Assembly: GCA_027450185.1 (NCBI GenBank) | Contig: DAIDKF010000008.1 | Location: forward strand, 1-64,000 | DNA from: Granulicella sp. | GTDB taxonomy: Bacteria > Acidobacteriota > Terriglobia > Terriglobales > Acidobacteriaceae | DNA: 64,000 bases | Direction of reading: 5' to 3' | Shown: positions 1 to 64,000 of the stretch, in pieces | Layout: every line of letters starts with the position of its first letter | How positions within the stretch are numbered: the stretch's first letter is position 1 | The notes under the pieces: model-generated | Databases searched by the model: none | What the model was told of the DNA's origin: nothing | Seen by the model: the letters and a program-made list of their open reading frames with translations, nothing else | Program-made: the position numbers and the translations under genes

Positions 1-1118
1 CCGAGAGTCTCTTCCATGATCTGTGCGCGTGCTTCCACGAAGACGCGATGCACCGCAGGAGACAACGAGTGCAACTCCGCAACGCCGCGAGTGGCAACGA
101 GCAACCGGAGAGAGTATTCGCCCTGCGATTTCTTATCGAGCGAGCGAATGACTTCGCCGAGGTCATCTACGGCATTGTTTGCGGCTTTGGCCCCCGCTCC
201 GGTATCGAGCGATGCCGTATCCTTCCCCGCCATGACACGCGAGAGCACCCCAACTTTGAAGAACGAGATGAACTTCTCCTGCTGGTCGATCTCATGCCGG
301 GCCGTCGCCGTTGACTTGGGCCGCCACGTCGAGCACAGGATGCTGTCGCAGTCGAGCTTCAGCAGGTTCGCAAAGAGGCAGGGGCGGGATGCCTCCGGCG
401 TCGTTTTCAGCGAATACATCTGCACATACCGCTTGCCGATGTGCAGGTGATCGCTCTCCCACGAGACGGGGTTCTGCACGACCTGGCGGTCCACGCCGGT
501 ATCGCTGCGGAGGCATCCCCATTCCGCCCAGTCCTCAAGATTGAACAGATAGCTGAAGAACTGAAACGCACCTTGCTTGTCCAACAGCCGCAGCCCGATG
601 GTGCTGCCGAGATTTCCGGCGAGCAAGGTGGCTGTCTTCTCAAGCTCTGCCAGCATCCTGGACGTTGCAGCGGCATTCTCCTGCGGCCTGCGGTCGAAGG
701 CTTTTACCCTGGATGGCTCAAGAGTCAGGCACCAATGCAAGTCGATTCGGCGAAAGGCTGCGGTCTGCTCCAGAAACTCAAGTCGGTCGCATACAAACGC
801 GTGCGTAACCGAATTGCGGTAACTCTGCTGACGGGGCAGATCGTACCCAGAGCGGACGCGCGCGTACTGATAAAGCGCTGCGCCTTCCGGTAGACCTCGC
901 AAAGCGCCTTCGATCATGCGGAGCTGCGATTCAAGCTCCTGGTCGGTTAGACCCTCTTCATCCACTCCGGAGAGTTCAAAGAGGCATCCATAGCCGCCGC
1001 CCTTGAGTGCGAAGATGTGGTCGTTGACGAAGCGCGCAATCGGAACGACGCTGCACGCGGCTCCGGCCTTGGCGAACCACGGAACGTATTTGCTCTGCTC
1101 AGTATTTACGCGGGTCAT
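1..1118 (-). CDS. VirB4/TrbE-family conjugation ATPase, partial (N-terminal 372 residues)
   Basis: An open frame starts at ATG 1118 and runs without a stop to the window edge. The protein begins MTRVNTEQSKYVPWF, contains the N-terminal signature region of VirB4/CagE/TrbE proteins (GAxxSVVPIARFVNDHIFALKGG), and has the usual pre-ATPase region with a FSY..NLEDWAEW-type stretch. Walker motifs would lie beyond the window. VirB4 is the cytoplasmic ATPase that energises pilus assembly and DNA transfer. The start overlaps the 3' end of the VirB3 gene by 20 bp, as is usual in virB/trb operons. The family call rests on order and residue pattern. Confidence 0.78.
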   Translation of the reverse strand, partial: MTRVNTEQSKYVPWFAKAGAACSVVPIARFVNDHIFALKGGGYGCLFELSGVDEEGLTDQELESQLRMIEGALRGLPEGAALYQYARVRSGYDLPRQQSYRNSVTHAFVCDRLEFLEQTAAFRRIDLHWCLTLEPSRVKAFDRRPQENAAATSRMLAELEKTATLLAGNLGSTIGLRLLDKQGAFQFFSYLFNLEDWAEWGCLRSDTGVDRQVVQNPVSWESDHLHIGKRYVQMYSLKTTPEASRPCLFANLLKLDCDSILCSTWRPKSTATARHEIDQQEKFISFFKVGVLSRVMAGKDTASLDTGAGAKAANNAVDDLGEVIRSLDKKSQGEYSLRLLVATRGVAELHSLSPAVHRVFVEARAQIMEETL

Positions 1119-1362
1119 AGTAGCTCCGCTGGTTGAGGCTCAGGCCCCAGAGCTGGAACATCTTCGGGTGTTTGCGGATGATGAGCCACGCGCCAACGGC
1201 CAGCGTGGGGAATGCCATCATCGCCAGAAGTCGAAACCCCACGAGGAAAACCGCAACGCAGACGAATACGATCGCCATCCATGCTGTGAGGTCCAATCCG
1301 AGCTTAGCTCGGGGACGATTCAGCGCTTGATTGATTGCCTGCGGTTCTCCTCGCCGAGTCAT
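1099..1362 (-). CDS. VirB3-like conjugal transfer inner-membrane protein
   Basis: This 87-residue protein begins MTRRGEPQAINQALNRP and has two closely spaced hydrophobic segments (about residues 25-60: AWMAIVFVCVAVFLVGF and MMAFPTLAVGAWLII), which is the topology of VirB3/TrbD. The start at 1362 is chosen because a strong Shine-Dalgarno AGGAGGT sits 9 nt upstream. A longer reading of the same frame overlaps the pilin gene and is unlikely. The gene sits between VirB2 and VirB4, the conserved order. VirB3 partners VirB4 at the inner membrane during pilus assembly. Confidence 0.75.
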   Translation of the reverse strand: MTRRGEPQAINQALNRPRAKLGLDLTAWMAIVFVCVAVFLVGFRLLAMMAFPTLAVGAWLIIRKHPKMFQLWGLSLNQRSYYDPRKY

Positions 1363-1376
1363 CGTCGATGTACCTC

Positions 1377-1775
1377 CTACATCGACTGCCCGGTCAGGCT
1401 GCCGATCCAACCGGCTCCCCAGCCGAGAACTCCAGCGACAAACAGAGCGCCGAAGAGTCCGGGAATAGCATCCTGAAACCTCCCCGACATCATGCGAATG
1501 CCGGCGAAGATCAGTCCGCCAAGACAGATGACCGCGCCCGCATACATGGCGAAGGTCTTGAACGTTCCCATGAGCGTCTGTGCTCCGGAGAAGTCCATCG
1601 TGCCCTGTGCATGTGCAGCGCTGGCAAATGAAAGCACAAGAAGTGTTGGTGCCAACACTCGGATCAGATGGGAGAGTTGCTGTTGAGGAGCCTGGAATAG
1701 CCGCCGGATGGCGGGAGGATAGGGCAACCGAGAGGAACGGCTTTCCAATCGGAGGAGACGGCGGAATGGGATCAC
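1377..1775 (-). CDS. TrbC/VirB2-like conjugative pilin
   Basis: This 132-residue protein has a GTG start preceded by GGAGGT at 7 nt. A long N-terminal leader ends in LLVLSFASAAHAQG, a typical signal-peptide cleavage region. It is followed by two hydrophobic helices, YAGAVICLGGLIFAGIRM and LFGALFVAGVLGWGAGWI, which is the TrbC/VirB2 pilin layout. It is the first gene of the visible transfer operon, upstream of VirB3 and VirB4. The mature pilin would be about 75 residues and form the conjugation pilus subunit. Confidence 0.8.
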   Translation of the reverse strand: MIPFRRLLRLESRSSRLPYPPAIRRLFQAPQQQLSHLIRVLAPTLLVLSFASAAHAQGTMDFSGAQTLMGTFKTFAMYAGAVICLGGLIFAGIRMMSGRFQDAIPGLFGALFVAGVLGWGAGWIGSLTGQSM

Positions 1776-1865
1776 TTTGCACCTCCGCTGACAGGGCGTT
1801 CGTCAGCTATGGCGCAAAGCTATTTCGAGTCGAAACGCCGCGTCCAATAACTTTTCGGGAGAGAT

Positions 1866-1884
1866 CTATTCCGGTTAGGAATAG
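1866..1884. promoter_or_regulatory. Inverted repeat upstream of the conjugation operon
   Basis: Perfect 7-bp inverted repeat CTATTCC-GGTTA-GGAATAG, about 90 bp upstream of the VirB2 start and in the gap between two minus-strand genes. There is no T-tract on either side, so an operator for a transfer regulator is more likely than a terminator. The function is inferred. Confidence 0.4.
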
Positions 1885-1938
1885 TCGGTGCAACTAGGCG
1901 GTCTTCAGGAGGCCGTTGGACAACGATGAGGACGCGAA

Positions 1939-2154
1939 TCAAAGGGGGAGTTCGATTTCAAGGATCGTTGAGGGCTCACCAACCCCGCCCTTATAAAGGA
2001 CGGCTTGTGCGCTCAGCTTGGCTGAGGCAGAAAATGCAAACGATGTGCCGTCGCTAAAGGTAAGAGAAAGCTCCTGCTCATCATTCCTCGTGCTTAGCAG
2101 TTTCGCGCAGGAGATTTCCTTACCAACGAGTTCAGGAACCTCGATCTCGTTCAT
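1939..2154 (-). CDS. Small protein of unknown function (71 aa)
   Basis: The frame MNEIEVPELVGKEIS...EIELPL encodes a small soluble protein of mostly beta-prone sequence with no recognised motif. The start at 2154 follows AAGGAT; a longer frame to 2187 adds 11 residues without a better ribosome site. It lies between the XRE regulator and the transfer genes in the same orientation as the latter, so it may be an accessory gene of the element. No function is assigned. Confidence 0.5.
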   Translation of the reverse strand: MNEIEVPELVGKEISCAKLLSTRNDEQELSLTFSDGTSFAFSASAKLSAQAVLYKGGVGEPSTILEIELPL

Positions 2155-2300
2155 TCTTTTCGATCCTTCCGTATGGGTGCCCATCAATCATAAGAGAGAA
2201 AGGCTAGGACTCAGGCGGTAATCAATATCCCACAGCAAATTTCGCTTTAGCACTCCCAATGCGCTCACTGGAGGCATTCCTGCCGCCTAGTTCCGCAAAG

Positions 2301-2351
2301 GGTACGCCTGGGCAATGTTGTGCATGAACAACATTGCACCTTGAGCGTACC
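2301..2351. promoter_or_regulatory. Nested inverted repeat ahead of the XRE regulator
   Basis: An inner perfect 10-bp inverted repeat GCAATGTTGT-GCATGA-ACAACATTGC (2312-2337) is enclosed by an outer 7-bp inverted repeat, GGTACGC (2301-2307) and GCGTACC (2345-2351). It ends 15 bp before the GTG start of the XRE gene. The position suggests an autoregulatory operator, or a 5'-UTR hairpin able to hide the start region. Confidence 0.6.
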
Positions 2352-2365
2352 GCGACCCTTGAAAG

Positions 2366-2581
2366 GTGGCAAACGATATTTGTGTGAGGTTCGGGCGAAG
2401 ACTACGAGAGCTGCGGGAGGACCGTGGCTGGAGTCAGGATTATCTCGCTCAAACATCAGGCATCGGTCGTACCCACATCTCACAGCTTGAGAACGGTCGC
2501 CGTGAGGCAGGCCTCAGAATGTTGGAAACGCTGGCTGGCGTTTTTGAAGTAACTGCGGCGGAGCTCCTCAAGGGTGTATAG
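2366..2581 (+). CDS. XRE-family (Cro/C1-type) transcriptional regulator
   Basis: The 71-residue protein is essentially one helix-turn-helix domain: GRRLRELREDRGWSQDYLAQTSG at about 10-32, followed by the recognition stretch IGRTHISQLENGRREA and LETLAGVFEV. This is the classic lambda-repressor/SinR-type fold. Start is GTG at 2366; a second GTG at 2384 would drop the first six residues. The large palindrome just upstream is a natural binding site for a dimer of this protein. Neighbouring element genes suggest control of transfer or of the Fic gene. It is the only plus-strand gene of the element. Confidence 0.85.
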   Translation: MANDICVRFGRRLRELREDRGWSQDYLAQTSGIGRTHISQLENGRREAGLRMLETLAGVFEVTAAELLKGV

Positions 2582-2602
2582 CGCCGAATCCAGCTGGAAG
2601 TC

Positions 2603-4162
2603 TCACGGTCTGAGCGAAATGGGTGGCAACGGATCTCCGTCGAGCCGGTGCCTGGTGAGCCCAGCCAGGAAATCGGTAAAGGGCACAATGTCGCCGCTCA
2701 CGCTCGCTCGTTCCAGCGCGTTCATATAAGCGGCGCGGTTGGAGACGGGGACAACAGTCCACGGGTATCCGCCTGCGGCCATCATCAAATTCATCAGGAA
2801 GCGCCCGATACGTCCGTTTCCATCCATATAAGGATGGATGTAGACAAAGAAGAAGTGTCCAAGGACGACGCGCACCGCAGGATGTTTCTCCTCGCGGAGC
2901 AAGTCGAAGAACGCTGGCATGGCATCCCGGACGGCGTCAGGATTGAGTGGGACGTGCATGGACTTGCGGATGTAGACCTGGCCGTTCCTGTATCCGGCGA
3001 GGTCTGAGGGTTTTAGGAGGCCGGAGGCGATGCTGGGAGCGAACAACTCCCGATACCACTGTCCGTGGTCGTCGTCGGCAACCTGTCCTGGATTGCCGCC
3101 CTTCAGCACCTTGCCAACTCCTTCCTGAACTGATTGGAAGGCCAGCCAGTAGCCACGGGCGGCCATCGCATTCCGCTGCTCGCGGTCGTCTTCATTCGCT
3201 TCTGGATTCCAGGAACCGGCGCGCACCCTCTCGATCAGGTCGGCTGTGACCTGATAGCCCTCGATCGACAGGGAATGATAGGCGTCGGTGACGTATGCGT
3301 CCGTGACCCGCTTTAGATAGCCTTTGGTGTCGCGCGGGAGGCCGGGCGCGTTCGGGAATCGCTCAATGACTGGCCCTCGCATTTTCTGCCAGAGCAGCCG
3401 GATGCGGTTCACGTAAGGGGACGTTTCTCGACTGTGAGAAGAGAGAGTCGGCCTATCCTCGAACGGGTCGGTTTCTCGAACCGCGTATCCGGCTGCCGTC
3501 ATTGTCTTCACGATGTCGTCCGCGATGCGGTCGCGCCCGACGTTCCGAAATCCTCCGGCCAGCCGTCCGGCTATGACCGTGCGACCTCCGTCCAAGAGTC
3601 TTCGCAGAATGTCGGAGGCGTCTCGAATCGTCAACAAAACCGCTCGAACATCCGTGGGATTGTTCGAGTAGAAATGGACGGATGCCTCGATCAAAGCGGA
3701 TTCGGGGGAGAAGACTTGGAGGTCTTCAACCGTTTGGCGATCCTGGCTGCTTGGCAGAGCGGCCCGCAAATCAAGCAGGCTGGTGCCATGGGGCAGATTG
3801 GTGACTTTATTACGGCCTCTTGGCGCTCGGACAACGAGCTGTTTCGGAACGGTTCGATTGCCGGCGTGAAGAGAGAGAGACTGTTCGGGGGAGAGGCACC
3901 ACTGGGTGTTGAAGCGTTGCCTCAGATACACAGCGCAAAACTGCCAATAAGACGCATACCAGGCGGTACTCTCGCCTTCTACATCATCGGGTCGGCTCGG
4001 GATCAACCAACCGTTCATCACCCGTAAGAGAAAGCCGTTGGTCAGCAACCTGTCCCGGTGGGTGCGCGAAATGTCTTTGGCGCGGATCGCCGCTCCATAT
4101 TTACGTTGGAGCTTTGCAAGAATCTCCAGAGATTCGGCGAGCTTTTCTGAGGGAGTAGGCAT
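2603..4162 (-). CDS. Fic-domain AMPylase-type protein with winged-helix-like N-terminus
   Basis: This 519-residue protein carries the complete Fic motif HPYMDGNGRIGR (about residues 443-454) with the catalytic His and the anion-hole GNGR. Upstream, SLSIEG at about 297-302 matches the (S/T)xxxE(G/N) inhibitory helix of self-inhibited class II Fic proteins, so it should be autoinhibited rather than need a separate antitoxin. Residues 17-60 resemble an AbiEi-type winged helix (KYGAAIRAKDISRTHRDRLLTNGFLLRV). Fic enzymes transfer AMP or other phospho-groups to protein hydroxyls. The frame extends to 4222, but the ATG at 4162 has GGAA 7 nt upstream and avoids translating a repeat array. A role in defence or element maintenance is inferred from location. 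Confidence 0.85.
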   Translation of the reverse strand: MPTPSEKLAESLEILAKLQRKYGAAIRAKDISRTHRDRLLTNGFLLRVMNGWLIPSRPDDVEGESTAWYASYWQFCAVYLRQRFNTQWCLSPEQSLSLHAGNRTVPKQLVVRAPRGRNKVTNLPHGTSLLDLRAALPSSQDRQTVEDLQVFSPESALIEASVHFYSNNPTDVRAVLLTIRDASDILRRLLDGGRTVIAGRLAGGFRNVGRDRIADDIVKTMTAAGYAVRETDPFEDRPTLSSHSRETSPYVNRIRLLWQKMRGPVIERFPNAPGLPRDTKGYLKRVTDAYVTDAYHSLSIEGYQVTADLIERVRAGSWNPEANEDDREQRNAMAARGYWLAFQSVQEGVGKVLKGGNPGQVADDDHGQWYRELFAPSIASGLLKPSDLAGYRNGQVYIRKSMHVPLNPDAVRDAMPAFFDLLREEKHPAVRVVLGHFFFVYIHPYMDGNGRIGRFLMNLMMAAGGYPWTVVPVSNRAAYMNALERASVSGDIVPFTDFLAGLTRHRLDGDPLPPISLRP

Positions 4163-4172
4163 GGTGTGTTCC

Positions 4173-4244
4173 GTTAGCTTTTTCGGTCGTGCTTCGATTA
4201 GCTTATTTTGTTGTACTCTCATTAGCTTATTCTGTCGATTCGCT
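4173..4244. repeat. Three tandem 24-bp repeats at the Fic gene start
   Basis: Three units with period exactly 24 bp start at 4173, 4197 and 4221. The shared core on the plus strand is (A/G)TTAGCTT(A/T)TT; a weak fourth unit may follow at 4245. They sit directly upstream of the preferred Fic start. On the minus strand each core reads AATAAGCTAAT-like, AT-rich in a GC-rich setting. Operator-like iterons are the likely role. If the longer start is used they would encode an 8-residue repeat with (N/K)KL cores. Confidence 0.6.
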
Positions 4245-4344
4245 CGCTATTTGTTCGACGCAGGAAGGCGAAGTCGGCCAGTGGGAAGGGCAGTCAGAAG
4301 TGGATGTCCTCACTTCAGATTGAAGACCGTTTTACCCACGTTTC

Positions 4345-4706
4345 GGCAGAGGTCGGTTCTCAATAACCCGCGTAAGAGGCGCAAGTTGAAAGTCCAACTG
4401 ACCTACGAGGGTCTCTGATGAGCGCTCAACGAGGGCTTATCGGACCCACGACCTCTGCCTTTAGGGCAGAGGTTTCGGCAGAGGTTTAGAGGGCAGAGGT
4501 CATGGGTCCGTTAAGGGTCCAATAACCGTTGCCATGCGTTTCTCAGGGAGCCAAAACGGGCCATTCGTGCCCCTGATTTCTATAACTTACGCGTTGAAGG
4601 TTCACTGTCACGGCAGAGGTCGCGGGTTCGAGCCCCGTCGTCCCCGCCATCAATCTAAAGGACTTAGATTGATGGGTGACCCCAAAAAGGCAGAGGTCGC
4701 GGGTTC
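4345..4706. other. Attachment-site region with repeated tRNA-derived GGCAGAGGT motifs
   Basis: The 9-bp motif GGCAGAGGT occurs directly at 4345, 4465, 4477, 4492, 4612 and 4689, again at 5973 beyond the integrase, and inverted at 4451, where it forms a hairpin with 4465. The copies at 4612 and 4689 share 18 bp continuing CGCGGGTTC. Several copies are followed by CAATAA. The motif is part of the tRNA 3' fragment at 4611-4649. This fits overlapping remnants of att sites or arm-type integrase sites. No gene is seen from 4245 to 4727. Confidence 0.6.
4611..4649 (+). other. tRNA 3'-end fragment (att site core)
   Basis: This stretch reads as the 3' part of a tRNA: 3' anticodon-stem CGGCA, variable loop GAGGTC, T arm GCGGG-TTCGAGC-CCCGT, acceptor strand CGTCCCC, discriminator G and CCA. 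The matching 5' half (acceptor GGGGACG) is absent upstream. It lies next to a tyrosine integrase, so it is most likely the displaced tRNA end left by site-specific integration. The intact tRNA would be at the other end of the element. Confidence 0.7.
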
Positions 4707-4727
4707 AATAAAGGTGCAATAAGCACC

Positions 4728-5918
4728 TTAGCCCCCAATCCTCGGGTGCAAAGCACCCTCGGTTTCACCCAGATTCGGCACCATCATCCTTACAACCTTG
4801 CTCTGTGCGGCTCGCTTATGCGAGGTCACTGCCTGCGTGTACACCTCCAGCGTGATCCTGCTGTTGGCGTGCCTCAAGAGCTCCTGTACCGTCTTCACAT
4901 CTTCCCCGTTCGCCTTCAGCAACGTGCCGAAGGTGTGGCGGAAGGTGTGCCAGCCGATCTGTTTGTTGATCCCGTTCGCTCTCGCAACCGGGCGTATATG
5001 ACGCTTCATGAGGTTGTCAGGCCAGAAAGGCTGCTTGCCCCGCATGGCCTCACTGGCAAAGACGTAATCATCCAGTCCGGCGTAGTCGCTCTGCCGACGC
5101 CACCGCAACAGGTCTTCCGCCATGTAGGAATCGAGCGGCACCGGCTTCGCAGACGCTTCCGTCTTGCAGTCGCCGATGACCTGATGCCAGATCGAACGGG
5201 TGACGTTGAGTTCCAGGTTCTCGAAATCGACATCCCTCCAACGCAGGGCCAGGAGTTCACTGACCCTGAGGCCCGTTCCCGCGTCGAGCAGAGCCAGGGT
5301 GCGCTCACGCACGCCGAGCTTGCTCAAGAGCAGTTGGACTTCCCAGAGTTCGAGAACATCGGGCACGCGTTCCCTCTTCGCACTCTGGCGCACGAGCTTG
5401 ATCGGATTTTTGTCCGTCCACTCGTAACGCATCGCATGTGTGAAGAGCGCGCTCATCAGATTACGAATCTTTGCCTTTGTCCCTCTCGCCCGCTTGATGC
5501 CATCGAGCCATTCCTCAACCACCACCGGTTTGACCTGCTCTAACTTGAGCTCTCCCCAACGTGGAAGTATCCAGTTGTCGAGATAGCTTTCGTAGCCTGC
5601 TCGCGTTGCATAGGACTTGCGGCCGTTGCGCTCACCTGCCAGTTCTTTCAGCCTGTAGTGCGCGACGAGTGCAGCGATTGTGTCTGGCCCGCCTTCAGCC
5701 TGCGGGGTTTGTTGGTTTGCATCCATGCGCAACGCTTGTTCTGCTTTGAGGGCGGATGCTTCGCTAGCGAGTGCGTCTACTGTTCCAACGATGGCCTTGC
5801 GATACTTGGTCTCGCCATCCGTTCCAGTCTCGCGCCACCGAAACACCCATACATCAGGCCCGCTACGCCGCTTTTCGCGTTGCACGCTTCCTTGTTGATA
5901 CCGTGTGCGCTGTGACAT
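4728..5918 (-). CDS. int: Tyrosine recombinase/phage-type integrase
   Basis: This 396-residue protein has the three-part plan of tyrosine integrases: an N-terminal arm-binding part (RYQQGSVQREKRRSGPDVWVFRW), a SAM-like core-binding domain (about 90-180) and a C-terminal catalytic domain. Catalytic residues are visible: Arg in GTGLRVSELLALRW, Lys in the ASAKPVPL beta-hairpin, HTFRHTFGTLL (HxxR), the second His in LLRHANSRITLEVYTQ and the nucleophile Tyr in VYTQ. Start at 5918 has AGGAGA upstream. It catalyses integration and excision at the neighbouring tRNA-type att sites. The family is close to integrases of islands and conjugative elements. It appears intact. Confidence 0.93.
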   Translation of the reverse strand: MSQRTRYQQGSVQREKRRSGPDVWVFRWRETGTDGETKYRKAIVGTVDALASEASALKAEQALRMDANQQTPQAEGGPDTIAALVAHYRLKELAGERNGRKSYATRAGYESYLDNWILPRWGELKLEQVKPVVVEEWLDGIKRARGTKAKIRNLMSALFTHAMRYEWTDKNPIKLVRQSAKRERVPDVLELWEVQLLLSKLGVRERTLALLDAGTGLRVSELLALRWRDVDFENLELNVTRSIWHQVIGDCKTEASAKPVPLDSYMAEDLLRWRRQSDYAGLDDYVFASEAMRGKQPFWPDNLMKRHIRPVARANGINKQIGWHTFRHTFGTLLKANGEDVKTVQELLRHANSRITLEVYTQAVTSHKRAAQSKVVRMMVPNLGETEGALHPRIGG

Positions 5919-5998
5919 TGAATCTCCTGTCTGGGCGCAACGGCTGGCTCATTTAAGAGTACCGCCGCGCTGGGCAGAGGTCTAATGTTTTTCGGGGG

Positions 5999-6140
5999 TC
6001 AGCTAGCCACCTGTCGCTGTATCCAGTCGGCGATGTCGATCTCGCGGAAGCGCCACAGCTTACCTTATCGCTCACCCAGCAGCTTCATTTGCGCAGGCAC
6101 TCTGTCGCGTAAACCAGCTTCTTTTGCGACTTTCTTCCGG
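5999..6140 (-). pseudogene. HTH/excisionase-like protein remnant with in-frame stop
   Basis: On the minus strand the frame reads VAKEAGLRDRVPAQMKLLG-ER, then a TAA codon, then GKLWRFREIDIADWIQRQVAS and TGA. The second half is the typical end of an excisionase/MerR-like HTH (G+xWRF+xxDIxxW). The stop sits exactly in the wing between the two halves. The reading frame also closes upstream with TGA. As it lies directly upstream of int, it was probably the element's excisionase or a small HTH regulator; loss would lock the element in place. Confidence 0.6.
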
Positions 6141-6206
6141 CCAGTCGCCTGAATTCAAACCGCATTCTTCAATTCACAAGCAAGCAACGCCAGATGCGAA
6201 GCGCCT

Positions 6207-6677
6207 TCACTCTTCCGATACACAAAGGCGGACTCGGCGATCAGTTCCACACTGGCAATCTGCCGCGCAACCAACTCCGGGTCCAGGCTGCGGCTCTCGC
6301 GTACCAACGCGTAGCTGCGGCTCGATATCGCGTATCCGGTTGAGCCCCAGACGGCGCAGGATATGGCTGACCGTGGCCTGGACGATCTGCAGTTCCCGCG
6401 CAATCCGAACCCCGGTCCAGCGCTGGCGGCGCAGGGCCTCGACGCGGACCACCAGTTCGTCCGGCTTGCAACGCGGACGGTGGAAGGGACGGCTGGATCG
6501 GTCGCGCAGACCGGGCATCCCCTGCAAACGATACCGGCGCACCCACTTGGCCGCGCTTTGCCGGCTGAGCCTGCACTCGGCTGCCGCCTCGCGCAGGCTC
6601 AGCCGGCCTTCGAGAACACTCTTCGTCAAATACTCTCGACCTGATAAGGTCAGTCGGGCATGATGGTGGTAGTCCAT
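6207..6677 (-). pseudogene. IS481-family transposase remnant (N-terminal part)
   Basis: The frame opens with MDYHHHARLTLSGREYLTKS and continues with HTH helices (LSLREAAAECRLSRQSAAKWVRRYR, then GVRIARELQIVQATVSHILRRLGLNRI), the N-terminal leucine-zipper/HTH region of IS481 transposases. After about 120 residues the similarity ends; the DDE catalytic core is missing and the frame runs into unrelated sequence (6155-6300). It is therefore a truncated copy. The 145 bp upstream (6678-6824) probably hold the old insertion-sequence end; I did not find a clear terminal repeat pair. Confidence 0.7.
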
Positions 6678-6824
6678 TCGGTCTTCTGTTCAAGCTGTTG
6701 CTTCGCAACTCCAGCTTCACAGTTCTTGATCGAATGGACAACAACCTCTTGATAAGCCACAGCTAGACGCAGCAAAGGCTGCGCAGACTCGCCGCGCAGC
6801 CAATTACTGCATGAGAAAAATAAG

Positions 6825-7694
6825 CTATGGAACCGAGATTGGTGCAGGCGAAGTCTTTGGCGTGCTCAGGTAGCCCGTCACCGTCTTCTTGCCTATATTG
6901 TTTACAACGATCTCGAATAACGCTGGCGTCTTTCCAGAGTAGAACTGAATCGGCTCGTCGAGCGTACGGTCCTTCTTCTCGATGTTCCGGTCGTCGGAGC
7001 TGACGGTGAGCGTGAACTTGGAGTGCTTCATGTCCACCTTCCGCAACTGAAGTTTGATAGTCCCGACATTCTTCGCCGGCGCTCCCTTGTCGAGAGTGAA
7101 CTCGTAATAATTACGATCGCCCTTGTGCTTCAACTCCTCCAGTTCGTTGTGGTTGGTTGCGATCAGACCGCTCATCACACCTGCATCGCCCATCACACGC
7201 GTAAGCTGCGTCTTGGTTGCGGCAAGGTCGGCCTGCGTGTTGGCCACGTCGGTCTTCACTCCGCCTACATCGGTCTTCACGCTCGAGACATCAGACTGCA
7301 CCGCGCCGACCTTCTGCTCGGTCGCCTGCTGCTCGCGTGCCAGCCGCGCAGTCTGAGCCTTGGTCTTCTGCTGCTCGGCCACCAGCGCATCCGACTTGTC
7401 CTCAAGCTGCTTCTGCGTGAGCCCCACGCTTTGAGCCAGCGCCTGACCCTGGGCCTTCATTCGCTCGTTCGTGTCGTCGATCTTCTCCGACAGTGTCGCG
7501 TTCTGCTGCGTTACGGTGGCGAGTTTGGCCTGCGTATCCGAGAGATGATTCTGCAGAGCAAAAGCCCATATCAAGCCACCGAGGGAAACCAGTAGCGCAA
7601 CAATCGCCACGCCTACAAGCCACGCCGCCGGCTGCACGTAGTCATGCCCGTGCGCTCCTACTTCAGTGTTTTCCTTGTCATCGAAAAAGCTCAT
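6825..7694 (-). CDS. Membrane-anchored coiled-coil protein of unknown function
   Basis: The 289-residue protein starts at ATG 7694, with AAGGAGG 10 nt upstream. A short acidic N-terminus is followed by one transmembrane helix (AAWLVGVAIVALLVSLGGLIWAF, about 22-45), then a long Gln/Ala/Thr-rich coiled coil (about 50-180) with repeated SDVSSVKTDVGGVKTDV units. The C-terminal domain (185-289, NYYEFTLDKGAPAKNVGTIKL) is beta-rich, probably periplasmic. No catalytic motif is seen. It stands alone between the mobile element and thiO. It looks like a structural or sensor-type envelope protein; the function is not known to me. Confidence 0.7.
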   Translation of the reverse strand: MSFFDDKENTEVGAHGHDYVQPAAWLVGVAIVALLVSLGGLIWAFALQNHLSDTQAKLATVTQQNATLSEKIDDTNERMKAQGQALAQSVGLTQKQLEDKSDALVAEQQKTKAQTARLAREQQATEQKVGAVQSDVSSVKTDVGGVKTDVANTQADLAATKTQLTRVMGDAGVMSGLIATNHNELEELKHKGDRNYYEFTLDKGAPAKNVGTIKLQLRKVDMKHSKFTLTVSSDDRNIEKKDRTLDEPIQFYSGKTPALFEIVVNNIGKKTVTGYLSTPKTSPAPISVP

Positions 7695-7892
7695 CCGTTT
7701 CGTTCCTCCTTGCAGGTGTGCTCTCTGAGCATGACCTCGCATCATAAGATGCAGATTCTGCTCGGATGTAGACGCAAAAAGTGACTAATACGAGACAGTG
7801 AGCCTTAATTTTACGTTGCCAGGTCGGCCTGGTGCACATGTCGCGCAACGATGTACCGAATCGCACACTCTCATTCACCCGATAATGAAGTC

Positions 7893-8984
7893 ATGATTGC
7901 AAAGAATTCCAACTCGAATCGCAGCCAGACCGTGGAGTTTGCCTCGAATGTAAGCTCAAATTCAGCCTTGAATTCGGCTGCCGATGTTGTCATTGTTGGG
8001 GCCGGGTTGATCGGCCTGGCCATCGCTCTGGAGTTGCACGATCGTGGCGCTTCGGTCACCGTCATTGACCACGGCCGCAGCCTCACGAAGGCCTCCACCG
8101 CCGCCGCCGGAATGCTCGCTGCCGAAGACCCGTTCAACCCGCCTGCGCTTGCGCCCCTCTCCAAGCTGAGCGCACTGCGCTATCCCGCATTCCTCCGCCG
8201 CATCGAAGCTCTCTCCGGCGTTGCGGTTCCCTTCCAGACCGACACGACCGTGCAGTACATGGCCGACGGAACGACGACACGCCTGGCGGAGCACTCCATC
8301 GACCCACGCCAACTTACTGCGGCGCTGTTGGCTGCGGTGAGAGCAACCCCCATTCGCCTACTGGAAGAGACGCAGATCGTGGCCGTCGATGACACGCCCC
8401 ACGGCATGCAGGTCCGCCTGAGCACTGGCATAGCAATCGCCTCACGTGCGGTAGTCTACGCCGCTGGAGCCTGGACCTCTGAGGTAATGACTGCATTTCA
8501 CAGCAACCCCGTCCCGGTCGCGCCACGCAAGGGGCAGATGTTGCGGGTGCGACTGCCGGCCACGTTAGCGCTCAATGAAGTGCATCGCAGCGAGCGGATT
8601 TACATCGTTCCGCGCACGCTTGGACCCCAGGCCGGAACTGCACTGATCGGAGCCACAGTAGAGAATGCAGGCTTCGACACCACCGTGCGCTCAGGGGATC
8701 TGGACAGCCTGCGTGCGCTCGCCGCCGAGTTGCTGCCCGCGTTCTCATCCGCCGCCGAAGCACCGCTGGTGGAGTCCTGGGCTGGGCTGCGGCCGGCCAC
8801 GCCCGACGGGCTTCCCGTTCTCGGCGCCAGTGCCCGCGCCGGCCAGTTCATCGCCAGCGGGCACTATCGCAACGGGATTCTGCAGGCGCCAGCCACCGCT
8901 GTCGTCCTCGCAGATATCATCGAAGGCAAGCCGCTCAGCTTAGATATCTTCGCGCTCTCGCCGCAGCGTTTCGCACGCAATTAG
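7893..8984 (+). CDS. thiO: Glycine oxidase ThiO-like FAD-dependent oxidoreductase
   Basis: The protein (363 aa from this start) has an N-terminal FAD-binding Rossmann motif VVIVGAGLIGLAIALEL, an adenine-ribose region DHGRSLTKASTAAAGMLAAE typical of ThiO/DAO enzymes, and a C-terminal GHYRNGILQAPATA motif that covers the flavin. ThiO oxidises glycine to iminoglycine for the thiazole part of thiamine. No other thi genes or TPP riboswitch are nearby, so the substrate could be another amino acid. Start is uncertain: ATG 7851 adds 14 residues; neither has a strong ribosome site. Length fits the family (about 360). Confidence 0.8.
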   Translation: MIAKNSNSNRSQTVEFASNVSSNSALNSAADVVIVGAGLIGLAIALELHDRGASVTVIDHGRSLTKASTAAAGMLAAEDPFNPPALAPLSKLSALRYPAFLRRIEALSGVAVPFQTDTTVQYMADGTTTRLAEHSIDPRQLTAALLAAVRATPIRLLEETQIVAVDDTPHGMQVRLSTGIAIASRAVVYAAGAWTSEVMTAFHSNPVPVAPRKGQMLRVRLPATLALNEVHRSERIYIVPRTLGPQAGTALIGATVENAGFDTTVRSGDLDSLRALAAELLPAFSSAAEAPLVESWAGLRPATPDGLPVLGASARAGQFIASGHYRNGILQAPATAVVLADIIEGKPLSLDIFALSPQRFARN

Positions 8985-9097
8985 TCGAGCTATCGACCCT
9001 GCCTCATATCAATCGATATTCGCCCAGACGCTCGTGACAAGAACTTCCTTACTGCTCGATAATCGCTGAAGCTGTGCGCAAAAGGAGATTCCCATCC

Positions 9098-10249
9098 ATG
9101 TCGACCATCGCTCCCAGAGGGTTGCAAGACGTCATCGCCAATGATTCCTCCATCTGTTTTATCGATGGCACCAAGGGAATTCTGTCCTACCGCGGCATCG
9201 ACATCCACGAACTGGCGCAAAAGTCGTCCTTCGAGGAGACGACGTTCCTGCTCTGGAACGGCACCTTGCCGACGGCCGCGGAACTCGGCGCCTTCACGCA
9301 TCAACTCGCAGCGGCACGGCAGCTCCCCGATGATGTGATCATCTTCCTCGGCCGGCTTCCCCAAACCGCGTCGCCCATGGAAGCTCTCCGCACCGCCGTC
9401 TCACTGCTCTCCATCTACGACACCGATGAGAAGTCGGTGCTGCACGCCGCAAACGTTCGCAAGAGCTTCCGCCTCACCGCACAGATTGCGATGATCATCG
9501 CGTGCTTCGACCGCATCCGCAAGGGCAAGGAGATCGTACAGCCGGACAGCTCGCTTTCACATGCCGCCAACTTCCTTTGGATGCTCAACGGCGAAAAGCC
9601 TTCAGAGACGGCCACCCGCGCGCTCGACGTAGCGCTGGTCCTGCACGCGGACCACGAACTCAACGCCAGCACGTTCGCAGCGCGCGTCATTGCGGCGACA
9701 CTCTCCGACCTGCACTCGGCCATCACCGGAGCCATCAGTGCGCTCAAGGGGCCGCTGCACGGCGGCGCAAACGAAGCCGTGATGCACCTGCTTTACGCCG
9801 TCGACAAGGCGGGTGAAGACCCTGTCGAACATGTGCGCAAGATGATGGCGAACAAGGAGAAGATCTCTGGCTTCGGCCACCGCGTCTATACCACTGAGGA
9901 TCCTCGCGCCACGCATCTGCGCCGCATGTCAGAGGACCTCGGCAACGACGCCAATCCCAAATGGTACGAGATGTCGCGAAAGATTGAGGTCTTCGTCAAA
10001 GCGGAGAAGAAGCTCAACGCCAACGTCGATTTCTACTCCGCGAGCACCTACACCACACTGGGCATCGACATTGATCTCTTCACGCCGATCTTTGCGATGA
10101 GTCGCATCGCGGGTTGGTGCGCGCATGTGATCGAGCAGCAGGACGACAACCGGCTTATCCGTCCGCGTGCGAACTATACCGGGCCGACGTACCCTGCACC
10201 GTATGTTCCCCTAGAGCAGCGCGTGCCAGCGGACAAAGTCCACGCCTGA
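9098..10249 (+). CDS. gltA: Citrate synthase
   Basis: This 383-residue protein has the citrate synthase fold: SYRGIDIHELAQKSSFEETTFLLWNG near the N-terminus, catalytic His in LHGGANEAV, the substrate His region ISGFGHRVYTTEDPRA, and catalytic Asp in NVDFYSAS. It condenses oxaloacetate and acetyl-CoA to citrate; at this length and without the long N-terminal part it belongs to the shorter class that also includes 2-methylcitrate synthases. Start at 9098 follows AAAGGAGATT; an upstream in-frame ATG (9074) lacks a site. It is not linked to prp genes, favouring citrate synthase. Confidence 0.9.
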   Translation: MSTIAPRGLQDVIANDSSICFIDGTKGILSYRGIDIHELAQKSSFEETTFLLWNGTLPTAAELGAFTHQLAAARQLPDDVIIFLGRLPQTASPMEALRTAVSLLSIYDTDEKSVLHAANVRKSFRLTAQIAMIIACFDRIRKGKEIVQPDSSLSHAANFLWMLNGEKPSETATRALDVALVLHADHELNASTFAARVIAATLSDLHSAITGAISALKGPLHGGANEAVMHLLYAVDKAGEDPVEHVRKMMANKEKISGFGHRVYTTEDPRATHLRRMSEDLGNDANPKWYEMSRKIEVFVKAEKKLNANVDFYSASTYTTLGIDIDLFTPIFAMSRIAGWCAHVIEQQDDNRLIRPRANYTGPTYPAPYVPLEQRVPADKVHA

Positions 10250-10337
10250 CAAGCGTCGATCCAATGATCCACACACGCAGCGAATTGCTCCCTTTCCTTC
10301 TCGCGCTATCAGTGCATCGACGCCATTATTGCAACTC

Positions 10338-11459
10338 TCAAGAAGTCTTCTGCGCATGTCTGACTGGCCACTTCCACTCGCGAAGCTCAGGTCGATCAAT
10401 TCCATACTCGTTCGCATAACAGATCGCCGCTGATCTGATTGTTCAGCCACTCCTTGGGATGCGCAGCCGAGACACGCTGCGAAGGCACGCGATCGATTAC
10501 GTCAATCGCCAGATTGAAGCGGTCGATCTGATTGAGAATCGCTAACTCCAGAGGCGTGTTGATATTGCTCTTCTCCTTATAGCCACGCACGTGGAAGTTG
10601 TCGTGATTGGTCCTGCGGTAGGTGAAATTGTGGATCAGCAACGCATAGGCATGGAAGTTGAAGATCACTGGCTTGTCCCTGGGACGGCCTCTTCTGATCG
10701 CGCAAAAAACACAGCACAAACCCCGGATCGAGGTCGCCTGAGCGCGTTCCCATCACCACGCTGCCGGTCGGCGTCAACCCCATCGTATTGTCCACTGACC
10801 GCCCGTCACGCAGTGCCGTGACGCTGCATCCATTGCCGAGATGTGCGATGGCCATCCGCTTTGGCACGATTCCCTGAAGCTGCAACTGCCACACAATCGA
10901 CTCACAACTGAGCCCGTGAAACCCATACCGCCGCACGCCACGCTCCGTGTATTCAGGTGGCAGTGGATACGTCGCCGCCTCATCCGGCATGGTCTGATGA
11001 AAGACGGTATCGAAGCATGCGTAGTGAGGAATATCCGTAAACCGCGCCATGAAAGCGCGAATCATTTGCACAGCTGCCGGGTCGTGCAACGAAGCAAACT
11101 CGCTGGCCGCGTCGAGATCCGCAAGCACTGCAGGCGTGATGCGTTGAGGCTCGTGCAGATTTGGCCCGGATGCACCACGCGATATTCCACCGCCTGGAAT
11201 CCCGGCATCGCACTGCCAGAAACCACACCGAGAACCTCAACGACCGCTTCCCTCACACTATGAATTCCGACACTCAACTCTACAGACTTCCCCGCAGATC
11301 CTTTAGCAGAGCCAAGAGTCAACGTGCTCGGCGCTTCACCGATGTCACGGAGTTGGCCATCCACCAGAGAACACGGCTCAGCAACCCCACCTATGCATCG
11401 AAATTAACAATCGAGAATTTGATCGAGGATGAACCGCTGTTCACAATGAGTAGCTGCAT
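10338..11459 (-). pseudogene. Fused pseudogene: acetate kinase 5' half joined to phosphoketolase 3' end
   Basis: Reading leftward from ATG 11459, MQLLIVNSGSSSIKFSI is a clear AckA N-terminus, closed by TAG after 22 codons near 11391. The frame shifts, continues (GFQAVEYRVVHPG), shifts again near 11165, and goes on with HYACFDTVFHQTMP, RYGFHGLS and AHLGNGCSVTALRDG to GDLDPGFVLCFLR near 10700. There it switches to a phosphoketolase C-terminus: [50 protein letters not shown], then, after one more frameshift, YANEYGIDRPELREWKWP. The missing parts are the AckA C-terminal half and most of phosphoketolase. The two enzymes act in sequence (acetyl-phosphate made, then used), so an old operon was internally deleted. 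Confidence 0.85.
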
Positions 11460-11560
11460 CTTGCGTCCGAATTTCCAGTGCGTTCCGTAACGTCTACGAC
11501 ATGAAGGGATGCTTTCACCGCTGCACGATGCGTTCGTGATTGCATCAAATCGTGCAGTCC

Positions 11561-12601
11561 TCAGGCAGCACTTCCTCCTTTGGGCAGCATGACGTCCGGA
11601 CCAGCGCTGGATGGTCGGAATGACTCCAGCAACTCCGCCATAGTCATCGACACTGCGGCTTGTGGCGGAGACGGTGGGGTGGCACTCGATGGACTCTCTC
11701 GGATCGCCTCGTTGCTCTTGCGGTCCTGACCGATACCCATGGTCAGGGCCGTCAATCCGGCCATGCTTCCCAGTTGCATGGTCTCCACCGCGGAGCTCGG
11801 GACAATCACAATCGTGGAGTTCTGCTTCAAGCCTTCATAGAGCATGTTCATCGCTCGCAAATGCAGTGCAACCGGGTCATTGGTGTACGTTTTGGCTGCT
11901 TCTCCAAACTTCTCGGCCACCTGACGTTCGGAGTCGCCCAGAATCACGCGGGCCTGGCGTTCGCGCTCTGCCTGCGCCTGCATCGACATTGCATCCTCCA
12001 GCGCGGAGGGAATAAGCACATCCTTCACCTCCACCGAGATGACATGGATGCCCCACGGCTCCGTGCGTGCATCGATAATCTTCTGCAGCGCGTCGCTGAT
12101 CTTGTCGCGGCCTTCGAGCATATCGCACAGCATCGTCTTGCCGATCACGTCTCGCAACGCCGTCTGCGATGCCCAACTAATCGCACTTTGATAATCCGCC
12201 ACATTCAGCGCTGCCATCTTCGGATCGATAATCTGCCAGAACAGCACCGCGTCCACGTCCACCGGAACAGTGTCCTTGGTAAGCGTCTTCTCTGCTTTGA
12301 AGGAACTCGTCAGAACGCGTGTGTCGATCCAATAAGGAATCGTGTCTATCAGCGGAATGATGAAGAAGAGGCCTGGCCCCTCGATGGAGCGAAACTTTCC
12401 GAGACGCAGCACAATGCCACGCGTCCACTGGTCGGCTACGCGAATGGCCGCGGAGACCAGCCCCGCAATCACCACCGACAGAATCACGACTGCAATCGCA
12501 GCAAACTGAGCACCTGCCGAATTCAGAGCATAGGCTATCCCGGCGCCGATGGAGAACAGGACGATGAACACTAATCCCGGCAATGAACTGGTGGTCTTCA
12601 T
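11561..12601 (-). CDS. SPFH/band-7 family protein (slipin/stomatin-like)
   Basis: The 346-residue protein has two N-terminal hydrophobic segments (LPGLVFIVLFSIGAGIAYAL and FAAIAVVILSVVIAGLVSA), then the slipin core: GIVLRLGKFRSIEGPGLFFIIPLIDTI, DTRVLTSSFKAEKTLTKDTVPVDVDAVLFW, and VKDVLIPSALEDAMSMQAQAERERQARVILGDSE. These proteins form membrane microdomain scaffolds. The C-terminal 50 residues are Pro/Ser-rich and variable. Start at 12601 is preceded by AAGGGG; the longer frame lacks support. No NfeD protease partner is next to it, unlike many bacterial slipin operons. Confidence 0.85.
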   Translation of the reverse strand: MKTTSSLPGLVFIVLFSIGAGIAYALNSAGAQFAAIAVVILSVVIAGLVSAAIRVADQWTRGIVLRLGKFRSIEGPGLFFIIPLIDTIPYWIDTRVLTSSFKAEKTLTKDTVPVDVDAVLFWQIIDPKMAALNVADYQSAISWASQTALRDVIGKTMLCDMLEGRDKISDALQKIIDARTEPWGIHVISVEVKDVLIPSALEDAMSMQAQAERERQARVILGDSERQVAEKFGEAAKTYTNDPVALHLRAMNMLYEGLKQNSTIVIVPSSAVETMQLGSMAGLTALTMGIGQDRKSNEAIRESPSSATPPSPPQAAVSMTMAELLESFRPSSAGPDVMLPKGGSAA

Positions 12602-12812
12602 ATGGAAGCCCCTTCGATCTCCGCGAGGATGAGCGGCGACCTGACACCCTGTTGGATGCACTTCGTGGCGCAGGCGTGGCCATTGCATGCGGTTTCTTCA
12701 TCCAGGAAATCCTGCGGGCGCGGCTCACCTGGCACGCATGTCACGCAGATCTAACTATCGCCGCGGCGCGAACCGCACGATCTATCCACACCAACGGAGC
12801 TTACAACGAGGG

Positions 12813-14183
12813 CTACCCGTCTAACTCTGCCCCGAAGTAGGGCGCTTTATCGCCTATCGACGGCACGCCAATGCGCGGTACAAGCAACTGAAAGATGATC
12901 AGCGAGACGATATACGCGGAGCTTGCCAAGGCAAAGATCACCAACGGATGCGGCGAAAGCAGGTGCGAGACTAGAACCGTGAAGACCGCTCCACCGAGCG
13001 ACCCAACCGCTCCGCCAATCCCCACCACGGTGGAGACCGATGTGGACGGAAACATGTCGGTGGGCGTGGTGAACAGGGTTGCCGACCAGCCCTGATGGGC
13101 AGCCGCGGCCAGCGCAAACAATCCAACCGCGGGCCACGCGTTGTGCGGCGACAGACCGCGCATGTGAGGCACGAGCATCAGCGGCAACACGCACAGCGAG
13201 GTCACCAGCATCGCAAACTTCCGGCCGCTGTTCACGGTGTGGCCCCGCTTCATGCGCAAGCCGGAGAGCCCTCCGCCAAGGAACGACCCCACCGACGAAA
13301 CCGCGTAAACAATCACGATCGGCCAGTAGGCCTGGGCCAGGCTCAGGCCATAGTTGTCGTTCAGATACATCGGTAGATAAAAGAGATAGAACCACCACAC
13401 CGGGTCGGTGAGGCCTTTGGCAATCGAGAACGCATACAGTCCTCGGTTACGTAAAAGAATTCCGTACAGGGTCCTCCCCGAGACTTCGGGTACGACGCGT
13501 TTCAGGTTGGCCTGCGTTGTAGTGAGGCCGCGGCGCAGGCGGTTATACGGAAACAACAGCCATAGGACCAGCCACGCAATTCCCATCGCGCCGGTGCAAA
13601 GAAACGCTGCACGCCATCCGAAGCGCACCGTCACCAGCGGAACAATGGCAGGCGCAATAAAGAAGGCCGCATTGGCTCCGGAGTTGAAAACTCCAACTGC
13701 AAGCGCGCGTTCTTCGCTTGCGAACCACTCGCTGGTCGCTTTGATTGCCGCGGGAAAGTTGCCCGACTCACCGAGGCCAAGACAGATTCGCGCAATGCAG
13801 AAACCAAGTACCGAGTGCACCAGCGAGTGGCTCAGCGATGCTGCTGCCCACAGGCCAATCGCCACCGCATAACCTACTTTCGTTCCCAGCCTGTCGATCA
13901 ACGGTGCCGCAACAAGAAAGCCCACAGCGTACGCAATCTGGAAGCATTCCACGATGTGCCCGTAGTTCAGATGGTAGCCAGCTTGATAGGTCGCGCTCAC
14001 GCCCGGAATCCAACCCATGAACGGCAGATGCAGCAACGGCTCAATGAGCGATAGCACGGAACGGTCCATGTAGTTGATCGTCGTCGCCAGAAATAGCAAA
14101 AAGCAGACGAACCAACGCATGTTCGACTCACTCGGGCGGGAAGCAATCTCCCGGGAGCGCGATGCAGGGGCTTCAGAAAACAT
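12813..14183 (-). CDS. MFS transporter, hexuronate/anion:cation symporter type
   Basis: The 456-residue protein has twelve predicted membrane segments. The first, MRWFVCFLLFLATTINYMDRSVLS, carries the NYxDR signature of the ACS (ExuT/GudP) family, and the loop R-CLGLGESGNFPAAIKATSEWFASEERALAVGVFNSG is characteristic. These symporters import galacturonate, glucuronate or glucarate with protons. It is divergent from the GH5-like glycosidase (157-bp gap with palindromes), and a KDG-type kinase follows that gene, so a sugar-acid substrate is likely. Start at 14183; translation could also start at an internal ATG near 14122. Confidence 0.85.
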   Translation of the reverse strand: MFSEAPASRSREIASRPSESNMRWFVCFLLFLATTINYMDRSVLSLIEPLLHLPFMGWIPGVSATYQAGYHLNYGHIVECFQIAYAVGFLVAAPLIDRLGTKVGYAVAIGLWAAASLSHSLVHSVLGFCIARICLGLGESGNFPAAIKATSEWFASEERALAVGVFNSGANAAFFIAPAIVPLVTVRFGWRAAFLCTGAMGIAWLVLWLLFPYNRLRRGLTTTQANLKRVVPEVSGRTLYGILLRNRGLYAFSIAKGLTDPVWWFYLFYLPMYLNDNYGLSLAQAYWPIVIVYAVSSVGSFLGGGLSGLRMKRGHTVNSGRKFAMLVTSLCVLPLMLVPHMRGLSPHNAWPAVGLFALAAAAHQGWSATLFTTPTDMFPSTSVSTVVGIGGAVGSLGGAVFTVLVSHLLSPHPLVIFALASSAYIVSLIIFQLLVPRIGVPSIGDKAPYFGAELDG

Positions 14184-14293
14184 TAATTGGGACTCCGTAC
14201 GACCGATGCACTTGAGTATATAGAAGAGAATGCAGCACTCGCTGCGTGCTTGCCTGCGACTCTGCATTGCGCAGAAATATGCGCATTCGGCTA

Positions 14294-14320
14294 CTATCGA
14301 ATCGATAGAGTGTGATCACA
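14294..14320. promoter_or_regulatory. Candidate operators between the MFS and glycosidase genes
   Basis: A 15-bp palindrome CTATCGA-A-TCGATAG (14294-14308) is followed by a perfect 10-bp palindrome TGTGATCACA (14311-14320). Both lie in the divergent gap, 20-45 bp upstream of the glycosidase start. A LacI-family regulator is encoded 2.5 kb downstream, so regulation of this gene block by that protein is plausible. Confidence 0.45.
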
Positions 14321-14340
14321 TCCGTATCGAAGAGGCAATC

Positions 14341-15450
14341 ATGAAGTTGACTGCATGGATTCTTTGTCTATCGCTGGTGCCGTCCTGCGCCGCGGCACAG
14401 CAGCCCGGACGCTGGTCCGCCGAGCACGCGAACACCTGGTACGCGCAGCAGCCCTGGCTGGTCGGGGCAAACTACGTTCCCTCCGACGCCATCAATCAGC
14501 TCGAGATGTTTCAAGCCGCTACCTGGAATCCTCAGTTGAACGACAAGGAACTCGGCATGGCGCAGAGCATCGGCATGAACACGATGCGCGTCTTCCTTCA
14601 GGACCAACTCTGGCAGCAGGACCCCGAGGGCTTCAAGCAGCGCCTCAACGATTTCCTTACCATCGCATCGCGGCACGGCATCCGCCCCATCTTTGTCCTC
14701 TTCGACTCATGCTGGGATCCCGATCCGAAGCTTGGCCCGCAGCATCCCCCCATCCCCGGGGTCCACAACTCAGGGTGGGTGCAGAGCCCCGGCGAGAAAG
14801 AACTCACCGACCCTGCCGCTGAGCCTGTGCTCGAAGCCTACGTGAAAGGCGTCGTTGGAGCGTTCGCCAACGATTCACGCGTGCTCGCATGGGACATCTG
14901 GAACGAGCCCGACAACTCCAGCGAGCAGTATCCGATCACTCCGCACAAGACCGAGCGCGTAGACCACCTGCTTCCGCTAGCCTTCGCCTGGGCGCGCGCC
15001 GAGCATCCCATCCAGCCACTCACCAGCGGCGTTTGGGCGGGCGACTGGTCGCACCCCGACCGCGAAAGCGCGACTACCCGGATTCAACTCGCCGAGTCTG
15101 ACATCATCACCTTCCACAACTACGGCTGGCCCGAGAACTTCGAGGCGCGCATCAAGGAACTCCAGTCCTACGGCCGTCCCATCCTCTGCACCGAGTACAT
15201 GGCACGCGGTGCAGGCAGCACCTTCGACAACAGCCTCCCCATCGCCAAACACTATCACGTCGCGGCCATCAACTGGGGCCTGGTCGCCGGCAAAACGCAG
15301 ACTTACTTTCCGTGGGATTCCTGGCAGCGCCCTTACGTTCTCATGCAGCCGACGGTCTGGTTTCACGAGGTCTTCCGTCAGGACGACACGCCCTACCGCC
15401 AGCACGAAATAGACATCATCCGCGAACTCACCGGCCGCGGAACTCCATAG
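14341..15450 (+). CDS. Secreted glycoside hydrolase, GH5-like (cellulase superfamily)
   Basis: The 369-residue protein starts at 14341 with AGAGG upstream and has a signal peptide (MKLTAWILCLSLVPSCAAAQQ). The mature part is a (beta/alpha)8 barrel of clan GH-A: IGMNTMRVFLQDQLW, LAWDIWNEPDN with the acid/base Glu, FHNYGWPE and ILCTEYMAR with the nucleophile Glu. Typical substrates are beta-mannans, xylans or cello-oligosaccharides; the exact one cannot be read from sequence. The next gene is a PfkB-family kinase and the divergent gene a sugar-acid transporter, so it likely belongs to plant-polymer use. Confidence 0.85.
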   Translation: MKLTAWILCLSLVPSCAAAQQPGRWSAEHANTWYAQQPWLVGANYVPSDAINQLEMFQAATWNPQLNDKELGMAQSIGMNTMRVFLQDQLWQQDPEGFKQRLNDFLTIASRHGIRPIFVLFDSCWDPDPKLGPQHPPIPGVHNSGWVQSPGEKELTDPAAEPVLEAYVKGVVGAFANDSRVLAWDIWNEPDNSSEQYPITPHKTERVDHLLPLAFAWARAEHPIQPLTSGVWAGDWSHPDRESATTRIQLAESDIITFHNYGWPENFEARIKELQSYGRPILCTEYMARGAGSTFDNSLPIAKHYHVAAINWGLVAGKTQTYFPWDSWQRPYVLMQPTVWFHEVFRQDDTPYRQHEIDIIRELTGRGTP

Positions 15451-15524
15451 TTTGCGGCGCGCTCCCGCACGACACCGTATCGCACCCACAGGCTGAAACG
15501 CAGCTCTGGAGATAGCATTACATC

Positions 15525-16688
15525 ATGGCATCCGCAGACAGGCATCCGCCAAAGCATACCCCCGCAGAGGCACTCCAACCAGCAGCAGGCCTGACACTAC
15601 GACCGGCGGCGCAATGCCGCTGGGATCTCCTCTCGCTCGGCGAGGTAATGCTGCGCTTTGATCCCGGCGAAGGACGCATCGTCGGCGCGCGCAACTTCCG
15701 CGTATGGGAGGGTGGCGGTGAGTATAACGTGGCGCGCGGCCTGCGCCGCTGCTTCGGCCTGCGCACCTCCATTGCAACCGCCCTGGTCGACAATCAGGCT
15801 GGTCGCCTCGTCGAAGATCTGATCCTGCAAGGCGGTGTCGACACCGCTCACATACGGTGGATTCCCTTCGACGGTGTTGGTAACGCCGCTCGTAACGGGA
15901 TCTATTTTCTGGAGCGCGGATTCGGAGTCCGCGCCGGCATGGGCATGATGGACCGCGGACACACGGCCATCGCCCAGATGCGTCCGGGCGACATCGATTG
16001 GGACGCCGTGTTCGGTACCGCAGGCGTGCGCTGGTTCCACACCGGAGGCATCATGGCTGCGCTCAGCGAGAACGCAACCGAGGTCGTGCGCGAGGCTATT
16101 GCCGCTGCCCGGCGTCACGGGACCATTGTCAGCTTCGACGCCAACTATCGCCCGTCGCTCTGGAAGTCGCGCGGCGGCCGCGAGCGATCGGTCGAAGTCA
16201 ACCGATCGCTGATGCCCATGGTCGACGTACTCTTCGGCCACGAAGGCGACGTCGCCGCTACGCTTGGCGAAGACGCACACCGTCCTGCCTGGCACACACT
16301 CGATACCTTCCGCACCATGGCCGAGCGCATCACCCGCGAGTTCCCTACCCTCAAGGTGCTTGCCACCACGGTACGCCGCCCTCACACCGCGAATCGCAAC
16401 AGCTGGAGCGCCTTCGCTTACGCCCACGGAGGATCGAGCGCACCGAGAGATGCCGTGGAGGGCCTTCGCTTCGACGACCTCGACATCCTCGACCGCGTCG
16501 GTGGCGGCGACTCGTTCGCCTCAGGACTCATCTACGGCCTGCTCACGGGCAATGGCATTGCGTGGGCACTCGACTGCGGCATTGCCCACGGTGCACTCGC
16601 CATGACCACCCCGGGCGATGCCTCCATGGTCACCCTCCCCGAGGTCGAGCGTCTGATGGCCGGCAGCCTTCCCGGAACGATCCGCTAA
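15525..16688 (+). CDS. PfkB-family sugar kinase, 2-keto-3-deoxygluconate kinase type
   Basis: This 387-residue protein carries the ribokinase/PfkB plan: N-terminal LLSLGEVMLRFDPGEGRI, substrate loop WEGGGEYNVARGL, and the C-terminal ATP/catalytic motif DRVGGGDSFASGL with the base Asp. The MLRFDPGEG and FDANYRPSLW features match KDG kinases, which make KDPG from KDG in hexuronate breakdown. An N-terminal extension of about 35 residues is present; a start closer to LLSLGE is possible. The position next to a hexuronate-type transporter and a LacI regulator supports the call. Confidence 0.8.
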   Translation: MASADRHPPKHTPAEALQPAAGLTLRPAAQCRWDLLSLGEVMLRFDPGEGRIVGARNFRVWEGGGEYNVARGLRRCFGLRTSIATALVDNQAGRLVEDLILQGGVDTAHIRWIPFDGVGNAARNGIYFLERGFGVRAGMGMMDRGHTAIAQMRPGDIDWDAVFGTAGVRWFHTGGIMAALSENATEVVREAIAAARRHGTIVSFDANYRPSLWKSRGGRERSVEVNRSLMPMVDVLFGHEGDVAATLGEDAHRPAWHTLDTFRTMAERITREFPTLKVLATTVRRPHTANRNSWSAFAYAHGGSSAPRDAVEGLRFDDLDILDRVGGGDSFASGLIYGLLTGNGIAWALDCGIAHGALAMTTPGDASMVTLPEVERLMAGSLPGTIR

Positions 16689-16870
16689 CCGCTCCACAGC
16701 TATAGGCAGCCTCCACCCTCTGAACACGGATATTGCAGGCTATCCAAACAAATTGCACCTGCACGATGTGCGAAGCTCACATCCTTGTATACTCGAATGA
16801 TCGTGACAGCCATCCTGAGTACGCCACGCGCGACCACGACGATGTTGGACGTGCGCTTGTGGAGCGGAGC

Positions 16871-17935
16871 ATGAGGACCAAACCTCCCAGTGATTCAGGC
16901 CCTCCCGCAGCACCGAAGAAGCGTACGAGCCTCAAGGATCTTGCCACCTATCTGGGGCTCTCTCAGACGACGGTTTCCTTTGTCTTAAACAACGCCCCGC
17001 TGGCCAAGAACCTGGCTCCGGAGACTCGCAGCCGCGTGCAGGAAGCAGCGCGCAAGTTCAATTACCGCCCAAGCTACTTTGCTCTGAATCTGCACAAGAC
17101 CGGTAGCGACTCGATCGGCGTCCTCGTCCCGGAGCACAGCGAAGGCTACTTCACCATCGTCATGGAAGGCGTCGAGCGCTACCTCCTGCAGAAGCACTTT
17201 CTCTACTTCACGGCCTGCCACTACCACAAGCCCAAGCTGATCAAGGAATACTCCGAGCTACTGCTCAACCGCGGTGCCGAGGGCCTCCTTCTGCTCAACA
17301 CCAACGCGGACTTCGACACGCCTCTGCCGGTTGTCACCATCTCCGGTCACCTCGAAAAGGATGGCGTGACCAACGTTATCCTCGACCACCGCGCCGCTGC
17401 CCGCCAGGCCATTCGCCACCTCTATGACCTCGGGCACCGCAAAATCGCATTCATGAAGGGGCCAGCCTCCAACATTGATACCGGATTCCGCTGGGACGCC
17501 ATGATGCAGGTCGCGCGCGAGTTCGGTGTTCAACCAACGCCCGAACGCACGGTCCAGCTTACCTCTGGGGGATGGACCCCACTGGTTGGCTACGACCCTG
17601 CCCGGCGTCTGCTCGATGCCACCCGCGACTTTACCGCCCTTGTCGCATTCAACGACACCACCGCCATTGGCGCCATGCGCGTCCTTCATGAAGCCGGCAT
17701 GAACGTTCCCTCCGACGTCTCCGTCATTGGCTTCGACGACATAGCTTCCGCCCAGTTCCATGTCCCCAGCCTCACCACCATCCGCCAGCCGCTAGGACGT
17801 ATGGGCAAACTAGCCGCCAGCATCCTTCTGGACCGCATCGCCAACCCAACCCGCCAGTACGCCCCCAACATCCCAGTCAAGCCAACGCTGATTGTGCGTG
17901 AGTCGACCACTCCCGTCGCCAAGGCCTCGCGCTAA
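16871..17935 (+). CDS. LacI-family transcriptional regulator
   Basis: The 354-residue protein starts at 16871 (AGCGGAGC upstream) and has an N-terminal HTH (RTSLKDLATYLGLSQTTVSFVLNN, about 18-41) with hinge NYRPSYFALNL, followed by a periplasmic-binding-protein-like effector domain: DSIGVLVPEHSEGYFTIVMEGV, DLGHRKIAFMKGP, FTALVAFNDTTAIGAMRVLHEAG, DVSVIGFDDIASA and LTTIRQPLGRMG. It should be a sugar- or sugar-acid-responsive repressor of the adjoining block. The reading frame extends 46 codons upstream without a domain, so the shorter start is preferred. Confidence 0.9.
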   Translation: MRTKPPSDSGPPAAPKKRTSLKDLATYLGLSQTTVSFVLNNAPLAKNLAPETRSRVQEAARKFNYRPSYFALNLHKTGSDSIGVLVPEHSEGYFTIVMEGVERYLLQKHFLYFTACHYHKPKLIKEYSELLLNRGAEGLLLLNTNADFDTPLPVVTISGHLEKDGVTNVILDHRAAARQAIRHLYDLGHRKIAFMKGPASNIDTGFRWDAMMQVAREFGVQPTPERTVQLTSGGWTPLVGYDPARRLLDATRDFTALVAFNDTTAIGAMRVLHEAGMNVPSDVSVIGFDDIASAQFHVPSLTTIRQPLGRMGKLAASILLDRIANPTRQYAPNIPVKPTLIVRESTTPVAKASR

Positions 17936-18091
17936 GTCACTTTCGCCGACGCAAGTCGCAGACCCTGCAGCCAGCGCAACCGCAAAAAATTGTGATTGGA
18001 ACTGAGATAGGAACTTTGCGGAAATCTGGAACTTCCCGCGGCGAGATGTCCCGAGGCAAACCTCGTCCAGCGCTCTCCAGATAGCATAGTT

Positions 18092-18169
18092 TGGCGTCCC
18101 CGACGGGATTCGAACCGCGTGTTTACACCATGAGTGTGGCGTCGTCCTGGGCCACTAGACGACGGGGAC
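18092..18169 (-). tRNA. tRNA-Glu(CTC)-like gene with abnormal loops, possibly a pseudogene
   Basis: The minus strand gives a tRNA-Glu-like sequence with perfect acceptor stem (GTCCCCG/CGGGGAC), the Glu-type D arm (GTCTAG...CCAGGAC), discriminator G and encoded CCA. However, the anticodon stem ACGCC/GGTGT encloses 8 nt (ACACTCAT) instead of 7 and lacks U33, and the T arm reads ACGCGG-TTCGAAT-CCCGT, one C too many in the 5' strand. The total is 78 nt instead of 76. CTC is the only Glu-type triplet in the loop. A perfect TATAAT (18189-18194, minus strand) lies 20 bp upstream. Confidence 0.65.
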
Positions 18170-18188
18170 ATTGCAAGAGCCGTTGCCG

Positions 18189-18194
18189 ATTATA
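18189..18194 (-). promoter_or_regulatory. -10 promoter element of the tRNA-Glu-like gene
   Basis: Perfect TATAAT on the minus strand, 20 bp upstream of the tRNA 5' end. No good -35 hexamer is visible at 16-18 bp. From here to 18437 I see no gene. A tRNA T-loop-like stretch (ACGGTTCGAAGCCCGC, minus strand, about 18206-18225) lies just upstream and may be a decayed tRNA fragment. Confidence 0.45.
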
Positions 18195-18437
18195 GAGGGT
18201 TGACATCCCAGCGGGCTTCGAACCGTCCGACCACCAACGATGGCAGGGAACAACCTGCTTCTCTAGTCTGGATGAGCTCGCAATAATTTGCAAATCGGAT
18301 TTGCGCCCGGCGCATCCTGATCGTAGTCCCAATCCGCGCCGGCACCAAATCCGCTTCGTCATCCATTCCTGGTCTTCCTCATCTCGAGCACGCCCTTGCA
18401 CCACTGCTCGCCGGCCTGCAATCATCAACGCAGCTCC

Positions 18438-19076
18438 ATGCCCAACCTGCCCCAGATCGGAATCACATCCGCCAACCCCGATGCCTGCGCTCGCCCATCG
18501 CTGAAGCCTGTGCTCTGGCTCCAGTCCATCACCCTCGCATGGATGATAATAGAGCTCGGCGTCGCGGCCTACGCAGCCATTGCGGCCCACAGCCCGGCGT
18601 TGCTGGCCTTTGGCTCCGACAGTCTTGTCGAACTACTCTCAGCCACTGTCGTTCTGCTGCAGTGGACACCCTCGCTGCGCCTCTCAGAACATGGTGCCAG
18701 CCGCATCGCAGGAGCCCTCCTCTACGTGCTCTGCTTCGTTATTGTGGTCATCGCCATCGGCTCCTACGTGCTCAAGTTGCGGCCCGAGTCCAGCCCAGCA
18801 GGCATAACAATCACTCTCGCCGCCCTCATCGCTATGCTAATCCTCGCCACACTCAAACGCCGTGAAGCTCGCCGCAGCGGTAACGCTGCCCTCGCCGTCG
18901 ATGCCGTTCAATCCGCCACCTGCGCTTATCTTGCACTCATCACCCTCACCGGCCTTACACTCAACGCAGCATTCCATCTTCCCTGGTTCGACCCCCTCGC
19001 AGCCGTCGCAGCCACTCCCCTTCTCCTCCGCGAGGCCCGATCCGCCTGGCGCGGCCACCCCTGCCCATGCTGCTGA
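18438..19076 (+). CDS. CDF-like cation efflux membrane protein, short form
   Basis: This 212-residue protein has five to six membrane segments. Helix 2 region LLAFGSDSLVELLSATVVLLQW resembles the (G/A)SDSxxE metal-binding motif of cation diffusion facilitators, and AALAVDAVQSATCAYLAL resembles the second half-site (usually HxxxD; His replaced here by Ala-Val). The cytoplasmic C-terminal domain usual for CDF proteins is missing and the protein ends in a CPCC tail. It may be a divergent homologue with altered metal preference. Start at 18438; the frame also runs 42 bp further upstream. Confidence 0.7.
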   Translation: MPNLPQIGITSANPDACARPSLKPVLWLQSITLAWMIIELGVAAYAAIAAHSPALLAFGSDSLVELLSATVVLLQWTPSLRLSEHGASRIAGALLYVLCFVIVVIAIGSYVLKLRPESSPAGITITLAALIAMLILATLKRREARRSGNAALAVDAVQSATCAYLALITLTGLTLNAAFHLPWFDPLAAVAATPLLLREARSAWRGHPCPCC

Positions 19077-19185
19077 AGGCCACATCATCATCTCGTGTCC
19101 AGGAGGACCTGTCACAGTGAGACATTGCCCCGCAACCTCTCGTCCAACCTCTACGTACCATCTATCCGCAGCACGCAGGTGAGTC

Positions 19186-20739
19186 ATGATCGTTTGCGCT
19201 CCACCCCGTGGTCTTGTGTCGTTGTGCCTTCTCGCGGCAGCCCTCTCCTTGCCGGCCCAGTCCACGGCCCCTCCACCCGCGCTCCATCCGCAGATCCCCA
19301 CCCTGCACATGAGCACCCGTGTCGTGCTCACCGACGTCACCGTCACCGACTCCCGCGGCAACCCCGTTCGCGGCCTCACCCGCTCCGACTTCCATATCTT
19401 CGACGACGGCCACCCACAAGCCCTCGACTCCTTCGAGGAGCACACCCAGAGCCAGAGCACAGCGTCCATCTCCATCGCCGCACCCTCTCGCCCCAACATT
19501 TTTAGCAACGACTTTCTGCAGCACCCGCCCTCCCCCGTCAACGTCATCCTCATTGACACCACCACCATCCGGCTCGTCGACCAGATGTATGTCTACGAGG
19601 AGCTCACCCGGTTCGTTCGCAACCTGCCTCCCAGCCAACCCGTCGCCATCTTCAACCGCTCCGGCGACATGACCCTGCTACTACAGAACTTCACCTCCGA
19701 CCACACGCTTTTGCTCGCCGCCATCCGCCGCGCCGTCCCGCAGTTTCGTTCGCCCGACGCATGGTACACCAGCGACGTCGACACCTTGCAACAGATGGCC
19801 GCTTACCTCAGCCAGATCCCCGGCAGAAAAAATCTCCTCTGGTTCTCCAGCGGCTCCAATCTTTTCCTCGACCCCGATCCCGCCGTCGTCGCCGACCAGC
19901 CCCCGCGCCGTCCCCTCTACGACCTCCTCGAGTCCGAGCGCATCGCCATCTACCCCATCGACGCCCGCGGTCTCACCGTTGGCCTCCGTCAAGGCATGAT
20001 CTACCAGCAAATGCAGATGCAGCAGGACGCCCAGGCCACCGGCGGAGCCGCCTTCTACAACAACAACGGCCTCGCCAGGATCGCCTCCCACATCGTCTCC
20101 ACTGACGCCAGTTATTACACCCTCACCTACTCGCCGCTGAACCTGCAGCTCGACGGCAAGTGGCACCGCGTCAGAATCAAGCTCGACGACCCCCGCTATC
20201 ATCTCTCCTACCGCCACGGCTACTACGATGACGGCAGCAACAACCGCCCTCCACCCGGAGATACCAGAACCCTCCTCCATGCCGACGGCAGCCGCACCCA
20301 GGTCCCCACCGAAACCGGCGACCCCATCATCTTTCAGGCCACCGTTCAACAGTCTTCGCTCTCCGCAATGCCTGGCACTCCTGCACGCCCGCCCCAAAAG
20401 GGCCAGACCGCTTACCTTGTGCACTACATGCTCCCGGCCGCGGCCATCCAGCCTCGGAGCATCAAAGACAACGTCGAAACCGATGTCATCGGCGCGGCCA
20501 TCATTGCCTTCAACCACTTCGGCGACCCCGTCGCGCGTGTAGCCCAGAACACCACCATGGCCGTGGACCAGAACAAGGTTCGCACCATCCCCAACGCATA
20601 CCTCGCCTTCGACCAGCAGGTCAATCTGCCTACCGGCCTGGACTACCTGTACCTCATGCTCTGGGACACAACTACCAATCGCCTGGGCACCATCAATCTA
20701 CCCATCGACGTGAAAAAGCCGGTCAAACGAAAGCCTTGA
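19186..20739 (+). CDS. VWFA-related acidobacterial domain protein, secreted
   Basis: The 517-residue protein has a signal peptide (LVSLCLLAAALSLPAQS) and then the TIGR03436-type arrangement: STRVVLTDVTVTDSRGNPVRGLTRSDFHIFDDGHPQALDSFEEH, a von Willebrand factor A-like core (VILIDTTTIRLVDQMYVYEELTRF...LLWFSSGS) and YPIDARGL, then YYTLTYSP and a beta-rich C-terminus. This family is expanded in Acidobacteria; the molecular role is unknown, probably envelope or adhesion related. The MIDAS-like DxTxT (DTTTI) deviates from DxSxS. It stands alone. Confidence 0.85.
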   Translation: MIVCAPPRGLVSLCLLAAALSLPAQSTAPPPALHPQIPTLHMSTRVVLTDVTVTDSRGNPVRGLTRSDFHIFDDGHPQALDSFEEHTQSQSTASISIAAPSRPNIFSNDFLQHPPSPVNVILIDTTTIRLVDQMYVYEELTRFVRNLPPSQPVAIFNRSGDMTLLLQNFTSDHTLLLAAIRRAVPQFRSPDAWYTSDVDTLQQMAAYLSQIPGRKNLLWFSSGSNLFLDPDPAVVADQPPRRPLYDLLESERIAIYPIDARGLTVGLRQGMIYQQMQMQQDAQATGGAAFYNNNGLARIASHIVSTDASYYTLTYSPLNLQLDGKWHRVRIKLDDPRYHLSYRHGYYDDGSNNRPPPGDTRTLLHADGSRTQVPTETGDPIIFQATVQQSSLSAMPGTPARPPQKGQTAYLVHYMLPAAAIQPRSIKDNVETDVIGAAIIAFNHFGDPVARVAQNTTMAVDQNKVRTIPNAYLAFDQQVNLPTGLDYLYLMLWDTTTNRLGTINLPIDVKKPVKRKP

Positions 20740-21008
20740 CTCCGGGCTCCCCGCCGACCTCAACGTCGCCACGGCCGCTGCATTGCCATTGCTTTTGTCT
20801 TCCTGTCCGTCATTCGACAGCAGAAGAATCTGCTTCTCCACCCCACCATCCTCGCAGGGCTAATCAACGCAGGAGTTTTCGAGGAATCCCTCGGGCGGAC
20901 CACCATCCTCCACGAACGCTCCTGAATCAAACACTTTACGGTCAAAAGTACCCCGGGGGGGGGAGGGGGCACCCCCACCGGAAGTCCGCGTCCGCCGCCA
21001 CAAAAGCC
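20740..21008. other. Intergenic region with a long G-tract
   Basis: No gene is seen between the VWFA gene and the ATP synthase terminator. The stretch holds a run of nine G (20955-20963), an A, five G (20965-20969), and then C-rich sequence. This could form secondary structure and is slip-prone. Confidence 0.5.
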
Positions 21009-21032
21009 AAAGCCTCGTGCGAGCGAGGCTTT
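21009..21032. terminator. Bidirectional intrinsic terminator after the atp operon
   Basis: A 9-bp perfect stem AAAGCCTCG / CGAGGCTTT with a 6-nt loop, giving a T-run in either direction. It lies about 50 bp beyond the atpC stop on the minus strand and also follows the VWFA gene on the plus strand. Confidence 0.75.
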
Positions 21033-21080
21033 GATCATCCAACCCGGTCCATCGGAAGGGCCGCCACCCCGTCAGCGAAG

Positions 21081-21512
21081 TTAGTGCTTCCCTGCCAGAC
21101 TCGCCAACTTCTCCTCGGCCACGCGTGTCACAGCGTTGGCCTCGTCATACTTCGCCTGGTCGTCGCCGGCCTGGGCCCAAAGCTCAGCACCGTGTCTCAG
21201 CTCAGCCTCAGCCTCATTCTGATTAATCTCCTCGGGATGCAGTGCCGTCTCCGCCAGAATGGTCACGCACGTCGGCAGCACCTCGACGAAGCCCCAGGCG
21301 ACGAAGAAGATCTGCTCCCCCGCCGAACCTCCATGCAGGCGAACCTCACCCGCCCCCAGCTCCGCCAGTAATGGAGCCGCACCGTACAGCGCCTCCAGAT
21401 AGCCCGACATCGACGGCAGTTCAACCGCCTCCGCCGTCGCATCCAGCAGCACCCGGTCCGGCGTCACCAGCCGTACCTTCAGCAGCCCCGAGTTTGTTCC
21501 GACCTCAGCCAT
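21081..21512 (-). CDS. atpC: ATP synthase F1 epsilon subunit
   Basis: The 143-residue protein has the N-terminal beta-sandwich (LLKVRLVTPDRVLLDATAEAVELPSMSGYLEALYGAAPLLAELGAGEVRL) and the two-helix C-terminal hairpin. Epsilon forms the central stalk with gamma and can inhibit ATP hydrolysis. It is the last gene of the operon, 26 bp after atpD. Length fits the family (about 135-145). Confidence 0.93.
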   Translation of the reverse strand: MAEVGTNSGLLKVRLVTPDRVLLDATAEAVELPSMSGYLEALYGAAPLLAELGAGEVRLHGGSAGEQIFFVAWGFVEVLPTCVTILAETALHPEEINQNEAEAELRHGAELWAQAGDDQAKYDEANAVTRVAEEKLASLAGKH

Positions 21513-21538
21513 GTGCTCCCAATCCCTGATCCCTGCTC

Positions 21539-24111
<2,573 letters not shown>

Positions 24112-24133
24112 TCGTCCTTATGCCGTCTTGCTC

Positions 24134-25702
<1,569 letters not shown>

Positions 25703-25725
25703 TCAAATCCTGTTGCGTCTCCGGG

Positions 25726-26274
25726 CTACGCTCCGGCTGCGATCAGCCGAGCCTTTAGTTGTTGCAGTTGTGCTCGAATCGACCCGTCGTAGACCGTCGA
25801 CCCGACGGTGACTACCGCTCCGCCGAGCAGGGTTGCATCTTCACTGTAGGTGGCGTGTACCCGATGCAAACCTGTCAGCGTGGAGATCTTCTCTTCCAGC
25901 AGCTTGCGATTCTTCTCATCCAGTGGCTGGGCGCTCACAATCTCGGCCTCCGCCACGCTCGATGCCTCGTCTGCAATCGATGCATAGGCTTCCACCATGC
26001 CGCGAAGCTCATGCAGGCGCTGATGATGCGCTATCACAGCTATAAAATTCCGGACCGTCTTGCTCATGCCCGACCTGGCAGCAATCGCGTCCAGCACGCT
26101 CAACTTCTGAGGCTCAGGAATCGATGGGTCCGCAAGAACATCGCGTAACTCCACGCTGTCTTCGAGCGTCCCTACAAAATCATTCAATTGCCCCAGGGTC
26201 GCTACCACATTAAGCTTCCGGTCAGAGACGACAGCAGCCAGAGCGCGCGCATAGCGTAAATCGACGGCCGCCAT
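25726..26274 (-). CDS. atpH: ATP synthase F1 delta subunit
   Basis: The 182-residue protein begins MAAVDLRYARALAAVV, the usual delta/OSCP start, and ends with GGAVVTVGSTVYDGSIRAQLQQLKARL, the conserved C-terminal signature (GG..V..G....D.S...+L). Delta links the peripheral b/b' stalk to the F1 head. The start overlaps the atpF stop by one base. Confidence 0.95.
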   Translation of the reverse strand: MAAVDLRYARALAAVVSDRKLNVVATLGQLNDFVGTLEDSVELRDVLADPSIPEPQKLSVLDAIAARSGMSKTVRNFIAVIAHHQRLHELRGMVEAYASIADEASSVAEAEIVSAQPLDEKNRKLLEEKISTLTGLHRVHATYSEDATLLGGAVVTVGSTVYDGSIRAQLQQLKARLIAAGA

Positions 26275-26978
26275 TAGTTATTGCTCCCTTCGCCAAGCTT
26301 GTGCGCAAAGCTCTCGACCAGCAAGCGGTCCGTCTCTGCCGTTACCACCAGCTTGCGTGCAGCCTGCTCGATGGCGAGCTCTGCCGCATACTTCTGAATC
26401 TCGCGTCTCGCGAATGTCGTGGCACTGTGGATCTCGGCCTCGGCAGCAGCAACAATCTTATTCTTTTCGTCTTCCACGCTAGCCTTGATGCGCTGCTCAT
26501 CGCGGGCGGCGTCCGCCTCGGACTGGAGCCGCATGGCGGCGATCTGCTCATCCAATCTGGAGAGCCGCTCCTCCACTGAACTGAGCCTGGAGGTCGCTTC
26601 TTCAGTCGCAGTGCGCGCATCAACAAGATGCTTCTGAATGGCCGTATTGCGATTGCGTAAGGTTTTGGGAAGGATCCTGGCCAATCCGTAGCCAATCGCG
26701 CCCAGCAGAATGAGGATGTTGAAGATCGTGAAGACGTTAGCTGCCGCTTCGCGCTTCATGCCGAGCAATGCACCGAACTTTGCCACTGTCGGCGACAGAC
26801 GATACTCATCGGTCTCGTTGGCAACCGCCGGCTGCTTATTGGCTGCACTGCTTGCAGCTTGCCCCGCGGGATTGGCAGCCTGCGCCTGCATGGAACCACT
26901 CAGCGACAGCAGCATCAACAACCCCAGTGTGACGACAAGCAGCCTGCAAATCCTGGCAGGAAAACAAAAAAGGGTCAT
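26274..26978 (-). CDS. atpF: ATP synthase F0 b subunit with N-terminal signal-like extension
   Basis: This 234-residue protein is longer than normal b subunits (about 156-170). Residues 1-33 form a hydrophobic, signal-peptide-like region (ICRLLVVTLGLLMLLSLSGSMQAQA); the real b-type membrane anchor is at about 80-103 (NVFTIFNILILLGAIGYGLARIL), followed by the long charged coiled coil. The extension may be cleaved or add a second membrane pass. Its start overlaps the b' stop by 4 bp. Subunits a and c are not in this operon. Confidence 0.88.
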   Translation of the reverse strand: MTLFCFPARICRLLVVTLGLLMLLSLSGSMQAQAANPAGQAASSAANKQPAVANETDEYRLSPTVAKFGALLGMKREAAANVFTIFNILILLGAIGYGLARILPKTLRNRNTAIQKHLVDARTATEEATSRLSSVEERLSRLDEQIAAMRLQSEADAARDEQRIKASVEDEKNKIVAAAEAEIHSATTFARREIQKYAAELAIEQAARKLVVTAETDRLLVESFAHKLGEGSNN

Positions 26979-27442
26979 GATGGACGGACCTCTGAGAGCT
27001 TGGATCCGGCCGGAAGCACGGCCCTCAAAATCTGGTCGCTCAACTGCGCTGTAGCTTCTTCAATTTGCTTGCGCGCACTGACAGACATCCCTTCGATCTC
27101 CTGCCGGGCCGCCTTGACGCGATCCTGAGCCATGGCCCGAGCGGCCTCAACCGCCTGATCACGCTCTGCCTGCCATTGCTGCAACCGCCGCTCACGGGCT
27201 GCCATGATTTCGTTCCGCGCATTGCGCAGCTTCTCTTCATAGACGGCGGCTTCCGCCTCGGCTGCTGTAATTGCGCCGCGGGCTCGCTCGACTGCGCCAG
27301 CGGTGCGAGCATGACGCTCCGCCAACGTTGCCTCAAGCGGCTTGCGCACCAGAGATCCGTAGGCTGCTACCAACAAAATAAAAAAGATCATGGTCGGCAC
27401 AGAGCCGAGCACTAAACCACCAAGTTGATGCAAAATTTCCAT
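26975..27442 (-). CDS. atpF': ATP synthase F0 b' subunit
   Basis: The 155-residue protein has an N-terminal membrane helix (LVLGSVPTMIFFILLVAAYGSLV) with the conserved junction RKPLEATLAERHART and a long Ala/Glu/Arg-rich coiled coil. It pairs with the second b gene downstream, so the peripheral stalk is a b/b' heterodimer as in cyanobacteria. It is the first gene of the operon; the promoter must lie in the next 370 bp. Confidence 0.88.
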   Translation of the reverse strand: MEILHQLGGLVLGSVPTMIFFILLVAAYGSLVRKPLEATLAERHARTAGAVERARGAITAAEAEAAVYEEKLRNARNEIMAARERRLQQWQAERDQAVEAARAMAQDRVKAARQEIEGMSVSARKQIEEATAQLSDQILRAVLPAGSKLSEVRPS

Positions 27443-27812
27443 GATATTGTAGGGTTCTTCAGGAGGGCATGCAGGCGTCTTGTATCCAAGAGCCAGTTAA
27501 GCCCTCTTCTCTAACGCCGATCACGGCTCGATCAGATGCAAATTTTAACTTTTTCGTTCCCATTATTTGTAGCAAAGCTGGCACTTGGAAGTCAAAGATT
27601 GAACAGATCAAACAGGTCATAGCGACGGTTATCGGCTGCAGTCTGCGACACAGTATTTACCAGGACATTTTCATGACATTTTTCTTCCGCAAACCGTTGC
27701 GGACGGGCGTAGACTGTCTGTACCACCCTGAGACCCATTCCGGGTCATGCAGGCCGCGTGAAACGGGACATAACCTCCGCTCCCGATCAGGCGGCCTGTA
27801 CTGTTTCCGCAC
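27443..27812. other. Intergenic region between hflX and the atp operon
   Basis: No gene is seen. It should hold the atp promoter on the minus strand: an AT-rich stretch at about 27535-27575 is the best place, with no clear hexamer pair. Three hairpins are visible: CCGCAA-ACCG-TTGCGG near 27688-27703, GACCC-ATTCC-GGGTC near 27733-27747, and CAGGCCGC (27750-27757) pairing with GCGGCCTG (27791-27798). The last two probably mark the 3' end of the hfq-hflX transcript, though without a T-run. Confidence 0.45.
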
Positions 27813-29297
27813 CTATTCGTTATCACCCGGCGCAGCTACCGCGTGGCGCTGCTGATAGCGCCTGTATCGCTCCAGCAGCGAGGCTGGCCCAACGACAGTC
27901 AGATACACGAGGTTACCCTCGAACCTTTGGCGTGTAATCATTGCACCTCGCTCCAACGCCGCAAGGACTCTGCCCTCCGCTTGCGGAATACGAAACTCTG
28001 CCGTCCACAGCGGATCGGCCGTCAATGCAGCGTCGATTGCATGCAGAAGATCCTCTAGCCCTGCACCTGTGAGTGCCGAAACGGCGATCGACCCTGGAGC
28101 TTGACGTCCGGCTTCGAGGCTGGCACCAGCGGGCAGCAGGTCTATCTTGTTCAACACCTGAAGCGTGGGCTTATCCCTCACCTCCAGTTCAGCGAGAACG
28201 GTCTCAACCTGCGCTCGCTGCTCGTCGAGAGTGGGACTGGCCGCGTCGCGCACGTGCAGCAAGAGTTCGGCACGCTCTACCTCTTCGAGCGTAGCGCGAA
28301 AGCTTGTAACTAGTGCGTGAGGAAGATTCCGGATAAACCCGACCGTGTCCGACACCAGTACATTGCGCCGCGAAGGCAAGCTTAGCTGGCGTAATTTAGG
28401 GTCAAGAGTGGCAAACATTCTCTCCGACGCAAGCACTTCGCCACCTGTCAGCGAGTTGAATAGCGTGGATTTGCCAGCATTCGTGTAGCCTACCAGCGCC
28501 ACAGTCGGCACTGGTACGGCCTCGCGCCGGCCGCGTTGCTGACGCCGAATCCTTCGGACCGCCTCCAACTGCTGCCTGATGCGATCCAGACGAACATTAA
28601 TCTTGCGTCGGTCAGTCTCGAGCTGCGTTTCACCCGGGCCACGCGTTCCGATGCCGCCACCGGTCTGCGACATGGTCCTGCCGCGACCAGCCAGCCGAGG
28701 AAGCTGGTATTCGAGTTGGGCGAGTTCCACTTGCAATTGGCCCTCTCGTGTCCGAGCATGCCTAGCGAAGATATCCAGGATCAATTGGGTGCGATCGATG
28801 ACGGTGCAGGGTAATCGGGCCTCTATATTGCGCGCCTGAGACGGCGTTAGGTCATGGTCGAAGAGCACCAGGCTCGCACCGGTCGAGGCGACCGTGGCGA
28901 CGATCTCATCGAGTTTGCCACCGCCCACCAGGGTCGCAGGGTCTGGCCTGCCACGTCGCTGGATCAGGACTGCAGCGATGGTCGCACCCGCCGACCGCGC
29001 GAGCTCCTGAAACTCCGCCAGAGATGAATCAAAGTCCAGATCGACAAGGGGCTCCGCCATAGATGGCAAGTCGTCGGATGTCTCTGCAAGTGGATCACCG
29101 GAGACCTGACTACGCTCCGAAACCACAGCTGCAGCGCGCGCCTGCTGTGCTGCACTCGACGGGCGAAAGCGGTCGGAGGTAAACTCGACCGCCACCAGGA
29201 CTGCGCTCTCGCGAGAGGTCTGCTGCCGCGATCGCAGCAGATTCTGCTCGACCGTCTCGCGGCTCGATCTTGTCTTGAATGCTGGCTTGATGGGCAC
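27813..29297 (-). CDS. hflX: GTPase HflX
   Basis: The 494-residue protein has the HflX N-terminal domain ([38 protein letters not shown]), the glycine-rich linker ([28 protein letters not shown]) and GTPase motifs [18 protein letters not shown] (G1), [12 protein letters not shown] (G3) and LNKIDLL (G4). HflX splits stalled 70S ribosomes after stress. N-terminal extension of about 90 residues compared with E. coli. It follows hfq in the same direction, the same pairing as in proteobacteria. Confidence 0.95.
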
Positions 29298-29351
29298 CTT
29301 GCCTTGTAGCTGACGCGAACAGCCGACGCAGAAAGCAGTCTATGGCTGCGA

Positions 29352-29675
29352 TTAGCTGCTGGACGTCCCTGTCGCGGGCTGCGTACTCTCTGCATGAGCC
29401 GGCTGAAGTGAACGGCTCTCGCTACGAGTGTCACCAAACCCCGTTGGACGACCGCTCACCACCGTGGAAATTGCGTGCTTGAAGATCAACTGCTCCTGCG
29501 CGTTGTTCTCGAGCAGTACAGAATATTTATCAAAAGAACGAATCTTACCTGTCAGTTTAACGCCGCTAACCAGGTAGATAGTGATGGGACTTTTGTCCTT
29601 GCGAACCGTATTCAGGAACGTATCCTGAATGTTCTGCGCCGGCTTGGAATCTGTTTGCCGATCTCCTCGTATCAT
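29352..29675 (-). CDS. hfq: RNA chaperone Hfq
   Basis: The 107-residue protein contains the Sm1 motif ([36 protein letters not shown]) and the Sm2 motif as FKHAISTVV, where FKHA replaces the common YKHA. The C-terminal tail is Ser/Thr-rich. Hfq pairs small RNAs with mRNAs as a hexamer. A GTG two codons upstream (29681) is an alternative start. It is followed 54 bp later by hflX, forming the usual hfq-hflX unit. Confidence 0.95.
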
Positions 29676-29850
29676 ATGCACTCAACCATTTCTTAACATT
29701 CCGCGCGAAGTCCTCGCGGTCGAACCTTGCAGCAATGCAGCCTTGCATCTTTCACCCTATAGCCTTCGATGCTTCTCGACAAGGACTTACATCCCCACCG
29801 GGCAGAGAACATCTTCCCTGGCCGTCGAGTTCAAGCGAAGCTTGCCTCCC

Positions 29851-31275
29851 TTACTTCGGAATCGCAGGCCCATCTTCCTGTTCAACTTCCTTCCCTTCCC
29901 CGGGAAATGGCCAAACACGATTGAGCGGCTGCATCTCTTCACGCACGGCCTTCGACACATGGTTGATCTTGAGATTCTCAAATACATGCACCCCAAGCTT
30001 TCCTGCCGTAGCGAAGTCCATGTCGCCGTCGTGGTCGAAGTCCGCTGCAACAATCTGCGTGCCGATGGTCGCCGTGCCATTCACGGACAGCGCAAAGCGC
30101 GTGAACCGAGCGTCAGCCGCCGGATCGGCAATCTCCATCGTAGGCACCCCTGTACGGCCAAACTTCGACTTCAACCTTGCGGCTCGGGACTTCGCTGCGG
30201 CCAGCGCCTCCGCGCTCGGAAGCTCATACGCATACACAACGATCGGATCGTACGAGCCCGGATCATTACCGGAATGCCCGCGGTAGCGCTTGCCTGTCAC
30301 CAAATCAGGCCGTCCATCTCCATCTAAGTCGATCATCGCCAGGGCATGCGATTGCGAGAACGACTCATCGATGCTGTGGCGTATCCAAAGCCGATGCGCA
30401 GGCGTCCCAGCCTGCTCCAGCCAATACAATCCGTACCCATGTCCCTGCCCATAGATCAGGTCGAGCTTGCCATCGTGATTCACATCGTACCCGATGATGG
30501 GGAAGCCAGTGTCGCCAAGGTCCCAGTCCGGATGCCACACCCACTTATCGGCGTCCGCATCGATCTGCTGAAACCACCCGTGCGGAGTAAGAATATCGGC
30601 CTTCCCATCGCCATCCACATCCGCAATGCCGATCCCGTGCCCATCCTGCTCACTGCCGCCAACGTGATGAACGCGAGGTTTCCCCTTGCTGAAATCCACC
30701 CAGATAATCCCCGAGTGGTTATAGTGAGCAAGCGCAAGGTCCGGCTTGCCATCGCCATTGATATCGGCAAACGCGCCACCCTCCGTGTCGTAGGTGTCAG
30801 TAATCTTTTCGGCCTTCCACAGCGTTCCCGCCATAGTGGCAGCGGGCCCCGGATTGCGATACCACCATAGCCCATTGGCAATCCATCCCGTCGTCACCAG
30901 GTCAGGCAGTCCATCGTGGTCGACATCCACAACCCATTCACCGCAGTCGGAGACAAACTCATTATGGATGCCCACGGTACGGAACTGGTGACGGGTCCAC
31001 TCCCCGCCGCCGGCGCCGGGATTTTCGTACCAGTAAGCGCCGCTCAGCAGGTCAACAAACCCGTCGCCATTCATATCCAGCATCGAAATTCCCTCGGCGT
31101 GGTCCGTTCCCAGGCGGTGCACCAGAAAAGTACTGCGCTGCTTTCCGTCGGGCCCCGGGCCGGGGTGCTGCATGCGGAACTCCGTGGCGTGAGCAGGGTC
31201 TTGCGCTCGCGCCACGCCCAACACTACGGGCATCAGCGCCAGCGCGACCACAAGTCGCTTCGACAGCTTCATCAT
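29851..31275 (-). CDS. Secreted FG-GAP/VCBS repeat protein
   Basis: The 474-residue protein has a signal peptide (LVVALALMPVVLGVARAQ) and a seven-bladed beta-propeller marked by calcium-type DxDxDG loops: DMNGDGFVDLL, DVDHDGLPDLV, DINGDGKPDLA, DVDGDGKADIL, DVNHDGKLDLI, DLDGDGRPDLV and DFDHDGDMDFA. Start at 31275 has AGGAGA upstream. It lies 22 bp after the oxidoreductase gene, so both are likely cotranscribed. The propeller may bind a carbohydrate; no catalytic residues are seen. Confidence 0.88.
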   Translation of the reverse strand: MMKLSKRLVVALALMPVVLGVARAQDPAHATEFRMQHPGPGPDGKQRSTFLVHRLGTDHAEGISMLDMNGDGFVDLLSGAYWYENPGAGGGEWTRHQFRTVGIHNEFVSDCGEWVVDVDHDGLPDLVTTGWIANGLWWYRNPGPAATMAGTLWKAEKITDTYDTEGGAFADINGDGKPDLALAHYNHSGIIWVDFSKGKPRVHHVGGSEQDGHGIGIADVDGDGKADILTPHGWFQQIDADADKWVWHPDWDLGDTGFPIIGYDVNHDGKLDLIYGQGHGYGLYWLEQAGTPAHRLWIRHSIDESFSQSHALAMIDLDGDGRPDLVTGKRYRGHSGNDPGSYDPIVVYAYELPSAEALAAAKSRAARLKSKFGRTGVPTMEIADPAADARFTRFALSVNGTATIGTQIVAADFDHDGDMDFATAGKLGVHVFENLKINHVSKAVREEMQPLNRVWPFPGEGKEVEQEDGPAIPK

Positions 31276-31297
31276 GGGTCTCTCCTGCAAGCAGTAG

Positions 31298-32638
31298 CTA
31301 CGCGAGCTGCATGGTCTCCGGATTCCAGTGCACAACGCTGTCGCGCTGGACGCTGAGGTTACTTAGCAGGGCTGCACCCGCCGCTCGAAACCCAAATGTC
31401 GCATCTTCGACGACAGGCTTTCGGCTGCGAACAGACTCGAAAAAGTTATGAAAGTGATCGTAGCTGTCAGAGTATCCCGAAGGCGCGGCGAAAGTCTCGA
31501 TCTCGCGTGGCGGCGGGCCCACAGGATGCTGCACCGGATACTTCTTGCGATACTGCTCGACGAACTCCTTCTGCATGGCATTGGTAAAGGTTCCGACGGT
31601 ATAACCCGGCTCCCTCTCGAGCGGCGTCCTGGTGACCGTAACGTTGTTGCCAGCGATCTCCATCAGGCCTTCCGAGCCGGTAAACAAAAATCCTTCGCTC
31701 TCTTGTCCACCATCGACGAAGTTCACATGCAGGCTCAGATTGAAGCCCTCAGGATAGTCAAACAGCGCCAGCAGCACGTCGTCGGTATCGCGTCCATCCT
31801 TCCAGAAACGCAAACCGCCCGTGGCCATCGCTCGCGTCGGCCCATGCGCTCCGGTAATGAAATGCGTTCCGCTGAACAGGTGCACAAACAGATCGCCCGC
31901 AACCCCTGAGCCATAGTCATTCCATTTGCGCCATTGGAAGAAGCGCTCCGCAGAGAAAGGAATATGTGACGCCGTCCCTTCAAAGCGCGGCCAGTCGCAC
32001 GTCTCCGTCGAAGCATCCAGTGGAATCGAGTAGTTCCATGCACCGATCGACGAGTTCCGGTCCCACCGCGCCGTCACCATATTCAGCTTGCCAATTGCGC
32101 CGGAGGCCAGCAACTCCTTCGCCTTCGCATACACGATCGAACTCACCCGTTGGCTACCCACCTGAAGAATCCGATCCGAGGCCTTCACCGCAGCGATAAT
32201 CTCAGGACCATCACTATAGAGATGAATCATCGGCTTCTCAAGGTACACATCCTTGCCTGCGCGAAGACTGTCAACCGCAGCCTGTTTGTGCCAGTGGTCA
32301 GGTGTAGCGACGAGCACCGCGTCGACATCCTTGCGGGTAAGGATCTCGCGATAGTCGCGCGTCGTGAAGAGGTCTGCGCCCCACAACTCCTTCGCATGGG
32401 CAAGCCGCCCGTCGTAGCAATCGGCCACCGCAACCAGCTTCACGCCCGGCACCTGAAGCGCCGTCGCCGTATCGCCCTGCCCCTGCCCGCCTGCTCCGAT
32501 GAGCGCAAGCTGAATCATGTCATTCGGAGACCTGGGCGCGGAGGCGGGCATTTGTGCAACCAGCGGGTGGACGCGGGTCGCTGCCATTGCCAGAGTCGCC
32601 TTGGTGGCGGAATGGAGAAACGTTCTGCGATCAAGCAA
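31298..32638 (-). CDS. Gfo/Idh/MocA-family oxidoreductase, TAT-exported
   Basis: The 446-residue protein begins with a twin-arginine signal (LLDRRTFLHSATKATLAMAATRVHPLVA). The Rossmann domain follows: IQLALIGAGGQGQGDTATAL, VKLVAVADCYDGR, DAVLVATPDHWHKQAAVDSLRAGKDVYLEKPM with the EKP lysine; the C-terminal half is the alpha/beta substrate domain. I prefer a TTG start at 32638, with AGGAG 9 nt upstream, which places the Arg pair 3-4 residues from the start; the longer frame would bury it. Substrate is probably a sugar derivative. Confidence 0.85.
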   Translation of the reverse strand: MLDRRTFLHSATKATLAMAATRVHPLVAQMPASAPRSPNDMIQLALIGAGGQGQGDTATALQVPGVKLVAVADCYDGRLAHAKELWGADLFTTRDYREILTRKDVDAVLVATPDHWHKQAAVDSLRAGKDVYLEKPMIHLYSDGPEIIAAVKASDRILQVGSQRVSSIVYAKAKELLASGAIGKLNMVTARWDRNSSIGAWNYSIPLDASTETCDWPRFEGTASHIPFSAERFFQWRKWNDYGSGVAGDLFVHLFSGTHFITGAHGPTRAMATGGLRFWKDGRDTDDVLLALFDYPEGFNLSLHVNFVDGGQESEGFLFTGSEGLMEIAGNNVTVTRTPLEREPGYTVGTFTNAMQKEFVEQYRKKYPVQHPVGPPPREIETFAAPSGYSDSYDHFHNFFESVRSRKPVVEDATFGFRAAGAALLSNLSVQRDSVVHWNPETMQLA

Positions 32639-33001
32639 CTTGGGGACTCCTGAAGTATTGTCAGAATCAAAACGTATGCTGCGAACTTGACACAAACACT
32701 ACGCGAAGCGGCAGAGGCTGTCCAGCATTGCCATCAGTTCTGCACAATCCATCCACTATCGGACGCAATCATGCCACCAGGCGGGTGCGCCGATTAAATT
32801 TGCGCGAATTCCCGGTGTACTGTTGTCCATCGGTGTACTGCGTTGTATGACCTTATGGGGCCGTGGGCTGCAAACTTTCGCAGTGGACGAAAGGTGCGGG
32901 GAGTGGGCTCGGAGTTACTGGTATTGGACAGCCATTTGTCCTATTCTTAGCTCCACTGAGCCTGAAAATTACCGGAAGAATTTCTGGTTGGAGTTGGATG
33001 T
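32639..33001. promoter_or_regulatory. Divergent intergenic region with a direct repeat
   Basis: No gene is seen. Two perfect copies of CGGTGTACTG (32813-32822 and 32831-32840) with an 18-bp period lie midway between the divergent oxidoreductase and secreted-protein genes and may be a regulator site. Confidence 0.35.
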
Positions 33002-34063
33002 ATGCGAATGGACGGAATCTGGAGACTGCTGCTTGGCGCTCCACTGCTGGTCGTTGCACAGATGATAGCCGCGCAGGAGACCGCGCCGGAGGTGGCCGCT
33101 CCGCAGCCCACACAGATCACGGAACCGCAGATCGCCGCTCCCGCCAAAGTCACGGCTGAGACCAAGCCAGCCAAAAAGGAAAAAGCAAAGAAGGTCGAGT
33201 ACACCGGCCCGAACACTGTAATCGTGCTGCCACCGACGCCCATGCTAGACGAGGAAGGAAAGCAGCGCCTCGACCCTGACGGCAACCCCATGTTCAATCC
33301 TGCCGTGCGCCAGCAGCGCGACAAGAAGGGGCACCCGCTGTTCGACGAGAAGGGTAAGCCCGTCTTCCAGACCGCGACCGATCTGGGCTACGACGAGCAC
33401 GGAAAGAAGATCAAGATCCATAAGGAAAAAGAGCCCAAGAAGGTTCCTGTAATCATCAGCCGTGGCACGTTCACCGTCGATGGCATGATCGGTAAGGCCG
33501 AGCTGAACTACAACATTGCAGACCTGAAGTACATCTATCTCTATGCTCCTGGGATAGGAACAGTAGTTGTGTCGAATCGTCCGTTTACGGGTTCCAAGGA
33601 AGAGAAAAATGCATTCAACCAGAAGACCCTGACAGTAACCACCGGGGACCGCACCCTGCAGGTTGCATCGGATAATTTGCTGCTGGGCAAGAAGCCAGTG
33701 TCGGCCTATGTGCTCGTAGACCGCGCGTTCAATCTCCCGTCGCCGTATCCGGTGATGGGATACGGCACAGTGCTGAAGCCTCCGTATGTATGGCCCGGCG
33801 GTCGCCCGAATGAAGATCTGAAGGGAGCCTTCGTGAAGCCCCCACCTATCCCGGTGAACCTGCAACCGGTGCTGCTGCTGCCTCCATGTCCGGAGGGGCA
33901 GATGCGCAAACCGGCTCCGCCTGCGCTGCCAGGACAGAAGACCGAACCCCGGCCCTGCATAATGATCCCCAAGGGGGCGACTACCGTCTCAGCCCCGACA
34001 GCGAAGAAACAGGCCGCAGCAACACCTGCAGCAACTCCCGCACCAGCCCCGCCACCACAGTAG
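33002..34063 (+). CDS. Secreted Lys/Pro-rich protein of unknown function
   Basis: The 353-residue protein has a signal peptide (LLLGAPLLVVAQMIAAQE), a Pro/Ala/Lys-rich linker (about 25-65), a stretch with repeated xDExGKxx(L/V/F) units (DEEGKQRLDPDGNPMFNP, DKKGHPLFDEKGKPVFQT, YDEHGKKIKI) and a beta-rich domain (150-245). A Pro-rich tail (255-353) ends in APAPPPQ. It is not a family I can name. A strong terminator follows. Confidence 0.7.
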   Translation: MRMDGIWRLLLGAPLLVVAQMIAAQETAPEVAAPQPTQITEPQIAAPAKVTAETKPAKKEKAKKVEYTGPNTVIVLPPTPMLDEEGKQRLDPDGNPMFNPAVRQQRDKKGHPLFDEKGKPVFQTATDLGYDEHGKKIKIHKEKEPKKVPVIISRGTFTVDGMIGKAELNYNIADLKYIYLYAPGIGTVVVSNRPFTGSKEEKNAFNQKTLTVTTGDRTLQVASDNLLLGKKPVSAYVLVDRAFNLPSPYPVMGYGTVLKPPYVWPGGRPNEDLKGAFVKPPPIPVNLQPVLLLPPCPEGQMRKPAPPALPGQKTEPRPCIMIPKGATTVSAPTAKKQAAATPAATPAPAPPPQ

Positions 34064-34088
34064 AATTCTTTCAATTGGACACAGAGAA

Positions 34089-34111
34089 GAGGCGACCCAG
34101 CGGGTCGCCTC
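34089..34111. terminator. Intrinsic hairpin between converging genes
   Basis: A 10-bp perfect stem GAGGCGACCC-AGC-GGGTCGCCTC, 25 bp after the secreted-protein stop and 25 bp before the rplS stop on the other strand. No long T-run, but position and symmetry fit a shared terminator. Confidence 0.65.
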
Positions 34112-34135
34112 TCGATATTTCAGGGGGAAGCAAAA

Positions 34136-34492
34136 TTACGCGGTGCGCGCAACTTCCTTGAGGCGGGCAGCCTTGCCGCGCAGCCCGCGGAGGTAAAAGA
34201 GCTTGGAGCGACGCACCTGGTAGGAGCGAATCTTCTCGACCTTGTCCACCACCTTGGAGTTGTACGGGAAGATGCGCTCCACACCCTGGCCGAAGCTCAT
34301 CTTGCGGACGGTGAAAGAGCCCTGAGGGCCCTTCTTGCAGGCGATGACCATGCCTTCGAATGCCTGGAGGCGCTCTTTGTCGCCCTCTTTGATCTTCACC
34401 TGCACACGGACTGTGTCGCCGGGGGCGAAGTCGGGGAGGTCGGTACGCTGGAGCTTGTCGGCCAGCTTCTGCATGATGGGATGGATAGACAT
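34136..34492 (-). CDS. rplS: 50S ribosomal protein L19
   Basis: The 118-residue protein begins [22 protein letters not shown] and has the L19 core: [80 protein letters not shown]. It is a 30S-50S bridge protein. The longer frame upstream is the shadow of trmD. Last gene of the rpsP-khpA-rimM-trmD-rplS operon. Confidence 0.97.
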
Positions 34493-34574
34493 GATGGGTT
34501 CCTTACGTAAAGTCTCAGGATTCAGTTTACATGAGTTCAGCAGTTTTTGCAGGGAATTTCCACATCCTGAGCGA

Positions 34575-35456
34575 TCAATCACTCCGCCCATAGCCAAGCG
34601 TGGCAAGGAACTTCCTGTCGTCGTCCGAAAGATCAGCGGCGGGGAGCAGGTCTGGGCGGTTTGCAAGTGTCTTAGCCAGGGCCGCCTGACGACGCCAGAG
34701 ACGGATCGCCTGATGATCACCACTGCCCAGTGCCTCGGGAATCGAGACGCCCAGAAACTCTGCGGGACGTGTGTAGTGGGGGTAGTCCAGCAGTCCATGC
34801 GAAGCGTTGGTGGAGCGCGGTGGCCCCTGCAACTCGTTCGTAGCAGCCGCTCCTCCACTCCTCGATGACCGTCCATTCTTCTCTTGCCCGGGCACCTGAA
34901 CATCGCCTTCTCCAAAGCTCTCGTAGCGGCTGGAGTCAGCGTGGCCAAGCACGCCCGGCAACAGGCGAACCGTGGCATCCAGTACAACAGCGGCCGCAAG
35001 TTCCCCACCCGAGAGAACATAATCACCGATCGATAACTCTTCATCGCACAGCAGTTGAACCACCCGCTCGTCGACACCCTCGTAACGACCGCAGATCAGA
35101 ACCACGCGGTCAAGCGTGGCCAGGCGGCGGGCCGTCGACTGCGTGAATCGCTTCCCCTGCGCTGAGAGCAGGATCACCGCTTCGCGTGACACGCCGCGTG
35201 TTGTCCTAGGCACGATCGCCAGCGACTCGAGACATTCTAAGATCGGCTGAGGCTTCAGCACCATCCCCTCGCCACCTCCGAACGGACGGTCATCCACGGT
35301 CCTGTGACGGTCGTGCGTAAACCCTCGGAGATCGTGGATATGGGCGCTGGATAGGCCCGTGCGCAACGCACGCGAGACAACGCCGTGACCCAGGATCCCC
35401 TGGTCGGGCAGCGCGCCAAAGAACTCCGGAAAGATAGTGAGGATGTCAAAGCGCAT
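34575..35456 (-). CDS. trmD: tRNA (guanine-N1)-methyltransferase TrmD
   Basis: The 293-residue protein begins [16 protein letters not shown] and has the SPOUT knot: [31 protein letters not shown] and [17 protein letters not shown]. It methylates G37 in tRNAs with G36. Between SRYESF and [14 protein letters not shown] a stretch of about 40 residues rich in Gly/Ser/Asn is inserted, so the protein is longer than usual (about 250). The insertion lies in the flexible linker before the C-terminal domain. Confidence 0.95.
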
Positions 35457-35563
35457 GAAGACAGAAATCAAGGATCAAAGATTAATTATTTAGACGTGCA
35501 CCTTGAGTGTACGTCTTGGGCTGGCGTCATCAGGCGAAGAATGAACACCGCGCCAAACCCACC

Positions 35564-36235
35564 TCACGGCTCCGTTGTTGATGGAGGAATCGAGCCTTCA
35601 CTCGTGTCGAGGAGCCCTTCAGGCAGGCGCATCGTGATGCGGCGTGCTGCTATGTCGATCGCCTCGATCCAGGCCAGGACGAGGGGAACGAGGGCCCGTT
35701 CGGCAGCTTCCTGGTCCCCCAGCCCGGCCGTCGCCTGCGCGGTGCAATTGAGTTCAACCGCGAGCAGCGGAGCCGCGCTCTCAATACGTGTGCGGCCGTC
35801 CGGGCCGGTGGCGAACTCCACGTCAACAACGGTCCCTACGCCCGCAGTTTCTCCGGCAGCCGCGTTGTATAGCGTGCAGCCCACCAGATCACCTACGAAG
35901 AATGTGCCCGGATCCAGTGCCGGAAGTTGATCGGCGGCCAACAGAAGCTGCTGCCCGGCCAATGCCTCAGCAGCCGGGATGCTATCGCACCCCGACAGCT
36001 TCAGCACCACTCTACCGGCATTTTTCCCCGTCGGGAACCAGTACTCCTCGATCCGAAGGTTGGCTGCATTGGGGGCTGGCGTGCTCGCGCCGGCCGCTGC
36101 AAGCACAATATCGTGGTTTGTGGCAAAAAGGTCCGGTAGGTCACTCAGTGGGTCGGCCAGCAACTCACCCCGCCGGCCCTGCGGGCGCAGCAGATGAGCA
36201 ATCGGAAACCATCCAGAGGACGAGAAGATATTCAT
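35564..36235 (-). CDS. rimM: Ribosome maturation factor RimM
   Basis: The 223-residue protein (from ATG 36235) has the N-terminal barrel (WFPIAHLLRPQGRRGELLADPLSDLPDLF) and PRC-type second barrel (LDPGTFFVGDLVGCTLYNAAAGETAGVGTV). It assists 30S head assembly with S19. The frame extends to 36328 without domain content. Longer than the usual 170-180 owing to loops in the second barrel and a Ser/Thr-Pro tail. Neighbour trmD supports the call. Confidence 0.9.
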   Translation of the reverse strand: MNIFSSSGWFPIAHLLRPQGRRGELLADPLSDLPDLFATNHDIVLAAAGASTPAPNAANLRIEEYWFPTGKNAGRVVLKLSGCDSIPAAEALAGQQLLLAADQLPALDPGTFFVGDLVGCTLYNAAAGETAGVGTVVDVEFATGPDGRTRIESAAPLLAVELNCTAQATAGLGDQEAAERALVPLVLAWIEAIDIAARRITMRLPEGLLDTSEGSIPPSTTEP

Positions 36236-36433
36236 CTTAAATATGGCCCCGGAATGCGGTACAGCAACGGAGAAATCAGGACGTGGCCTCAGCATTCTTT
36301 TGCCCTGAGAGCTAAAACCGCATGACATGAACTGATGTACGGTGGAGACAAAAGTCTAGGGAATTCAACGACTACATGCACGCAGAGCGTCTCTGCCAGA
36401 ACGACCCGGAACCACCCGCAGTACCACAGGGAA

Positions 36434-36754
36434 TCAGTCTCGGCTGCGGAGTTCGTGGTCATGATGCGTGCGGCCTGCTTCGACAATGTCGAGCGAAAAT
36501 CTGTGCTGAAGCTTCATGCTGGCGGCTCCGAGAATTGTGCGCAGCGAGCGAGCTGTCCTGCCCTGCTTACCAATTACCTTCCCGATATCGGCCGGTGACA
36601 CGTGGAGCCGAAGGACCGTTGCGTCCTGCTGGGTGATGACTTCAACCTTCACTGCATCAGCCTCGTCCACCAGAGCGCGGGTGATCTCCGTCATCAGTGT
36701 TTGCATTTCGGCCACCGCAAAGTTATGGTCTGGCGGCTCAGTAGAATCAGACAC
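36434..36754 (-). CDS. khpA: KH-domain RNA-binding protein KhpA-like
   Basis: The 106-residue protein (GTG start) is one type-II KH domain: VKVEVITQQDATVLRLHVSPADIGKVIGKQGRTARSLRTILGAA with the GxxG loop as GKQG. KhpA binds RNA, often with KhpB. Position between rpsP and rimM is the conserved one. A 253-bp gap separates it from rpsP and contains a long-range inverted repeat. Confidence 0.92.
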   Translation of the reverse strand: MSDSTEPPDHNFAVAEMQTLMTEITRALVDEADAVKVEVITQQDATVLRLHVSPADIGKVIGKQGRTARSLRTILGAASMKLQHRFSLDIVEAGRTHHDHELRSRD

Positions 36755-36758
36755 TCGT

Positions 36759-36848
36759 ACACCTCAAGAGAGTATTGAGCCTGCACCGCAGCAGGAGAGC
36801 CGCTTCTCTTGCGTGGAAGAGGTCTCGCCAGTTACCGCTTTGAGGTGT
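36759..36848. repeat. Long-range inverted repeat ahead of khpA
   Basis: ACACCTCAA (36759-36767) and TTGAGGTGT (36840-36848) form a perfect 9-bp pair around about 72 nt. The structure would lie in the rpsP-khpA intercistronic RNA directly before the khpA GTG codon, where it could affect translation or RNA processing. Confidence 0.4.
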
Positions 36849-37007
36849 CGCGCAAATCAAAGCAGACAAAGGAAGTCCTACAAAAACGGTCTACGATGAA
36901 CATCAAAACGGCGGTATTGGCTCTTGTGAGTGTACTGCAATCTCATCGCACTTTGCGATACTCTTTGGATTCCGCCTGTGCCACTGAAGTTTTAGATGGA
37001 TGGTTAC

Positions 37008-37271
37008 TTACGCCGTCGGAACTTCCTCTGCAACGGATTCCACCGGCTGATACTTGGCCAGAAGCTTGCCAACGGTCTCTGAGAGCTGCGCCCCCTTGGA
37101 CGTCCAATAATCGACGCGGTCACGCTTGATCTGCACGCTGGCAGGACTCGTGCGGGGGTTGTAGGTGCCAACCACCTCGACCGAGCGACCGTTCCGGGCG
37201 CGATCCTTTTCGATGACAACAACGCGGTAATGGGGCTGCTTACGGGCGCCAACGCGCGCCAAACGAATCAT
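37008..37271 (-). CDS. rpsP: 30S ribosomal protein S16
   Basis: The 87-residue protein [38 protein letters not shown] is a clear S16. GTG and TTG codons directly upstream (37277, 37274) are alternative starts with AGAGG better spaced for GTG. It leads the rpsP-khpA-rimM-trmD-rplS operon; ffh, often upstream, is not here. Confidence 0.96.
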   Translation of the reverse strand: [87 protein letters not shown]

Positions 37272-37660
37272 CAACACAGGGTAGATCCTCTCAGAAAAAC
37301 TTGAATGGTTTCAGGGTTGCCGTCCACGTATCCTCCGTGCACGAGGATCTCCTGATCGGCACAACCGACGGACGCAAAAGTCCGAACACCTAAGTATCGC
37401 GGATTTTCACTCGTTCCGCAATGGCTGGAGACGAATTTTCTGCTACCAGCGGTGCAAAACGCCGTCGCGTTCCATTGATCGTGCGGAAACCCTTCGACGG
37501 CCCAGAGCGCTCTTCCGAGGGACCGTATGACAACTCAGGCTACGTTCGATAAATGCATCATCCCGAAACCAATTGCGTGCAGTAGAATTCTTTCGTAACA
37601 CGTAGCATTGAACTATTTATCGTTACGATCGATTGCGGTACCTCCCGGAAGGAGGGTTGC
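37272..37660. other. Divergent intergenic region upstream of rpsP and the PilZ gene
   Basis: No gene or convincing repeat is seen. It must contain the rpsP operon promoter (minus strand) and the PilZ promoter (plus strand). Confidence 0.5.
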
Positions 37661-37987
37661 TTGACGACCCTTTACAGGTCCTACGAAGCCGTTCCAGTCC
37701 GTGCAGCAGTGCGCTTCCCCTTGCGCCTGGACATCGTGTTACGTACAACCGAGCGGCAGTACCCGGCGGTTACCGAAGATGTATCGGCGAATGGACTGTT
37801 ATTTGCTGCCGAGAACCTGCCGCCGATAGGCATGGAAGTGAAGTTCGATTTGACGATGCCGGCGGCAATCATGGGCGGGGTGGATGACGTACTGCTGCAT
37901 TGCGCTGGACGAATCGTTCGACATCAACGGACCGCAGACAGACAAATGGCGGCCGTAGTCATCGATGAATACTCTTTTAGAGGCTGA
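37661..37987 (+). CDS. PilZ-domain (c-di-GMP-binding) protein
   Basis: The 108-residue protein carries both PilZ signatures: RFPLR (RxxxR) near residue 18 and DVSANGL ((D/N)xSxxG) near 40, so c-di-GMP binding is likely. Start is TTG with GGAGGG just upstream. The stop is 6 bp before the response-regulator start, so the two genes probably work together in a c-di-GMP-linked pathway. No membrane segments. Confidence 0.85.
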   Translation: MTTLYRSYEAVPVRAAVRFPLRLDIVLRTTERQYPAVTEDVSANGLLFAAENLPPIGMEVKFDLTMPAAIMGGVDDVLLHCAGRIVRHQRTADRQMAAVVIDEYSFRG

Positions 37988-37993
37988 GCGGTT

Positions 37994-38797
37994 ATGAGCG
38001 ATGAGTTGGCGAATGGCGACGCAGTAGAGCTTAATGACGATCTCACAGGCAATCTGGACGACCTCGAACCAGGTGATCCCGGACCGGAGGGTGGCATCCG
38101 CGTCATTCTCGCGGACTCGCAGGCCATCTATCGCGTCGGCATGCGTAAGGTCTTTGCCCTCGAAGATGATATCCGCGTCGTGGCCCAAGCCGAGACGCTC
38201 GAAAACCTTTATGCGGCGCTGCAACACTTCCCTACGGACGTCGTACTCCTTGAAGGGCATCTCATTGCGGGCACCGTGGACGCCATTCCCGAGTTCATGC
38301 GCCGAGCTCCGCATGCCAAATTGATTGTCCAGATCTCGTCGAGCGACGAAGGCAACACGGTTGAGCTGTTTCGGCGCGGCGTGCGCGGCGTCGTTCCGCG
38401 GTCGATCTCTCCGGAGTTGCTGGTGCGGTGCGTGCGCAAGATCGCGGCCGGCGAGACGTGGATCGATAACCAGTCGATAAGCATGGTCATCGACGCCTAT
38501 CGGGAGCAGGCGACGATGCTCACCAATCCCAAGTCGCAGCCGCGGCTCTCCGAGAAGGAGCTGGCCATCATCGCCTGCATCACGCGCGGGATGAGAAATA
38601 AAGAAATCGCCTATCAGATCGGGACTACCGAGCAGGTCGTAAAAAATTATCTGCGCAAGATCTACGACAAGCTGGGCGTGGCGGACCGTCTCGAACTGGC
38701 GCTCTATTGCCTTCATCACAAGATTCTCCAGTCGCAGCCGGGCAGCTCCGAGGCGCCGTTTGTGGACCCAGGAATTCCACTGCGCGCTAAGCTGTGA
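37994..38797 (+). CDS. NarL/LuxR-type response regulator lacking the phospho-acceptor Asp
   Basis: The 267-residue protein has a receiver domain (about 35-155: IRVILADSQAIYRVGMRKVF) and a LuxR-type HTH (LSEKELAIIACITRGMRNKEIAYQIGTTEQVVKNYLRKIYDKLGV). The expected DVVLLD is DVVLLE (Glu87), the acidic pair is reduced to one Asp, and the conserved Lys after beta-5 is Arg (VPRS). It should therefore act without phosphorylation, possibly as a constitutive mimic. An acidic 33-residue N-terminal extension precedes the receiver. No histidine kinase is nearby. Confidence 0.88.
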   Translation: MSDELANGDAVELNDDLTGNLDDLEPGDPGPEGGIRVILADSQAIYRVGMRKVFALEDDIRVVAQAETLENLYAALQHFPTDVVLLEGHLIAGTVDAIPEFMRRAPHAKLIVQISSSDEGNTVELFRRGVRGVVPRSISPELLVRCVRKIAAGETWIDNQSISMVIDAYREQATMLTNPKSQPRLSEKELAIIACITRGMRNKEIAYQIGTTEQVVKNYLRKIYDKLGVADRLELALYCLHHKILQSQPGSSEAPFVDPGIPLRAKL

Positions 38798-38863
38798 CGA
38801 CCCGGTTCTACGCCGAGGGCTGGGCAGCAGTGCGCTGAAGTGCCTACTTGAGGACTGATCCCG

Positions 38864-40156
38864 ATGAAGTTACTACAGCCGTTTCGCGCACTTGATGCAA
38901 GACAGCGGCGCGTTTTTCTGGCATGCTTTCTAGGCTGGTCGCTGGATGCCTTCGACTTCTTCCTGCTGACCTATTGCCTCGACTCGGTCGGCGCGACCTT
39001 CCATCTCTCCTTGAAAATTGTCGCGGAGAGTCTGTTCTGGACGCTGGCGATGCGGCCGGCCGGAGCACTGTTCTTTGGCTGGCTGGCGGAGCGCTACGGA
39101 CGTCGTCTGACGCTGATGATCAACATCGCGTGCTTCAGCCTGTTTGAACTGGCGTCGGCATTTGCGCCCAGTTGGCCGGTGTTTCTTGTGTCGCGAGCTT
39201 TGTTTGGTGTTGCTATGGGCGGCGAGTGGGGTGTCGGTGCCGCTCTCACTCTTGAGACACTACCGGTCGAAGTGCGCGGGTTCTTCTCCGGCCTGTTGCA
39301 AGAAGGCTATGTGACTGGCAACCTGATCGCCGCGGCTGTCGCCGGATTGTTCGGCCTGTTTGTCGCGCATCTGCATCCGCAGGGTTTCGCGGCAAGTTGG
39401 CGGATGCTGTTTGTTATCGGCGCACTGCCATCGCTGTTGGTGTTCTATGTGCGTTCGTCGGTGGAGGAATCGCCCGCGTGGGAGGCGGGCAGGCAGACCC
39501 GTGCGGCCAGGCAGCTCAAGCCGCGCAAGCCCATGATCGCATTCGTGCGGGACGGATTGGCCTTGGTCGTGCGCTATGGGCGCTCGTTTCTCTTCCTGAC
39601 TGTGCTGATGTTCTCCTTCAACTCCCTAAGCCATGGAACCCAAGACCTCTACGCAACGTTCCTGAAGCACGATGATGGCCTGTCGGTACCAACGGTGTCT
39701 GCGGTGGCGATGATTGGCATGATTGGCGCAGTGCTCGGCGGGCTGATCTGCGGGACGCTCTCGGAGCGGTTTGGCCGCAGGAGAACCATTGCGGTTGCCG
39801 CTCTGCTGGCGATCCCAATGATTCCGCTCTGGGCTTGGAGCCATACGGTGGTGATGCTCGCAGTGGGCGGCTTTCTCATTCAGTTCATGGTGCAGGGCGC
39901 GTGGGGAATCGTCCCAGTCCATCTGAATGAACTGGCGCCGCCGGCCGTTCGGGCAGTGTTTCCGGGCGTTGCGTATCAGCTTGGAAATCTCCTCGCATCG
40001 CGGAACGGTGTGTTTCAGGCGGGGATAGCAGCCCACTTCTACAGTGGGCGCCTCGCACCTGTGATGTCGTGGACGGTGCTCGTTGTGGCGCTGCTGGTCG
40101 CGCTTGTCACTTCGCTGGGGCCCGAGGCCAAAGGTGCAGACTTGTCCAACGTCTAG
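38864..40156 (+). CDS. MFS transporter, carboxylate/sugar:proton symporter type
   Basis: The 430-residue protein has 12 predicted membrane helices with the family loop motifs GWLAERYGRRLTLM (between helices 2 and 3), RALFGVAMGGEWGVGAALTLETLP and ICGTLSERFGRRRTI. The MGGEWGxGAxLxxE sequence is typical of the lactate/sialate/shikimate (SHS/AAHS-like) group. It lies 40 bp ahead of phenylalanine hydroxylase, so an aromatic or carboxylic substrate is conceivable but unproven. Confidence 0.82.
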   Translation: MKLLQPFRALDARQRRVFLACFLGWSLDAFDFFLLTYCLDSVGATFHLSLKIVAESLFWTLAMRPAGALFFGWLAERYGRRLTLMINIACFSLFELASAFAPSWPVFLVSRALFGVAMGGEWGVGAALTLETLPVEVRGFFSGLLQEGYVTGNLIAAAVAGLFGLFVAHLHPQGFAASWRMLFVIGALPSLLVFYVRSSVEESPAWEAGRQTRAARQLKPRKPMIAFVRDGLALVVRYGRSFLFLTVLMFSFNSLSHGTQDLYATFLKHDDGLSVPTVSAVAMIGMIGAVLGGLICGTLSERFGRRRTIAVAALLAIPMIPLWAWSHTVVMLAVGGFLIQFMVQGAWGIVPVHLNELAPPAVRAVFPGVAYQLGNLLASRNGVFQAGIAAHFYSGRLAPVMSWTVLVVALLVALVTSLGPEAKGADLSNV

Positions 40157-40195
40157 GCGAGTGGTTAGGGTTATTGTGTTGGCTGGAGAAAGGGA

Positions 40196-40972
40196 ATGTC
40201 TACACCGGTGGTTGAGTCTCCCAAAATAGTTTCACAAGATTTGATTGCAGCGCGTCCGTACCTGATCGAGCAGGACTGGGCTGCCTATACGCGCGAGCAG
40301 CATGCAATCTGGACGGAGCTGGTGACGCGCAGAATGCCGCAACTCCAGGAGCACGCGTGTAGCGCCTACCTCGAGGGCTTCGAGCAGATTGGCCTGCAGG
40401 TGGACCGGCTGCCGCAGTTGACGAAGGTGAGTGCGCGGTTGCTGCCGCGAACAGGCTGGAACTCAACGCCCGTGAGCGGCTTCCTCCCGTCCGATGCCTT
40501 CTTTGAGATGCTCGCATCTCGAAAGTTTCCGACGACCACCTGGATTCGCAGCCGTGACGCGATGGAGTACACACCCGAGCCTGATATCTTTCACGATGTG
40601 TTTGGCCACGTGCCGATGCATGCGCATCCTGTCTTTGCAGATTTTTTGGAGCACTACGGGAAGGTCTGCGCAGGGTTGAAGAGCGCGGACGCGCTCGAAC
40701 GCATGGGCCGCCTCTTCTGGTTCACGGTCGAGTTTGGCGTCATCCACGAGGCCGGAGAAATCAAGGTCTACGGCAGCGGCTTGATCTCCTCGCACGGCGA
40801 GTGTACCCAAGTCGTCGAACGCGGAGCGGGACTGGAGATTCGCGAGTTCGACCTCGAACAGGTACTGAATACCGTGGTAGACGTAAGCAAGATGCAACCA
40901 GTTCTCTACGCTATCGAAAGCTTCCAGCAGATCTATGAGGCCGCGAAGGAAGCGGAGTCGTGCGTGGGCTAA
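40196..40972 (+). CDS. phhA: Phenylalanine 4-monooxygenase
   Basis: The 258-residue protein is the catalytic domain of biopterin-dependent aromatic hydroxylases: WIRSRDAMEYTPEPDIFHDVFGHVPM with the two iron His (HDVFGH), and RLFWFTVEFGVI with the iron Glu. It converts Phe to Tyr using tetrahydropterin and O2. Bacterial forms lack the regulatory domain, as here. The pterin recycling gene phhB is not adjacent. Start at 40196 has GGAGAAAGGG upstream. Confidence 0.93.
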   Translation: MSTPVVESPKIVSQDLIAARPYLIEQDWAAYTREQHAIWTELVTRRMPQLQEHACSAYLEGFEQIGLQVDRLPQLTKVSARLLPRTGWNSTPVSGFLPSDAFFEMLASRKFPTTTWIRSRDAMEYTPEPDIFHDVFGHVPMHAHPVFADFLEHYGKVCAGLKSADALERMGRLFWFTVEFGVIHEAGEIKVYGSGLISSHGECTQVVERGAGLEIREFDLEQVLNTVVDVSKMQPVLYAIESFQQIYEAAKEAESCVG

Positions 40973-41090
40973 CGGTGTGCTGTGCACCATTGGCGTCTAT
41001 ATAAGTTATCAGTCAGCTTTTTCCAATGAGATATGAGCCTGAACGGCTTCGGTGTCGCGCATGGATGCGGCCACGAGTATGAGCGCGTTG

Positions 41091-41204
41091 AGGCTGAAAG
41101 AAATGTCGCCACCTCAACCAAACTCAACGTCACTGCTCCGGGCAGGCTGATCATCCATCCTTAGCCTGCCCGCTCAGCCTCCTTCAGGCTCATCCTGCAT
41201 TGGA
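41091..41204 (+). repeat. ~114-bp dispersed repeat, copy A (upstream of tRNA-Gln)
   Basis: This stretch aligns by hand with the reverse strand of 44855-44967 at about 80% identity with a single 1-bp gap. Conserved ends are AGGC(T)GAAAGAAATG and TTCAGGCTCATCCTGCAT(T/C)GGA. It has no open frame in common with copy B. It ends 12 bp upstream of the tRNA-Gln -35 element and points toward that gene. No gene is seen from 40973 to the tRNA. Confidence 0.75.
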
Positions 41205-41216
41205 GGTGAGTTAGGG

Positions 41217-41245
41217 TTGACCCGTGGGGCTATCCCCCGTACACT
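41217..41245 (+). promoter_or_regulatory. Sigma70-type promoter of tRNA-Gln
   Basis: TTGACC (41217-41222), 17-bp spacer, TACACT (41240-41245); predicted start near 41252, about 50 nt before the tRNA. Confidence 0.65.
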
Positions 41246-41303
41246 CACAGAGGCGGCTGATTGTGGCTCCCGCCGAGCCTGCAGCTGCCGATAAAACATG
41301 TAT

Positions 41304-41377
41304 TGCCCCCTCGTTCAATGGTAGGACTGACGACTCTGACTCGTCCAATCGGGGTTCGAATCCCTGGGGGGCAACCA
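41304..41377 (+). tRNA. tRNA-Gln (anticodon CTG)
   Basis: A full cloverleaf: acceptor TGCCCCC/GGGGGCA, D arm GTTCAATGGTAGGAC, anticodon stem GACGA/TCGTC with loop CTCTGAC (anticodon CTG), T arm CGGGG-TTCGAAT-CCCTG, discriminator A and encoded CCA. It reads CAG codons. It stands alone, convergent with the siroheme genes. Confidence 0.95.
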
Positions 41378-41453
41378 GTGTCGGGAAGCTGTTCGTGCCA
41401 AGAAAGAGCAGCACAACAAGAGGCCAGAAATCAATGTTAAAGCGACGGGCGGT

Positions 41454-42245
41454 CTATTGGTCGTCGTGCAGTTCCGTGGCCTCAGCGATCACGGCTAAGA
41501 CCTGAGTATCTGCATCGCCCACGAGCAGCGATTGCATGGCTCGGCCCACGAGCAGCAGGACCGGAGCTGGCCCGCATTTCAGGTGCGTTAACCCATCCAA
41601 CTGCGTGGCGACCCAACTCTGACGCGCAGTAGCCGCATGCGAGATGGCGCAGCAGGCGGCGTTCTTCGAAACGCCTGCGTTCCGAAGTTCGCGTGCGATC
41701 CTCGCCATGTCTCGTCCTGGCATGTAGACGACCAGCGTAGCATCGTCTGGAAGCGAACCGCTCCACACCGGCGCAGGATCTTTTCCATCGGCATGATGGC
41801 CCGTGCAGAAGATGAGCTTGCTCGCACTCTTGCGATCCGTGAGGGGCAACGCGAGCGCTGCGCCTGCAGCGAGCGCTGCCGTCACTCCCGGCACCACTTC
41901 AAACTTCACGCCTGCGGCTCGGAGCGCAGCAATCTCCTCGCCGGCGCGCCCAAAGACCAGTGGGTCTCCACTTTTGAGGCGCACGACCGACTGGCCTTCG
42001 TGCACTGACTCGATCATGAGCGCATGAATGCCTGCCTGGGTGATCCGCGGCCGCCCACACCGCTTGCCGACGCTCGTCACTAACGCGTGACGATGCACAA
42101 GGTGTAGCACCTCATCCGGCACCAAGTCATCATGCAGCACGACATCTGCGGTTTGGAGCAAGCGCACCGCGCGCACCGTCAGCAGTTCCGGATCGCCAGG
42201 CCCTGCACCTACCAGATACACTGTGCCCTTCTGCGCCGTCGTCAC
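41454..42245 (-). CDS. cobA: Uroporphyrinogen-III C-methyltransferase
   Basis: The 263-residue protein has the SAM-dependent tetrapyrrole methylase motifs: VYLVGAGPGDPELLTVRAVRLLQTADVVLHDDLV, the glycine-rich GKRCGRPRITQAGI region, VVRLKSGDPLVFGRAGEE and PGVTAALAAGAAL. It makes precorrin-2 for siroheme. Its start overlaps the precorrin-2 dehydrogenase stop by 4 bp. In E. coli both are fused in CysG; here they are separate genes. The siroheme feeds the upstream-encoded reductase. Confidence 0.93.
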   Translation of the reverse strand: MTTAQKGTVYLVGAGPGDPELLTVRAVRLLQTADVVLHDDLVPDEVLHLVHRHALVTSVGKRCGRPRITQAGIHALMIESVHEGQSVVRLKSGDPLVFGRAGEEIAALRAAGVKFEVVPGVTAALAAGAALALPLTDRKSASKLIFCTGHHADGKDPAPVWSGSLPDDATLVVYMPGRDMARIARELRNAGVSKNAACCAISHAATARQSWVATQLDGLTHLKCGPAPVLLLVGRAMQSLLVGDADTQVLAVIAEATELHDDQ

Positions 42246-42892
42246 TGGGCAATCCCGTCTGCCGGCAAAAAGCCATGCTCACGCGCATGCTGGCGTGCTC
42301 GCAGGCGGGAAGGGCACTCCGCAAAGCCGCAGACCTCGCGCTGCGCGAGTTCATGAAGGAGCAACTTTCTCTCCTCACTGAGTGGCTCGGCAGCAGTTAT
42401 CTCGCGCCGCAGTCGTCCCAGTTCCATTAGCCACTCGCCGGTGTCGAGCGGCAACAGCGCATTAATTTCCTTGCGCAGTCGCTGCGCCAGTGCCGGGCTC
42501 TCGCCCGCGGTAGAGATTGCAATCTGTAGCTCACCTCTGCGCACGACGCTCGGAAAGTAATAGTCGCAGAACGGAGGGTCGTCAACCACATTGCAGAGAA
42601 TATTCGCCGCACTGGCCTCTGCATACACCGCGCGATTGACCGCTGCTGTAGCCGTTCCAGCGATTGCGAGGAACGCTCCCTCCAGATCGCCCGTGCGGTA
42701 GTCACGCCGCTTCCACGTAATGTCGCCACTTGCGGCCCAGGTTTGCACGCGCGGCAACGCGTCGGGAGCGATGACGGTGACCCTCGCCTCCGCGATCAGC
42801 AAGCTCTCGATCTTCAACTCCGCAATGTTCCCTGCGCCTACCACGACGCAGGGCCGAGCTGCCAACTTCAGAAAGATTGGGAACAAACTCAT
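42242..42892 (-). CDS. Precorrin-2 dehydrogenase/sirohydrochlorin ferrochelatase (CysG N-terminal type)
   Basis: The 216-residue protein opens MSLFPIFLKLAARPCVVVGAGNIAELKIESLLIAEARVTVIAP, the NAD-binding fold of CysG-N/Met8p, and has FLAIAGTATAAVNRAVY-A and ILCNVVDDPPFCDYYFPSVVRRGELQIAISTAGESPALAQRLR. It oxidises precorrin-2 and may insert iron to give siroheme. GAGNIA deviates from the usual GGGxVA. Nine base pairs separate it from the reductase stop. Confidence 0.92.
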   Translation of the reverse strand: MSLFPIFLKLAARPCVVVGAGNIAELKIESLLIAEARVTVIAPDALPRVQTWAASGDITWKRRDYRTGDLEGAFLAIAGTATAAVNRAVYAEASAANILCNVVDDPPFCDYYFPSVVRRGELQIAISTAGESPALAQRLRKEINALLPLDTGEWLMELGRLRREITAAEPLSEERKLLLHELAQREVCGFAECPSRLRARQHAREHGFLPADGIAQ

Positions 42893-42901
42893 AGGCTCTC
42901 C

Positions 42902-44629
42902 TCAACCAACATTGGTCGGAACGCGTCCGGGTGAGGGATCACGTTCGACGGGCTCCACGACGGCACCTGCAAGCTGCGCGCGGAGGTCCTCATCGCTGGT
43001 GCGCCGGAAGTATGCACGCAGACTCTCGTTTGGGCTACGCCGCTTCAAATATTCACGCAGCAGGCGCTCGATCGCTTCGGGGCACTCTTCTGCAGTTGCA
43101 CGGAATCCAATCTGCCGGGCGATTCCAGCATGCTGGCCCACGGCTCCTCCGACGCAAAAATAGAACGCATCGACCATCTGCCCGTCTTTCTTGAGCTTCT
43201 TGCCTTCGAGGCCGATGTCGGCGATCCAGCTCTGTCCGCAACTATTTGTACAGCCGGTTACGTGGAGTCGCAGTTGCTGATTGAACTCGGGTAATCGCTC
43301 CTCCATCTCGCCGACAAGCCACTTTGCGAATCCCTTGGTCTCCGCAATCGCGAGCTTGCAGAACTCCGTTCCAGTACAGGCGATTGCGCCGCGATAAAAC
43401 ACCGAGGGCTCCACTTGCAATCCCAGCGCGGAAATCTTCTCCACCAACTCCTGAACCTTGGCGTTGGGGATATTCACCAGCACAATATTCTGCCCAATCG
43501 TGGCACGCAGATGGCCGTCGCCGTACTCTTCACTCAGGCTCGCGAGCGTATGGAGTTGCTGCGGATTCAGGCGCCCATTGAGGACTGTAGTGCCGACGTA
43601 GCTCAGCCCCTGCTGACGCTGCTGGTGCACGCCAACGTGGTCGCGATAGATATCCTCTGCAACTGGTCCTTCCTCGCAGGGATCGAAGGTAAAGCCGAGC
43701 TTTTCCTCAATAGCTGCAAGCATCTTCTCAGCAGTCCACTCGTGGCGCAAGAACAGATACTTCAACCGTGCATGAGTGCGGCTTTCGCGCAATGCATCCT
43801 GGGCGCGGAAGATCTCGCAAACGGCGCGCACCGCAGCCAACGCCTTGTCCTGCGGGATGAACGCATTCAATCGCACGGCAAGATGCGGCTCTGCTGACAG
43901 CCCGCCGCCGACGCGAATGCTGTAACCAACCTCCTCCTTGCCATCCTTCACGCGCTTCAGCCCGGTCAAGCCTACGTCGTTGATCTCGGGAAAGCTGCAC
44001 CAGATTGGGCAGCCGGTCACGCTCACCTTGAACTTGCGGGGCAGGTTGAAGAACTCGGGATTGCCGGTCAGCATCTGCGCTACCTGCACAGCCAGCGGCG
44101 ATGCATCGAACAGTTCATGGCCGTCCAGCCCCGCGAGCGGGCAGCCCGTGACATTGCGCGCCACGTCGCCGCAGGCCCCCTTCGGGCTAAGGCCAACCGC
44201 AGTCAACTCCTCGATGACTTGCGGCAGGGCATCGATCGTCAACCAGTGCCACTGAATGTTCTGGCGCGTTGTAATGTCGGCTACACCGCGGGCATACTTC
44301 TCGGTCATGTTCGCAATCGCGTGCAACTGTTTCGCAGTCAGCAGGCCGTTGGGCAGGCCGATGCGCATCATATAGTAGTCGCTGGCTTTGCCCTCGCCGC
44401 CTTTGCCGCCGGTGACGCCGAGACCGTCGCCCTGGGTGTAGATTCCCCACCATTTAAAGTAGAAGCTGTCCCACTCGGGAAGGACGCTGGAACGGCCTTC
44501 CCGCGCAAACTGCTGCACCTCGTTCCATGCGTTCCATGGGTTCTTCTCGCGCTTCAGCCGCTCAGACCTCTGTGCCTTGGTTTCTTTTGCTGCAACGTTA
44601 CTTGTACCCGTCTTAACTACGTCGCTCAC
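42902..44629 (-). CDS. nirA: Ferredoxin-dependent sulfite/nitrite reductase (siroheme, 4Fe-4S)
   Basis: The 575-residue protein has duplicated ferredoxin-like halves and siroheme/4Fe-4S ligands ACTGTEFCKLAI (C-x5-C) and TGCTNSCGQ (C-x3-C); substrate-pocket stretches TTRQNIQWHW and NVTGCPLAG are typical of the NirA/SirA family, which includes both nitrite and sulfite reductases. I choose GTG 44629 (GGAG 6 nt upstream); the TTG at 44641 is less likely. The downstream genes make siroheme. The Cys-codon-rich attenuator upstream argues for sulfite reduction in cysteine synthesis. No nitrate reductase or nitrite transporter gene is nearby. Confidence 0.9.
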   Translation of the reverse strand: MSDVVKTGTSNVAAKETKAQRSERLKREKNPWNAWNEVQQFAREGRSSVLPEWDSFYFKWWGIYTQGDGLGVTGGKGGEGKASDYYMMRIGLPNGLLTAKQLHAIANMTEKYARGVADITTRQNIQWHWLTIDALPQVIEELTAVGLSPKGACGDVARNVTGCPLAGLDGHELFDASPLAVQVAQMLTGNPEFFNLPRKFKVSVTGCPIWCSFPEINDVGLTGLKRVKDGKEEVGYSIRVGGGLSAEPHLAVRLNAFIPQDKALAAVRAVCEIFRAQDALRESRTHARLKYLFLRHEWTAEKMLAAIEEKLGFTFDPCEEGPVAEDIYRDHVGVHQQRQQGLSYVGTTVLNGRLNPQQLHTLASLSEEYGDGHLRATIGQNIVLVNIPNAKVQELVEKISALGLQVEPSVFYRGAIACTGTEFCKLAIAETKGFAKWLVGEMEERLPEFNQQLRLHVTGCTNSCGQSWIADIGLEGKKLKKDGQMVDAFYFCVGGAVGQHAGIARQIGFRATAEECPEAIERLLREYLKRRSPNESLRAYFRRTSDEDLRAQLAGAVVEPVERDPSPGRVPTNVG

Positions 44630-44667
44630 GGCATTCTCCAATCATTCTCGGAATATGGTTTCCGCAG

Positions 44668-44698
44668 AAAACAAAAGCCCACGACTTGATTCGTGGGC
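44668..44698 (-). terminator. Attenuator terminator before the sulfite/nitrite reductase gene
   Basis: Perfect 8-bp stem GCCCACGA / TCGTGGGC, loop ATCAAG, followed by TTTTGTTTT. It lies between the leader peptide stop and the reductase start, in the sense direction. Its 5' arm is also complementary to leader RNA (TTGTGG with CCACGA), so it can be broken by an alternative fold. Confidence 0.8.
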
Positions 44699-44764
44699 AC
44701 TCGGGGTAACTCTCAGACTTTGCTTATCCAGCGTTCAACAAGCAGCAGCGTCCGAGACCACAAG
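44691..44764 (-). promoter_or_regulatory. Candidate antiterminator pairing
   Basis: Leader codons 13-17 (44764-44752) contain TTGTGG and CTCGG, which can pair with CCACGA (44696-44691) and CCGAG (44704-44700): 6 + 5 bp around a 1x3 internal loop. This pairing uses the terminator 5' arm, so the two folds exclude each other. Confidence 0.6.
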
Positions 44765-44800
44765 GCCGGGACATGTACAACAGGCTGCGCTGTGTATCAT
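44735..44800 (-). CDS. Cys-rich leader peptide of the sulfite/nitrite reductase operon (21 aa)
   Basis: A 21-codon frame starts MIHSAACCTCPG, with Cys at positions 7, 8, 10 and 21 (all TGT), and ends in TGA at 44737-44735. AGGA lies 6 nt before the ATG; an in-frame ATG two codons upstream (44806) falls at the predicted transcription start and could serve as a leaderless start. Four Cys in 21 residues, a terminator 36 bp downstream, and an antiterminator that uses the coding sequence make this a classic attenuator arrangement: stalling at Cys codons should let the operon be read. I know of Cys-rich leaders in mycobacteria and other actinobacteria; this acidobacterial one is inferred from sequence only. 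Confidence 0.78.
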   Translation of the reverse strand: MIHSAACCTCPGLVVSDAAAC

Positions 44801-44813
44801 TTTCATTCCTACA

Positions 44814-44842
44814 AGCATATCGTTACTCGGCGTGGAGGGCAA
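44814..44842 (-). promoter_or_regulatory. Promoter of the leader/reductase operon
   Basis: On the minus strand: TTGCCC (44842-44837), 17-bp spacer, TATGCT (44819-44814). The predicted start is near 44807, which leaves practically no 5' UTR before the leader peptide. Confidence 0.6.
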
Positions 44843-44854
44843 ACCTGACTGCGT

Positions 44855-44967
44855 TCCGATGCAGGATGAGCCTGAAGAAGTCTGAGCGGGCAGGCTGAGG
44901 AGGGATGGTCATCGTGCTTGAAGTAGCGAAGGTGGGATTGGTTGAGGTGGAGGCATTTCTTTCGCCT
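44855..44967 (-). repeat. ~113-bp dispersed repeat, copy B (upstream of the leader promoter)
   Basis: Inverted partner of the repeat at 41091-41204, oriented toward the leader gene. It ends 13 bp before the -35 element, almost the same spacing as copy A to the tRNA-Gln promoter. The matched spacing suggests a role in transcription, or insertion by a shared mechanism. Confidence 0.75.
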
Positions 44968-45593
44968 CGGCGGGTGGTCAGTCTGCCAGACGCCCGCGCG
45001 GTTGGTCGGCGGCTATATCAAGGCCGGACAAATCGCGACCACGCCGAAGTTCGAATCGCGACCAGGGGTCGTAAGCACCGCCTCGCCAAGCAGTGGCAAA
45101 CAACGTTCGAGAGCCTGATCTCACTCGACCAGCCGCAGCAATGCGCACTCGGGCTCAGCCGTAACGCTCTCAAATGTGTGGCTAATTTTCCATATTCCCA
45201 CCACCACGACGGCTGCGAAAAGACTACCAAACCCTTCCTGAAAGCGGTCGCCCCCATTGTCTCAGCGAACTCGGCGTTCAGGCTTGTCTTCTGCATTGGA
45301 AAAGACAGCGAGGCGCTCCCAGCGACATGAACTCAATTTCATCGGTGATTCAACTACGACTCATTCCATGAACCGAAACTCAATGGGAGGAATTCGTCAA
45401 GGTGTCCGTGCGAAGTCGAAATGGCTGAATAGGCATCCTATTTTGCTGGGCGGTTATCGTAGCGGCTTGAACTGAATACCACACAGTATCCCATACTCGC
45501 CGATTATGATTGGACTGCAAAAAAATAGATGGCGAAATTAACATTTGACGAAAACCTACTGAAATATTGACCCGCAGAATCTTTGGAGAAATC
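44968..45593. other. Intergenic region upstream of pckG
   Basis: No convincing gene. A minus-strand frame at 45018-45296 has no recognisable domain. The AT-rich part at 45480-45560 probably holds the pckG promoter (TTGACG at 45545 is a possible -35). Confidence 0.45.
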
Positions 45594-47441
45594 ATGGCTA
45601 CAGCAACCAGCACGACTGCCGCACCCCACTTGTCGACGCGTGTTTTATCGACGAATATCCACCTCATCCGTTGGGTCGAGAAGATGGCGGCCCTGACACA
45701 ACCGGCGGCCATCCACTGGATCGACGGCTCTGCGGAAGAGAATGACTTTCTATGCCATCAACTGGTGGAGGCCGGCACTTTTATCAAGCTTAATGAAGCG
45801 CTGTGGCCGGGGTGTTATTACGCTCGATCTTCTCCAAAGGATGTGGCGCGCGTGGAAGATCGCACCTTCATTTGCTCACTCTCCAAGGATGACGCTGGCC
45901 CGACGAACAACTGGGAAGCCCCCTATGTGATGCGCAAGAAGATGAAGGATCTGTTTCGAGGATCGATGCGCGGCCGGACGATGTACGTTCTGCCCTTCTC
46001 GATGGGGCCTGTAGGTTCCCCGATGGCTAGGATTGGCGTGCAGCTTACCGACTCTGCTTACGTTGTTGTGAATATGCGCATCATGACGAGGATCGGGCTG
46101 CCGGTGTTTGCAGAAATTGATAAGGACATTCACCGCGTTGTCCCTTGCATGCACTCGGTAGGAGCCCCGCTGGAGCCCGGGCAACAGGACGTTCCCTGGC
46201 CGCAGAATGATACCAAGTACATTGTCCATTTTCCTGAGACGCGCGAGATCTGGAGTTACGGCTCTGGCTATGGCGGCAATGCGCTGCTTGGTAAGAAGTG
46301 CTTCGCGTTGCGCATCGCGTCAAATATTGCCCGCGATGAAGGATGGATGGCGGAACACATGCTCATTCTCGGATTGGAATCTCCAGTCGGAGAAAAGACC
46401 TACATGGCGGCAGCGTTTCCTTCGGCCTGCGGCAAGACGAATCTGGCAATGATCATCCCTCCGAAAGGCTTCGAGGGCTGGAGGACATGGACGGTTGGAG
46501 ACGATATTGCCTGGATCAAATCGGACGAGACCGGCCGACTGCGTGGCATCAATCCTGAGACAGGCTTCTTCGGCGTTGCTCCAGGAACTAGTGTGAAGAC
46601 AAACCCGAACGCCATGGCGACGCTGAGTCGCAACACTATCTTTACCAACGTGGCGCTGACACCCGATGGCGGCGTGTGGTGGGAGGGTATGACCGATGAG
46701 CCGCCCACGGAGTGCCTGGACTGGCGTGGTGAGAAATGGACCCCGGAGATCGCTCGGCAGACGGGAAAACCTGCAGCGCATCCGAACGGGCGATTCACAT
46801 CACCCGCGGCACAGTGCCCGTCGTTCGATCACGCGGCATCGGAGTCGCCCGACGGCGTTCCCATCTCAGCCTTCATCTTTGGCGGACGTCGCGCCACTGC
46901 AATTCCATTGGTCGTTCAGGCCTTCAACTGGTCGTCAGGAGTCTATCTTGGCGCAACGATGGGTTCAGAGACAACGGCAGCAGCCGAAGGCACCGTGGGC
47001 AAGGTGCGACGTGATCCCATGGCGATGCTTCCCTTCTGCGGCTATCACATGGGCGACTACTTCCGGCACTGGCTCACCATGCAGCGGCAGCTTACCATCA
47101 CCCCTCGTGTCTTCCAGGTCAACTGGTTCCTCAAGGATGAAGATGGAAAGTTTCTGTGGCCCGGCTTCAGCGAAAACATGCGGGTTCTCAAGTGGATTGT
47201 TGATCGTGTGCGTGGACGCGCTCAGGGCAGAGAGACCCCCATTGGCTGGATACCGCGCTATCAGGACGTGAACTGGGAAGGACTGGAGATGTCCGTCGAA
47301 TCCTTTGCCAAACTGCAGAAGGTCGACAGCAAAGCCTGGCTGCGCGAGGTAATGGGCCACGAGGAACTCTTCCTAGCGCTACATGATCATCTACCAGCCG
47401 AGATGATCTACGAGCGGGAGCTTTTGATCTGCCGCTTATGA
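45594..47441 (+). CDS. pckG: Phosphoenolpyruvate carboxykinase (GTP)
   Basis: The 615-residue protein is the GTP-type enzyme: active-site P-loop [12 protein letters not shown] with the reactive Cys, the VGDDIAWI metal site, [16 protein letters not shown], and guanine-binding [16 protein letters not shown] and [19 protein letters not shown]. It converts oxaloacetate to PEP for gluconeogenesis. Start at 45594 follows GGAG. Single gene, convergent with the TetR gene. Confidence 0.97.
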
Positions 47442-47460
47442 CGGCAGACTAAGCTTGCTC

Positions 47461-48126
47461 TCAGGCGCGCCCGAAGATCTGCGCCAGCAATTGCGGTACG
47501 ACCTCCTGAATGCGCGATTCATCTAGAACGTTTGGACTGAATTGCGCATTCAAGGCAAACCCCTCCAAAAGCGCTTCGATCGCAAGCGTGTTACAGCGCG
47601 TCTCCACGAGACGCTCGTTCTTTTCCGGAAACAGGTCCGACAGCTCCTGCCGGTTCACCGAGGTGCTCGCTTCGAGATGCTTCTCTGCCAGATCTGAGAG
47701 CATCTCCGGGTGACGCAACGCGAAGAGTTTGAACTCGATCTGCAGCAGTTGCGTCTGCGTATCAGAGATCTGTTCCACGATGTAACGAATGATGGCTGCA
47801 TAGCGTGCGTCATCACCCTGAAGCCCCTCAATACGCTCTCTCACTTCCTGCGCATGGCGTCGCGTGGCGAGCGTGCGAAGTGCCAGAAAGACCTCCGTCT
47901 TACTGGCGAAGTTGGCATAAAAAGCACCACGACTCCGGCCCGCTTCCGATGCAATGTCCTCGATGCGCGAGGCTTCAAACCCGTCGCGCGCGAAGATCAT
48001 CTCAGCGGCACGCAACAACTCCGCCCGCGTGCGCTCGGATTTCAACCCCTGGGACAACCCCTGCTCTTTCCCCACAGGCACAACAGTGGCGTTCATTTGA
48101 CCGGACGTTTCTTTTTGTCGAGACAT
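47461..48126 (-). CDS. TetR-family repressor of the RND efflux operon
   Basis: The 221-residue protein has an N-terminal HTH: RAELLRAAEMIFARDGFEASRIEDIASEAGRSRGAFYANFASKTEVFLAL (about 32-82), and a ligand-binding C-terminal domain. Preferred start is ATG 48126. It is divergent from the RND operon with a palindrome in the gap, so it should repress both and respond to a drug or metabolite, like AcrR. Confidence 0.92.
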   Translation of the reverse strand: MSRQKETSGQMNATVVPVGKEQGLSQGLKSERTRAELLRAAEMIFARDGFEASRIEDIASEAGRSRGAFYANFASKTEVFLALRTLATRRHAQEVRERIEGLQGDDARYAAIIRYIVEQISDTQTQLLQIEFKLFALRHPEMLSDLAEKHLEASTSVNRQELSDLFPEKNERLVETRCNTLAIEALLEGFALNAQFSPNVLDESRIQEVVPQLLAQIFGRA

Positions 48127-48157
48127 TTTGAATCCATCCTCGATCCTCAAGCATAAT

Positions 48158-48175
48158 ATACATACACGTATGTAT
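48158..48175. promoter_or_regulatory. TetR operator palindrome
   Basis: Perfect inverted repeat ATACATAC-N2-GTATGTAT between the TetR gene and the efflux operon. It resembles the TACATACA...TGTATGTA operator of AcrR in enterobacteria. Placement 50 bp before the adaptor gene fits repression of both promoters. Confidence 0.75.
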
Positions 48176-48223
48176 TCGTTTATCGCCAGTAGCTGCAAGT
48201 ATTCCCATTAGAGGTCCATCGAT

Positions 48224-49426
48224 ATGACGTCCCGCAACACCCTGCAGAGCGTGGCTGCGCTCGCCGCTATTCTATCTACATCATTATCAGGACTGCTAAG
48301 TGGATGCAAAACCAGTGGGCCACCTCCGGGGATGGGTGGCCCACTGGGGCCCTTACCCGTGCAGGTCAGCACCGCGGCCCGACAGGACGTTCCCATCATC
48401 GGCCAGTGGGTCGCCACTACTGACGGCTTTATTAACGCACAGATCCAGCCCCAGGTCTCCGGGTATCTGATTCGCCAGGACTACAAGGAGGGCAGCGAGG
48501 TTCACAAGGGGCAGGTGCTGTTTGAGATCGATCCGCGCCCATTTCAGGCAGTCCTCGACCAGGCCATTGCATCGCGGGCACAGGCCCAAGCCCAACTGGA
48601 GTTGGCCGGCATCAATGTAACGCGCGACACGCCACTCGCCCAGGCTCACGCCATTGCGCAGAGCCAGCTCGACAATGACATCCAGGTGCGGGCCGCCGAT
48701 AAAGCCGTAGTGGCCAGCGCCCAAGCCACCGTCGAAGCAGCTCAGCTCAACGTCGGGTTCACCAAAGTCCGCAGCCTCATCGACGGCATCGCCGGACAGG
48801 CAACCCTGCAGGTCGGCAATCTGGTCAACGCAAGTTCCGTCTTGACGTCGGTCTCGCAACTCAACCCCCTCAAGGTCTACTTCTACATCAGTGAGCAGGA
48901 GTACCTCGCACTCTCCGAGCAGGCAAAATCGCGCGGCAAAGCAGACCTTCTCAGCAGCGGAAACATCATCCCACTCAAGCTGACGCTAGCCAACAATCAG
49001 GTCTTTCCGCAGAGCGGGCGCATCATCTTCATTGATCGCTCGGTGAGTGCGCAGACGGGCAGCATCCGCCTCGCGGCACAGTTCGCCAACCCCGGTAACC
49101 TCCTGCGCCCCGGCCAGTTCGGGCGCATCTCTGCCGAAACGACCGTGCTGCACAATGCCGTGACGGTACCGCAGCGCGCTGTCTCGGAGATGCAGGGCAT
49201 GGAACAGGTTATCGCCGTTGGAACCGACAACATTGCGCACATTCGCACCGTTAAACTGGGGCCACAGATCGGCCCGAACATCGTCATAGCCAGCGGCCTC
49301 AACGCCGGCGAGCAGGTCGTCACCGAAGGCAACGACAAGGTGCAGGAGGGAATGAAGCTGGCACCTCAGCCCGACACGACACCCTCCTCCTCTCCATTAG
49401 CCGGCCAGAATGCGCAAGGAAACTAA
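48224..49426 (+). CDS. RND efflux periplasmic adaptor (membrane fusion) lipoprotein
   Basis: The 400-residue protein has a lipoprotein signal with lipobox LLSGC (Cys28), a Gly/Pro-rich spacer, then the adaptor plan: lipoyl half-motifs (DGFINAQIQPQVSGYLIRQDYKEGSEVHKGQVLFEIDPRPFQAVL), a short coiled hairpin, and SLIDGIAGQATLQVGNLVN. It bridges the inner-membrane pump and the outer-membrane channel. Start has AGAGGT upstream. First gene of the three-gene operon. Confidence 0.93.
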   Translation: MTSRNTLQSVAALAAILSTSLSGLLSGCKTSGPPPGMGGPLGPLPVQVSTAARQDVPIIGQWVATTDGFINAQIQPQVSGYLIRQDYKEGSEVHKGQVLFEIDPRPFQAVLDQAIASRAQAQAQLELAGINVTRDTPLAQAHAIAQSQLDNDIQVRAADKAVVASAQATVEAAQLNVGFTKVRSLIDGIAGQATLQVGNLVNASSVLTSVSQLNPLKVYFYISEQEYLALSEQAKSRGKADLLSSGNIIPLKLTLANNQVFPQSGRIIFIDRSVSAQTGSIRLAAQFANPGNLLRPGQFGRISAETTVLHNAVTVPQRAVSEMQGMEQVIAVGTDNIAHIRTVKLGPQIGPNIVIASGLNAGEQVVTEGNDKVQEGMKLAPQPDTTPSSSPLAGQNAQGN

Positions 49427-49429
49427 CTC

Positions 49430-52400
49430 ATGATTTCGAAGTTCTTCATCAGCCGGCCCATCGTGGCCATGGTGATCGCTATCCTCATGGTGATCGGTGG
49501 CTTCATCTCCTTACTGACTCTGCCTACAGCACAGTTCCCGAACATCGTTCCGCCTGAGATTCTGGTTCAGGCCATCTACCCCGGTGCAGACGCCAAGACC
49601 CTCGAACAGGCGGTCGCCACGCCGCTCGAGCAGCAGATGAACGGTGTCGACAACATGAATTACATGGAGTCGACAAATGCCAGCAACGGCCTCACCCAGC
49701 TCACCGTCGACTTCGACGTCAAGACCAACCCGGACTCCGATCAGATCCTCTCGCAACTACGCGTCTCACAGGCCCAGAGCCAGTTGCCACCAATCGTCTC
49801 GGTTGCAGGCCTCACGGTGCAGAAGTCGCTCAGCTCTCCACTGATGCTGCTGGCTGTCTCCTCTCCGAACTCCACCTACGACGGCATCTTTCTCGCGAAC
49901 TACGCCTACATCAATCTGGTTGATGAGATCACTCGAGTCAAGGGCGTATCCCGCGTGCAGGTCTTCGGTGCCGGCCAATATGCTCTGCGCATCTGGGTAA
50001 AGCCCGACCAACTCGCCAAGCTCGGCGTCACCATCCCTCAGATCACGGCTGCTCTGCAGGCCCAGAATACCGTCAACCCCTCCGGCCAGATCGGCGGAGA
50101 GCCTGTCCCGAACGGCCAGCAGTTCACTTACACCGTGCGTACCCAGGGCCGCCTGATCACCTCCGAAGAGTTTGGCAACATCATCCTGCGCGCCAACCCC
50201 GACGGGTCCGTGTTGCACCTGAAGGATGTGGCACGCATCGAACTCGGTGCACAGACCTACAACCTCAACGGCCGCTTCAACAGCAAGCCCGCCGCCATCT
50301 TGGCCATCTATCAACTACCCGGCAGCAATGCCGTGCAAACTGCCAAGGATGTTCGCGCGCGTATGAACCAGCTCACTGCGAACTTCCCGCCTGACATGAA
50401 GTACGACGTCGCTCTCGACACCACCGCCGCGGTCAACGCAGGCATCCATGAGATTCTCGTCACCTTCTGTATAGCTCTGGTTCTGGTCATTCTGGTGGTG
50501 TACATCTTCCTGCAGGGCTGGCGCGCAACACTCATCCCTCTCATGGCCGTGCCCGTCTCGCTCATCGGCACGTTCATGGTCTTTCCTCTGCTCGGCTTCT
50601 CCATCAATACGCTCTCACTCTTCGGCCTCGTCCTTGCCATCGGTCTGGTCGTCGATGACGCCATCGTGGTCGTAGAGGCAGTGGAGCACCACATCGAAGA
50701 GGGCATGACTCCGCTGGACGCAGCCTATGCTGCCATGGAGCAGGTCGCCAGCCCTGTGATCGCCATCGCGCTCATCCTCTCAGCCGTATTCATCCCCACG
50801 GCCTTCATTCCTGGGATCACTGGCCGCCTGTATCAGCAGTTCGCCATTACCATCGCCATCTCGGTGCTCTTCTCGGCCTTCAACGCACTAACGCTCAGCC
50901 CCGCGCTCTGCGCTCTGCTGCTCAAGCCGAAGTCCGAAAACAAAGGCCCGATGACTGGCTTCTTCAATTGGTTCAACCGTGTCTTCGGCCGCACCACCGA
51001 CGGCTATGTCAGCACCTCAGGATGGCTGGTTCGCAAATCGATCGTCGGTGTCGCGGTCATCCTTGTCCTCAGCGTCTTCGTCATACTGATGGGCACATGG
51101 CTACCCGGAGGCTTCCTTCCCACAGAAGATCAGGGTTACGCGTTCGTTGCACTGCAACTCCCGCAGGGGGCCTCACTGCAACGCACTACCGAGGCCTCGC
51201 AGGACGTAGAGAACGCGCTGCACCAAGTCCCCGGCGTGCAGAACGTCACCTCCGTCGTAGGCTTCAGCCTGCTCAGTGTCACTGAGAGCACTTACAACGC
51301 CTTCTACTTCGTCACCCTCAAGCCTTGGGAGCAACGCACCAGCAAAGACGAGCAGTTCACGGCCATCCAGATGAACCTCGCCAAGTCGCTGGGCGGCATC
51401 AAGCAGGGCCTGGCCTTCTCCTTCCCGCCACCAGCGATCCCAGGCCTCGGCAGCTCCGGCGGTGTCAGTTTCGTCCTCGAAGACCGTTCCGGCAACAGCG
51501 ACCCGCAATTTCTTACCGCTAACCTCTACAAGTTTCTTGGCGCGCTCAGCAAGCGCCCGGAGATCGCAGCCGCCATCCCCACCTACTACCCCGCCGTTCC
51601 CCAACTCTACGTTGACGTCGACCGCGAGAAAGTCGCACAGCAGCAGGTCAACCTCGCTGACGTCTACACCACGATGCAGGCCTTCATGGGAGGGTCTCTG
51701 GTGAACTACTTCAACCGCTTCGGCCGCCAGTGGCAGACCTACGTCGAAGCTGATGGCGACTCGCGCACGAACATCGACAACATTGGCCAGTTCTACGTCA
51801 TGGCGGCCAATGGCAACCGGGTACCGCTCAGTGCGCTCACCACCGTCCGCCGCGCCACCGGCCCCGAGTTCACCACGCGCTTCAACGAGTACGAAGCCGC
51901 TCAGATCACGATCGTCGCCAAGCCCGGTTACAGCTCCGGCCAGGTCATGTCTGGACTCGAGCAAACCTTCGCGCAGACGATGCCGCAGGGCATGGGCTTC
52001 GACTACTCCGGTATGAGCTTTCAGGAACACAAGGCTCAACAGAGCATGCCCGCGTGGGTTGTCTACGCGCTCTCTATTCTGTTCTGCTTCCTGATTCTTG
52101 CCGCACAGTATGAGAGTTGGTCGCTGCCCTTCGGTGTCCTACTTAGTACGCCTGTTGCGATCTTTGGAGCCTACCTCGCACTCACCCTTCGACACCTCGA
52201 AAATGATGTCTACGCACAGATCGGCCTCGTCATGCTCATCGGCCTCTCGGCCAAGAATGCCATCCTGATCGTCGAGTTCGCCAAGAACGAATACGAAAAG
52301 GGAGAGACGCTCTTCGAGGCTGCAATGAACGGTGCCCGTCTCCGTTTCAGGCCCATCCTGATGACTGCGTTTGCCTTCATTTTGGGCTGCGTCCCACTGT

Positions 52401-52645
52401 GGTTTGCCAGCGGCTCCGGAGGCGTCTCGCGCCAGATCCTCGGAACCACGGTGATTGGCGGGATGCTCGCTGCAACCCTAATCTCGATCTTCCTCATTCC
52501 CGTCACCTTCTCGCTCGTCGAGCGCGTCGCGAGCCGCTTCGGTCAGGATCACAGCGCTTCTCTCGAAGTCAAAGGACATCCCAACCCCCACAAGTCGAAC
52601 CATCCACATAACGACTCCACGCACCCCACTGGAGGCCAGGCATGA
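49430..52645 (+). CDS. RND multidrug efflux permease (HAE1/AcrB type)
   Basis: The 1071-residue protein has the full AcrB plan: N-terminal helix ISKFFISRPIVAMVIAILMVIGGFISL, two periplasmic domains, and two sets of membrane helices. The proton-relay motif in helix 4 is GLVVDDAIVVVEAVE (paired Asp). It exports hydrophobic compounds using the proton gradient. It starts 3 bp after the adaptor stop and overlaps the next gene by 4 bp. Confidence 0.97.
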   Translation: MISKFFISRPIVAMVIAILMVIGGFISLLTLPTAQFPNIVPPEILVQAIYPGADAKTLEQAVATPLEQQMNGVDNMNYMESTNASNGLTQLTVDFDVKTNPDSDQILSQLRVSQAQSQLPPIVSVAGLTVQKSLSSPLMLLAVSSPNSTYDGIFLANYAYINLVDEITRVKGVSRVQVFGAGQYALRIWVKPDQLAKLGVTIPQITAALQAQNTVNPSGQIGGEPVPNGQQFTYTVRTQGRLITSEEFGNIILRANPDGSVLHLKDVARIELGAQTYNLNGRFNSKPAAILAIYQLPGSNAVQTAKDVRARMNQLTANFPPDMKYDVALDTTAAVNAGIHEILVTFCIALVLVILVVYIFLQGWRATLIPLMAVPVSLIGTFMVFPLLGFSINTLSLFGLVLAIGLVVDDAIVVVEAVEHHIEEGMTPLDAAYAAMEQVASPVIAIALILSAVFIPTAFIPGITGRLYQQFAITIAISVLFSAFNALTLSPALCALLLKPKSENKGPMTGFFNWFNRVFGRTTDGYVSTSGWLVRKSIVGVAVILVLSVFVILMGTWLPGGFLPTEDQGYAFVALQLPQGASLQRTTEASQDVENALHQVPGVQNVTSVVGFSLLSVTESTYNAFYFVTLKPWEQRTSKDEQFTAIQMNLAKSLGGIKQGLAFSFPPPAIPGLGSSGGVSFVLEDRSGNSDPQFLTANLYKFLGALSKRPEIAAAIPTYYPAVPQLYVDVDREKVAQQQVNLADVYTTMQAFMGGSLVNYFNRFGRQWQTYVEADGDSRTNIDNIGQFYVMAANGNRVPLSALTTVRRATGPEFTTRFNEYEAAQITIVAKPGYSSGQVMSGLEQTFAQTMPQGMGFDYSGMSFQEHKAQQSMPAWVVYALSILFCFLILAAQYESWSLPFGVLLSTPVAIFGAYLALTLRHLENDVYAQIGLVMLIGLSAKNAILIVEFAKNEYEKGETLFEAAMNGARLRFRPILMTAFAFILGCVPLWFASGSGGVSRQILGTTVIGGMLAATLISIFLIPVTFSLVERVASRFGQDHSASLEVKGHPNPHKSNHPHNDSTHPTGGQA

Positions 52646-54096
52646 ATAGCCTTACACGCACGCTCTCCACACTCGCGATCGTCAGCTCCATCACCGGATG
52701 CAAGGTTGGCCCCAACTATAAGCGGCCCGTCATCGATACGCCCTCCAGCTATCGCGGAGCCCTTGCACCGGACATCACAACAGCCGCCAACACGACGCCA
52801 CTCGGCGCACAGAAGTGGAACACAGTCTTCACGGACCCCGTTCTTCAGAACCTCATTCACGAGGCGCTCACGAATAACTACGACGTGAAGATCGCAGCCG
52901 ACCGCGTCCTGGAAGAGCAGGCCCAGTTGGGAATCACCAAGGCCAACCAATACCCCACCCTCAGCGTCGGCGCAACCTATGACGCCCTCGGTCTTCCCAG
53001 TAGCCTGTTGAGCAGCTTCGGCAATAACTCCAGTAGCTCGAGCAACTCCAATAACAACACGCAGACGAACTACTTCTCCGGCGGCCTCACCGCCTCGGTT
53101 GCCTGGAACCTGGACTTCTGGGGCTACTACCGCCGCCAGTCCGAAGCAGCTCGCGCCTCGCTACGCGCCACCGAGTGGGCGCAGCAGACGACCTACAGCA
53201 CGCTCGTCGAGAGCGTAGCGACCGCCTACTATCAGCTCCGCACCCTCGACGCTGAACTCGCCATCACACGTAACACACTCAGCGCACGCAAGCAGTCCCT
53301 CGATCTCACACGGAAGCTTGAGCAAGGCGGCGCCAACTCCATGGCAGATGTGCGTCAGGCCGAAGAGCTCTCCTACGCAGCCCAGGCGCAAATCCCCGCC
53401 ATCGAGAGCCAGATCGAGCAGCAGGAGAACAACCTGCGCCTTCTCCTTGGCCGCGATCCCGGCCCTATCGCCCGGAGCGACTCCGACACCTCGATAGCAG
53501 ACGCGCCCCATCCCGCAAACGTTCCCGTGGGTCTGCCCTCTGACCTGCTCGAACGCCGGCCCGACGTTCGTCGCGCTGAACAGCTCCTCATCCAGGCCAA
53601 CGCCAACATCGGAGTAGCCCGAGCCGAATACTTCCCACAACTCTCCCTCTCAGGCTCCGGCGGCGTCGCCAGCAGCCAGCTCAAGGGGTTGGTTGACCCC
53701 GCCAACGCCTACTATTATGCAGTCGGCAGTCTCTCCCAACCCATCTTCGACGCCGGCAAGATCCGCAACAACTATCGCCTCGCACAGGCGACGCACAAAG
53801 AATTGCTCGATACCTATCAGCAGACCATCGCCGGCGCATTGCGCGACGTCTCCAACGCACTTATCGCTTACAACAAGACCCGTGAATACCGCGAGCAGCA
53901 GGAGAAGCAGACCGCCTCCTCCGCCGATGCCGTGCGACTCGCGCGCATGCGGTATAGTAGCGGTTCCACCAGCTACCTGGAAGTGCTGACCAACGACACT
54001 AATCTATACAACTCGCAGCTCGCGCTCGCATCAGCCCAGCAGCAGGAAGCTCAGTCGTTGGTCCAACTCTACAATGCACTCGGTGGCGGCTGGTAG
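52642..54096 (+). CDS. Outer-membrane efflux lipoprotein (NodT/OprM type)
   Basis: The 484-residue protein has a lipoprotein signal with SSITGC lipobox (Cys20) followed by KVGPNYKRPVIDTP, the NodT/OprM signature. Two TolC-type repeats follow (AADRVLEEQAQLGITKANQYPTLSVGA and LIQANANIGVARAEYFPQLSLSG). It forms the trimeric exit channel for this pump. An Asn/Ser-rich loop lies near 129-138. The operon ends here, convergent with purK (14-bp gap). Confidence 0.95.
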   Translation: MNSLTRTLSTLAIVSSITGCKVGPNYKRPVIDTPSSYRGALAPDITTAANTTPLGAQKWNTVFTDPVLQNLIHEALTNNYDVKIAADRVLEEQAQLGITKANQYPTLSVGATYDALGLPSSLLSSFGNNSSSSSNSNNNTQTNYFSGGLTASVAWNLDFWGYYRRQSEAARASLRATEWAQQTTYSTLVESVATAYYQLRTLDAELAITRNTLSARKQSLDLTRKLEQGGANSMADVRQAEELSYAAQAQIPAIESQIEQQENNLRLLLGRDPGPIARSDSDTSIADAPHPANVPVGLPSDLLERRPDVRRAEQLLIQANANIGVARAEYFPQLSLSGSGGVASSQLKGLVDPANAYYYAVGSLSQPIFDAGKIRNNYRLAQATHKELLDTYQQTIAGALRDVSNALIAYNKTREYREQQEKQTASSADAVRLARMRYSSGSTSYLEVLTNDTNLYNSQLALASAQQQEAQSLVQLYNALGGGW

Positions 54097-54110
54097 GGCC
54101 GTCGCAGCCG

Positions 54111-55184
54111 TCAACCTTGTAGCCGTTTCTGCCACTCGGCTACAGCCATGCTCTCCGCCGCAGGCAAGGTGAGATGTCCGACTTTGCGTCCGGGCCTTGG
54201 TTCTTTGCCGTAGCCGTGGCGAAAAACCTGCGGAAAAGCTGCTGTCTCATACTCAGCAGGCATCGACCCGATGCAGTTGAGCATGACCATCGGACGACTG
54301 TCCGTGCTGCCCAGCTCCATCCCTGCAATCGCCCGCAGATGATTCTCAAACTGCGATGTCTCCGAACCTTCAATCGTCCAGTGGCCAGAGTTATGCACGC
54401 GCGGCGCCATCTCATTGGCCAGCAGATTATCGCCAACCACGAAGAACTCCACTGCAAGCACGCCAACGTAGTCCAGCTTCTCCAGTAAAACCACCAGATA
54501 CTTCTCCGCGAGTTGCTGAAGCTTCGCATCGACAAACGGTGCTGTGGAAGTGCGGAGAATGCCTTCGGAGTGCTGATTCTTGATCAGCGGATAAAACACA
54601 ATGCTCCCCGTCCGACCGCGCGCTGCAATCAACGATACCTCTGCATCGAAGCGCACCATCCCTTCAAGGATGCAGGGCACACCGCCTACCTCATCCCACG
54701 CCGCAGCTGCGTCCGCAAGGTCGCGCAGTCTTACCTGGCCCTTACCGTCATACCCCATACGTCGGGTCTTCAAAATCGCTGGCAGGCCCGTAACTTCAAT
54801 CGCGCGTTTGAAATCCTCCACACGATCCACATATGCAAACGGCGCCGTACCGATCCCGCACTCATGAAAGAATCGCTTCTCCAGTAAACGGTCCTGTGCA
54901 ATTCCAATTGCTCTCACATTGGGATATAGATTCAACCCCTGCAAAACATCCGCATGGATATTCTCACTCTCAATCGTCACTAGATCGACCTGCGCAGCAA
55001 ACCCGGCAACTTCCTCCGCATCATCCAGGTCGACTGACATCACCTCCGCAACCTGCTCTGCGCAATCTCCAGGCTGTCCTGCACAAATCACCTCAACGTC
55101 CAGCGCAGCGCCAGCCTGCGCGAGCATCAGCGCCAGTTGTCCAGCTCCGAGAATTCCAATTCGTGGCCGCAATCGATTCATCAT
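54111..55184 (-). CDS. purK: N5-carboxyaminoimidazole ribonucleotide synthase
   Basis: The 357-residue ATP-grasp protein begins [25 protein letters not shown] and has [22 protein letters not shown] and [30 protein letters not shown]. It carboxylates AIR using ATP and bicarbonate, with PurE completing the step. The start overlaps the purE stop by 4 bp. Last gene of the pur operon. Confidence 0.96.
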
Positions 55185-55705
55185 TTGCGAGGGTCGGGCC
55201 CCTTCAACACCGTCTTGGTCTGTATGCTGCGAAACTTCTCCAGCTTCTGTGCAATCGTCTTATCCTCCAACGCCAGAATGCATGCAGCAAACAACCCAGC
55301 ATTCTTCGCTCCGGACTCACCGATCGCAAACGTCGCTACCGGAATTCCTGCCGGCATCTGCACTATCGACAGCAACGAATCCAGTCCATTCAGTGCGTGG
55401 CTCTTCACCGGAACGCCCAGTACCGGGAGCGTCGTCTTCGCAGCCACCATGCCCGGCAAATGCGCAGCACCACCCGCACCTGCGATAATCACACGCAGTC
55501 CACGCTCCTTCGCGATTGCTGCATACTTCATCATCTTGTCCGGAGTCCGGTGCGCGGAGACAACCTCGGCTTCGTACTCAATTCCAAACTGATCGAGCAC
55601 CTCGGTGGCGGCTTTCATCGTCGGCCAATCTGACTTAGACCCCATGATGATGCCAACATCGATTCGCACGGAAGATTCCTTCGCCTTCGCCATCACACCC
55701 TCCAA
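55181..55705 (-). CDS. purE: N5-CAIR mutase (class I PurE)
   Basis: The 174-residue protein has [39 protein letters not shown] and [27 protein letters not shown], the class I PurE signature with the substrate His in SAHRTP. The presence of PurK next to it confirms class I. Start could be ATG 55693; the chosen start overlaps purN by 13 bp. Confidence 0.95.
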
Positions 55706-56265
55706 CCCTGCAATACCTCTACGAACGCCGACTGCTCCAGCGCCTGCACACGATTCTTCAATATCTCCGCAGTATCACCTGGCAGCACAGCGCACCGCTT
55801 CTGCAACACGATGGGGCCGCCATCTACTTCTTCAGTCACCTGGTGAATCGTGCATCCCGTCTCACTCACACACGCCGCCAGCACAGCCTCATGAACCTTC
55901 TCATTCATCAGTCCACCAAACGCCGGTAGCAGCGACGGATGCACATTCAACAATCTTCCACGCCACACCTCAACAAATCTCGCCGACACAATCCGCATAT
56001 ATCCAATGAGCAACACCAACTCCACCCCGGCCTTGTGCAGTGCCTCGCTCACCTGGTCGTCATAGGCCTCGCGCTTCAATCCTGCTGGGCTGAGAAATAA
56101 TCCGCGTACTCCGTATTTGGCCGCCCGCTCCAGAATCGGCGCACTTGGTTTGTCGGAGAGGACCAATGCAATCTCCGCATCAAGCGTACCCGCCGCAATC
56201 GCATCAAGGATCCCCTGTAGTGACGTCCCTCGTGTTGACCCAAGAACACCCACCTTCAAACTCAT
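55693..56265 (-). CDS. purN: Phosphoribosylglycinamide formyltransferase
   Basis: The 190-residue protein has [55 protein letters not shown] with catalytic NxHP, and [18 protein letters not shown] with the catalytic Asp. It formylates [11 protein letters not shown] replaces the more common GSGxGSNL. Start 56265 overlaps purD by 4 bp; the longer frame upstream is not supported. Confidence 0.93.
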
Positions 56266-57584
56266 GCTGACCGTACCACCTTCATGTGTTCCACACGCCG
56301 TGCAATCGTCGGCCGTGTCCCAATATCCGCACGATGAAAAAACGGCCCGGGAATCTGCTGGGCCACGCGCTCGCACACAGCCTCTGCATCGTCAATCGTG
56401 GCACCAGTCCCAACGATCGCAATGGTGCGCGAACCTGTCGCAATCAGCACATTGTCCTTGACATCAACCGCACTTAGAAACATCGCAGCGCCCTCCGGCA
56501 GCTCTCCTGGCAATAGAACAGCATCGCCCTTGCGAGGGTTGTCTGGGTAGCCCTCCGGCACCACATATTTGCAAACACTTGCCTCGGCAGCAAACTGCAC
56601 ACTGACATCAGCCAGCGTCCTATCCACTATCGAGCGACATATTGCCGCAAAGTCCGACTTCAGGAGCGTCAACAGATTCAACGATTCAGGATCCCCGAAG
56701 CGCGCGTTGTACTCAATCAGCTTCACGCCATCCCTGCTGGCCATGAATCCACCATAAAGAACCCCCTGATACGGTGCACCGCACTCCTCCGCCAGTGCTG
56801 CGGCGACTCGCTGATTAATCTCTTGCGCCATTGCAATGTCAGCATCGGCCAAAAATGGGAGCTTGTGAGCTACATCCGTATACGTTCCCATACCACCCGT
56901 ATTCGGACCCTTATCGCCCTCATACGCGCGCTTGTGGTCCTGCACTGCAGGCATGTGCCGCAACGTCGCGCCATCGCAAAAACTCATCAGCGAGAACTCT
57001 TCGCCTTCTATCTTCTCCTCGACAATAAACGGATGCCCATGCACAAATAACTCACGGCAGAACTCGAGACTATCCTTCATGCACAGCAGATGATCACCGC
57101 ACACCTTTACACCTTTGCCCCCGGCGAGTCCATCATCTTTGATTACATGCCGGTTCGCATAAAGCGCTAGCACTTCCTCAAGTCCATCGAGTGAATCGAA
57201 GCGTTGGAAAAATGGATTGCCTGGAATCTTGTACTTTGTCAGCAAGTCACGCGCGAAGCTCTTACTCGATTCGATTCGCGCAAGGCTCTGTGTCGGTCCA
57301 ACGGCAGGAATCTTTGCTGCCCACAGTGCATCAGCGACACCAGCCGCCAATGGCGCCTCCGGACCAATCACCGCCATCGTCGCGCGCTGCTCGCGAGCGT
57401 AGCCTGTCACCGCTGCCGGATCTGTAATACTGCCGACGCCGTACGCGGAGCACAGCGCTAAGATCCCCGGATTGCGCGCTCCACTAAAGCAAACCAGTTT
57501 TGGCTGTAGCGGGGAGCGAGCCAGCGCAGTCGCAATCGCATGTTCGCGCGCACCCGAACCTACAATCAGAATCGTCTCGTTCAT
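56262..57584 (-). CDS. purD: Phosphoribosylamine-glycine ligase
   Basis: The 440-residue ATP-grasp enzyme begins ILIVGSGAREHAIATAL and has VIKDDGLAGGKGVKVC, DHKRAYEGDKGPNTGGMGTYTDV and LIEYNARFGDPESL. It ligates glycine to phosphoribosylamine. Overlaps purC by 4 bp. Confidence 0.97.
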   Translation of the reverse strand: MNETILIVGSGAREHAIATALARSPLQPKLVCFSGARNPGILALCSAYGVGSITDPAAVTGYAREQRATMAVIGPEAPLAAGVADALWAAKIPAVGPTQSLARIESSKSFARDLLTKYKIPGNPFFQRFDSLDGLEEVLALYANRHVIKDDGLAGGKGVKVCGDHLLCMKDSLEFCRELFVHGHPFIVEEKIEGEEFSLMSFCDGATLRHMPAVQDHKRAYEGDKGPNTGGMGTYTDVAHKLPFLADADIAMAQEINQRVAAALAEECGAPYQGVLYGGFMASRDGVKLIEYNARFGDPESLNLLTLLKSDFAAICRSIVDRTLADVSVQFAAEASVCKYVVPEGYPDNPRKGDAVLLPGELPEGAAMFLSAVDVKDNVLIATGSRTIAIVGTGATIDDAEAVCERVAQQIPGPFFHRADIGTRPTIARRVEHMKVVRSA

Positions 57585-58534
57585 TTGCCCAGACTCGCCA
57601 ACACGGTTGCTTCCAACGGTCGCAGATCCGGCTCAAACGTCATTCCGGTAATCTTCTCAAACAGCTGAATGTATCGCCCCGCAAGCTCGGCAATCAGATC
57701 GTTCGGCGGGATCGGCAACTCAGCGTCCTTATACGGATCGCAGCGCTCACGGAACCATAGCCGAAAGAACTCCTTGTCGATCATGTCGGGTTCCTGCCCA
57801 GCCGCCAGTCGCTCCGCATAGCTATCGGCCAGCCAATAGCGGCTCGAATCCGGCGTGTGGATCTCGTCAATCAGCAGAACCTCTCCATCGCTTGCCACAC
57901 CAAACTCATACTTTGTATCCGCTAGTATCAGTCCATGCTCGGCAGCCACTTTCTGTCCAAACGCAAACAACTCCAGCGTCTTGGCCGAGGCAAGCTCCCA
58001 TTGCTGAACCGTCATCCATCCCTCCGCGACGATCTCCTCCCCGGTGATCGGCCGGTCGTGCGCCTTCTCCTTCGTCGTCGGCGTGACGATATTCTTCGGC
58101 AGCGGCTCGTTCTTCTTCATGCCCTCGGGAATCGCATGTCCGCAATAACTCCGCACGCCCTTCTGGTACTGCGTCCAGATCGACGTATCGGTTGAACCCG
58201 TCAAATATCCGCGCACTACAAACTCAATCGGCAGCACAGTGCACTTGCGTGCAATCAGCGCATTCGCATGAGGGCTCATCATCACATGATTGTCAACAAT
58301 TCCACGCGTCTGTTCAAACCAATACAGCGACGTGCGATTGAGTACCTGTCCCTTGTATGGAATCGCGCCGAGCAAGCGATCGAACCCGCTCTGCCGATCC
58401 GTCGTCACCAGCAGCAGCCGGCCATCGCCCAGATCATACGTATCCCTTACCTTCCCTGGATACTTCGCCTTCAGCGGCAGATCAGTCGCAGTCAAACAGT
58501 GCGGAATCGCATCCAGCAGCGTCTTTCGTTCCAT
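57581..58534 (-). CDS. purC: SAICAR synthase
   Basis: The 317-residue protein has [62 protein letters not shown] and [32 protein letters not shown]. It joins CAIR and aspartate. The length (about 300) is that of the longer bacterial/yeast-type PurC. Follows purM with no gap. Confidence 0.97.
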   Translation of the reverse strand: [317 protein letters not shown]

Positions 58535-59593
58535 CTAGTTCACCTCACCAAATCGCACGCCCGACGCGTTGGCTTCCACGCGTCCCAACTCCCACACCCG
58601 CAGCGCAGGGAAATCAGCAATCGCTGCAGCCAACGCCCCCTGCAAGCCCGGCGGCCCGATCAACACCAGCCCCACACCCATGTTGAAGGTTCGATGCATC
58701 TCCAGATCGTCGATCTTCCCCAACCTCTGCATCAGTGCGAAGATTGGCTGCGGCGTCCAGGTCGCACGATCGATCACTACGCCCAATCCCTCGGGCACGA
58801 TTCTTGGCACGTTCTCCACCAACCCGCCACCCGTGATGTGAGCCATACCCTTCACCAAAATCCCGGCGTTGAGAATACTTCTCACCGGTGCAACGTAGTT
58901 CATGTGCGGCGCGAGAAGAACATCCGCCACAGACTTCCCTTCCAACTCTAACGGCTGCTCATCAATCGCATAGCCACCGATCTCGAAGATCAGCTTGCGC
59001 GCCAGTGAAAATCCGTTTGTGTGCAGACCGCTCGAGTTGACGGCATACAGCACATCACCCACCGCAATGCTCGCACCTGTCAGCAGCCGCTCGCGATCCA
59101 CTACGCCAGTGACGAATCCCACCACATCCAGATCGCCCTCCGCATACACCGCAGGCATCTCCGCAGTCTCGCCGCCGACCAGCGCAATTCCAGCTTCGAC
59201 GCACGCTGCGCTCATCCCTCGCACTAACGCCTCAACGATCTCCGGCTCAATCTTATGAAAGCCCAGGTAGTCCAGGAACGTCAGCGGGGTCGCGCCCATC
59301 ACCACAATATCTCCTGCAACGGCCGACACCAAATCGTGTCCCAGTGCTTCATACCGCCCAGCCATGACCGTGACCTTGCTCTTGGTCCCAACACCATCGG
59401 TGCTTTGCACCATTACCGGGTCTTTAAGTCCCTTCAGCGCATCACCCAACGCAAACAATGTGCCAAACGATCCTAGCCCAGTCAACACTGCTGCTGAATG
59501 CGTCTTCGTCACATGCGACTTCATGCGTCGCACGGCTTCGTTGCCGGCCTCAATGTCCACTCCCGCAGACTTGTAATCGATCTTCTCGCTCAA
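58535..59593 (-). CDS. purM: Phosphoribosylformylglycinamidine cyclo-ligase (AIR synthase)
   Basis: The 352-residue protein has YKSAGVDIEAGNEAVRRMK at the start, VQSTDGVGTKSKVTVMAGRY, GDIVVMGATPLTFLDYLGFHKI, GGETAEMPAVYAEGDLDVVGFVTG and AHITGGGLVENVPRI. I choose TTG 59593, with AGGAGAG upstream, giving MSEKIDYKSAG; a longer frame to 59614 overlaps purL further. The gene overlaps the purL 3' end either way only by a few bases or not at all. Confidence 0.95.
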   Translation of the reverse strand: MSEKIDYKSAGVDIEAGNEAVRRMKSHVTKTHSAAVLTGLGSFGTLFALGDALKGLKDPVMVQSTDGVGTKSKVTVMAGRYEALGHDLVSAVAGDIVVMGATPLTFLDYLGFHKIEPEIVEALVRGMSAACVEAGIALVGGETAEMPAVYAEGDLDVVGFVTGVVDRERLLTGASIAVGDVLYAVNSSGLHTNGFSLARKLIFEIGGYAIDEQPLELEGKSVADVLLAPHMNYVAPVRSILNAGILVKGMAHITGGGLVENVPRIVPEGLGVVIDRATWTPQPIFALMQRLGKIDDLEMHRTFNMGVGLVLIGPPGLQGALAAAIADFPALRVWELGRVEANASGVRFGEVN

Positions 59594-59601
59594 TCTCTCT
59601 C

Positions 59602-62600
59602 CTACCCAACCCACTTGCGTGCGTTGTCAAACATTCGTTGCCACGGGCTGTCCTTCAACGTGCGAGTCCATGTATGTTGCACGCCCAGGAACATCCTTTC
59701 TGGATGGGGCATCAAAATTAGCGCGCGCCCATCTATACTGCTCAATCCTGCAACACCCTGCACCGACCCGCTCGGATTAAGTGGATACTGCTCGGTCACC
59801 TTGCCATATGTATCAATGTAGCGCAGCCCCACCATCGCGTCCTCCGCTACGCCGCTCACGTGCCCCTCGCCATGCGCAACCACGATCGGAATGCGCGCAC
59901 CAGCCATCCCCTCAAAGAACAGAGAAGGCGACTCCTGGATCTCCACCATGCACACTCGCGCCTCAAATCGTGCCGACACATTACGTCCAAAGTGTGGCCA
60001 ACTCGCTGCCCCCGGGATGATCGAATGCAGTTGCGCCATCATCTGGCACCCATTGCAGACGCCGAGCGCAAAACTATCCGGGCGTGCAAAGTACTGCGTA
60101 AACATGTCCTTTAGCCTGTCATTGAAGAGAATCGTCTTCGCCCACCCGCTGCCCGCGCCCAACACATCGCCATAGGAAAATCCGCCGCATGCGGCCAGCC
60201 CTTGAAACTTCGCAAGATCCACGCGCTCAGCCAGCAAATCGCTCATGTGGACATCAACCGCAACGAAACCCGCGCGATCGAACGCGGCAGCCATCTCTAT
60301 CTGCCCATTCACGCCTTGTTCGCGCAGAATCGCAACGTGAGGCCGTGCACGGTGCGCAAACGGAGCACTTACGCGTTCAGCGAGACCAAATTCTGTACTC
60401 ACCGAAAGCCCTGGTCGCTCCGCGTCCTCCAGCAGCGAAAACTCCTGCAGCGCGCACTCGGGGTTATCACGCAACGACTGGATGTGGAAGCTCGTCTCCG
60501 CCCACATCGTCTGCAGTTTCGTACGCGTGTTACGATACACAACCTCGCCATCATTACGAATTACAATCTCATTGCCGAGTGCACCGCGACCAACCACATG
60601 CGCAGAAACTCCAGCGTCATTCATTCTCGCAATAACTTCGGCGACATCCGCCGTCGCAACCTGCACCACAGCGCCAAGCTCTTCACTGAATAGCTCACCG
60701 ATCCCCGCAATCGGCAAGTTAATCTCCAGCCCCATCCGCCCAGCAAATGCCATCTCTACCAGCGTCACGAACAGCCCGCCATCACTGCGGTCGTGATATG
60801 CCAGCAGCTTCCCCTCGCGGTTAAGTTCCTGCATCGCATGGAAGAACGATTTCAGCACCTCCGCTGCGGGAGTATCCGGCGCCTCATCACCGACCTGGCC
60901 ATACACCTGCGCTAAACACGATCCGCTCAGCCGGTTCTTCCCCTCGCCGAGATCAATCAGGATCAGCGAAGCATCTCCTTCGCGTAGCTGCGGCGTCAAC
61001 GTCCTACGCACATCGCTCACTGGCGCAAATCCCGACACTATCAGCGACAGTGGCGACACGACGGCCTTCGTCGCATCTCCCTCCCGCCACTTCGTCTTCA
61101 TAGACATCGAGTCCTTGCCCACCGGAATCGTCATCCCTAGCGCCGGACAAAACTCCATCCCCACCGCACGTACTGCGTCGAAGAGCTTCTGATCCTCCTG
61201 CCCCTCACCCGCAGCGGCCATCCAGTTCGCCGAGAGCTTAATATCCCCAAGCTTATCGATCGCTGCTCCGGCCATATTCGTGATCACCTCACCCACGGCC
61301 ATGCGCGCCGATGCCGCTGCGTCGATCGCCGCCAGTGGCGTACGCTCACCGATAGCCATCGCCTCGCCCCATGTCGCCGTATAAGCGCCCAGCGTCACCG
61401 CACAGTCGGCCACCGGAACCTGCCACGGCCCAACCATCTGGTCCTGCACTACCATCCCCGTAATGCTGCGATCTCCAATCGTAATCAGAAACGACTTCGA
61501 TGCAATCGTTGGTAGGCGCAACAGCCGCTCTACCGCAGCCGCAATCGCAATATCCTTCAGATCGAGCGGCGCAGTAGCTATCTTCGTCCGCGTAAACGCG
61601 CGCTCCATCTTCGGCGGCTTGCCGAAGAGCACCTGTAGCGGCAGATCAATTGCCTTCTGCGCGCCATTACTCAACGTCAACTGCGACTCTTGCTCCGCCG
61701 TCCCAACTACTGCGAATGGGCACCGTTCGCGTGAACAGATTGCCTCAAATACCGCCAAACGCTCCGGTGCGATAGCGATCACATACCGCTCCTGAGATTC
61801 GTTACACCACGTCTCCAGCGGACTCAACCCAGCCTCGCCGCGCGGAATCGCATTTAAATTGAAGCTTCCTCCACAGCCGCCATCCTTGATCAGCTCCGGA
61901 AACGCATTCGATAATCCACCTGCGCCCACATCGTGAATGAACGCAATCGGATTTGCCTCACCGCGCTGCCAGCAGCGATCAATAACTTCCTGTGCGCGCC
62001 GCTCCATCTCCGCGTTATCGCGCTGCACTGACGCAAAATCCAGATCCGCATTTCCGATGCCCACACTGCTCGAAGCCGCCCCGCCTCCAAGCCCGATCAG
62101 CATCGCCGGACCGCCCAAAACCACCAGCGCATAGCCAGGCTTCATCGCGCCTTTCTCCACATGCTCTGCGCGAATATTCCCCAGCCCGCCTGCCAGCATG
62201 ATCGGCTTGTGATACCCGAAGACAGTACCACCGCTCAATTGTTCGTACGTACGGAAGTAGCCGCACAGCGCGGGTCGCCCAAACTCATCGTTGTAAGCCG
62301 CCGCACCCAGCGGCCCTTCGATCATGATGTCTAGGGGCGACGCAATATGCGCCGGACGCCCATAAGCTTGTTCCCATGGCTGCGGTGCCTGCGGCAGATT
62401 TAAATTAGAAACCGTAAATCCACATAGTCCGGCCTTCGGCTTTGCGCCGCGCCCGGTGGCACCTTCATCCCGAATCTCCCCGCCTGATCCTGTCGCTGCA
62501 CCCGGCCATGGCGAGATTGCTGTCGGGTGATTGTGCGTCTCAACCTTCAACAGCAGATGAATTTCTTCCTCGTGATAGCCGTAGGTCGCGTTTCCCGGCT

Positions 62601-63420
62601 CAGGAAAGAATCGCCCGCCCTGTCGACCGCGAATCACCGCAGCATTATCGCGATACGCTGATAGCACGTTCTCACCCGAGGTTTCATTCGTATTGCGAAT
62701 CATCTGGAACAGCGATCGCGGCTGCTTCACTCCATCCACCGTCCACGATGCATTAAAAATCTTGTGGCGGCAATGTTCGCTGTTGGCCTGCGCAAACATA
62801 TACAACTCAACGTCCGTCGGATTGCGCCCTAACTTCGTAAACTCCGCGACGAGATACTCAATCTCATCAGGTGCAAGCGACAACCCCAATGCACGATCTG
62901 CCGCTGCGATCGCTTCCCCACCAAGCCCAAGCACATCAATGTGCCCAGGTTCCTTTTGCTTTCGCGGCGCAAACAGAGCATGCAACTCATCTGCACTCTC
63001 GAAGAACACACTCTCGGTCATGCGATCGTGCAACGCGGCAGCAAGCAGGTGCATATCCTTCACGTGGTCATGGCCAGAAGAGATGATCCGTACCGCGCGC
63101 GCACGCTCAATCCGTTCGATCGCTCCAAAACCTGTATTGTGCAGAATGTCGGTAGCCTTGCTGGACCACGGCGATTGCGTTCCCACGCGCGGTGCAATCC
63201 ACACGCACTGATCCACCGCCAACTCAACGCCAGCACCCAGCAACTCCACCAGCCTCGCGTGATCGATCCCGCTCTCAGCTTCATGGCGCAGTAGCAGTAA
63301 ATACAGATACGATGCCTCGACCGCAGCCACACTCGCATCCATTCCGCGCAGTCTTTCTGCAGCACGCACTGCCTCGAACGCCGTCAGTGCCGGTGGCCCA
63401 GGCAGCACGCGCACGAGCAT
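59602..63420 (-). CDS. purL: Phosphoribosylformylglycinamidine synthase, single-chain form
   Basis: The protein (about 1272 aa) is the large, fused PurL: N-terminal PurS-like part, two FGAM synthetase halves ([52 protein letters not shown]), and a C-terminal glutaminase ([26 protein letters not shown] with catalytic Cys, PHPERMFLG). It does not need separate PurS or PurQ. I prefer ATG 63420, four bases after the purF TAA; the frame reaches 63573 but that part overlaps purF. Confidence 0.95.
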
Positions 63421-63424
63421 GCCC

Positions 63425-64000
63425 TTAGAGGTGGGCAGAGAGGTTTCTTGTGATGTGGCTTGCGACATCTTCTGTATGTTTGGCAGCGTCGTTCCGTTTT
63501 TGTTCCAGCGTGTTGAGGTACTCTTCCGTAATGTCTCCTGTGACATACACTCCATCGAAGACAGAAGTATCAAAGTGCGTTAGACCGGGCGCGGCTTCTG
63601 TAATCGCGTCTTTCAAATCTTCCAGATCCTGAAAGATCAACTCATCGGCTCCAATATCCTTGGCAAGTTCCGCCACATTTCGACCGCTCGCAATCAACTC
63701 GGATCGCGCCGGCATATCAATTCCGTATACATTCGGGAAGCGCACCGGCGGCGCCGCTGAGGAAACATAGACCTTCTTCGCTCCCTGCTCCCGCACCATC
63801 GCAATAATCTCTCGAATCGTCGTGCCGCGCACAATCGAATCATCGACCAGCAGCACATTCTTCCCCTGAAAGACCTTTGGGATCGGGTTCAACTTACGGC
63901 GAATCGACTGTCTGCGCTGCGCCTGCCCCGGCATAATGAACGTTCTGCCCACGTAACGGTTTCTCACTAGCGCATCGCGGTAAGGCAGGTTTAATCGTGT
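63425..64000 (-). CDS. purF: Amidophosphoribosyltransferase, partial (C-terminal part)
   Basis: The frame is open to the window edge and includes [27 protein letters not shown] and the PRPP-binding loop [17 protein letters not shown], followed by [26 protein letters not shown]. These are unique to PurF, which starts purine synthesis from PRPP and glutamine. The N-terminal glutaminase lies outside. It is the most upstream pur gene visible. Confidence 0.96.

Follow-up and report, generated by a model that had tools for sequence, protein, structure and literature searches.

What sets the expression of the siroheme reductase operon that lies on the minus strand of the window, i.e., the whole 64,000-nt stretch of DNA analyzed here? 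The original prediction placed a promoter, a 21-codon leader with Cys codons at positions 7, 8, 10, and 21, and a terminator ahead of the reductase gene, all of which are indeed present at those minus-strand positions, and proposed that a sulfite reductase operon is attenuated at the level of transcription through the Cys codons. This is still the best reading of the locus, and both the Cys codons and the terminator proved to be conserved. In all likelihood, the comparisons reported below describe a real, conserved, cysteine-specific transcription attenuator with a presumed sensing, stalling, and read-through switch. As to its kind, a ribosome-mediated attenuator of the trp type that reads the charging of Cys-tRNA is very probable. 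Sequence comparison supports the Cys leader, a start close to the promoter, the terminator, a 1:2 hairpin within the genus, and co-variation between leader and terminator arm across the family; the transcription start, the Cys-tRNA signal, the stall, and the changed read-through are what we infer beyond these.

The reductase operon and its upstream region

The window belongs to a genome of 2.17 Mb that is 54.4% complete and has Granulicella and other Acidobacteriaceae as its nearest named relatives. Three genes on the minus strand make up the operon: a NirA-type siroheme reductase with the sulfite reductase-type motif PRKFK (42902–44641; Pfam NIR_SIR, PF01077, and NIR_SIR_ferr, PF03460) and, named from domain models, a siroheme synthase of the CysG N-terminal type (42242–42892) and a uroporphyrinogen-III C-methyltransferase (CysG C-terminal/CobA; 41454–42245). 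The reductase probably starts at GTG 44629, after GGAG at 44639–44636, rather than at the listed TTG 44641.

The best solved relative of the window reductase is NirA of Mycobacterium tuberculosis (1zj8, 311.9 bits). The relationship is distant, but the two enzymes have the motif PRK(Y/F)K in common, with PRKYK in 1zj8 and PRKFK in the window, while the plant nitrite reductase 3b0h has PRKWN at the same position. Lys at the last position of this motif presumably marks sulfite reductases and Asn nitrite reductases. The residue is Lys in 141 of 143 orthologues (the motif was unread in the other two) and Asn in all 14 nitrite-type paralogues of the family genomes, and the PRKFK motif therefore supports the assignment of the gene behind the Cys leader to the sulfite type, as the original prediction had it. 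The Acidobacteriaceae NirA would thereby be marked as a sulfite reductase, although nitrite reductase is among its closest named models. Among the NCBIfam models, CobG scored just above its cut-off (236 vs. 234.8 bits); the NirA-family and ferredoxin-nitrite reductase models gave more bits than CobG, yet fell below their own cut-offs. CobG was dropped as the identity of the reductase because the latter adjoins two siroheme genes and resembles M. tuberculosis NirA.

The promoter of the window (44814–44842, minus strand) comprises TTGCCC (44842–44837), a spacing of 17 nt, and TATGCT (44819–44814). It matches the consensus at 8 of 12 positions and was not listed by a consensus promoter scan that asked for at least 9 of 12. 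The leader ORF (44735–44806, minus strand) encodes MKMIHSAACCTCPGLVVSDAAAC in 23 codons, from an ATG at 44806–44804, which begins 7 nt after the −10 box, to a TGA at 44737–44735. The start proposed earlier, and with it the count of 21 codons, corresponds to the in-frame ATG at 44800–44798. The Cys codons and the frame are present as described, but the start is probably the ATG at 44806, two codons further upstream, and the ORF is probably leaderless, with a transcription start deduced from the −10 box. The tandem Cys codons TGT TGT (codons 9–10; 44777–44782, minus strand), which are kept as TGTTGT in the genus, form the predicted stall site, and a third Cys codon follows at 44773–44771. Beyond the leader stop, an intrinsic terminator (44668–44698, minus strand) is built from GCCCACGA, ATCAAG, and TCGTGGGC, followed by TTTTGTTTT, with an 8-bp stem and a loop of 6 nt. 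The terminator scan found two sites in 801 bases over both strands (mean of shuffles 0.9). A search of the window with Rfam 15 at gathering score returned a tRNA only, and no riboswitch or T-box.

Conservation of leader, start, and terminator

We gathered 148 loci with reductase orthologues at 52–100% identity (30 among the matches listed, 18 named, and 100 more); six fragmentary matches of at least 52% identity, also among the matches listed, were left outside this set. Removal of three near-duplicates (L024, L037, and L042) and of two loci that lack upstream sequence (L045 and L097) left 143 upstream regions. A short ORF with at least three Cys codons within ten codons was found in 125 of these regions, and 89 of the 143 reached at least four. 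Dinucleotide-shuffled upstream regions reached at least three in 126 of 715 cases (18%) and at least four in 24 of 715 (3%); the corresponding counts were 16/143 and 3/143 on the opposite strands, and 3/14 and 0/14 upstream of the nitrite-type paralogues. At a few loci (L005, L036, and L048, as judged by eye), the automatic choice of the leader settled on a different frame or start, and the counts include these uncorrected. Among the loci collected, L035 carries the leader of Granulicella mallensis.

Within the genus, all 28 genomes match the reductase, one of them to a paralogue only, and an in-frame TGTTGT inside a short ORF occurs at all 26 loci that have upstream sequence, some of these ORFs holding only two Cys codons. 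By eye, a terminator follows the TGTTGT ORF at the genus loci. Given the frequency of leaders with at least three Cys codons in the shuffled regions, the leader of the window taken alone is not beyond chance. The recurrence in 125 of 143 orthologous regions, together with the terminators and the unbroken conservation of TGTTGT at the genus loci, therefore amounts to more than chance, and the conservation of the Cys codons that the original prediction called for is borne out. The counts nevertheless overstate the number of events because related sequences are not independent.

Inspection by eye of the 18 regions that fell below the Cys criterion placed eight behind another gene, six with a less pronounced leader (one or two Cys codons, or three across 11 codons) and a terminator, and four with no leader seen. 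In some genera (L021, L022, L029, L079, L083, and L094), nirA lies behind another gene and has no leader directly upstream. At the other extreme, the leaders upstream of nirA in L086, L091, L095, and L132 hold seven to nine Cys codons in ten. They finish in a tail resembling GAGRLLT, which at the DNA level is similar to the 3′ arm of the terminator in this clade. Much of the terminator 3′ arm recurs within the leader in one clade, e.g., as CACTGGCG in L122.

A terminator-like hairpin lies between the leader stop and the reductase gene at 119 of the 125 leader loci, and all 119 scores exceed the 95% point of base-shuffled regions. At 117 of these loci, the stem begins 21–68 nt past the leader stop. 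In 11 genus sequences, the stem is invariant, which leaves no compensatory changes to score there, and it also appears in their RNAalifold consensus.

Promoters resembling that of the window, mostly with 17-nt spacing and often with TTGAC and TANNNT, precede most of the leaders. They were picked blind to start codons, and 106 of the 125 leader loci had a good promoter (score of at least 8.5). The distance from the −10 box to an in-frame ATG or GTG is 5–8 nt at 77 of these 106 loci and 5–12 nt at 99. The spacing of in-frame ATGs peaks at 6 nt (33 loci) and 7 nt (29 loci), compared with no more than six loci for each spacing between 15 and 30 nt. With an in-frame start codon this close behind the −10 box, transcription is expected to begin on the start codon or a few bases before it. 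Leaderless genes have been predicted in Acidobacteria before, at a mean of 13.3% over the three genomes covered in that report (PMC3160421).

At 119 loci, the leaders contain 422 UGU and 204 UGC codons, compared with 120 UGU and 1161 UGC codons in the reductase genes that go with them. Leaders thus favor the very codon that the reductase genes avoid, as would be expected if slow decoding matters, although the needs of RNA pairing could add to this preference.

Candidate antiterminators and the proposed switch

RNAalifold applied to the 11 genus sequences yielded a 1:2 hairpin (anti-antiterminator; UGUCC.GGCC....GGUC..GGACG; 44749–44773, minus strand) that holds the third Cys codon. Of its cells, 97% are paired, and the pair between columns 17 and 26 occurs as AU in five sequences, GC in three, GU in two, and is broken in one. 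Both columns are second codon positions, and the peptide therefore changes while the pair stays. Five of 500 shuffles reached the covariation score; none of six slid versions did. The hairpin is thus supported for these 11 genus sequences, and its presumed role would be to release the terminator during fast translation.

As proposed antiterminator, the structure of lowest energy with a ribosome stalled on either of the Cys codons 9 and 10 pairs GGCCTTG.GG with CC.CGAGTGCC. Its 5′ side, region 2 (GGCCTTGTGG; 44758–44767, minus strand), comes from the minimum free energy (MFE) fold of this stalled state, and its 3′ side, region 3 (CCCCGAGTGCC; 44696–44706, minus strand), from the same fold and from pairing within the genus. 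Region 3 shares the initial 3 nt with the terminator stem and also overlaps the lower extension of that stem. Across the 11 genus sequences, 87.9% of cells in the 2:3 pairing are paired, with two compensated pairs and two pairs broken in 5 of 11 sequences; the controls are weak, with 49–54 of 500 shuffles doing as well and 403 of 500 for the pair types. The pairs of the antiterminator proposed earlier, TTGTGG with CCACGA and CTCGG with CCGAG, are present, and a duplex that contains them reaches −15.9 kcal/mol. This antiterminator has 84.9% of cells paired in the same sequences (paired-cell control 30/500), but two of its 11 pairs are gone in most genus relatives, as only two of the 11 sequences retain U23-A92 and four retain C29-G84, and the compensatory changes looked for in its stem did not appear in any of the 11 sequences. 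We set it aside on these grounds; the alternative 2:3 pairing seems to fit slightly better, but the choice is not firm. When the ribosome was placed at the third Cys codon, the fold gave a different pairing, GUGG with CCAC, which is part of the helix proposed earlier.

The lone window sequence does not serve as proof of a switch. Its full-length MFE structure retains the terminator in every stalled state tried, and pairing of its terminator arm is 0.38 in the stalled state vs. 0.48 for shuffled leaders, which puts it among the weaker cases. Over 117 loci of the family, with the stalled state modeled as a ribosome on the Cys cluster, mean pairing of the terminator arm is 0.565, compared with 0.444 for shuffled leaders; it is 0.204 when the ribosome has reached the stop codon and 0.332 without a ribosome. 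At the same 117 loci, the duplex of a leader with its own terminator arm averages −14.18 kcal/mol and that with a swapped arm −11.85 kcal/mol, and none of 2000 permutations was as good. Permutation within clusters of protein divergence gave 0/2000 at a 25% cut, 43/2000 at 20%, and 712/2000 at 15%; the advantage is marginal in the 20% clusters, in which own duplexes average −14.19 and swapped ones −14.95 kcal/mol, and it vanishes at 15%. By co-variation and by the stalled-state ensemble, a mutually exclusive antiterminator on the 5′ arm of the terminator is thus indicated family-wide.

We propose that RNA polymerase would start on the leader start codon or immediately ahead of it, which would give the first ribosome a leaderless message to load onto. 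When Cys-tRNA is ample, the ribosome would pass the Cys codons, and region 2 would be covered or held in the 1:2 hairpin; with region 2 unavailable, the terminator would form and the sulfite reductase/siroheme operon would be off. When Cys-tRNA is scarce, the ribosome would stall at the tandem UGU codons and thereby open the 1:2 hairpin, and the freed region 2 could then pair with region 3, located at the terminator base, allowing read-through into nirA and the two siroheme genes. A sulfite reductase operon is a target in keeping with a cysteine signal.

Other explanations would place the function of the leader elsewhere. The closest described system precedes the same gene, is leaderless, and is called translational in the texts that mention it (PMC4633059, PMC9031893, PMC13236596), and the leader could accordingly be a mycobacteria-like, cysteine-responsive upstream ORF that gates the ribosome-binding site of nirA, with the hairpin being secondary. 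Many genus cysD leaders that have no obvious terminator, some of them with a hairpin that by eye reaches the Shine-Dalgarno sequence, would suit such a mode of control. A translational switch, however, needs no U-tract, and a U-tract terminator follows nearly every nirA leader at a restricted distance from the leader stop (119/125 loci, 117 of them at 21–68 nt); in addition, the 5′ arm of this terminator co-varies with the leader. We consider control at the level of translation improbable at nirA. That the leader encodes a functional Cys-rich micropeptide, binding thiols or metals or acting in redox binding, with the hairpin as its ordinary terminator and read-through feeding nirA, appears very unlikely. 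Although CCxC-like clusters recur among the leaders and leader peptides are described as able to act in trans (PMC7298713), the peptides vary between clades outside their Cys residues, genus changes that alter residues keep the RNA pairs, and the preference for UGU over UGC would be irrelevant to a peptide.

A short ORF that carries a few Cys codons by chance ahead of an ordinary terminator would hardly stand out in the window alone, where at least three Cys codons in ten are not rare by the measure of the shuffled regions. It is barely conceivable for the family, in which the leader is conserved in 125 of 143 regions with a leaderless start and a regular terminator placement, whereas no leader with at least four Cys codons occurs at the 14 paralogues and none was found at 30 cysS loci. 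Attenuation of transcription by a ribosome on the Cys codons is the reading that we retain in what follows.

Known systems and further targets

The attenuator of the trp operon combines a leader peptide rich in codons for the product, translated from a Shine-Dalgarno site, with alternative 1:2, 2:3, and 3:4 hairpins. The window element would differ from it by having Cys instead of Trp codons, by its leaderless start, and by a proposed antiterminator that overlaps the base of the terminator only. Closer in content are the polycysteine ORFs of mycobacteria. A 2005 prediction gave mycobacterial cys operons Cys leader peptides that lack conserved terminators (Seliverstov 2005; PMC1262725), leaderless Cys-rich ORFs were described before cysA2 and nirA in 2015 (Shell 2015; PMC4633059), and control by such a leaderless short ORF is cited as cysteine-dependent in M. 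smegmatis (PMC9031893). The 2020 study by Canestrari is cited as showing these ORFs to be cysteine-responsive attenuators, and the citing texts speak of translation (PMC9031893, PMC13236596). As described in these sources, the mycobacterial ORFs resemble the leaders reported here in being leaderless, Cys-rich, and located before sulfur assimilation genes, including nirA; compared by description, the mycobacterial system is translational and has no conserved terminator, whereas the leaders here come with an intrinsic terminator and a co-varying candidate antiterminator and belong to another phylum. In Rhodobacterales, the element uORFC-8-2 before cysS was proposed to act by ribosome-mediated transcription attenuation, with tandem Cys codons and stems that end in a U run (PMC8632094). 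It shares with the window element the tandem Cys codons in a short ORF and the U-run stems, but it controls cysS in alpha-Proteobacteria, whereas the window element precedes nirA, and none of 30 genus cysS loci (26 above the family cut-off) had a promoter-anchored leader of at least two Cys codons.

Among the literature matches listed, with subscription journals mostly outside them, we found no Cys attenuator in Acidobacteria. Cys leaders before nirA are already on record for mycobacteria (PMC4633059). What is new, as far as the literature shows, is the combination of a leaderless leader, an intrinsic terminator, and a sulfite reductase in Acidobacteriota, and not the kind of element itself; Lyubetsky 2014, on sulfur-linked genes, and Lopatovskaya 2010 could hold earlier predictions, going by how they are cited in PMC4833913. 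The element would join a leaderless start with terminator/antiterminator control, a pairing absent from the literature found. If true, it would also provide a cysteine sensor for a major soil phylum in which, as far as the text of a 2010 terminator survey goes, almost no predicted attenuator had an assigned function (PMC2965389).

The predicted leader design recurs in the sister family, at many genus cysD genes, and, beside four of these, at an outer-membrane gene. In the sister family of the order, where reductase orthologues have 43–52% identity, poly-Cys leaders were seen, at four loci by eye and without a null, at all eight loci with an upstream region (L279–L284, L286, and L292); L285 is cut inside the gene and stands outside this count. 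In a more distant family, one locus (L195, 34% identity), whose gene is interrupted by one stop, combines RCCCSCPC with a terminator. None of the other 16 out-of-family loci, most of which are weak or partial homologues, reaches four Cys codons.

No match to PF01507 (cysD) was found in the window's own, 54.4% complete genome. Upstream of cysD in the genus (L208–L231), a leader with at least three Cys codons occurs in 12 of 24 regions, a raw count without a null. By eye, four of these leaders have a terminator (L209, L218, L224, and L226), and none is obvious at the other leader-bearing cysD loci. In a group of near relatives (L208, L210, L212, L214, L216, and L225), the cysD leader is reduced to peptides like MKDTSFRVARCSKLTEKC, with Cys as the last codon and no obvious terminator.

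We are evenly divided on a broader reading, according to which sulfur assimilation in Acidobacteria would form a regulon of leaderless Cys attenuators with no sulfur-sensing repressor or activator. In this regulon, the sulfite reductase, cysD-cysN-cysH, and an outer-membrane gene for a predicted organosulfur importer would each have a poly-Cys leader of their own, with terminators at some and hairpins at the ribosome site at others; the ribosome would bind the 5′ AUG as it emerges from RNA polymerase, without a Shine-Dalgarno sequence, and the origin of the system would be either separate from that of the mycobacterial one at this gene or much older.

The divergent gene beside each of the four terminator-bearing cysD loci has its own Cys leader and terminator, again without a null. 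These were located at L306:6775–6849 on the minus strand and at L308:10768–10851 on the plus strand, and are also present in L209 and L224. In L306 and L308, the product of the divergent gene is an outer-membrane beta-barrel protein that includes a CarboxypepD_reg domain (PF25183, PF13620), and the Cys leader of this gene suggests import of a sulfur compound. The leader could thus be a handle for finding sulfur genes whose role has no name yet, such as this outer-membrane protein beside cysD. The operon in L306 comprises, by names taken from domains, cysD along with genes for a CysN-type GTPase, for a second PAPS_reduct protein (cysH), and for a TauE-type exporter.
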